Shown here piece by piece: positions 1-36,186 of a stretch of DNA of 36,186 bases. Source of the stretch: Chloroflexota bacterium (lineage in GTDB: Bacteria > Chloroflexota > UBA11872); the NCBI GenBank assembly GCA_011523785.1, contig WTFW01000126.1, forward strand, positions 1 through 36,186, in the 5' to 3' direction. The notes beneath the pieces were generated by a model. It saw only the letters and a program-made list of their open reading frames with translations. It ran no database searches and was not told the DNA's origin. The translations under genes and the position numbers were made by a program. Within the stretch, counting starts at the first letter, position 1. Every line of letters starts with the position of its first letter.

Positions 1-1
1 C

Positions 2-82
2 GACGACCTCCTCACCGGCGGCGCCCACTACCCCATCTTCCAGCAGGCCGTCGCCGTCGCCCGCAGCCTGGCCACTGCGTAA
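2..82 (+). CDS. C-terminal fragment of an unidentified protein
   Basis: An open frame enters from the left edge and ends at a TAA stop at 80-82, leaving 26 residues that end in VARSLATA. The composition (Ala-rich, G/C at third positions) fits coding sequence of this genome. It is too short to assign a family. It converges on the leftward oxidoreductase gene whose stop lies 15 bases further on, so the next gene to the left is transcribed rightward. Confidence 0.45.
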   Translation, partial: DDLLTGGAHYPIFQQAVAVARSLATA

Positions 83-97
83 CTCGTTAGCGTTGAC

Positions 98-1117
98 CTA
101 AAACTCGTTCCTGACCTTCACCGCCCGCCCCGTCCGCAGCGACTCCCACGCCGCCAGCCCCGTCGACACCACCCGCGCCCCTTCGCGCACCCCCACCCAC
201 GGCGTCGTGCCGATCAGCACACAATCCGCCATGTGCCCCAGCATCACGATCATCTCCCCCGCGTGCCCGCTGTGCGGCGGCAGTTCCGTGACGTAAGCCC
301 GCTGCGGGAGATCGCCCGCCGCATCCAGCGTCTTCACGTTGTCCCGGATCGTTCCCTTCGTCCCGTACACCGTCAGGCCATTCGCCCGTTCGCCGTGCGG
401 ATGCACCATCCCCAGCAGATTCGCCGCCCGCCCCACCATCCCGCTCGTGAACCGCACGTTGATGAAAAAGCAGTCCTCCTGCGGGTACTCCGGCGCCACT
501 CCGCTGCGCAGTCCCACGCAGTGCACCGCCTCGATGTCCCCCATGAACCAGCGCAGCAGATCGATCGGATGACACGCCCCACCCAGGATCAGGTCCTGCG
601 GCATCGCCGTCCGCCACGGCGTCGCCCGGTACACCGGCCGCAGGTCGTGCACGTAATGCGCCTCCGCCATGAACAGCTCGCCGATCTCCCCCGCGTCGCA
701 GGCCCGCTTCGCATCCATGAAGTCCAGGCGCCCCCTCAGTGATTGCGTCACCAGCAGCGTCAGGCCCGTGCGGTCCACTGCCGCCACCACCTGCTCCACC
801 TCCGCCATCGAATACACCATCGACTTCGTCACCATCACGTGCTTCCCGGCGTCCAGCGCCTTCAGGATTTGCTCGCAGTGCAGCGGCCCCGGGGTGTAGA
901 TCCCGATGATGTCCAGATCCTCCCGAGCCACCAGCGCGTCGTAATCCGTCGTCGTCCACTCCACCCCGTACTGCGCGGCCATTGACGCCATCAGCTCGGT
1001 ATTCGTTTCGCACACCGCCGTCACCCGCACCGGCAGATCGGCGAACTCCGGCAGGTTCGCCTGCAGCAACGTCCGCCCATGCCCAAGCCCCGCCAGTCCC
1101 AACCTAAGCGTGCGCAT
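98..1117 (-). CDS. Gfo/Idh/MocA family NAD(P)-dependent oxidoreductase with altered EKP motif
   Basis: This 339-residue protein has the Gfo/Idh/MocA layout: an N-terminal Rossmann fold (GLAGLGHG, residues 7-14) and a C-terminal alpha/beta substrate domain. The His/Asp pair of the family appears as HPID (H183, D186). Such enzymes oxidise or epimerise sugars, inositols and related polyols in the cytoplasm. The usual EKP signature reads TKS (97-99), which keeps the lysine but loses its Glu and Pro neighbours. The ATG start is preceded by GAGAGG at a normal distance and overlaps the end of the upstream acetyltransferase gene by 14 bases, which suggests translational coupling. The substrate is unknown. 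Confidence 0.9.
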   Translation of the reverse strand: MRTLRLGLAGLGHGRTLLQANLPEFADLPVRVTAVCETNTELMASMAAQYGVEWTTTDYDALVAREDLDIIGIYTPGPLHCEQILKALDAGKHVMVTKSMVYSMAEVEQVVAAVDRTGLTLLVTQSLRGRLDFMDAKRACDAGEIGELFMAEAHYVHDLRPVYRATPWRTAMPQDLILGGACHPIDLLRWFMGDIEAVHCVGLRSGVAPEYPQEDCFFINVRFTSGMVGRAANLLGMVHPHGERANGLTVYGTKGTIRDNVKTLDAAGDLPQRAYVTELPPHSGHAGEMIVMLGHMADCVLIGTTPWVGVREGARVVSTGLAAWESLRTGRAVKVRNEF

Positions 1118-1628
1118 GTCCGTGCCTCTCCAGTTCGTGAAGGACCCCAGCCCACCGCCCCGGCATATCCTCGCGGTTCATCACCTGCTCGAATCCCATC
1201 GACAGATACAGGTGAATCGCCGGCAGCCGCCAATCATCCGTCAGCAGCGACACCACTTCGCATCCCTTCCCCACCAGGTAGCGTGACACGGCCGTACAGG
1301 TAGCTCGACCCAGCCCGCGGCCCTGGTGGTCCGGGTGCGTCGCCACGTAATCCAGCACCCCTTCCCGCCGCGGCTCGCCCGGCTTCCCCGTCACCGGGCT
1401 GACCCGATCGCTCGACATTCGCGACGCAAACGTCGAAGCCACGATCCGTCCCTCAAACGCCACCACCGCCGACCCCGCCCTCCGGTCCGCATCTTCCAGG
1501 TACTCCAGCACAGCCTCTCGGCCAAAGCTCCTGAACCCCACCGCCTGCAATGTGCTCGCCAGGTTTGCTTCATCGCCCGGCCGGTACGTCCGCAGCAAGT
1601 AGTCCTCGGGCACCCGCACATCCTGCAT
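1104..1628 (-). CDS. GNAT family N-acetyltransferase
   Basis: From the chosen ATG this is a 174-residue GNAT protein. The acetyl-CoA binding motif A is clear in the segment HPDHQGRGLGRA, followed by a helix and the usual late LYLSMGF motif before the last strand. GNAT enzymes move an acetyl group from acetyl-CoA to an amine, but the acceptor cannot be predicted here. The frame stays open upstream to about 1829, but that extension runs antisense into the start of the divergent oxidoreductase gene, so an internal start is more likely. An ATG at 1658 (184 residues) is the main alternative. Neither start has a clear Shine-Dalgarno. Its stop overlaps the next gene on the same strand. Confidence 0.82.
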   Translation of the reverse strand: MQDVRVPEDYLLRTYRPGDEANLASTLQAVGFRSFGREAVLEYLEDADRRAGSAVVAFEGRIVASTFASRMSSDRVSPVTGKPGEPRREGVLDYVATHPDHQGRGLGRATCTAVSRYLVGKGCEVVSLLTDDWRLPAIHLYLSMGFEQVMNREDMPGRWAGVLHELERHGHAHA

Positions 1629-1788
1629 CGCCCGGACACGGGCCGCGTCAATCACCATGCACAGCTGCTTCGCAGGCAAGCCGTCGCCATCAGCGTCCAC
1701 GACTTGATCTCCGACACGCTCCAACCATTCACCGGCGCTATGCTGCCCCCAATCACGAGCCGCTGACCACTGTCCACTGGAGTGCTTC

Positions 1789-2928
1789 ATGTACACCGCC
1801 GTCATCATTGGAGCAACGGGCGCGGGCAACTACGGACATGATCTGGACCTTGCGTGGCAATTGGTGCCGGAGGTCGATGTCGTGGCCGTCGCCGACGTGG
1901 ACGAGGAGTCGGCTCGGGCGAAGGCGGACGAGCTGGGGGCGCCGCAGGCCTTTGGGGATTATCGCCAGGCGCTGGACAGCGTCCGGCCGGACTTCGTCAA
2001 CATCTGTAATCGCCAGCCCGACGTGCATGCGGAGATGATCCACGCCGCCATTGAGACAGGTGCGAAGGGGATCTACTGCGAGAAACCGCTGGTGCGAACG
2101 CCGGGCGAGGCCGATGCCGTCATCGCCGCCGCCAGTCGCAGTCACACCAAGATCCAGGTGGCCCACACCTGGCGGATCGATCCGGCGGTGCTCCTCATGC
2201 GCGAGATGATCGGCGGCGGCGAAATCGGGCGGGTGGTGGCGGTTCACGCGACCGGAAAAAACGACGACCGCCGCGGCGGAGCCGAAGACCTCTGGGTGTT
2301 GGGCGTGCACCTGATGGACCTGATGCGCCAGGTCGCCGGCGACCCGCGCCAGATGAGCGGCGCCGTGTTCCAGTCGGGGCGCCCGGTGGGCCTGCCGGAC
2401 GTGCACGAGGGCAACGAGCGGATTGGCCTGATCGCCGGCGATCAGCTGTTCGCCACATACATCTTCGAACACGGCGTGGTGGGCACCATATCGTCGGTGC
2501 GCACCGGCCCCGGCTTGCACCGGGCGTTCGGGATCGAGGTGGTTGGCACCGAGGGCCTGATCTCCATGCGCAGCCACGGGCAGCGCGGCCGCGAGCTGCT
2601 GATCAACCGGAGTCCCGGCGAGAGTCCCGGTGTCGACGGCACCTGGGAGGCCGTGCCGGTTCCCGACCTGGACGCCGCCGCCATTGGCGACACGGGGGGG
2701 ACGGCCCACGAACTGCAACTGCTGCAGACCAGCATGACCCTTGACCTGCTCCGCGCCGTGGAGGAGAACCGACGTCCCGTGTGCGACGCTATCGACGGGC
2801 GCTGGACGGTCGAAATGGTTCTTGCGGTCCACGAAGCCGGGTTGACGCAGCAGACGGTGCGGTTTCCGCTGCAGGAGCGAGACAACCCGTACGCGGCGCG
2901 GCGGCAGATGGCGTTGGCGGACGTCTGA
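1789..2928 (+). CDS. Gfo/Idh/MocA family oxidoreductase, tandem copy A
   Basis: This 379-residue protein has a Rossmann dinucleotide loop GATGAG (8-13), the EKP signature at 98-100 and a family His/Asp pair LGVHLMD (H174, D177). The product is expected to be a cytoplasmic NAD(P)-dependent sugar or polyol dehydrogenase. The ATG lies after GGAG with six bases between. The gene is divergent from the acetyltransferase gene on its left. The next gene is a close paralogue: over the first 180 residues the two align without gaps and about 132 positions are identical by hand count. Both also end with the same PYAARRQMALAD tail. Confidence 0.93.
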   Translation: MYTAVIIGATGAGNYGHDLDLAWQLVPEVDVVAVADVDEESARAKADELGAPQAFGDYRQALDSVRPDFVNICNRQPDVHAEMIHAAIETGAKGIYCEKPLVRTPGEADAVIAAASRSHTKIQVAHTWRIDPAVLLMREMIGGGEIGRVVAVHATGKNDDRRGGAEDLWVLGVHLMDLMRQVAGDPRQMSGAVFQSGRPVGLPDVHEGNERIGLIAGDQLFATYIFEHGVVGTISSVRTGPGLHRAFGIEVVGTEGLISMRSHGQRGRELLINRSPGESPGVDGTWEAVPVPDLDAAAIGDTGGTAHELQLLQTSMTLDLLRAVEENRRPVCDAIDGRWTVEMVLAVHEAGLTQQTVRFPLQERDNPYAARRQMALADV

Positions 2929-3074
2929 GAGACTCCAAGGGGAAGCCGGCTAACGCCAATGCCGCCGAGCCGATCGGTCGAAACCCGGGGCTGCAGAATC
3001 TCCGAGCCGCCACCTCGGTGCACCGCGACCCGGCCGCGGCCCTGGCTCGTTGAGTCGAATAGGGGGCAGACCTG

Positions 3075-4235
3075 ATGTACACCGCCGTTGTTATCGGAGC
3101 CACCGGCGCGGGCAACTACGGGCATGACCTGGATCTCGCCTGGCAATTGATCCCCGCGGTCGAGGTCGTGGCGGTGGCGGATCTGGACGAAGAACCGGCC
3201 CGGGCTAAGGCCGACCAGCTGGGAGCGCGGCAGGCGTTCGGCGATTTTCGCGAGATGCTGCACCTAGTGCAGGCGGACTTTGTGACCGTTTGCGTTCGGC
3301 GGCCGCACGAGCGTTGCGAAATGATGCTTGCCGCAATCGAAGCCGGGGCGAAGGGCATCTACTGCGAGAAGCCCTTTGTACGCACGCCGGCCGAGGCCGA
3401 CGCCATTGTGGAGGCGGCCGAGCGCGCCGGAACGAAGATCCAGGTTGCCCATAACTGGCGCGTGGATCCCAAGGTGCTGCGCATGCGGGAAATGGTTCGA
3501 GCGGGCGACATCGGGCGACTGGTGGCGATGCACGCCACCGGCAAGAACGACAGCCGCCGTGGCGGCGCCGAGGACCTGGCGGTCCTGGGTGTCCACCAAT
3601 TGGACCTGATGCGGCGGTTCGCGGGCGACCCGCGGCAGCTGAGCGCCAACGTGATGCAGGCCGGGCGACCCGTGGGCATCCAGGACGCGCGCGAAGGTAA
3701 CGAGAACCTGGGGCTGATGGCCGGCGACCAGGTCTTTGCCACGCTCCTCTTCGACCACGGGGTCACAGGCACCTTTTCCTCCGTCCGTACGGGCCGCGGC
3801 ATGCACCGCCAGATGGGTATCGAGCTGGTTGGCAGCGACGGAATGCTCTCGTTGCGGGGCGGGCCCACCACCGGCCAGCCGTTGCTGATCAACCGGCGGC
3901 CTGAGCTGGATCCGGGCGTGGAAAGCAACTGGGAGGCAGTCCCGGTGCCGCCGCTGGACGCCGAGGCTCTTGGCGACGCCGAGGGCGCGGCTGACGTCCG
4001 GCAGTTGCTGCACTCCACGATGACACGTGACCTGATCGAGGCCGTGGAGCAGGATCGGCGCCCGATCTGCGATGCCATTGACGGCCGCTGGATCAGCGAG
4101 ATGGTGATGGCGGTGCACGAGGCGGGGCTCTCACAACAGACGGTGCGATTTCCGCTAAAGGTGCGGGAGAACCCGTATGCGGCGCGGAGGCAGATGGCGC
4201 TGGCGGACGACCAGGGCCGCTCCGGGCTCCCGTAG
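3075..4235 (+). CDS. Gfo/Idh/MocA family oxidoreductase, tandem copy B
   Basis: This 386-residue paralogue of the preceding gene has GATGAG at 8-13, EKP at 98-100 and LGVHQLD with H174 and D177. All catalytic-type residues visible in copy A are kept, so both copies look functional. Differences cluster around residues 60-90 and 110-125. The ATG is preceded by AGGGGG with a spacing of eight. The 146-base gap after copy A shows no gene or clear terminator, so joint transcription is possible. The C-terminus is seven residues longer than that of copy A after the shared tail. Confidence 0.93.
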   Translation: MYTAVVIGATGAGNYGHDLDLAWQLIPAVEVVAVADLDEEPARAKADQLGARQAFGDFREMLHLVQADFVTVCVRRPHERCEMMLAAIEAGAKGIYCEKPFVRTPAEADAIVEAAERAGTKIQVAHNWRVDPKVLRMREMVRAGDIGRLVAMHATGKNDSRRGGAEDLAVLGVHQLDLMRRFAGDPRQLSANVMQAGRPVGIQDAREGNENLGLMAGDQVFATLLFDHGVTGTFSSVRTGRGMHRQMGIELVGSDGMLSLRGGPTTGQPLLINRRPELDPGVESNWEAVPVPPLDAEALGDAEGAADVRQLLHSTMTRDLIEAVEQDRRPICDAIDGRWISEMVMAVHEAGLSQQTVRFPLKVRENPYAARRQMALADDQGRSGLP

Positions 4236-4322
4236 CGATTCAGGGGCGCGGACATCCAATGATGGTGTTCGCTCGTTGTTCGGTATACTTGTGGCGGGCA
4301 GGGGTCGTGGAAGGCGCCTGCC

Positions 4323-5228
4323 GTGCGACTGGACATTCGCAAGATCACCTGCCGCAACGCGCTCAACCGCGTTCGCGGCATGCCCTTCAAGTGGAGCCTG
4401 AACCCGTACCGGGGGTGTAGCCACGCCTGCTGGTATTGCTACGCGCGGGAGACGCACACCTACTTTGACCTGAATGGCGGCCGCGACTTCGAGCGGGTGA
4501 TCTTTGCCAAGGTCAACGTCGCGGAACGACTGGGAGCCCAGATCCGGTCGCCGCGCTGGAAGCGTGAAACCGTGGCCGTCGGGGCGGCCACCGATCCCTA
4601 CCAGCCGGTGGAGGGCCACCTGCGCCTTACGCTGGCGTGCCTGCGTGAGTTCCTGGCCGCGCGATCGCCAATCGGCCTGATCACCAAGTCCACGCTCATC
4701 CGCCGCGACCGGCACCTGCTGCAGGACCTGGCGCGGGCGGCCGGGGTGAACGTGACGGTCTCGATTCCCATTGCCGACCCGCACCTGGCGCGCCGGATCG
4801 AGCCGAGCGTCCCGCCGCCGGCGGAACGCTTTCGGGTGGTGCGGGAACTGGCGGACCTGAACCTGGACGTGGGGGTGAACATGGCCCCGGTGCTGCCAGG
4901 CCTGACCGACACCGACGCCGCTATCGCCGAACTGATGCGGCTGGCCCGCGAGCATGGAGCACGGCGCGTGGGCACGCGCATGCTGCACCTGAAACCGGAG
5001 CCCAAGCGCTGGTTCATGCAGAACCTGCGCCGCTACTTCCCGCAGCTGGAAGCTCTCTATGTCGACCTCTATCCGGGCGGCGTCACGTATGTCGACAGCT
5101 CGGTCGAAGACGATCTCGAAGCCCGCGCCGACGCCCTGCGCGAATTCGTCGGTCCCACTCAGACGGACACCCCGCCGCTGGGTCCGCCGCCGGCGCCTAT
5201 CCAGTTGCCGCTGGCCAGCGGCTTCTAG
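4323..5228 (+). CDS. SplB-like radical SAM protein
   Basis: This 301-residue protein carries the radical SAM cluster motif CSHACWYC (C32, C36, C39), preceded by the family's NPYRGC segment. It matches the SPL/PA0069-type radical SAM group, which is related to spore photoproduct lyase but widespread in non-sporulating bacteria, where its reaction is mostly unknown. The three cysteines would bind a 4Fe-4S cluster that cleaves S-adenosylmethionine. The GTG start follows GGAAGG. A TATACT hexamer at 4284-4289 could be a -10 element, but no good -35 is seen. It converges on the next oxidoreductase gene with only 23 bases between. Confidence 0.88.
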   Translation: MRLDIRKITCRNALNRVRGMPFKWSLNPYRGCSHACWYCYARETHTYFDLNGGRDFERVIFAKVNVAERLGAQIRSPRWKRETVAVGAATDPYQPVEGHLRLTLACLREFLAARSPIGLITKSTLIRRDRHLLQDLARAAGVNVTVSIPIADPHLARRIEPSVPPPAERFRVVRELADLNLDVGVNMAPVLPGLTDTDAAIAELMRLAREHGARRVGTRMLHLKPEPKRWFMQNLRRYFPQLEALYVDLYPGGVTYVDSSVEDDLEARADALREFVGPTQTDTPPLGPPPAPIQLPLASGF

Positions 5229-5251
5229 CGCGGGGTCGGCAGCGGGCCGGG

Positions 5252-6358
5252 TCAGCCCAGGTCGGCGCGAATCTCGTCGATGGTCACCGGCCGGCGGGTC
5301 GTCAGGCTCCGGGAGATGGCCTCGAGCGCCAGCAGGTTTTCGTAGCCGTCCCACAGCGTGGGCTTGCCCGACTCGCCGCCGCGGACGGCGGCGGCGAAGG
5401 CCGCCAGCTGGTCCACGTAGCCGAAGGCTTTCTCGGCCGGATATTGGCGGGGCACCTGCCAGGTCTGGGCGGGCATGACCTCGTAGAAGATCCCAAACTC
5501 CAGTTCGGCGGGTTCCACGCGCCGGTGGCCGGTGTTCTCGGGGCGTTGGAGGTAGGTGACCCGGTCCAGGTCAACCACGTCCACGCTGGTGCCGGCGCTG
5601 CCTGCAATGGTGGTGCGCATCTGGAAGTAGGGCGTGGCGGTGTTCTGGTCCAGCACCGCCAGCGTGCCGTTCACGAACTCCAGCATCACCACGATCGGGC
5701 CCCCGCCGGCCACGCTGCCGCTCTGCACCTGGTAGGCCGTCACCGTCTCGATTTCGCCCAGGATGCTGCGCGACGTGTCGACTGGGTGCACCGCCTGGTA
5801 GTAGAGCAGCCCGCGAACCAGCGGCTCCAGGCCCCAGAAGGGCTCGGTCGGTATCTCGCCGCAGTACTTGGTAAAGACTGTCGTGGGATCACCAAACTCC
5901 GGCGAAGCGGCCATGCGCCGTGCCGTCCGCATGGCCGGCGAGTGCCGCTGGTTGTGGCCGACCTGGCCGATCAAGCCTGCGGCGTCCGCCGCTTCGGCCA
6001 GGCGGCGGGCGTCGGCCGGACACAGCCCCGGCGGCTTGTCGATCAAGAGGTGGCAGCCATGCGCCAGGCATTCCAGACCCACCGGGTTCTGCATGGCCGG
6101 CGGACCGATCACAATGACGGCCTCGGGCTGCTGCTCCGCCAGCATGCGCCCGGTCTGCGTATATACAGCCGGGACAGCCAGACGCCCCGCGGTCGCACGG
6201 GCCCGCGACTCATCCAGGTCGCAGACCGCGACGACTTCAATGTGGGGCAGGTACGGCAGGCTGGGATGAATGCAGAAGCTGGCATGCCGGCCGCAGCCAA
6301 CCAGCCCCACGCGCACCGGCGGGAGCTCGGACTCAGCCACGAAATCCTCGGCTTGCAT
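5252..6358 (-). CDS. Gfo/Idh/MocA family oxidoreductase (DKP variant)
   Basis: From the chosen ATG this is a 368-residue protein. The Rossmann loop reads GLVGCGRHA (18-26), the EKP signature is the conservative variant DKP (107-109), and the substrate-domain histidine lies in AVHPVD. An upstream in-frame start at 6433 would add 25 basic, proline-rich residues that look non-coding, so the shorter form is preferred. The gene is divergent from the isomerase gene on its right, with about 97 bases between that would hold both promoters. The substrate is not predictable, but the neighbours point to sugars or polyols. Confidence 0.9.
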   Translation of the reverse strand: MQAEDFVAESELPPVRVGLVGCGRHASFCIHPSLPYLPHIEVVAVCDLDESRARATAGRLAVPAVYTQTGRMLAEQQPEAVIVIGPPAMQNPVGLECLAHGCHLLIDKPPGLCPADARRLAEAADAAGLIGQVGHNQRHSPAMRTARRMAASPEFGDPTTVFTKYCGEIPTEPFWGLEPLVRGLLYYQAVHPVDTSRSILGEIETVTAYQVQSGSVAGGGPIVVMLEFVNGTLAVLDQNTATPYFQMRTTIAGSAGTSVDVVDLDRVTYLQRPENTGHRRVEPAELEFGIFYEVMPAQTWQVPRQYPAEKAFGYVDQLAAFAAAVRGGESGKPTLWDGYENLLALEAISRSLTTRRPVTIDEIRADLG

Positions 6359-6455
6359 GGGCGCCGGCCATCGCCTGCGTCTGGTTTGGTGGTGGGATAT
6401 CGTAGGCGACGGCGACTCGCTCCGCGGTGGCACCGTCGGCTAAGGGTAAGTACGG

Positions 6456-7412
6456 ATGAGACTCGGCGGCATCTACCCCATCTTCGAGCCGACCGTGGCG
6501 CTGCGCCGCAATCCCGCCTACAAGCCCGAGACGCCGCCCAACCTGCGCTTCGTGCGGCCGGACTCGATCGACGACTTCGACGACATTACGCCCCAGCTTG
6601 ACCGCTATGGCCTCTCGGCCATCGCTGCGCCAAGTGCCGTATGGACCCGGAGTCGGGACGAATGCGCGGCCTTCGGCGAGCGTGCGCGAGCACTCGGAAT
6701 CCTGGTCGGCGAGGCCAACTTCAACGACAACCTGCTGGTGGCCGACCGCGAACTGGCGGACCAGCGGATCAGCGATATCCGCCGCGGGCTCCTGAACGCC
6801 GACGCCATGCAGTGCCTCACCCTCCACATCTTGCCCGGCACCAAGGATCCCGTCGGCGGCCTGCTCACCGCCCATCCCGATATGTTCACCGACGCCTACA
6901 AGGCCGAACTGCGCGAGGTCGTACTCCGCGTCTTGGACGGCCTGGACCTGCAACACACCCGATTCCTGATCGAGCCCTTCAACCACAGCTTCTTCTACCA
7001 GCCCGAGGACATTCGCGAGTTCTACGACAACGTCGATCATCCCCGCTTTGGGTTCCACATGGACGTGGTCAACATGATCGCGATGGACACCTACTTCGAT
7101 ACCACCTCCCTCATCCACCGCACCTTCGACCTGCTGGGCGACTTCGTCTACTCCGCCCACGTCAAGGACCTGCTCTGGGACCACGGGCATTTGACGCTGA
7201 AGTGGGACGAGGTGCTCATTGGCGAAGGCACGCTGGACCTTGAAACCTACCTGCAACGTATGGACGAACTGGATCCCGACACCCCGTGCTACTGCGAGCA
7301 CCTGCCAGACGAGGCGTCCTACGCCCACAACTTCGCGAAAGTGCACGAGGCGGCGGAGCGAATCGGCGTCGACGTGAAGCGGCGGGTGGAGCATTTGGAA
7401 CTGGGAGGCTGA
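6456..7412 (+). CDS. Sugar phosphate isomerase/epimerase-like TIM-barrel protein
   Basis: This 318-residue protein belongs to the xylose isomerase-like TIM-barrel (AP endonuclease 2) superfamily. Likely metal and catalytic residues sit where expected at strand ends: E173 in LIEPFNH, H201 and D203 in GFHMD, H235 and K237 in HVKD, and E281 in YCEHL. Members isomerise or epimerise free or phosphorylated ketoses and inosose-type compounds. The next gene starts four bases after its stop, which implies one transcript with the NIPSNAP gene and probably the following oxidoreductase. This pairing with a Gfo/Idh enzyme is the usual context of inositol- or sugar-catabolic modules. Confidence 0.88.
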   Translation: MRLGGIYPIFEPTVALRRNPAYKPETPPNLRFVRPDSIDDFDDITPQLDRYGLSAIAAPSAVWTRSRDECAAFGERARALGILVGEANFNDNLLVADRELADQRISDIRRGLLNADAMQCLTLHILPGTKDPVGGLLTAHPDMFTDAYKAELREVVLRVLDGLDLQHTRFLIEPFNHSFFYQPEDIREFYDNVDHPRFGFHMDVVNMIAMDTYFDTTSLIHRTFDLLGDFVYSAHVKDLLWDHGHLTLKWDEVLIGEGTLDLETYLQRMDELDPDTPCYCEHLPDEASYAHNFAKVHEAAERIGVDVKRRVEHLELGG

Positions 7413-7416
7413 GGCG

Positions 7417-7737
7417 ATGGTCTACGAACTGCGCGTGTACGAAATCCTGCCGGGACGAATGCCCGCCATGCTGGCGCGACTGGAGCGGGCGTCCGAGGTC
7501 TTCCGTCAGCACGGCTTCGACATCGCCGGCGTTTGGACCGAGGCCGTGGACGGCAACCCGCGGCTGATCTACATCAACGTCTACGACAGCCTCGAGGCCC
7601 AGCAGCGCCAGTGGGAAGCCTTCGCCCAGGACCCGGCCTGGGCGGCCATCGAGGCCGATTCCGAAAAGGACGGACCCATCGTGGCCGGGGTCACCAGCAC
7701 ATTCATGGACCCTGCGTACTTTTCACCGCTGAAATAG
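7417..7737 (+). CDS. NIPSNAP family protein
   Basis: This 106-residue protein has the NIPSNAP (dimeric alpha/beta barrel) pattern. It begins VYELRVYEI, followed by a Pro-Gly turn and a helix, and ends with a short strand and a Pro-rich tail. The family is small and its biochemical role in bacteria is unclear; members often sit in catabolic clusters. The ATG follows GGGAGG that overlaps the stop of the upstream isomerase gene, so the two are almost certainly co-translated. Confidence 0.87.
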   Translation: MVYELRVYEILPGRMPAMLARLERASEVFRQHGFDIAGVWTEAVDGNPRLIYINVYDSLEAQQRQWEAFAQDPAWAAIEADSEKDGPIVAGVTSTFMDPAYFSPLK

Positions 7738-7796
7738 GCAGAGTTCCGGGTGCAGGGTCCGGCGACGAGCGGCACTGACCGCACGCAGGGGCGCCC

Positions 7797-8888
7797 GTGA
7801 CTAGCCAGAAGCTGGGCATCGGCATCATCGGCGCCGGCCAGATTGCCCAACTGGCTCACATCGGCGGCTACCAGGCGATTCCCGACCAGTGCGAGATCGT
7901 CGCCGCGGCCGACGTTTCGCAAGACGCCCTGGCAGCCGTGCAGCGCGACTACGGAATCCCCCAGGTCTTTCGCGACTACCACAAACTCCTCAGCCTGGAT
8001 GCCGTTGACGCGGTCAGCGTCTGCGCCTCCAACCCGATTCATCACCCCGCCACCCTGGCCGCGCTGGCGGCAGGCAAGCACGTATTCTGCGAGAAGCCGC
8101 TGGCCCTGAACGCGGCTGACGCGCGCGAGATGGTCGAGGCCGCCGAGGCCGCCAACCGCATCCTGGCCGTTGACTTTCAAAGCCGCTTCATTCCCCAGGC
8201 CGTCGCCCTCAAGGAAATCATCCAGCGCGGCGACCTGGGCGAGATTTATTTCGTCCGCGCCGCGTGGAACCGCCGCCGCGGCTTCGCGCCCCGCACCAAG
8301 GGCGCCTTCCACTCCAAGGCCCTTAACGGCGGCGGCGCGCTCATCGACGTGGGTGTCCACGTCATCGACACCGCCTTCTGGCTCATGGGCGGCCCGCAAC
8401 CTGTCTCGGTGTCGGGCGCCACCTACCTCAAGATCGGCAACCAGGCCGACGGCGGCTACAACCCCTGGGGTCCCTGGAACCACGAGGAAATGGACGTTGA
8501 CGACTTCGCCCTCGCCCTCGTCCGCTGCGACAGCGGCGCCACGCTCTCGCTGGAGTGCAGCTGGGCCCTGAACATCGTCGACGACGAGTACCACCGTATC
8601 TGGGTTGCCGGCGACCGAGCCGGTGCGGAGGTCATCCTGGGCCGCAGCGAAGAGTCAGCGACCCGGCTGCGAGTCTTGTCCGCAGACTCCGACTCCTGGG
8701 TCGACCGCGTTCACCAAAACTTCCCGTCCGTTCCCTGGCCCCACCACGCGGCCATCGCCGACTTCGTTCGCGCCGTGCGTGAAGGCGGCCAGCCCAGGTC
8801 CACCGGCCGCGACGGCCTCCGCGTTCAGCAAGTCGTCGACGCTATCTACGCCTCAGCCGAGAGCGGGCGAGACGTCAGGCTCGCCTAG
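7797..8888 (+). CDS. Gfo/Idh/MocA family oxidoreductase
   Basis: This 363-residue protein is a textbook member: IGIIGAGQIA (7-16) for the dinucleotide, EKP at 99-101, and LIDVGVHVID with the family Asp/His arrangement. The GTG start is preceded by AGGGG at about six bases. It lies 59 bases after the NIPSNAP gene on the same strand and so is likely the last gene of an isomerase-NIPSNAP-dehydrogenase operon. It converges on the GH43-like gene with only six bases between stops. The reaction is probably NAD(P)-dependent oxidation of a sugar or polyol. Confidence 0.93.
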   Translation: MTSQKLGIGIIGAGQIAQLAHIGGYQAIPDQCEIVAAADVSQDALAAVQRDYGIPQVFRDYHKLLSLDAVDAVSVCASNPIHHPATLAALAAGKHVFCEKPLALNAADAREMVEAAEAANRILAVDFQSRFIPQAVALKEIIQRGDLGEIYFVRAAWNRRRGFAPRTKGAFHSKALNGGGALIDVGVHVIDTAFWLMGGPQPVSVSGATYLKIGNQADGGYNPWGPWNHEEMDVDDFALALVRCDSGATLSLECSWALNIVDDEYHRIWVAGDRAGAEVILGRSEESATRLRVLSADSDSWVDRVHQNFPSVPWPHHAAIADFVRAVREGGQPRSTGRDGLRVQQVVDAIYASAESGRDVRLA

Positions 8889-8894
8889 CCGGCG

Positions 8895-9770
8895 CTAGAG
8901 ATCGTGGAGCCTGGCGATGGCAATACCGGCCTCGCCGGCCACGGAATACAACAGGTAGGTCGCGCCGTTCTCCTCGAAGATCCCCGGATCCCGTAGCTGT
9001 CGAACCCGCACCTCCGTCAGTCCGCGCTGCGACGGTTCGAGCGCCAGGTCCGCGCCCTCGTAGTCCGTCGCCGGCTCCAGCACCACCGACGGCGCGGACT
9101 CCCGCCAATCCATCCAGTCAGGTCTGAGGTCGATCTCGGACACCAGGATTCGCTCGGGACAATCCCCGGCGTTCGAGAAGAAGACGCTCAGCGTGTGCCC
9201 CTTCAGCCTCACGGCGCAATGACGCATGTCCTCGCTGAACAGCGTCGGCCCCTCGGTAAACCCCGTCAGCCCATCCCCTGACCTGTAGAACACCCCGGGC
9301 ATGCCGATTGCATAGTGATAGCCGCTGTACTGAAACACACGGAAGTACGGATTCCCCAGCAGCTCCTCGCGGGCCTCGAATTCAATCCCGTTCGCGCTCA
9401 GCGCAACGCGAGAACGCTGCACGCCGCGCTCGACGACCCCGTGGTAGTACAACCGGATCTGACGGCTCTTGTCGTCAATATGCACGTCCGGCGACGCCAC
9501 GTGGCTGGAGAAGTCCGGGCTCGCAAAGAACGAGTCCTCAAGGTCCAGCACCCCGGGCCCATACGTCGCCCACGGCCCCTCCAGATCGTCAGCATAAGCC
9601 ATGCGGATGTACGTTCCCTTGTGGTGCGCGAAGTAGAGGTAGTAGGCGCCCAGCGGGTCATTGATCCAATCGGGCACACGCAGCAACGCCGGCCCATTGA
9701 TGTTGGTGCCAATTCGAGCGTCCATCTCCGGCTTGATGATCGGGCCGCCGGCCAGCCGCTCAACTCGCAT
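8895..9770 (-). CDS. GH43-like five-bladed beta-propeller protein
   Basis: From the chosen ATG this is a 291-residue protein resembling the five-bladed propeller fold of glycoside hydrolase families 43/32. Visible pieces are NINGPALL (23-30), YYLYFAHHKG (43-52), an aromatic Asp-rich middle (SPDVHIDDKS) and a final strand ending YLLYSVAGE. There is no signal peptide, so it is likely cytoplasmic. The start lies 17 bases after the stop of the upstream ATPase gene; a longer frame to 9995 overlaps that gene and is rejected. Placement as the last gene behind an ABC importer suggests it acts on the imported compound. Catalytic residues could not be assigned with confidence, so hydrolase activity is inference. 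Confidence 0.75.
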   Translation of the reverse strand: MRVERLAGGPIIKPEMDARIGTNINGPALLRVPDWINDPLGAYYLYFAHHKGTYIRMAYADDLEGPWATYGPGVLDLEDSFFASPDFSSHVASPDVHIDDKSRQIRLYYHGVVERGVQRSRVALSANGIEFEAREELLGNPYFRVFQYSGYHYAIGMPGVFYRSGDGLTGFTEGPTLFSEDMRHCAVRLKGHTLSVFFSNAGDCPERILVSEIDLRPDWMDWRESAPSVVLEPATDYEGADLALEPSQRGLTEVRVRQLRDPGIFEENGATYLLYSVAGEAGIAIARLHDL

Positions 9771-9787
9771 GGTCCCGGGCGCTCGGC

Positions 9788-10852
9788 TCAGTTCGCGGCC
9801 GGCCCCTCGGATCCGCCGGCCGCCTGCGACGTGAGTTGCGGTTCGAAGACCACGTCCAGGTTCTGGCCTTCCAGCGCCGGCGAGCGGTCGTATTGGAAGC
9901 AAGCCGCCGCGCGCGATGGGTGCTCGTGGTAGAGCGGCGGCCGCTGGCCGCGGCAGGGCTCGAAGGCCGCCGGACAGCGATCCACGAACTTGCACCCGGT
10001 GGCTGCCACCTCCATCGACTCCGGGTCGCCCGCGATCTCGCCTTCGGCGCCCCAGGGCACCGAGGGATCGGGCTGGGGGATCGACGAGACCAACAACTGC
10101 GTATACGGGTGCTTGGGATCGCGAATCACCTGGTCGACCGAGCCCGCCTCCACCACCGATCCCTTGTACATCACCAGGATGTTGTCGGCGATCTGGTAGG
10201 CCGTGGTCAGGTCGTGGGTGATGTAGACCACGGAGATCCCAAGCTCCTGCTTCATGCGCCGGATGCTCTCCAGGATCGTGGCGCGCAGCGAGGCGTCCAC
10301 CATTGACACCGGTTCGTCGGCCACGATCAGGCGCGGCCGCAGCAGCATGGCCCGGGCCACCATCACCCGCTGGCGCTGGCCGCCGCTGAGTTGGTGGGGA
10401 AAACGGCCCAGCGTTTCTGCCGGCTGCAGGCCCACCATGTCCAGCGCTTCTTCGATCAGTCGCGTGGTCTCTTGCTTGGACTCGGACAGCTGAAACTTCT
10501 TCGCGGGCACGGTCAGGACGTGGTCCACCTTGTAGAAGGGGTTATAGGACTCGAAGGGGTCCTGGAAGATCGGCTGAATCTCGCGCAGGTAGGTGCGCCG
10601 CTGCTCGCGGGACAGATCATCGACGGACTGCCCGCGGTAGATCACCTCGCCCGACGACGGCGGAATCACGCCCAGCAACAAGCGCGCCAGCGTCGTCTTG
10701 CCGCTGCCGCTCTCGCCGGCCACGGCCAGGATGGACGGCGACTGCTCGTCGATGGTCATCGTCACGTCGTCCACCGCCACGGTGTGCTGGCGCCGGATGA
10801 TCCCGGCCGAGAACACCTTGCTGACGTTGGTCATCTCCAGGAAGGCGGTCAT
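9788..10852 (-). CDS. Oligopeptide/dipeptide-type ABC transporter ATPase, OppF/DppF-like
   Basis: This 354-residue ATPase has Walker A GESGSGKT (46-53), the signature LSGGQRQR, a Walker B LIVADEP segment and the C-terminal CKFVDRCPAAFEPC extension typical of the Opp/Dpp group. It would pair with the preceding OppD-like protein on the inner face of the membrane to drive import. The start ATG overlaps the upstream stop as ATGA, so translation of the two ATPases is coupled; a longer frame from 10951 would lie inside the neighbour. In this group the cargo may be peptides, nickel or oligosaccharides. Confidence 0.95.
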   Translation of the reverse strand: MTAFLEMTNVSKVFSAGIIRRQHTVAVDDVTMTIDEQSPSILAVAGESGSGKTTLARLLLGVIPPSSGEVIYRGQSVDDLSREQRRTYLREIQPIFQDPFESYNPFYKVDHVLTVPAKKFQLSESKQETTRLIEEALDMVGLQPAETLGRFPHQLSGGQRQRVMVARAMLLRPRLIVADEPVSMVDASLRATILESIRRMKQELGISVVYITHDLTTAYQIADNILVMYKGSVVEAGSVDQVIRDPKHPYTQLLVSSIPQPDPSVPWGAEGEIAGDPESMEVAATGCKFVDRCPAAFEPCRGQRPPLYHEHPSRAAACFQYDRSPALEGQNLDVVFEPQLTSQAAGGSEGPAAN

Positions 10853-11829
10853 GCGGCCTCTCCGGGATACAGGTGGCAGGACACCACGCGGCCGTTCTGC
10901 GCGATTGGCAACGGCACTTCCGAGTCGCAAGGTTCGAAGGCGCTCGGACAACGCGGATGGAAGGGGCAGCCGGACGGCACGTTGATCAGCGTGGGCGGCG
11001 CTCCCGGAATGCTCGCCAGCGCGCGCTTGGCCATCAGCGTCGGCACGCTTTCGATCAATAGCCTGGTGTAGGGATGTTGCGGGTTGGTGAACAGGTCGTG
11101 CACCGGCGCCAGCTCCACCAGCTTGCCGGCGTACATCACGCCCATGCGGTCGGCGATCTGCGCCATTAGTCCCATGTCGTGCCCGACGATCAACACGGAG
11201 GCGCCGATCTCTTCCTGCACCGAGCGCAGCGTTTCCATCACCTGCCGCTGCACCACCACGTCCAGCGCGCTGGTGGGTTCGTCGGCGATGATCACCGAGG
11301 GGCTCAGCGACGTGCCGATGGCAATGGCTACGCGCTGCTTCATGCCCCCGCTCAGCTCGTGTGGAAACTTCCCGCCGACCTCGGAGTCCAGCCCTACGCG
11401 GGCCAGCTGCGCCTGGATTCGCTCGGCCAGGTCGTCGCGCGTATCGCCGGGCTCGTGGGTCCGGATACCGTCGGCCAGCTGGTCGCGGATTCGCATGACC
11501 GGATTCAGGGAGTTCATGGCGCCCTGCGGCACCAGTGCCAGCCGGTCGAGGCGGATGCGACGCAGGCCGTCGTCGTCCAGCTTCATGACGTCGCCCACGC
11601 CGTCCAGCAGCACCTCGCCACCAGCGATCCGGGCGGGGGGCTTGTGCATGCGCATCAGCGCCAGCGCCATCGTGCTCTTGCCCGAGCCGGACTCGCCGAC
11701 CAGTCCAAGGCGCTCACCCGGCCGCAGGTCGAAGCTGACGCCGTCCACGGCCTTCACCGTGCCCGCGTCTGTGTCGTAGTAGACCCGCAGGTCGTTAACT
11801 GTCAGTACCGCGCCGTTATTCAGGGCAAT
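10849..11829 (-). CDS. Oligopeptide/dipeptide-type ABC transporter ATPase, OppD/DppD-like, non-canonical start
   Basis: The full domain (about 326 residues) has Walker A GESGSGKS (45-52), the ABC signature LSGGMKQR, Walker B VIIADEP and the C-terminal CPFHPRCPSAFEPC segment. The family N-terminus, LTVNDLRVYYDTDAG, is encoded upstream of the first standard start codon (GTG at 11757). Between an in-frame TGA at 11851-11853 and that segment there is no ATG, GTG or TTG. The likely start is ATT at 11829 or CTG at 11823, behind GAGAG. Starting at 11757 would delete the first strand and the A-loop tyrosines. It is coupled to the OppF-like gene by an ATGA overlap. Confidence 0.9.
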   Translation of the reverse strand: MALNNGAVLTVNDLRVYYDTDAGTVKAVDGVSFDLRPGERLGLVGESGSGKSTMALALMRMHKPPARIAGGEVLLDGVGDVMKLDDDGLRRIRLDRLALVPQGAMNSLNPVMRIRDQLADGIRTHEPGDTRDDLAERIQAQLARVGLDSEVGGKFPHELSGGMKQRVAIAIGTSLSPSVIIADEPTSALDVVVQRQVMETLRSVQEEIGASVLIVGHDMGLMAQIADRMGVMYAGKLVELAPVHDLFTNPQHPYTRLLIESVPTLMAKRALASIPGAPPTLINVPSGCPFHPRCPSAFEPCDSEVPLPIAQNGRVVSCHLYPGEAA

Positions 11830-11881
11830 CGTCTCTCGTGTGGCTCCAGGTCAGGCACGCGCACCTGCTGCCACGGCCGGA

Positions 11882-12133
11882 TTAGGACTGTCGCTGCCCT
11901 GGAATGGGCTGCGGAGTTGGCGTTGGGTAGCTCGGGTTTCGGCCGCCGGCGCGGAAGAAGTCGAGGGTTGGAGTCTTGGTGGGCTCGGTCGTCGATCCCG
12001 AGGTGTCCGATGACCCCGACGAGTCCCCGGATTCGTTCGAGGCGCTTGGCGAAGGTCCGCAGGCAACGCCGGCGACTCCCGCGACCAGGATTGCCGCCAG
12101 CATCCGGCGGCGGGTGAGCGTGCTGTGTGTCAT
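11882..12133 (-). CDS. Small exported lipoprotein of the importer operon
   Basis: This 83-residue protein starts with a basic Tat-like stretch TRRRM, a hydrophobic core LAAILVAGVAGVA and then Cys25, so it probably matures as a 59-residue lipoprotein. The mature part is Ser/Gly/Thr-rich, then ends in GGRNPSYPTPTPQPIPG. No enzymatic domain is visible. It lies between the binding-protein gene and the OppD-like gene, 52 bases from the latter's start, on the same strand. No clear Shine-Dalgarno is seen; an internal ATG at 12103 is possible. It could be a structural or accessory surface protein of the importer, or the shortened relic of a second binding protein; neither is proven. Confidence 0.65.
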   Translation of the reverse strand: MTHSTLTRRRMLAAILVAGVAGVACGPSPSASNESGDSSGSSDTSGSTTEPTKTPTLDFFRAGGRNPSYPTPTPQPIPGQRQS

Positions 12134-12254
12134 GGGTTTGCGGCCCGCATCCTTTCCATGCGGCTGCCCACCCGCGAGACGCTATTCACGCCGCCGCACT
12201 GTGGGCAGTACCAAACAGTTCGGACGAAGACTTCTCTGTTCCGATGGTACCCGT

Positions 12255-12288
12255 GTGGGGGGCTTCCCGCAGCCGGGAAGCCCCCCAC
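12255..12288 (-). terminator. Strong stem-loop downstream of the binding-protein gene
   Basis: A perfect 14-base inverted repeat, GTGGGGGGCTTCCC and its complement, flanks a six-base loop whose outer G and C can also pair. It lies 17 bases past the stop of the binding-protein gene. No T-run follows in the leftward direction, so it is more likely an mRNA-stabilising or attenuating hairpin than a simple intrinsic terminator. Such hairpins after binding-protein genes typically raise their level over the ATPases encoded behind them. Confidence 0.7.
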
Positions 12289-12304
12289 GCCGACGAAGCC
12301 CGTG

Positions 12305-14320
12305 CTACTGCGTGGGCTCGATCGTCAGGATGCTGTGGTAGAAGTTGCCCCACCACTGCGAAGGCGCCTGGTAGTCGTTCGCGATGTCGGGCCAGTTGCT
12401 CCAGTAGGTGTAGTTGTTGGGGGTCAACAACGCCGTCTGGACCAACGACACGATCGGCATCTCGCGGAGGATGATCTCCATGGAGTCGTAGAACAGGCTC
12501 TTCATCTCCGGGTCGCTGGTAGTTAACCCGGCCATTGCATCCACAATGGCGTCGAACTCGGCATTCTCGAAGCGCGAGCGCTGTCCGGTTGCAACTTCGC
12601 CGATCGGCGCGGAGTGGCTGCTGTGAAGCAGTCGCCAGGTGCCCCACGGGTCGGCCACGTTCACCGTATTGCCACCCACCAACTGCATGTTGGTCAGGAT
12701 GTCGCCGCGGGCGATGCCGTCGAAGAAGGCGCCGGCCTCGGTGATCTTGAACGTGGAGTCGAATCCGGCGACCCGCAACTGGTCGGCCAGGATCGGCGCG
12801 ACGCGCTGCTGGTCTTCCTCTCCGCCGCGCACGTGGATTTCCATGACCACGGTGTTGCCGTCGCCGTCGGCCCAGAGACCGTCGGAATTCTTCGAGTAGC
12901 CCGCGGCCTCCATGCGTTCAGCGCTCTTCTCGAGGTTGAACTCCTTGGCCGGGTACTTCTCAAAGAGGTCGGCGGCGTGCTGGTAGAAGACGTCCATGGC
13001 CGGCGTGTGCGGGAAGAACACGTCGGTGACCGTGGTTATGCCCTCGTAGGCGAACTCCACGATCTTCTCGCGGTCAACCGCGTACGAGATCGCCCAGCGC
13101 ACGTCCACGTTGTCAAACGGCGGGGCCTTGAGGTTGAAAGCCAGGTGCCGCGGCGCCGGGTCGAAGTAGGCGTACGGCAAGTCGGGGAACCAGGCCCTGA
13201 TGTTGGGATTCTCCTGGTTGACCTGCTCGTAGACGCTGCGCGGCATGTGCCAGAAGGTGTCCTGCTCGTTGGCGATGGCCTTGGCGGCACGCTTTTCGGC
13301 GTTCTCCACGCCCACAAAGATCACCCGCTCGGGCTTCGGCAGGGCCAGGGGCGTCTGGCGGTCCACCCCACCAATGGCCGGCGCCGCCTTGGCGCCCCAC
13401 CAGTTGTCGTTCCGGTCCCAGACCGTCTCCAGCTCAGTGCTGGACGTCAGCGTGTATGGACCCGTAAACACCGGCCAGCCCTGGTCCGGGTCGTAGTTGG
13501 TGAACGTGGCCGGGTCCTTGCCTTCCCAAATGTGCTTGGGAACGATGTAGACCGACCAGTAGAGCGTCGCAAACATCTGCGACATGAATCGCGGATTGGG
13601 CTTGTTGAACGTGATGTGCACGTTCTTGTCGTCCATGGCCTCGGCCGTCTGCACCCACTCCTGGACGTCCACGGCCCAGCGCAGGTCCGCCGTGCCATTG
13701 AGCAGCATGTTCAGCGTGAAGGCGATGTCGTGGGCCGTGAACGGCATGCCGTCCGACCACTCCACGCCGTCGCGCACGCTCATCGTGACGCCGTTGAAGC
13801 CCTCGTCGTACTCGAACCCGTCGATCTGCCACAGCTCTTCCTGGCCGGTCTGCAGGTTGATGTAGATGACGGATTCGATGGCCAGCTGCTGCGACCCGGT
13901 GTGCATGGTCATGCTGTTGCTGAACGGGTTGAAGACCTCCGGGTTGGCGTTGCGGCCCGAGATGTTCTCCCCGATCACCGTCCGGTTGCGCGGCACGTTC
14001 TCGCGTGGACCGGTCGCCCCCATCATTTCCTTCATGGCCTCGGGGGTCGGTTCGGGCGTCGCGGCCGGCGTGGGCGCACGAGTCGGCGCGGCGGTGCGCG
14101 CCGGGGCTGCGGTCGCGGCCGGGGCCGCCGTGGCCTCAGGCGTTGGCTCGGGCGTCGCTTCCGGCGTGGCTTCCGCCATGGCCGTCGCCGCCGGCGTTGG
14201 CGTCGGCGCCGGTTCTTCGTCTTCGCCGCAGGCGGCAATCAGCACGGCCGTGCCGGCCGCCGCGCCTCCGCCCATCAGTTGCAAGAGCCGTCGTCGACTC
14301 AGTCCACTAAGGCGACTCAT
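12305..14320 (-). CDS. ABC transporter substrate-binding lipoprotein, peptide/oligosaccharide type (SBP family 5)
   Basis: This 671-residue protein has a Tat-type signal (SRRRLLQLM, 8-16) ending in a lipobox LIAAC with Cys31. A low-complexity Ala/Pro/Thr/Glu linker of some 65 residues follows, then a family 5 solute-binding domain. Typical family segments are visible: LRDGVEWSDGMPFTA-like (here VRDGVEWSDG), FTGPYTL, and DVRWAISYAVDRE. It would capture substrate outside the membrane and deliver it to the importer. The start ATG follows GGAGGAA at a good distance. Length exceeds the usual 500-600 because of the linker. The adjacent GH43-like gene hints that sugars rather than peptides may be the cargo. 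Confidence 0.93.
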   Translation of the reverse strand: MSRLSGLSRRRLLQLMGGGAAAGTAVLIAACGEDEEPAPTPTPAATAMAEATPEATPEPTPEATAAPAATAAPARTAAPTRAPTPAATPEPTPEAMKEMMGATGPRENVPRNRTVIGENISGRNANPEVFNPFSNSMTMHTGSQQLAIESVIYINLQTGQEELWQIDGFEYDEGFNGVTMSVRDGVEWSDGMPFTAHDIAFTLNMLLNGTADLRWAVDVQEWVQTAEAMDDKNVHITFNKPNPRFMSQMFATLYWSVYIVPKHIWEGKDPATFTNYDPDQGWPVFTGPYTLTSSTELETVWDRNDNWWGAKAAPAIGGVDRQTPLALPKPERVIFVGVENAEKRAAKAIANEQDTFWHMPRSVYEQVNQENPNIRAWFPDLPYAYFDPAPRHLAFNLKAPPFDNVDVRWAISYAVDREKIVEFAYEGITTVTDVFFPHTPAMDVFYQHAADLFEKYPAKEFNLEKSAERMEAAGYSKNSDGLWADGDGNTVVMEIHVRGGEEDQQRVAPILADQLRVAGFDSTFKITEAGAFFDGIARGDILTNMQLVGGNTVNVADPWGTWRLLHSSHSAPIGEVATGQRSRFENAEFDAIVDAMAGLTTSDPEMKSLFYDSMEIILREMPIVSLVQTALLTPNNYTYWSNWPDIANDYQAPSQWWGNFYHSILTIEPTQ

Positions 14321-14461
14321 GTGCCATTCCTCCCCGTCAGTTCGCCGCAACAGACGTCCGGCGACTGCACACTTGCATGTTCTGCAGCGACCCTATCGGT
14401 GTCAAATTCTTCGAATCCGAAGTCACCCGCTCTTCTGAGTTCCGGGGCCGCGGGGCCGATA

Positions 14462-14491
14462 TAGACCGCCGAAGTGCCCGCTCCCTATACT
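14462..14491 (+). promoter_or_regulatory. Candidate sigma70-type promoter of the permease operon
   Basis: TATACT at 14486-14491 is a good -10 hexamer, with TAGACC at 14462-14467 as a weak -35 (four of six consensus bases) and an 18-base spacer. It sits in the 286-base divergent region between the binding-protein and permease genes, about 115 bases before the permease start. This is pattern matching only. Confidence 0.3.
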
Positions 14492-14606
14492 CACGAACAA
14501 TCCGCCGCCGAAGTCTTCCGGGGCCAGCCGGTTCGGGCAGCCTTGCCGCTCGCGTGCGCTTGCCTCGGCGCCAGGCTGATGGCGATCCTGCCAGGAGGCT
14601 ACGCCG

Positions 14607-15608
14607 GTGTCGCTGGGCTACCTTCTCCGGCGGGTCGGCATGTTCCTGCTGGTCGTCTGGGTTGCGGCCTCGATCAACTTCGTCATCCCGCGCCTGGCGC
14701 GCGGCGACCCCATCCAGGCCCAGTTCGCCCAGCTTGAAACCCTGGGCATCCGTACCTCGGGCATGGACCAGGTGGTGGCCGCCTACAAGAAGCGGCTGGG
14801 CCTGGACCGCCCCATGGTGGAGCAGTACTTCTCCTACCTGTGGAACGTGGCGCGCTTTGACTTCGGTCCTTCGATTACCTATTTCCCGGCCGACATCGGC
14901 CGCCTGATCGTCCAGCGGCTGCCCTGGACTATCGGCCTGCTCACGGCCTCCACCATCATTGCGTTCATTGTCGGAAACCTGCTGGGGGCGTTGCTGGGCT
15001 GGCCGGGATCGTCCCGCTGGGTGAAATGGCTTGTACCCGTTTTGATGCCATTATCTGCCATTCCCTACTACCTCCTGGGACTCATCCTGATCTTTACGTT
15101 CGCGTTCACGTTCAAACTATTCCCGCTGGGCGGCGCCTATAGCACCGGCGCCAAGATTGAACTTGCGCCGGCTTTCACTCTCGACATCCTTTACCACAGC
15201 ATCCTGCCCGCGCTGTCCATCGTGCTATCGGTCACCGGATTCTGGATGCTGGGCATGCGGGGAATGATGGTCACCAACATGGGCGAGGACTACATGATCA
15301 TGGCCGAGGCCAAGGGCCTGTCGCCCATGCGAATTTTCCTGCGCTACGCCATGCGCAACGCCATGCTGCCCCAGGTGACGGGCCTGGCCCTGACCTTCGG
15401 CGGGATCATCGCCGGCTCGGTGCTGGTGGAGGTGATCTTCGACTATCCCGGCATGGGCTGGATTCTCTGGTACGCCATCCGCGCGACCGACTACTTCCTG
15501 ATCCAGGGCATCGTCTTTGTGCTGGTGGTTTCGGTGGCGCTGGCCATGCTGGTGCTGGACCTGCTCTACCCGTTTGTGGACCGCCGGATCGTCTATGTCC
15601 GCCGCTAG
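14607..15608 (+). CDS. ABC transporter permease, DppB/OppB-like
   Basis: This 333-residue membrane protein has the DppB layout: an N-terminal membrane helix (LLRRVGMFLLVVWVAASI), an outer loop of roughly 80 residues, then five more helices. The permease coupling (EAA-like) loop appears as MAEAKGLSPMRIFLRYAMRNA, with the family's conserved alanine and glycine. It would form the channel with the DppC-like partner. The GTG start follows AGGAGG. The last 14 bases overlap the next gene. It is divergent from the binding-protein and ATPase genes, which is an uncommon arrangement for this transporter class. Confidence 0.94.
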   Translation: MSLGYLLRRVGMFLLVVWVAASINFVIPRLARGDPIQAQFAQLETLGIRTSGMDQVVAAYKKRLGLDRPMVEQYFSYLWNVARFDFGPSITYFPADIGRLIVQRLPWTIGLLTASTIIAFIVGNLLGALLGWPGSSRWVKWLVPVLMPLSAIPYYLLGLILIFTFAFTFKLFPLGGAYSTGAKIELAPAFTLDILYHSILPALSIVLSVTGFWMLGMRGMMVTNMGEDYMIMAEAKGLSPMRIFLRYAMRNAMLPQVTGLALTFGGIIAGSVLVEVIFDYPGMGWILWYAIRATDYFLIQGIVFVLVVSVALAMLVLDLLYPFVDRRIVYVRR

Positions 15609-16503
15609 CGCCGCCCCCGCGACGACTGAGTCGCGCTCGCCCGAAACCTGGAGCCGCCGCCGCGAGTGGATCTCCTACGGCCGCCGCAACCCCACCCTGA
15701 TCGCCGGGCTGACCATCATCACGGTCATCGTCGTCTTCGGCTTGCTGGCGCCCTTCATCATCGACCAGGACGCCACCCGCACTACCGCCTTCTCCAAGGA
15801 CTTGCCGCCCAGCCTGGACCATCCGCTGGGTACAGACAGCTTCGGCCGCGACATGCTGGCGCTGATCGTGGTGGGCACCCCGCAGACCGTGAAGATCGGC
15901 CTGATCGCCGGCTTCATGGCGCTGATCATCGGGTCGACACTGGGATTTATCCAGGGCTTTTACCGGGGTCCGATCGGAACCTCGGTGCGCGGCGTCACCG
16001 ACATCACGCTTACCATCCCGGCCCTGCTGATCCTCATCACCGTCGCCAGCCAGGTTCGGCAGGTGACGGTCGAGTCGATGGCCATCATCATTGCCCTGCT
16101 GGCCTGGCCGGGCACGACCCGCGCCATCGGCTCCCAGGTCCTCAGCATGCGCGAGCGCGCATTTGTCCCCATCGCCCGCTTCAACGGCATGTCGGGGATG
16201 GAAATCATCTTCAAGGAGCTGATGCCCAACATGCTTCCTTACCTGGGCGCCAGCTTCGTGGCCGCCGTGTCAACCGCCATCCTCTTCGCCATCGGCCTGG
16301 AAGTCCTGGGCCTCGGCCCCCAGACCACCAACACGCTGGGCATGACGATCTACTGGTCGCAGTTGCACTCGGCCGTGATTCGCGGCCTCTGGTGGTGGTG
16401 GCTGTCGCCCATGGTGGTGATCGTCACCTTATTCATTGGGCTGTTTCTGATCAGCCATGGACTGGACGAACTGGCCAATCCGCGACTGCGACGGCGGGTC
16501 TAG
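15595..16503 (+). CDS. ABC transporter permease, DppC/OppC-like
   Basis: This 302-residue protein begins with a polar Ser/Arg-rich segment and a first membrane helix (LIAGLTIITVIVVFGLLAPFI). The OppC-type HPLGTDSFGRDML segment and further helices follow. The coupling loop lies around ARFNGMSGMEIIFKELMPN. It completes the heterodimeric channel with the upstream permease. The ATG lies inside the end of the upstream gene (14-base overlap), so their translation is coupled. A longer frame from 15517 would give a Trp/Cys-rich extension that is clearly a shadow of the neighbour. Confidence 0.94.
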   Translation: MSAASAAPATTESRSPETWSRRREWISYGRRNPTLIAGLTIITVIVVFGLLAPFIIDQDATRTTAFSKDLPPSLDHPLGTDSFGRDMLALIVVGTPQTVKIGLIAGFMALIIGSTLGFIQGFYRGPIGTSVRGVTDITLTIPALLILITVASQVRQVTVESMAIIIALLAWPGTTRAIGSQVLSMRERAFVPIARFNGMSGMEIIFKELMPNMLPYLGASFVAAVSTAILFAIGLEVLGLGPQTTNTLGMTIYWSQLHSAVIRGLWWWWLSPMVVIVTLFIGLFLISHGLDELANPRLRRRV

Positions 16504-16518
16504 CCGAACGCGCGTCGC

Positions 16519-16534
16519 GCGGCCGGCCGGCCGC
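16519..16534. terminator. GC-rich palindrome between convergent genes
   Basis: GCGGCCGGCCGGCCGC is a perfect 16-base palindrome in the 59-base gap between the rightward permease gene and the leftward oxidoreductase gene. It could fold with a six-base stem and a four-base loop. No T-run is present on either side, so a role as a bidirectional terminator is only possible. Confidence 0.3.
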
Positions 16535-16562
16535 TGACTCACGCGCCCGCTGTTTGAAGGGT

Positions 16563-17576
16563 CTAACGACGGCCTGAGGAGCTCACGGCGACTTCCCGTC
16601 CGGACCGTGCCGACTCCCAGCAGGCCTCGTTAACTCGCAACACGTCCAGCCCGCCTTCGCCGCTGGAGTGCACCTGGTCGCGACCGAGGATGGCGTCCAC
16701 GAAGTTGTGATCGGGGCTGGACTGCGCCGGCAGCTCGCCTACGTCTACGAGCTCCTGCCGCGCATCGTAGTGCCGCAGTTCGTCCAGCGTGTTGTACTCG
16801 ACGCCCCGCACCAGCAGCGTGCCTTCGCTGCCGTAGAAGCCCATGTCCTCAGCCGCCGGCGCCGCCGCGTTGCCCACGTGCGCAAAGCTGCCGATGGCCC
16901 CGTTCTCGAAGCGCGCGCTGATGGTCATGTCCACGTCCACGTCGAGGTCGTAGCGGTTCTCGTGCGCCATTACGGCGCTGATCTTCAGTCCGGTGGCGTA
17001 CATCACGTAGTCCATCAGGTGACTGCCCCAGTCGATCAGCTGCCCGCCCCCGGATAGCTCCGGGTCCTGCCGCCATTGACCTCGCTGTTCCCGGTACCAG
17101 CCGTGGTGCTGCAGGCCGGTTACGAACTGGATGCGCCCGATGGCGCCGGCCTGGATCTGCTGGTGGATGTAGCGGTACGCCGGCGCGTAGTGCCGTTGGT
17201 ACGACACCATCAGGATCGTCCCCGCCCGGTCGCGGCGCCGCAGGGCTTCCTCGCCCTCCGCCACGGTGCAGACCAGCGGCTTTTCGGTCATGACGTGGCA
17301 GCCGGCGTCCAGCGAGTCCACGATCTGCTCGAAGTGCAGCGCGTGCGGCGATCCGATTTCGACGGCCCCTGGCCTGGTCTCGCGCAATAGCTCCTGGTGC
17401 GACGCGAACTCGGGCACGCCTTGCAGCCCCGGATTCCGCTCCTTCATCCGCGCAATCGAGGCCGCGCTGGGGTCGGCCAGCCCCACGATTTCCACGTCGT
17501 CGATGTCCAGCAGCCGGGAAATGTGGGTTGACATAAAGTTGCCGCAGCCGATGATGCCCATCCGAATCGTCGCCAT
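16563..17576 (-). CDS. Gfo/Idh/MocA family oxidoreductase
   Basis: This 337-residue protein has MGIIGCGNF (6-14) as Rossmann loop, EKP at 98-100, and QLIDWGSHLMD carrying the Asp and His residues expected in the substrate domain. The ATG is preceded by GGGAGG with six bases between. It lies 60 bases downstream of the enolase-superfamily gene on the same strand, so the pair may encode successive steps: oxidation of a sugar to its acid or lactone, then dehydration. That order is inference. Confidence 0.93.
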   Translation of the reverse strand: MATIRMGIIGCGNFMSTHISRLLDIDDVEIVGLADPSAASIARMKERNPGLQGVPEFASHQELLRETRPGAVEIGSPHALHFEQIVDSLDAGCHVMTEKPLVCTVAEGEEALRRRDRAGTILMVSYQRHYAPAYRYIHQQIQAGAIGRIQFVTGLQHHGWYREQRGQWRQDPELSGGGQLIDWGSHLMDYVMYATGLKISAVMAHENRYDLDVDVDMTISARFENGAIGSFAHVGNAAAPAAEDMGFYGSEGTLLVRGVEYNTLDELRHYDARQELVDVGELPAQSSPDHNFVDAILGRDQVHSSGEGGLDVLRVNEACWESARSGREVAVSSSGRR

Positions 17577-17636
17577 GCCCGACCTCCCGGTGCGCTGCGC
17601 TTGCCTGGCTCCTGCCGACGCGTGGACCCCCGCGGG

Positions 17637-18800
17637 CTACTGCCCGTCGTCACCGCCCGCAAACGTATACGGCCGCCCCATCGACTGCTCCCGCCAGCGT
17701 TCCGGCTCCACCGGTCGCGGCGGATGGGCGGCGATGAAGTCCTCGTCCGGCTCCACGCCAAGCCCGGGCCCCGTCGGCAGGTCGTAGTGCCCGTCCACGA
17801 TTCGTACCGGTTCCTTCAGCACGCCCTCGATGCTGAAGTTGCCGCTCTCCTGGATGAGGAAGTTGGGAATCGACGCGTCCACCTGCGCCGAAGCAACGAA
17901 GTTCAACACGCTGAACGGGTTGTGCGGCGCCAAGGCGATGCCGTAGGTCTCGGCCATGCTGGCGATCTTGCGTAGCTCCGAAATGCCGCCCGAGTGCCCG
18001 ATGTCCGGCTGCGCGTAGGACACCGCCTCGCGCTCGAACAGTTCGCGGAACCCCCAGCGCGTGTACAGCCGCTCGCCGGTCGCCAGCGGCACGGTGGTTT
18101 CCTGCGAGAGCTTCTCCATTGCCTTCGTGTACTCTGGGCCGCACGGCTCTTCCAGGAACATCGGGTTGAACTCGGCGATTCCCTCGGCCAGCTTCCGGAT
18201 CATCCCCAGGCTCAGCCGGCCGTGCGTTTCCACCATGATGTCCACGTGCGGCCCCACCGCCGCCCGCACGGCGCCGACCTTGGCGATGGCCTCCTCGAAC
18301 TGGCCGGGCGACAGGTAGTAGCCGGCCGTCGATAGCGGGTCGAACTTCATGGCCGTCCACCCATCGGCCACCGCGTCCGTGGCGCTCTGCACAAGTTCGT
18401 CCGTGTCCGCACCGCTGATTCCGCGGTAACAGCGCAGCCGCGTTCGCATCGGTCCGCCCAGCATTTCGTAAATGGGCAGGCCCGCCGCTTTGGCCTTGAT
18501 GTCCCACAGCGCGATGTCGATCCCGCTCATCGCCGACATGTAGACCACGCCGCCGCGGACGTTGTGCCACATGTAGTACATGCTCGACCAGACCTGCTCG
18601 ACTCGTCGCGCGTCGCGCCCGATCAGGTAGTCGCCGATCGTTTCCACCGCGCCGGCCACCGCCCCGGGCATCAGCGAGCACTCGCCGTACCCAACCAGCC
18701 CGTTGTCGGTCTCGATGCGGACGTAGCAGTAGTTGAAGGAGCCGCGGCCGTAGTAGACCTCGGGGTTGAACGTGAGCGGGGTGACCGACTGGATTTTCAC
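17637..18800 (-). CDS. Enolase-superfamily sugar acid dehydratase, galactonate/mannonate dehydratase-like
   Basis: This 387-residue protein has the mandelate racemase/muconate lactonizing enzyme fold: an N-terminal capping domain and a C-terminal barrel. Barrel signatures are EEP (217-219), TGER (241-244), QPDIGHSGG (264-272) and LAPHNP (290-295). Likely metal ligands are E191, E217 and E243; H193 and the H293 dyad partner D266 would be catalytic, as in galactonate dehydratase. The first ligand is Glu in VETHGR, where galactonate and mannonate dehydratases have Asp. The start is GTG with a weak ribosome site. Dehydration of an aldonic acid to a 2-keto-3-deoxy acid is likely, but the exact sugar is open. 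Confidence 0.88.
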   Translation of the reverse strand: MKIQSVTPLTFNPEVYYGRGSFNYCYVRIETDNGLVGYGECSLMPGAVAGAVETIGDYLIGRDARRVEQVWSSMYYMWHNVRGGVVYMSAMSGIDIALWDIKAKAAGLPIYEMLGGPMRTRLRCYRGISGADTDELVQSATDAVADGWTAMKFDPLSTAGYYLSPGQFEEAIAKVGAVRAAVGPHVDIMVETHGRLSLGMIRKLAEGIAEFNPMFLEEPCGPEYTKAMEKLSQETTVPLATGERLYTRWGFRELFEREAVSYAQPDIGHSGGISELRKIASMAETYGIALAPHNPFSVLNFVASAQVDASIPNFLIQESGNFSIEGVLKEPVRIVDGHYDLPTGPGLGVEPDEDFIAAHPPRPVEPERWREQSMGRPYTFAGGDDGQ

Positions 18801-18920
18801 GGGCGCGCTCGTTTCATCGGCGGCCCTTCGACGGCTAACCCGAGAGCCGCATAGGCCGCGAGTTCCCGCCCAGCCTATACCGCCGAATCCCGTCGGGTCG
18901 GCCGCGGCCGGCCCGTGCCG

Positions 18921-19496
18921 CTACGCCGCTGACTCCGATCTCGCCCGACGTTCGAACTCCCGAAGCCAGGCGTCCACCTCGCGCTGGCTACGCAGGCGGA
19001 CGACCTCGGTTCCGCGTACTCGCGCCTCTTGCATGAGACCTGTGTACGTGCGGTACCGCCGTCGATACACCCGCAAGTTCCAGAGCACCAGCCCGTCCCA
19101 GGTCAACAGCGCGCTCCGAACAGTCTCCCGCTGCACGCCCCAGAGCAGTTGGTCCTTTCGTCGAACCCGCCGCAGCGTCCGCAGAAAGACCCGCCAGCAG
19201 GCCGTTAGTAGCGGCAGATCCAGCCAGACCAACAACTCCACCCGCGGCCAGTAGATGTCCCGCGATCGGCTGTAGTTGCCTTCCACCACCCAGGCGTCGC
19301 CGGCCGTGGCTTCCCGAACCTCGGGCAGAAACTCCTCGTCGGATGGCATACCCCAATCGGGACGGTGCCGCCAGTGCAGTGCGTCCAGCTCTACGTGCGG
19401 TACGCCGAGCACATTCGCCACCCGGCGGGCAACGGTCGTCTTGCCCGATCCCGACAGCCCGCAGACCCATACGCGTTGGGGCAGCCCCTCAGTCAT
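18921..19496 (-). CDS. FlaR-like P-loop nucleoside kinase-type protein
   Basis: This 191-residue protein has Walker A GLSGSGKT near the start (13-20), then HVELDALHW and a WVVEGNYS segment typical of the adenylate kinase-related group called FlaR-like. A very basic Arg-rich helix with tryptophans follows (about residues 100-150). Members bind ATP and may phosphorylate a small substrate or play a regulatory role, but a defined reaction is lacking. It lies 44 bases behind the AAA+/VWA gene on the same strand. No link to the sugar genes is evident. Confidence 0.83.
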   Translation of the reverse strand: MTEGLPQRVWVCGLSGSGKTTVARRVANVLGVPHVELDALHWRHRPDWGMPSDEEFLPEVREATAGDAWVVEGNYSRSRDIYWPRVELLVWLDLPLLTACWRVFLRTLRRVRRKDQLLWGVQRETVRSALLTWDGLVLWNLRVYRRRYRTYTGLMQEARVRGTEVVRLRSQREVDAWLREFERRARSESAA

Positions 19497-19540
19497 CGTC
19501 GGCCTGGCGGACGGTTATCCGCCTGTCCAGTCCGGTCGGC

Positions 19541-21532
<1,992 letters not shown>

Positions 21533-21966
21533 TTCGCCATCGTCTCACACCGCCGCCGGTGTCAGTAGGCTCAATCCGGAAACCTTGCGCACTGGCCACT
21601 CGCCCACGGGCGCATGAAACGGTCGAGTCTCCGGCTGCCTCAGGCGGCCCGCACTGGCAGTGTGATCACCCTGGGCACGACCTTGCTCGGTTCCGAGGAT
21701 TTCGACTCGGCTTCCCCAGCTAGGGCACCACTCCCCCGAAAGCCAGCACCCGTTCTCGCAGTCGGCATCGACTTCCAGCAAGACGACCGGGCGCCCAAGG
21801 TTGCGATTTCCCGGCCTGTTCGACTTTTGGCCGCACACTGCCGGGAGTCCCCGGCAGGACCGCTGGCTCGAGATGCCCCGTTGAGTTGGGTGACTGCGGC
21901 TCCGAGTTGGGTCCAGCAGCCCATGTCGGCGCATCCCTACGTCCCTGTGGTCAGGTAGACAGCTAC
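21533..21966. other. Intergenic stretch without a convincing gene
   Basis: This 434-base gap lies between two leftward genes. Frames of 114 codons rightward (21614-21958) and 141 codons leftward (21545-21970) exist, but neither has a clear ribosome site, a recognisable domain or a codon pattern better than the opposing frame. It could hold the promoter of the AAA+/VWA gene and a decayed coding sequence. No repeat or RNA gene was recognised. Confidence 0.5.
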
Positions 21967-24189
21967 TCACCTACCGCCTGCGCCGGATGGCCCGATGGTC
22001 ACGGGCAGCCCGGACCCGTCTTCGGCCTCGACGAGGCGCCGGATTGGACCTCCGAACGTGAGGACGTAGACCTCGCCGGCGGCGTCGACTCCGAATGAGC
22101 TGAGCGAAGTGGGAAGATCCGCAACTTGAATCATTTTCCATCCCTGATCGGCGTCGCCTTCGAGCACCCAAATCCGTCCGCTGCAAAAGTCGCCAAATAA
22201 ATAAGATCCGTTCAGCCAGGTAATCGACGAGCCTCTGTAAACGATGCCGCCGACGACGGCGCACACTTCTCCGTCGTGCTCATAGGAAACTATTGGCTGG
22301 ATCATGTCTTCAGACTCCTCGCACGCATAGCCAGTCTCTATGCCGTAGTGAGTCTTGACACTTTCATCCACGGTCGGGCAGCCATAGCCTTCGAAGACCG
22401 GCCAGCCTGAATTCGCGCCAGCAGTAACGATCGACACTTCTTCCTCGGACTCATGCCCAACGTCGCCGACCCACAACTCACCTTGTTGGGAATCAAACGA
22501 CATTCTCCAGGGATTTCTAAAGCCTAAGGCCCAGATTTCAGCTCGTGCGTCGGATACATCGAGAAATGGATTGTCATCGGGAATCTGATAAGGTTGATCA
22601 GCCGTCGCGTCGCGTACGTCGATACGAATGACCTTGCCGAACAGATTGTCCAAAGTTTGTGGACATTCAAAGCAATCAGCGTCTCCAATGCCGAGATACA
22701 GCATGCCGTCATCCCCGAACCTTACGGTGCCGCCGTAGTGGCCAAACCCGTAGTATCCATAAGCAGGTAGTGGTAGTGGTAGATCCAGGATTATCAGCCC
22801 TTCTTCATTGACGGCACGTCCATCGACAATTGGAAAGCGCGCAAGTCGGACACTGGGCCCATCGGCTTCAGGGTGATTCTGCTTGGCCATGAAGTACGCG
22901 TAAAGATATGGGAACTCTTCAAATCGAGAGTCGACGGCCACGCTCAGCAGGCCGCTGAAACCTCCTTCCAAGAAGAGTTCGTCGTTCAACTCCAACACAG
23001 TCCGTGATCCCCTTCCGTCTTCAACTAACGTAATCACTCCTCGTCTCTCAGCGACCAGGACTCCGCCGTGCGGCCAAGGTGAGATGTCGACAGGCTCCGC
23101 ATAGGTGACTGACGGTAAGTCGTAGACAAGGATCAAGCGGCGATAGCGAGATTCCGGGGCGATACTTGGATCGTACACCCAACACTGCGTGTGCCCACCT
23201 GGACGTATCCCACACGTGGTGTTCCAGCCAGCGGTCACGGATGTGAACTCGCCGAGTGGCACCGGGAGTGCTGTGTTGCCAGCTGGATTAGGTTTCTGGC
23301 CCCAGCACCGCAAGCCACCGTCACTAGCGATGCCACAACCATGCATGTATCCGTTGGTTATCTGAGTGAACACAGATTCGGGCGGGCTTGATTGGCCGGA
23401 ATCATCCTTACCCTGGCAAGCAACCATGCCGTCCTGGTGCAGCACACACGTGTGAGCCGCGCCGACGGCCAGGGCGAGAAACGGTCCGCTGCGCGACGCG
23501 GCCCGTCCGTCATCGTTCTTTCCCCAGCAGACCAGGTCAGCGCCAAGCGTCAGACCGCAACTATGCTCCGCCCCAGCCCCGATCGCTGCGAAGGCGACGT
23601 CCTGCGGCGGCGTCGCCCGCTCGTTCGCGTTCCATCCCCAGCATGTGGCGAATCCTTCGCTTAGCGCGCAGACATGGTCCCAGCCCGCGTCAATCGCCGT
23701 GAACTCCCCATCCGGCGCTTCAGTCTGGTGGTGATCGTTTTGCCCCCAGCAGGAAACCCCGCCATCTACCCGGATGCCGCAGGAAAACCGGAAGCCAGCC
23801 GTAATCTGCTGAAACTTGACCCCTTCCGGAACGTCCAACTGGCCATCATCGTTCGAACCCCAGCACTGAACCTGCCCGCTGTTCTGAAGCACACACGAGT
23901 GATTCTCACCAACCGCCACCTGAACGATAACTGAAGCTTCGGCGTCCGGCTGCAATGCCGCTGCGGCTGTCTGGGTTGTCTCAGGCGTCGTCCTTTGTTC
24001 GGTCGTGATCGCCCGCGGCCGCAACGCCTGCTGCTGGGCCTTTGGCGTCGGCTCGGGCATCGACTCCTTCGCCGGCGGCTGCTCGCAGGCAACCATCAGG
24101 ATGGCCGAAACCATCGCGACTCCAAAGATTACGGACAACCTTCGTTGCAATGCTGTCTTTGCGGATTCGATCACCAGAAGCAATCTCAA
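21967..24189 (-). CDS. Lipoprotein with RCC1-like repeats fused to a PQQ-type sugar dehydrogenase-like domain
   Basis: The protein (740 residues) has a signal peptide ending in a lipobox-like LMVAC, with Cys35 as lipidation site, then a Gln/Thr/Pro-rich linker. Seven RCC1-like repeats follow (about 89-340), each with a Cys pair 9-10 residues apart and usually a CWG motif, for example C99/C109, C137/C147 and C326/C336. Residues 352-730 match the glucose/sorbosone dehydrogenase-like propeller, with GFRNPWR and WVGDVGHESEEEV segments. It should sit outside the membrane. The first start is TTG; GTG at 24174 is equally possible. Base composition looks lower in G+C than its neighbours. Whether it binds PQQ is not provable here. 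Confidence 0.86.
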   Translation of the reverse strand: MRLLLVIESAKTALQRRLSVIFGVAMVSAILMVACEQPPAKESMPEPTPKAQQQALRPRAITTEQRTTPETTQTAAAALQPDAEASVIVQVAVGENHSCVLQNSGQVQCWGSNDDGQLDVPEGVKFQQITAGFRFSCGIRVDGGVSCWGQNDHHQTEAPDGEFTAIDAGWDHVCALSEGFATCWGWNANERATPPQDVAFAAIGAGAEHSCGLTLGADLVCWGKNDDGRAASRSGPFLALAVGAAHTCVLHQDGMVACQGKDDSGQSSPPESVFTQITNGYMHGCGIASDGGLRCWGQKPNPAGNTALPVPLGEFTSVTAGWNTTCGIRPGGHTQCWVYDPSIAPESRYRRLILVYDLPSVTYAEPVDISPWPHGGVLVAERRGVITLVEDGRGSRTVLELNDELFLEGGFSGLLSVAVDSRFEEFPYLYAYFMAKQNHPEADGPSVRLARFPIVDGRAVNEEGLIILDLPLPLPAYGYYGFGHYGGTVRFGDDGMLYLGIGDADCFECPQTLDNLFGKVIRIDVRDATADQPYQIPDDNPFLDVSDARAEIWALGFRNPWRMSFDSQQGELWVGDVGHESEEEVSIVTAGANSGWPVFEGYGCPTVDESVKTHYGIETGYACEESEDMIQPIVSYEHDGEVCAVVGGIVYRGSSITWLNGSYLFGDFCSGRIWVLEGDADQGWKMIQVADLPTSLSSFGVDAAGEVYVLTFGGPIRRLVEAEDGSGLPVTIGPSGAGGR

Positions 24190-24211
24190 GCTGGCAACGC
24201 GTTTCGTACAG

Positions 24212-24997
24212 CTAAGTCCGTGACGCCCAATGCAATCGCACTCGGTTTACCGCCCACACCGCAAACGCCAGCAGCGCCAGCACCCCAATAATCTGCGACT
24301 GCTGCAGCCCCCACAGGTGCTCCGGTTGATCGATCCGTAAAAACTGCAAGCCCAGCCGCATCGCGCCGTAGCCCGCCAGCACCGTCCAGAAGATGTACAG
24401 GCGGCCGATGTAGCGGGTGGCCAGCCACATGGCGATCCCGAAGATCGCAAAGTCCCCCAGCATTTCGTACGTCGTGGCCGGATGTACCGGCGTTGACTGG
24501 CCGATGGCGTTCGCGTGCGTGTAGTAGACGGCCCAGGGCAGATCGGTCGCCAGCGCGTGATGCTCGCCGTTGATCAGGTCGCCAATGCGGCCGATTCCCA
24601 TGCCCAGGATCAGCCCCGGCGCGCCGATGTCCAACCCGCTGCGCACGTCCAGCTTCATCCACCAGGCCGCCAGCGCCAGTGCCAGGCCGCCGCCCAGGGG
24701 GGCGCCCCACACCGTGATCCCGCCATCATTCAGGGCGAAGACCCGCCCCCAGTCGCTGGAGAACAGGTCCAGGTTGTCGATCACGAAGAGAAAACGCGCC
24801 GCCACAATGCCGCCCCCCACCGCCCACAGCGCCAGGGTGATGACCTGGTCGTCCGAGATCGTTGTGCGGCGGCCCAGGCGTCGCGAGATCCACATCCCCG
24901 CCAGGATCCCCAGGACAGAGAACAGCGAGTGCCAGGTAAAGCGGAAGGTCCCGATCTGGAAGAGATCCGGGTCCCAGGGAATGGCGATGGCGGGCAC
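24212..24997 (-). CDS. lgt: Prolipoprotein diacylglyceryl transferase
   Basis: This 261-residue membrane enzyme moves a diacylglyceryl group from phosphatidylglycerol to the lipobox cysteine of prolipoproteins. The Lgt hallmark GRIGDLINGEHH is present near residue 135, with the preceding APGLILGMGIGRIGD helix and about seven membrane segments. An early FTWHSLF segment and the conserved YGAMRLGLQF-type motif near the C-terminus also fit. The GTG start follows GGGGAG at eight bases. It is flanked on the same strand by two genes for lipoproteins, only 22 bases before one of them, so the enzyme may be co-expressed with its substrates. Confidence 0.95.
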   Translation of the reverse strand: MPAIAIPWDPDLFQIGTFRFTWHSLFSVLGILAGMWISRRLGRRTTISDDQVITLALWAVGGGIVAARFLFVIDNLDLFSSDWGRVFALNDGGITVWGAPLGGGLALALAAWWMKLDVRSGLDIGAPGLILGMGIGRIGDLINGEHHALATDLPWAVYYTHANAIGQSTPVHPATTYEMLGDFAIFGIAMWLATRYIGRLYIFWTVLAGYGAMRLGLQFLRIDQPEHLWGLQQSQIIGVLALLAFAVWAVNRVRLHWASRT

Positions 24998-25081
24998 GGG
25001 TCAATCTCCCCGCAGGCAGCGTCCAGTTCATGGTACTGGCCAAACCGCTCGGCCGAAGGCTTGTCCTACGGTTTGAACGCG

Positions 25082-26506
25082 CTAGTTGGAAGTGAAACTT
25101 GCCGCCGTCTGGCGAGCCTGCAATTCAACCGCAACCTCGGACGCCGGACTGCCCAGGACCAGGCTGCGGTGCACGGCAGTGTCCAGGTCCGACGCTCGGG
25201 TGTGCCAGTCTGGCGTTTCAACGATCGGAGATCTCCAGGCGTCGCGAGCCTCCAGCAGGCTTTCCCGCTCCAGTCCCAGCCGTGCCGCCACGTCGTCCAG
25301 CGCCGGCGTCAATGCCGGGGTCGCCGGGCCGACGGCCAACCTCGATGCCAGGCCCGCCAGGGCAACGGCTGCATCCGCGGCCGTCCCGTCGTCGTCTTGT
25401 CCCGCCGCGATAAACGCCGCCGCCATCGGGATTCGACGCTCGGCCTCCGGCCAGGAAGGCAGGGGCAGCGTCGCCCACTCCGAACGCCGCTCCGGCGACA
25501 GCGCCGCCAGCCGTGACAGAGCCCGGCCATGCGCAACGGTCAGGGCCACACGCCCGTCCAGCACCGCCTCCCCAGCCGCCCCCTGACCGTCCCAGGCGCT
25601 CGGCGGCGGTGAAACGCCCTGGTGCAGCCATTGATCCGCGTACCACTGCCAGGCGTCCACGGCCGCCTCGCCCGTTGGAAACGTCCCGGCCGACCCTGCC
25701 ACGGTCTCCAGCTCGGGCAGTCCCGCGATCACGCCAAACCCGTAGGTGTACGTCTCGGCGTCGGTCAGCCGGCGCGCAGTCTCCGCAAGCGCCTGGTAGG
25801 TCGAACCCACCTCGGCCACCCCGGCCGTGTCCAGTCGCCGCCGACCCGCCAGCAGATGGGTGGAGTACCCGCTCACCGGAAATCCCACCAGTCCGCGCTC
25901 GCGTTTCCCCAACGCCAGCATTTCCGGAAATACCTCATGCTCTGCGCCCAGTGCCGCGTCCAACGGCGCCAAGAGATCCAGGGCATCAAGCGCAGTCACA
26001 AGGCCGCCGGGGACGCCAATCAGCAGATCGGGCAAGTCCCCGGCCGCCGCACGCGCCAGCAGACGCGCCGGACTATCGGCCCCGGCGTCCAGGGTCTCCA
26101 ACGCCAAGTCGACGGTCAGATCCGTGGTGTGCAGATCTGGCTCGCCTTCCTGAAAAAGCGCCGGACTGAGAGCCGCGCGCAGCGTCGGGCGCGCTGGCTG
26201 AGGTGTTTGCTCGGGGCTCACAAGCGTCGGACGTGGTGTTGGCGGGGGCGTTGGCGGCGGCGTGACCAGGCGCGTGACAACCACCTCCCGCTCCACGATG
26301 ACCTCGCGCTCGGTGATGACCGGTCGCTCGATTACGACCTCGCGCTCAACGATTCTGGGCACTACGACAACCCGTTCCACGACGACAGGTGCACCGCATG
26401 CCGCCAGGGTCAGCGCGGCCCCAGCCGCCAGGCCTGATTGCAGCGCCTGCCGACGGCTCGGGCGACGACTACCCGGCCGGGAAGCTGTGCGGGAAAAACG
26501 CGCCAA
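25082..26506 (-). CDS. Extracellular solute-binding-type lipoprotein without a linked permease
   Basis: This 474-residue protein has a Tat-like signal (RRQALQ, then a hydrophobic core) and lipobox LAACG, with Cys37. Next comes an unusual stretch rich in repeated VxREVV(I/V)E units (about 41-80), then a Pro/Thr linker. The rest is Ala/Leu-rich and resembles a family 1 sugar-type binding protein with segments such as GLVGFPVSGYSTHLL and EAVLDGRVALTVAHG. No permease or ATPase gene adjoins it, so cargo and partner are unknown; it may act in sensing or be an orphan. The start is TTG at 26506; no ATG or GTG is available upstream of the signal and no Shine-Dalgarno is seen. Confidence 0.78.
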   Translation of the reverse strand: MARFSRTASRPGSRRPSRRQALQSGLAAGAALTLAACGAPVVVERVVVVPRIVEREVVIERPVITEREVIVEREVVVTRLVTPPPTPPPTPRPTLVSPEQTPQPARPTLRAALSPALFQEGEPDLHTTDLTVDLALETLDAGADSPARLLARAAAGDLPDLLIGVPGGLVTALDALDLLAPLDAALGAEHEVFPEMLALGKRERGLVGFPVSGYSTHLLAGRRRLDTAGVAEVGSTYQALAETARRLTDAETYTYGFGVIAGLPELETVAGSAGTFPTGEAAVDAWQWYADQWLHQGVSPPPSAWDGQGAAGEAVLDGRVALTVAHGRALSRLAALSPERRSEWATLPLPSWPEAERRIPMAAAFIAAGQDDDGTAADAAVALAGLASRLAVGPATPALTPALDDVAARLGLERESLLEARDAWRSPIVETPDWHTRASDLDTAVHRSLVLGSPASEVAVELQARQTAASFTSN

Positions 26507-26606
26507 GTGTGTCAGGATTTATGCAGAGCCTGTTCGGCTGTCATGCGACGATGCTACGTGAGCGGGTGCCAGGCCACTCCGCAAGCGTCAGGTACGGGAG
26601 GACCCG

Positions 26607-27554
26607 ATGCACGATGTCGCGATTCTGGGTTCCGGGCCGGCTGGGCTGACCGCCGCCATCTACGCGGCCCGCGCCAACCTCTCCACGCTGGTCTTCACCG
26701 GCGATGCCCTGGGCGGCCAGATCGCCACCACCTACGACGTCGAGAACTATCCCGGCTTCGAGGAAATCACCGGCCCCGACCTCACCTCGCGCATGCAGGG
26801 CCAGGCCGAGCGTTTTGGCGCCGAAATCGTCTACGACCAGATTACCGAGGTCGACTTTGACGGCCCGCCATTCACCCTCACCGGCCGTGCCGACACTTAC
26901 TCGGCTCGCACGGTCATCGTCGCCACCGGCGCCAGTCCCCGGCTGTTAGGCATCCCTGGCGAGCAGGAACTCTGGGGACGCGGCGTTTCCGTTTGCGCCA
27001 CCTGCGACGGGGCGTTCTTCAAAGACCAGCCAGTGGCCGTGGTTGGTGGCGGTGACAGTGCCCTCCAGGAGGGCCTGTTTCTCACCCGCTTCGCCTCCAG
27101 GGTCACCGTTATCCATCGGCGCGACCAACTGCGCGCCGGGCCCTACCTGCAGGATCGGGCTCGCGCCGAGCCCAAGATCGACTTCATCTGGGACAGCGTC
27201 GTCACCGGCGTCCAGGGCGACCAGGCGGTGGAAGCGCTACGGCTAAGAAACGTCCACACGGGCGATGAGTCGGACTTCCCCACCGAGGGCCTCTTCATCT
27301 TCATCGGCCACGACCCGAACACCGAAATCTTCAAGGGCAAACTCGAAATGGACGAGGACGGCTACGTCATCTCCAACCGCTATATGCACACCAACGTCGA
27401 AGGTGTGTTTGTGGCCGGCGAGGCCCAGGACCACTACTTCCGCCAGGCCATCACGTCGGCCGGCGAGGGCTGCCAGGCCGCCATGGAAGCCGAGAAGTTC
27501 ATCGCCCGGCTCGAAAGCCAGCAGCCCGCCGCGGCCGGCGCCGCCAGCGGATAG
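26607..27554 (+). CDS. trxB: Thioredoxin-disulfide reductase
   Basis: This 315-residue flavoprotein has GSGPAG (8-13) for FAD, the redox-active CATC (C130 and C133) and GGGDSA for NADPH. A C-terminal GEAQD-type FAD segment follows (here VFVAGEAQDHYFRQAITSAGEG). It reduces thioredoxin with NADPH in the cytoplasm. Length is standard. The ATG is preceded by GGGAGG at five bases. The next gene on the same strand starts seven bases after its stop, suggesting co-transcription. No thioredoxin gene lies in the window. Confidence 0.96.
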   Translation: MHDVAILGSGPAGLTAAIYAARANLSTLVFTGDALGGQIATTYDVENYPGFEEITGPDLTSRMQGQAERFGAEIVYDQITEVDFDGPPFTLTGRADTYSARTVIVATGASPRLLGIPGEQELWGRGVSVCATCDGAFFKDQPVAVVGGGDSALQEGLFLTRFASRVTVIHRRDQLRAGPYLQDRARAEPKIDFIWDSVVTGVQGDQAVEALRLRNVHTGDESDFPTEGLFIFIGHDPNTEIFKGKLEMDEDGYVISNRYMHTNVEGVFVAGEAQDHYFRQAITSAGEGCQAAMEAEKFIARLESQQPAAAGAASG

Positions 27555-27560
27555 CGCCAC

Positions 27561-28292
27561 ATGCTCCGGCGCGTGGACGCCGCGCGGCGGGGCGCCCTCC
27601 ACCGCCTGCCGCTGCCCGGCGGCACCGCGGTCGCCCTCGCGACCTTCGGAGCCGTGGCAACGGCCGTTGCGCTACTTGCGGTGCTCGGTACCACGGCTCC
27701 AGGCTCGCCTTCGGCTGAACGTCGCCCGGAGGCCACGCCGCGTCCCGTTCAGCAGCGCCCAACGCCTACCGCCGCTGCCGCGTCGTCAGCCGTGCCGCTG
27801 ATTGACGCGACCACCGTTCGCCGCGCCAGCCGGGCGTTAGGCGTGACCGCCAGGCCAACCGTAACCCGAACGGCCAGCAACACCCGGCTCTCCGCCTATA
27901 CCGTTGCCACCGACCGGCTGCGCCGCCGGTTTGAGAGCGGCGCGGCCTATGTCAGCCTCATCAATGTGGCCCATCGTCGCGGAACCGTCAGCGATGAGCG
28001 GCGGTTGGTGGCGCTGCTGGCGCTGGCCGACCTTGCCAGGGCAACGGAGGAGGATCTGGAGCAACTCACCCCGCCCGGAATCGCCTCCAGTTACCACTTC
28101 AGGCTTCACAACGTCCTCAGTAGCTATGCCGTCGCCGCCCACCAGTACTGGCAAGCTACCGTCCGGCCCACCGCCGATACCGTCGACGCTGGCAGCCGCC
28201 GACGCCAGCTCAACGGCGTCCTCGACGCCGCCTTCCGCTACAACACCCTTCCCAGCAGCCCCCTCGACGCCGACGCCCTGGGCGAGCCATAG
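27561..28292 (+). CDS. Unknown protein with one N-terminal membrane anchor
   Basis: This 243-residue protein was not recognised. It has a membrane segment at about 22-43, then a Pro/Thr/Ala-rich linker to about 75 and an Arg-rich helical domain. That domain carries HRRGTVSDERRLVALLALADLAR-like helices and no cysteines. The C-terminal part should be outside the cell if the basic N-terminus stays inside. It begins seven bases after trxB and probably shares its transcript, but a redox role is not supported by residues. It converges on the DUF4268 gene. Confidence 0.65.
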   Translation: MLRRVDAARRGALHRLPLPGGTAVALATFGAVATAVALLAVLGTTAPGSPSAERRPEATPRPVQQRPTPTAAAASSAVPLIDATTVRRASRALGVTARPTVTRTASNTRLSAYTVATDRLRRRFESGAAYVSLINVAHRRGTVSDERRLVALLALADLARATEEDLEQLTPPGIASSYHFRLHNVLSSYAVAAHQYWQATVRPTADTVDAGSRRRQLNGVLDAAFRYNTLPSSPLDADALGEP

Positions 28293-28318
28293 AGGCAAGA
28301 GGGCGGCTCCTCCGCTGA

Positions 28319-29302
28319 TCAGGTTGCGAGTTCCTTGGCCTTGGGAACCAGCACTTGGAACATGCGTTCGACCTCGGTCTTGAGCCAGGCACGGTATTCG
28401 GGCCACTCTTGGCGATCCTCACAATCCGCATCCCTCCGGACCATAACCCGGTGAATCGACTCTGACTCCCACGGCTGCCAGAGATACGGCCGGCCAGCCT
28501 CACGACTGATCAGATTCGCTGACTCAGAGAGCTCGTTGAATTTCTCTTGGCGGTCGCGGCCAAAGAACTCCAATGCAACCCGCAATTCGCCTGTCGAGTA
28601 GCTCTGTGTGGCGGAATTCCATGTCGTAAAGAACGAGACGACTCTTACTCCTGGAACGCCGACTCGGTGCGTGGCATACGACCTCGGCGCAGCTCGCGTG
28701 ACCGGGATCTTGGAGTCGGACTCCATGAGCCTCTGAAAGTCAGTCCAGAAGTCAAGCTGCAGTTGCCTTGTCTCGCTCAACTCGCCGCCAGGACCAATTG
28801 ACTTCACCGTCCTTGCCCAATCGTTTGGCTGGACGACGATGTTGAATCGTGGCGCGGGAAGGGAAGAGTCGATCCTCAGCAACTCAATCTCCACACCGAA
28901 GTACGCGTAGTCCTGCGTGGTGCTCGCGTTCAGCAAATCCAACGCCGCCCGGTGCTCGTCGCGAAACTCCTCGGCGATCCACACCACCGTCCGCGCATTC
29001 AGCCCGGCGGCATACGTCAGCAGCTTCCCGAGGTGGTCGTGATCGGTCCGTCCATACTGATTCTCGATCACCACCCACGACTCCTCATCACTCCCACCGT
29101 CGAGCCGGCGGCAGAGGATGTCGGCGCTGAAGCTGCCTACCGCCTGCTCTGTCCCACCAGGCTCAAGCGTCAGGCCCAACTCATCGCCCAGCCGCGCCAG
29201 ATTCTCCGGCTCGGCCAGCCAGGGGGTGAAGTCGCTCGATTCATCCGGCCACACGCTCCGAACGTCAACGGACTCAAGTGTTGAAATCACTCTCTCGGAC
29301 AT
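28319..29302 (-). CDS. DUF4268 domain protein, nuclease-like
   Basis: This 327-residue protein matches the DUF4268 family. The N-terminal half has a PD-(D/E)XK-like pattern: an FSADILCR segment, then WVVIENQYGRTDHDHLGKLLTYAAGL. The C-terminal half is the DUF4268 region with WTDFQRLM and a WQPWESESIH segment. Such proteins are often scattered near defence or mobile genes, and an endonuclease role is suspected but unproven. The ATG follows AAGGTGG at five bases; a GTG three codons earlier is the alternative. The coding base pattern is less G+C-rich than its right-hand neighbours in region 2. Confidence 0.82.
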   Translation of the reverse strand: MSERVISTLESVDVRSVWPDESSDFTPWLAEPENLARLGDELGLTLEPGGTEQAVGSFSADILCRRLDGGSDEESWVVIENQYGRTDHDHLGKLLTYAAGLNARTVVWIAEEFRDEHRAALDLLNASTTQDYAYFGVEIELLRIDSSLPAPRFNIVVQPNDWARTVKSIGPGGELSETRQLQLDFWTDFQRLMESDSKIPVTRAAPRSYATHRVGVPGVRVVSFFTTWNSATQSYSTGELRVALEFFGRDRQEKFNELSESANLISREAGRPYLWQPWESESIHRVMVRRDADCEDRQEWPEYRAWLKTEVERMFQVLVPKAKELAT

Positions 29303-29328
29303 GAAACCCACCTTCAGGCTTTGAGTAA

Positions 29329-29358
29329 GCCTCTGCAGCCGGCAACTGCGCCAGAGGC
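29329..29358 (-). terminator. Weak hairpin between the repeat-protein and DUF4268 genes
   Basis: GCCTCTG at 29329-29335 is complemented by CAGAGGC at 29352-29358, with a 16-base loop, inside the 115-base gap between two leftward genes. There is no T-run. It could lower read-through, but the long loop makes this uncertain. Confidence 0.25.
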
Positions 29359-29417
29359 ATTCGTGCTAGCTCGGCTGATTCCAGGCCATGTCTCTGCGAG
29401 TTCCTTCCACAGTCACC

Positions 29418-31682
29418 TCAGTTCAGCTCGTGAACGAAAGGCCCACCATGGATAAGGTTGTACCAGTGCCGGACCTCATCACGCCGATCCGGCGGCGTAT
29501 GCCGCAGAAACGACTGATAAATGTCCTTATCGCTTGGTGTAGGAATGCCCGCGGCGTTTTTCCTCTCGCCATCCCGTTCCGCGAGAGCGTAAAGGTCGCG
29601 CATGGCCAACGACATCCGCTCCTCGCCGAGCGTCGTAAAGAGCCTGTAAAGCAGCATTCTCCCGTAAAGGTCCGCGCAATGCCGCAACGGCTCTGCACGA
29701 CTGTAGAGCACCGTTCTCGTTTGCAGCGATAGCCCATGGATGGTTGAGTGCCCTTCCGCTGCGCATTTGGATAGAGCTTCCGCTGACCAGCCGTGGTGAT
29801 AGTCCGCAAGACTTCGCGAACCCTGCCACTCGTCTGTGAGTGCCTTGATAAACTCCGGGGCGCTACGCGCCAACCACCGCGGATTGAGCAGCCGGTCTCT
29901 GGGATCAGGATACTCATAATACGGATAATTTGGGCCCGCGCTCTCATCGAAATAGAGACTCGCTACTATCTGGTGAATGAGGTTGGTCCGAATCTCATGA
30001 ACCCTCATAAGTCCTTCCTGTTTCACAAGAATCGTCTGTGGCCAGGTGTCCATAATTCCAGCGAGAGACGTCGGCGCATGTCTTCCGAAGTCTGGTACAT
30101 GACCTCGAGTCATCAATATCACGAGGTCATTGAACGGCAATGGCGTATTCACGATTCGTTCGGCTCCGCGCAGTCCCTGCGCGACGGAGCGGAGGATGTT
30201 GAGACCCTCCGGTATCGGTTCATCATCGAATACCCAGACTCTGAATGATCCGGTCAGTGGAAGGGAGAATGTCAACGACCTGGCGTGGTGTCGCTCGAGC
30301 AGGCGGCTGAATTGTGAGTTGTGATTGATCTGCAGCTCAGTGTCTACTGCATGGTCGTTCACTCCCACGACGCTCAGGGCATTCACGAGTGCGCGCTCTT
30401 GAGCGTCCAGGCCGTCGTTGAACCATGGCGTGTTCACAAGACGGTGATGGCGGTCGGTTCTATGTCCTAGCGAGTCGGTGTGGATGACGAGTTCTTGTAG
30501 CGCCGTCATAACTCGAACGTCGCTCGACCAAACTGGCGCGCGCAAAGTATTGGCAAGCAGTTGCCGTGCTAGGTCTGGGTTAATCACGAACAGTTCAGTC
30601 AGTGCCCAAACCGCGTCCTCCTCGTAAGGCACGAGCCCATCCTGGACCCATGCTGCGCTCGCCATGGCAACTGTGAACCCCAAGTCTTGCTCTGCGATGT
30701 CATTAAGACTTCGAAGAGTAAGGGTCTCGTCAAACGTCAGGTCATCCTGAATCCAGGTGAAGGATCGAAGCAATTCACCCAGGCTTTCGCTCTTCTGCGC
30801 TAGCAGCTGAATGTACTGGAGTGAGTACATTTCGCCGCCGTAGATGTCTGTGGAGTTTGTTCCGTCTGCAAACCAGTCGGCGCTCGCCACGAACATTGCC
30901 AGATCGCGGTTGATAGCGTCAGTGAGTAACAGACGGTTCAGCGCCATTTGGTCAGGGCCTGAGATTCCATCGATAAGCCATGGGTAGGTGAAGCAACCGA
31001 GCCATGGCATGACGATCAGCAGTCGCTCCAGTTGAGGGTTCGATGCGGCGAGGTCGCCGACAGTTGGTCCGGCGGCATCAAATGCCCGGATGTAGCCCGG
31101 TCGGGCGGCGCGGGCCACGGTCGCGGCTTCACAGAGTCCCACCCATGCAAACGTCCCGCGAACGTTCTCGGCATGATCCTGCTGGCACTGGGCCTCGGCC
31201 TGATCGCCAAATGCCCGGGTATAGATGCCCACGTTGCGATCGTTGCCTAGGTGGGCCTCAACCACGTCATTCAGATACACGCACGTCGTCGGCCATCCCC
31301 CTCCGTAGTGTGCAGTCGACGACGCCGCGGTCGCGCTCGCTGCGGGCGTCGCAGCCGAGCCCTCAAACGCCCAGGCAAAGGTCCGCTGCACATCTGCGCG
31401 GTGGTCGGTCCGGCAGGCGGCTTCCGCCTGGTCGCCATGAATCCGCTGGTAGATGCCCACGTTGCCGACGTTCCCAAGGTGCTGCTCCACAATGTCGTTC
31501 AGCTCCACGCACCCCGTCGGCCACTGCGCGCTTACGCCCACCGTCGTCGCTGACACAAGTGCCACAGCCAGCGCAACGGCCAAAACGAGACGATAGTGAC
31601 GCCCTAAGGCGCGAGCCTTCGTGGGTATCTGAGGTACACCTCCGGCAATCAACTGCTTCGGCCCGCAAGCTATCTGGAGCAT
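29418..31682 (-). CDS. Secreted repeat protein with decayed MA-clan peptidase-like domain
   Basis: The protein (754 residues from the first ATG) has a signal peptide (RLVLAVALAVALVSA, about 31-45). Next come two copies of a ~52-residue cysteine repeat (54-106 and 130-181), each WPTxCVxLNDxVExHLGN with a second Cys 32 residues after the first. Six Trp-centred repeats follow, with W235, W270, W310, W345, W385 and W420, mostly WxxDG. The C-terminal part has NLIHQIVASLYF, then NPRWLARSAPEF, resembling a gluzincin HExxH...E site with Glu and the second His lost. The ATG has no ribosome site, but ATA at 31628 has GGAGGTG eight bases upstream and gives a normal signal peptide. Function unknown. Confidence 0.85.
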   Translation of the reverse strand: MLQIACGPKQLIAGGVPQIPTKARALGRHYRLVLAVALAVALVSATTVGVSAQWPTGCVELNDIVEQHLGNVGNVGIYQRIHGDQAEAACRTDHRADVQRTFAWAFEGSAATPAASATAASSTAHYGGGWPTTCVYLNDVVEAHLGNDRNVGIYTRAFGDQAEAQCQQDHAENVRGTFAWVGLCEAATVARAARPGYIRAFDAAGPTVGDLAASNPQLERLLIVMPWLGCFTYPWLIDGISGPDQMALNRLLLTDAINRDLAMFVASADWFADGTNSTDIYGGEMYSLQYIQLLAQKSESLGELLRSFTWIQDDLTFDETLTLRSLNDIAEQDLGFTVAMASAAWVQDGLVPYEEDAVWALTELFVINPDLARQLLANTLRAPVWSSDVRVMTALQELVIHTDSLGHRTDRHHRLVNTPWFNDGLDAQERALVNALSVVGVNDHAVDTELQINHNSQFSRLLERHHARSLTFSLPLTGSFRVWVFDDEPIPEGLNILRSVAQGLRGAERIVNTPLPFNDLVILMTRGHVPDFGRHAPTSLAGIMDTWPQTILVKQEGLMRVHEIRTNLIHQIVASLYFDESAGPNYPYYEYPDPRDRLLNPRWLARSAPEFIKALTDEWQGSRSLADYHHGWSAEALSKCAAEGHSTIHGLSLQTRTVLYSRAEPLRHCADLYGRMLLYRLFTTLGEERMSLAMRDLYALAERDGERKNAAGIPTPSDKDIYQSFLRHTPPDRRDEVRHWYNLIHGGPFVHELN

Positions 31683-31754
31683 TTGTCGTTGTCGAATCTG
31701 ATGGCCTTGTCGGTAATGACTGAAGCGCCTGGTTCGCCCACCGGAAAGTGTCGG

Positions 31755-32372
31755 TCAGCAGCCTTCACCGGCCTTGTCAATCCACCCCACCGATGCCGAT
31801 ACACAGGCCGTCGCCCCGGCAGCCTTAAATCCAAGACCATCCAGCGTTTCCACCGCCACCTCCGGCGTGGCTGACGTCCCCTGGCCGTATACCGACACGA
31901 TGAGCCGTCCCGGCGTGGCCACCATCTCATTCAGAACTCTGGCCACGTAGACGCGCTCGTCAACCGGCGGTACCGCATCTAGCAGAAGTTGCACGAAGCG
32001 GTAGCGTCGCGTCGGCTGCCAGAAGAAGGTGTTGGCGACGTGGAAGTTGGCCGCATAGGCCGGGAGTCGCTGTTTGGCCAGGTCAATCAGTTCAGGCACG
32101 AAGTCGACGCCGTGGGGCGTGATCGTGTAGCCGCGACCGGCGCACCAACCCACGAGCGATTCGAGCAGAAGGCCGTTGGCGCAGCCCAGGTCCAGGTAGT
32201 CGCCGTCGGCGTTGACAGCCTCGGCAATGCAGCAGCGCGTGGTCTCCCAGTGCTCTGCCCCGCCGGTTTTCCCGGACTGGCGGTAGGGGTTGCTCGGGTC
32301 CGCCAGGTAGTAGTCGCGAATCATCAGCTCGACCTCGCGAAAGTAGGCCTCGCGGTCAGCCTTGTTCGTCAC
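31755..32372 (-). CDS. Class I SAM-dependent methyltransferase
   Basis: This 205-residue protein has the SAM-binding motif I as YLDLGCANG (59-67), followed by a GVDFVPELIDLAKQRLP segment containing the acidic residue of motif II. The protein is short for a full substrate-binding methyltransferase and no specific substrate domain is seen. The GTG start follows GGAGG with seven bases. It lies 72 bases upstream of the secreted repeat protein gene on the same strand, and divergent from the YceI gene. Confidence 0.88.
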   Translation of the reverse strand: MTNKADREAYFREVELMIRDYYLADPSNPYRQSGKTGGAEHWETTRCCIAEAVNADGDYLDLGCANGLLLESLVGWCAGRGYTITPHGVDFVPELIDLAKQRLPAYAANFHVANTFFWQPTRRYRFVQLLLDAVPPVDERVYVARVLNEMVATPGRLIVSVYGQGTSATPEVAVETLDGLGFKAAGATACVSASVGWIDKAGEGC

Positions 32373-32636
32373 TCGTCAGCCTCCGTTGTTTGAACTGCTC
32401 GAGGCATCGCACGAGCATCGTCGGCAGGGCCACCGCGGACCGGGCAGCCCCGTCGGATCTGGTGGAGAGCAAGTCTCACAGGCGTTGCGCTCCCACCGGG
32501 GCGCTGGCCCAGAGCTCCCTGCCAGGCAAGACGGATTACCCAACCCGTCTCGGAGACTGCGATGATTGGAGTATTCGCCACAGACAGTTGGCGCGGCGTG
32601 CGCGACGCTTTGGCGCATTGAGGACGGGTCATCCCG

Positions 32637-33494
32637 ATGGGCGAGCTCATGAATAACCGATTGGTCCGGGCGGCGGCCGTCGCCATCCTGCTGGGAATCG
32701 CCGTCGCCGGCATTGCCTGGCTGTTCATCTTCTTCACCGGCGGCACCGGCGAGGCCAGCCAGCCCATCTCCGCGCCCCAACTCACCCTCCCGCCGGCCAC
32801 GGCCGCCCCTGCCACCGCTGCCCCGGCCACGGCCGCTCCAACAACCGCTGCCACAGCCACGGCTGCTCCGACTACCGCAGCACCCGCCACGGCTGCTCCG
32901 CAGCCCCAGGCGACCCAGGCGCCTGCGGCCGCCCCGACGACTGGTGAGGCGACGCTCTACCGCATCGTCTCCGAGGAGTCCGAGGCCCGCTACGAAATCG
33001 ACGAAATCCTGCGCGGCGAGCCGTTCCGCGTGGTCGGTCGCACCGACCAGGTGGCCGGCGACATCATCCTGGACTTCGCCAACGCCGCCGCCTCGCAGGT
33101 CGGCGTCATCCGCATCAACGTGCGCACTCTCGCGACCGATGAGGAACGCCGCGACCGCGCCACTCGATCCCGCATCCTGAATTCCGCCGAGGACCGCTAT
33201 GAGTTCGTGGACTTCACGCCCACCGCGCTCGAAGGTCTGCCCGACTCGGTATCCGTCGGCGACACGGCCACCTTCACCATCGTCGGCGACCTCAAGATCC
33301 GCGACATCACCGCCGAGGAACGGTTTGCAGCCACGGTCACCGTGGTGGCAGAGGACCGCCTGGAAGGCACGGCCGAGGCCACGATCCTGCGCTCCACGTA
33401 CGATCTGGCCGTGGCCACGCCACCGTTCGTTGCCGACGTCAGCGAGGAAGTCCTGCTCGGCATCACATTCGTGGCTACCGCCGTCGAGCAATAG
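32637..33494 (+). CDS. YceI family protein, membrane anchored
   Basis: The protein (285 residues) has an N-terminal membrane segment (about 10-33), an Ala/Pro/Thr-rich linker (about 50-103) and a C-terminal YceI-type lipocalin-like domain. Family segments are visible: ARYEIDEILRG, RTDQVAGDI, and SEDRYEFVDFTPTALEGLP-like text. YceI proteins bind isoprenoid-like lipids or act in stress and transport outside the cytoplasm. An ATG at 32649 (MNNRLVR) is an equally plausible start; both have weak ribosome sites. A hairpin lies 28 bases after its stop. Confidence 0.87.
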   Translation: MGELMNNRLVRAAAVAILLGIAVAGIAWLFIFFTGGTGEASQPISAPQLTLPPATAAPATAAPATAAPTTAATATAAPTTAAPATAAPQPQATQAPAAAPTTGEATLYRIVSEESEARYEIDEILRGEPFRVVGRTDQVAGDIILDFANAAASQVGVIRINVRTLATDEERRDRATRSRILNSAEDRYEFVDFTPTALEGLPDSVSVGDTATFTIVGDLKIRDITAEERFAATVTVVAEDRLEGTAEATILRSTYDLAVATPPFVADVSEEVLLGITFVATAVEQ

Positions 33495-33521
33495 CCGAAC
33501 TGGCCTGCGCCGAAGCCGGTA

Positions 33522-33544
33522 GGGGCACCCCTTGTGGGTGCCCT
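33522..33544 (+). terminator. Hairpin between convergent genes, REP-like
   Basis: GGGCACCC and GGGTGCCC form a perfect eight-base stem (33523-33530 with 33536-33543) around a CTTGT loop, plus a G-T closing pair. It sits between the rightward YceI and leftward peptidase genes, whose stops are 66 bases apart, and can serve as a terminator for both. The trailing T-run is poor (TCTTCC). The TAGGGGCACC...GTGCCC look resembles dispersed extragenic palindromes, but only one copy is in the window. Confidence 0.5.
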
Positions 33545-33560
33545 CTTCCGTGCGCCGCCG

Positions 33561-34679
33561 TTACGAGTTAAGGATGACCTGCGCCGTCACCTGCGTCAGC
33601 CTGCGCAGTTCCGCGTGCGGCATCCATTCGTTCACCGAGTGGATGTCCTGGTAGCCGGTGCCCAGGATCGCCGAATCGATCCCCTTCTCGTTGAAGTTCT
33701 GCGCGTCGCTCCCGCCGAACGTGTGCACGAATTGCGGCTCCAATCCGGCCGCCTGGACTCCCGCATAGGCCACCTGCAGCGCCGGATGGTCGTGCCCGAA
33801 CTGCGTCGGCTTGAACCGCTGTTCCGTCGCAATCTCAACCCGGCCCCCAAACGCCGCCGCCCCGTCCTCCAGCGCCGCGCGCATCGCGGCCACCTGCTGA
33901 TCCAGCGCCTCCTGCGTCAGCGCCCGCGCCTGCGCCACCAGCTTCGCCTGCGGCGGAATGATGTTGCGCGCCTCGCCGCCCGAGACGATCCCCACGTTGG
34001 CCACCGTCAGCTCGTCCACCGGCCCGAGCGGCATCCGGTCGATGGCCCGCGCCATCATGCTCACCGCGCTCCTGCCGGTCTCGGGATGCGCCGCCGCCGC
34101 CGCGTTGCCGTGAAACGTCACATCGAAATTGCACGCCGCTGCCTGCCGGTCGCAGATCACCCCCACCGGTCCGCCAAAGTCCAGCACCAGCGCCACGCGT
34201 GACTCCACGTCGTTCGGATTGAACGCGGCCGCCCCAAACTGCCCCACGTCCTCGCCCACCGTGAACACCAGGTCAATCGGCCCGTGCGGCAGCCCAGCCT
34301 CGTCCACCATCGCCACCGCTTCCACGATCGCCGCCACCCCCGCCTTGTCGTCCGCCCCGAGCACGCTCGAGCCGTCCGAATACACCGCGTCTGCCTTTAC
34401 CACCGGGGTCATCTCCGGCGTCGGCAACACGGTGTCCATGTGCGCGTTCAGCATGATCGGTGGCGAGTCCTTGCCGTTCGCCGGCCAGCGGCAGATCAGA
34501 TTTCCGATCTGGTCCCGCCGGCAAACCAACCCCGCTGCCTCCAACCGCGGCTGGATGATCGCCACCACCCGGTCCTCGTTCCCCCAGAAGCTGTCCACGC
34601 TCAGGATGTCCACAAACCCCCGCAGCAACCGCTCCCAATTCAGCGGCAGTTGCCTCTCAACTGAGTGGGCTGCGGTCAT
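33561..34679 (-). CDS. M20 family zinc metallopeptidase, PepT-like
   Basis: This 372-residue cytoplasmic peptidase has the M20 zinc-site pattern: AHMD (H80, D82), LGADDKAG (D110), TVGED (E143 catalytic base, D144 metal ligand), VLDFGG (D167) and DIHSVNEWM (H347). A dimerisation-domain insert occurs around 185-290 with HPETGRSAV and NIIPP. This layout resembles peptidase T and its relatives, which remove N-terminal residues from short peptides. D144 replaces the more usual Glu. The ATG has no strong ribosome site. It converges with the YceI gene. Confidence 0.92.
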   Translation of the reverse strand: MTAAHSVERQLPLNWERLLRGFVDILSVDSFWGNEDRVVAIIQPRLEAAGLVCRRDQIGNLICRWPANGKDSPPIMLNAHMDTVLPTPEMTPVVKADAVYSDGSSVLGADDKAGVAAIVEAVAMVDEAGLPHGPIDLVFTVGEDVGQFGAAAFNPNDVESRVALVLDFGGPVGVICDRQAAACNFDVTFHGNAAAAAHPETGRSAVSMMARAIDRMPLGPVDELTVANVGIVSGGEARNIIPPQAKLVAQARALTQEALDQQVAAMRAALEDGAAAFGGRVEIATEQRFKPTQFGHDHPALQVAYAGVQAAGLEPQFVHTFGGSDAQNFNEKGIDSAILGTGYQDIHSVNEWMPHAELRRLTQVTAQVILNS

Positions 34680-34768
34680 GTTCTAGAACCCTGCTCGAAA
34701 AGGAAGATTTCGAGGCCACTCATCACGCAGAGACTCAGATGGGAATCACGGTCTACGTCCAATGTGTC

Positions 34769-36186
34769 TCACCTTGAGTACTCTGAAGGACTTCGCGTGT
34801 TTCCATTAATTACAAAAACGAACACTTTAGATGGAAATGCGGCCTGCGTGTCTTTGCCCCCATGACTCTCAACATCCGCGAGCAGTATGTCATTCTTGAT
34901 GTCTCCCGTCGGACTATCTTTGACCGTTGTATCAAGCACTAACAGAACACTGACCTGGCGTGCTTCGACGCCACTGTATTGGACAGATTGCTCGCTGTAT
35001 TTGTCAATGATATAGCTACGGTCACCATTCTCACGCTCAACCTTTAGCTCAACTATTACGCCGCGGAATCTGATGTCCGTAATTCCGCCAGCTTGGCTTG
35101 TATGTTCTTGCACATCACTTCCGAGCTGAAATCTAAGATCGCGAGCAACTGACCTCTGGAATTCGTGCTCCGAAACTTCACTCCGACCCTTGAAAGCTGC
35201 TTCCTGCGAATAAGTGGCAACCAATTTGGTGAGCGCTTGCACCATATCGAAGAGTTCGGACAGCTCTTCCTGAACTTCAGGGCAATCACGAATCAACTCG
35301 GTAATAAGGCGGACAACGTGCTGATCTAGTGGTGCGTTTCCAGTCGCTAGAGGTAGACGGGTCGTGTCAGAAACTCTCAAGCGCATCTCGGTATGCCCAA
35401 TCAATGGAACCTCAATATAGTCATGATCGACGGTCTCAAACGCTCCGCTGATTGCAAATACAAGATCTTCGAGCACGCTACTCTGCGCGGAGTGGAATCT
35501 AATGTGCCCGGGTAGTTCCGCTTCAAAATCTCCACAGTTGACATCAAGAGGCCTTTCAATGAAAAACTCGGTTGCAGAATACTCTGTCGGTGGACATGTT
35601 GTCGATAACGTGATGTGTAAGCGATGAGCTTCGTCGGGCCACCCGAGCCCACGGATTCGAAAGCGAAGTGCATATAGTACATGCGGCCGAAGGAATGTAG
35701 GTGCCGTCAGAGGTGCGTTGTCAATTGAAATGACGATTCTCAAAACTGGTTCTATCGGTTCACTACTCTTAGTCGATTTAAACGCCGATCCATGTACCCG
35801 AGGATTTACTTTACGCCAGTATAGAGTCGGTAGAGGCAAGCTACTGATCAGATGTTGGGCAAAACGATATGTGACGTCCGATTCGAATGCCAGAGCAAGC
35901 GATGTTAAATACTGATGAAGATACCCATAGTCTTTTGAGCCGCTCATCTGCACCTTGAGCAGTTGTCGTAGCCTTGTGCCTAAGACTTCGGCTCGCGCGC
36001 GCTCTTTGAGTAGATCGCCGGAAGCACTCTTGGCAATCTCCTCGCACAGGAGATGGCTCTCAAGTGCTCGCAGGGCGTATTCGGCTAGTGTCCATTCGTG
36101 CGGCACGCTATCGCTGGGCGTATGGTCTAGCAAGGCTTCGAGTTCTTCGATAAACTCCCGTATATGGGTGCTCGATAGTTCATGAG
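34769..36186 (-). CDS. Unknown protein with PD-(D/E)XK nuclease-like C-terminus, 5' end beyond the window
   Basis: The leftward frame stays open to the right edge (at least 471 residues). A TTG at 36133 is not a convincing start because the preceding codons (ending FIEELEAL before that point) continue naturally. The C-terminal quarter has EFQRSVARDL followed by GGITDIRFRGVIVELKVE. This is a D-x8-E-x-K arrangement (about 35042-35077) typical of PD-(D/E)XK restriction-like nucleases. The N-terminal two thirds is not recognised. The base composition is visibly lower in G+C and the codon use less biased than in the rest of the window, suggesting transfer. It may be a defence or mobile-DNA gene, but no partner is in view. 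Confidence 0.7.
   Translation of the reverse strand, partial: HELSSTHIREFIEELEALLDHTPSDSVPHEWTLAEYALRALESHLLCEEIAKSASGDLLKERARAEVLGTRLRQLLKVQMSGSKDYGYLHQYLTSLALAFESDVTYRFAQHLISSLPLPTLYWRKVNPRVHGSAFKSTKSSEPIEPVLRIVISIDNAPLTAPTFLRPHVLYALRFRIRGLGWPDEAHRLHITLSTTCPPTEYSATEFFIERPLDVNCGDFEAELPGHIRFHSAQSSVLEDLVFAISGAFETVDHDYIEVPLIGHTEMRLRVSDTTRLPLATGNAPLDQHVVRLITELIRDCPEVQEELSELFDMVQALTKLVATYSQEAAFKGRSEVSEHEFQRSVARDLRFQLGSDVQEHTSQAGGITDIRFRGVIVELKVERENGDRSYIIDKYSEQSVQYSGVEARQVSVLLVLDTTVKDSPTGDIKNDILLADVESHGGKDTQAAFPSKVFVFVINGNTRSPSEYSR

Follow-up and report, generated by a model that had tools for sequence, protein, structure and literature searches.

The gene at positions 29,418 to 31,682 of the window (the window being the whole 36,186-nucleotide stretch of Chloroflexota DNA analysed) probably encodes an exported protein that descends from an M1-like zinc peptidase, has lost catalysis and serves as an extracellular binder. 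Both export and the loss of catalysis are supported by features of the predicted protein. The open reading frame lies on the reverse strand, begins with ATG and encodes 754 amino acids without internal stops. A sequence-only reading had previously proposed this frame as a secreted protein with a duplicated cysteine module, a Trp repeat and a dead peptidase site, and the frame and each of these features were found to be present beyond chance. The predicted export is borne out by a signal sequence at the N-terminus, whose hydrophobic segment ends at VSA/Q53. Scans of the protein against Pfam and NCBIfam gave no convincing match, and a PDB sequence search with the single protein returned chance matches only. 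The features are listed in Table 1.

Table 1. Features of the gene and its predicted product, in window coordinates
Feature	Position	Strand	Evidence
Whole gene, 754 aa predicted exported protein	29418..31682	-	orthologs 75-78% identical across nearly full length; gene neighbourhood conserved
N-terminal signal sequence, residues 1-52, ends VSA/QWPTGC	31527..31682	-	start codon uncertain; A-x-A/Q-W-P context as in most module proteins
Cys module 1, residues 53-105	31368..31526	-	profile A1, E 8e-33; AlphaFold helix hairpin, mean pLDDT 92.6
Cys module 2, residues 129-181	31140..31298	-	second WPTxC copy
Trp-anchored alpha-hairpin repeat array, residues about 220-440	30363..31025	-	alignment, AlphaFold, periodicity
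Degenerate M1-like (gluzincin) peptidase domain, residues 441-754	29421..30362	-	hhalign of dead-clade vs intact profile, probability 99.8%, E 2e-27; intact profile to M1, 2.5e-8
Q571-I-V-A-S575 replacing HExxH	29958..29972	-	alignment with active relatives
Arg606 replacing third zinc ligand Glu of WLxEG	29865..29867	-	alignment with active relatives

The C-terminal domain and its zinc site

The sequence-only reading had described the C-terminus as a gluzincin in which HQIVA stands where HExxH is needed. HQIVA is found at residues 570-574 and NPRWLARSAPEF at 600-611, and the loss of HExxH stands, although the register was off by one. When the window protein (H-Q-I-V-A-S-L-Y-F) is aligned with active relatives (..YHETAHFYF and ..THEVAHYYW), the HExxH columns are occupied by Q571, I572, V573, A574 and S575, and H570, which is Tyr in four orthologs, falls one column before them. 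In this register no metal ligand is left, since the two His, the Glu and also the third zinc ligand have all been replaced. HExxH with its catalytic Glu is likewise absent from all ten members of the clade to which the protein belongs. The old site reads QIVAS, DAIGE or ETVAK depending on the subclade, and the third-ligand Glu position holds R606 in the window protein and V or N in the sister subclades. The concern that close homologs might retain an intact HExxH, and so point to a sequencing error, fails, as all of them lack the site; its absence from four orthologous MAGs excludes such an error, and it is missing from the two further subclades as well.

Intact copies of the same family are available for comparison. 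A paralog in the same genome (contig C107, 872 aa) has the same repeats in the form PW[VI]xDG and keeps HEVAHYYW..WLCEGGA intact, and a search of 41 genomes of the class extended the family to more members from genera g1, g2 and g8. A profile of mixed composition (A2) gave as its top PDB match a designed coiled coil (8qae, 2.2e-6), which was rejected as helical-repeat composition; the M1 search was therefore redone with a profile of 15 intact members only, in which H, E, H, W, E and G of the active site are invariant. This profile matched ERAP2 (2.5e-8), LNPEP (1.9e-7), ERAP1 (6e-7) and LTA4H (1e-4) in the PDB. A profile of eight dead members matched no M1 or other structure there, and was aligned by hhalign to the intact-only profile over 277 columns at the values given in Table 1. 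Because the intact profile matches M1 structures and the dead profile aligns to the intact one, the C-terminal domain is, as judged from these profiles, M1-like by descent. With HExxH and the third ligand both lacking, it falls outside the active M1-like family. The AlphaFold model built from an 8-row alignment is unusable in this domain (pLDDT about 30), so the case for a retained fold rests on the profiles, and a Foldseek search with the full-length model returned nothing below E 0.9.

With the M1 aminopeptidases (PF01433; ERAP2, LNPEP, APN, tricorn factor F3 and LTA4H) the family shares profile homology over the GAMEN-like segment, HExxH, WLxEG and the LGxxLL helix that follows. It differs from them in lacking the GAMEN motif and in remaining under the Pfam Peptidase_M1 gathering cut-off (no match for the window protein, best E 0.017 among relatives). 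In addition, the catalytic residues are replaced in the window clade, and the domain is preceded by Trp repeats, not by the M1 N-terminal domain. Domains of the TAF2 type, M1-like but without catalysis, are said to keep an aminopeptidase-like fold after loss of the zinc site and to have a scaffold role. Unlike the window protein, TAF2 works in the nucleus as part of a transcription factor, and the two are likened here by description only.

The Cys module and the Trp repeats

The WPTxCVxLND module occurs twice in the translation, as WPTGCVELND from W54 and WPTTCVYLND from W130, with the start-to-start spacing of 76 residues and the Cys-Cys distance of 32 (Cys58-Cys90 and Cys134-Cys166) that had been described. 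It had been counted among the parts that make this protein unusual; the duplication is confirmed, but the module is not peculiar to the protein, since the same exported domain is found in seven proteins of its own genome and in many relatives. A 26-row profile delimits a module of 53 amino acids with 15 invariant columns, both Cys among them. It is modelled by AlphaFold as a hairpin of two helices (6-16 and 25-49), across which Cys6 and Cys38 could touch. A match of the module profile to the Arc repressor (0.017) was rejected, as it covers half of the module and concerns a DNA-binding protein. Among the four orthologs L016 to L019, synonymous divergence in the module segment can depart strongly from that in the rest of the gene (dS 1.7 vs 0.25 for L017 and L019), as if modules had been exchanged by recombination.

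With the 26-row profile, 10-33 copies per genome were counted in 12 of 13 genus g1 genomes; genus g4 has 9-12 per genome, and two of six g2 genomes have 1-4. None was detected outside these three genera in the other genomes of a 400-genome phylum sample, and none was found in viral contigs, plasmids or phages. The module usually starts directly after the signal peptide. A hydrophobic segment directly precedes the first module in 48 of 53 ORFs, and in these 48 a small -3/-1 pair is seen before the module in 42 and an initial Q in 42. Two modules are present in 34 of 55 ORFs, most commonly spaced 66-72 residues apart. The fusion partners recognised by Pfam are ankyrin, SNase with Excalibur, BNR/sortilin, cytochrome c, Cache, LRR with GHL15, RCC1, trypsin, GmrSD_C, fn3 and PD40; in the cytochrome c protein the module sits at the C-terminus, and in one ankyrin protein it stands at both ends. 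HExxH motifs also occur, in unrelated contexts, in the module proteins L014, L043, L045, L047 and L062, so the module seems often to be paired with putative metallopeptidases.

In being exported and promiscuous with unrelated partners, the module behaves as a cell-surface anchoring module would. It resembles SLH, LysM and dockerin domains in being small, repeated, export-associated, joined to unrelated partners and usually placed at one end of the protein. In contrast to them, it has no match in Pfam or by Foldseek and no convincing match among PDB sequences; SLH itself is absent from the module genus. The module is most likely to be a lineage-specific export or attachment domain.

Between the modules and the peptidase-like domain, Trp residues at 235, 270, 310, 345, 385 and 420 were proposed to mark a regular helical array. 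A six-Trp chain with two alternating spacings arose in none of 2000 random placements of 18 Trp, and a lag of 75 gave the highest self-similarity among lags 20-119, exceeding every shuffle tested. In the AlphaFold model (8-row alignment), about residues 283-440 are built with pLDDT roughly 50-81 and two helices per repeat (these at about 60-80), the Trp lying at or just past the end of the second helix; the remainder of this full-length model is poor. The array is therefore upheld, with this segment forming the regular tandem helix pairs of an alpha-solenoid according to a moderate-confidence model and the periodicity. The exception is W385, which lies outside the WxxDG context, is replaced in active relatives and does not qualify as a canonical repeat Trp. 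The 35/40/35 spacing of the first four Trp is kept in orthologs, and active relatives have the same repeats, one with spacings of 35, 33, 35, 33 and 35. As in HEAT/TPR-like alpha-solenoids, there are two helices per unit of 33-40 residues; unlike those, the repeats carry the signature PWhxDGhxxxE, alternate with a 35/33-40 period and match no Pfam repeat family. In the active copies L015, L113, L027 and L041, a conserved N-terminal domain (DGFAVTNAD..LW.FV.A.DLQAIGYPISQRW..GPFTLQAFQKVILQWD) lies ahead of the repeats; it went unmatched when L015 and L041 were scanned with Pfam.

Loss of the site within the family

In a tree of 30 members, the ten dead copies, all from genus g1, form one clade (support 100/99, or 100/98 without the catalytic columns). 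Its neighbours are intact copies, although some rows are long-branched and the placement of these neighbours is less sure than the dead clade itself. The tree requires at least four changes between the dead and intact states, which indicates several losses of the site over the history of the family. The dead clade comprises three subclades, the sister ones about 35-40% identical to the window protein, with about 60 invariant columns. Two tandem copies in a g2 genome (G017) combine two modules, repeats and an intact site; the fusion of module, repeat and peptidase is therefore older than the loss of the site, and a gain of modules coincident with that loss was rejected. All complete dead copies have two modules, and the one without modules (L028) ends at a contig edge. 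Just upstream of the ortholog in L017, a tandem module-bearing paralog (L017:5066-6444) is apparently split by a frameshift.

Since the zinc site is lost yet the domain is conserved, the protein probably binds rather than cuts. A rival reading, which we consider very unlikely, is that an active peptidase gene became a decaying pseudogene so recently that it has yet to disappear. Two close orthologs do have a TAG in frame (codon 749 in L016 and codon 277 in L018), and these, with the frameshifted tandem copy in L017, would suit such decay. Judging by the TAG codons, some ortholog copies may indeed be decaying; strain variation or assembly error may also account for them. However, no interruption is seen in the window gene or in five other genomes, the dead clade has diverged into three subclades that share their invariant columns, and dN/dS between the window gene and its orthologs, at 0.11-0.22 depending on the region and 0.07-0.11 near the dead site, is far under 1, a sign of purifying selection that speaks against a pseudogene.

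Because the dead domain is strongly conserved and has polar and His residues that never vary (e.g. H190, H288, H299 and H305 in alignment A4), it might instead be an enzyme that works by a different mechanism through other residues. This is improbable, as the unrelated residues of the three subclades at the old site argue against a shared new site there, and no other catalytic motif was recognised. The co-occurrence of active and dead copies in the window's genome and in G005, G006, G008 and G009 would fit an inhibitor or partner, in which the dead copy forms a pair with the active enzyme or competes with it for substrate, but the active and dead genes are carried on separate contigs there, and G007 and G011 have, among the matches listed, the dead copy only; such a role is improbable.

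For the preferred reading, an extracellular binder descended from a peptidase, the module pair would fold after export with one disulfide per module and would hold the protein at the cell exterior, or direct it there. The helical repeats and the dead peptidase cleft would then bind peptide or protein uncut, and the protein could act as scaffold, receptor or capture factor, perhaps alongside the active paralog of the same genome.

Genomic setting and possible host association

Elsewhere in the window are three closely spaced GFO/IDH/MocA family oxidoreductase genes (98-4235), a gene for a Mg-chelatase-like AAA and VWA domain protein (19541-21532, reverse strand), and a gene that joins RCC1 repeats to a glucose/sorbosone dehydrogenase domain and has no Cys module (21967-24189, reverse strand).

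The orthologs belong to MAGs with the isolate names jk18x and p16x, and the jk18x bins were obtained from Caribbean Ircinia sponges (PMC9531527). Proteins with ANK, WD40, LRR, fn3 and PD40 domains are enriched in Ircinia symbionts (PMC9531527), and several of these protein types are among the partners of the Cys module. By analogy with these relatives, the window's own organism may live in a sponge. The idea that the genus has no cell wall, like the SAR202 genomes of PMC6306507, is unsupported, as transpeptidase domains were found in all 19 genomes searched.

We tentatively suggest that the WPTxC module might be an unrecognised export or attachment domain that takes a set of extracellular proteins, many of them eukaryotic-like (ankyrin, LRR, fn3, PD40 and RCC1), to one host-interface site in a sponge-symbiont Chloroflexota lineage, the dead peptidase being one client turned capture protein. 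The window protein offers a concrete example of a bacterial peptidase domain put to extracellular use without catalysis, and it can be compared with active relatives from its own genome and family. More broadly, a set of exported proteins in a genus with Ircinia-sponge members is marked by a small domain that has two Cys and no counterpart in Pfam, and the ligand of this module would tell where on the symbiont these proteins, eukaryotic-like repeats included, sit.
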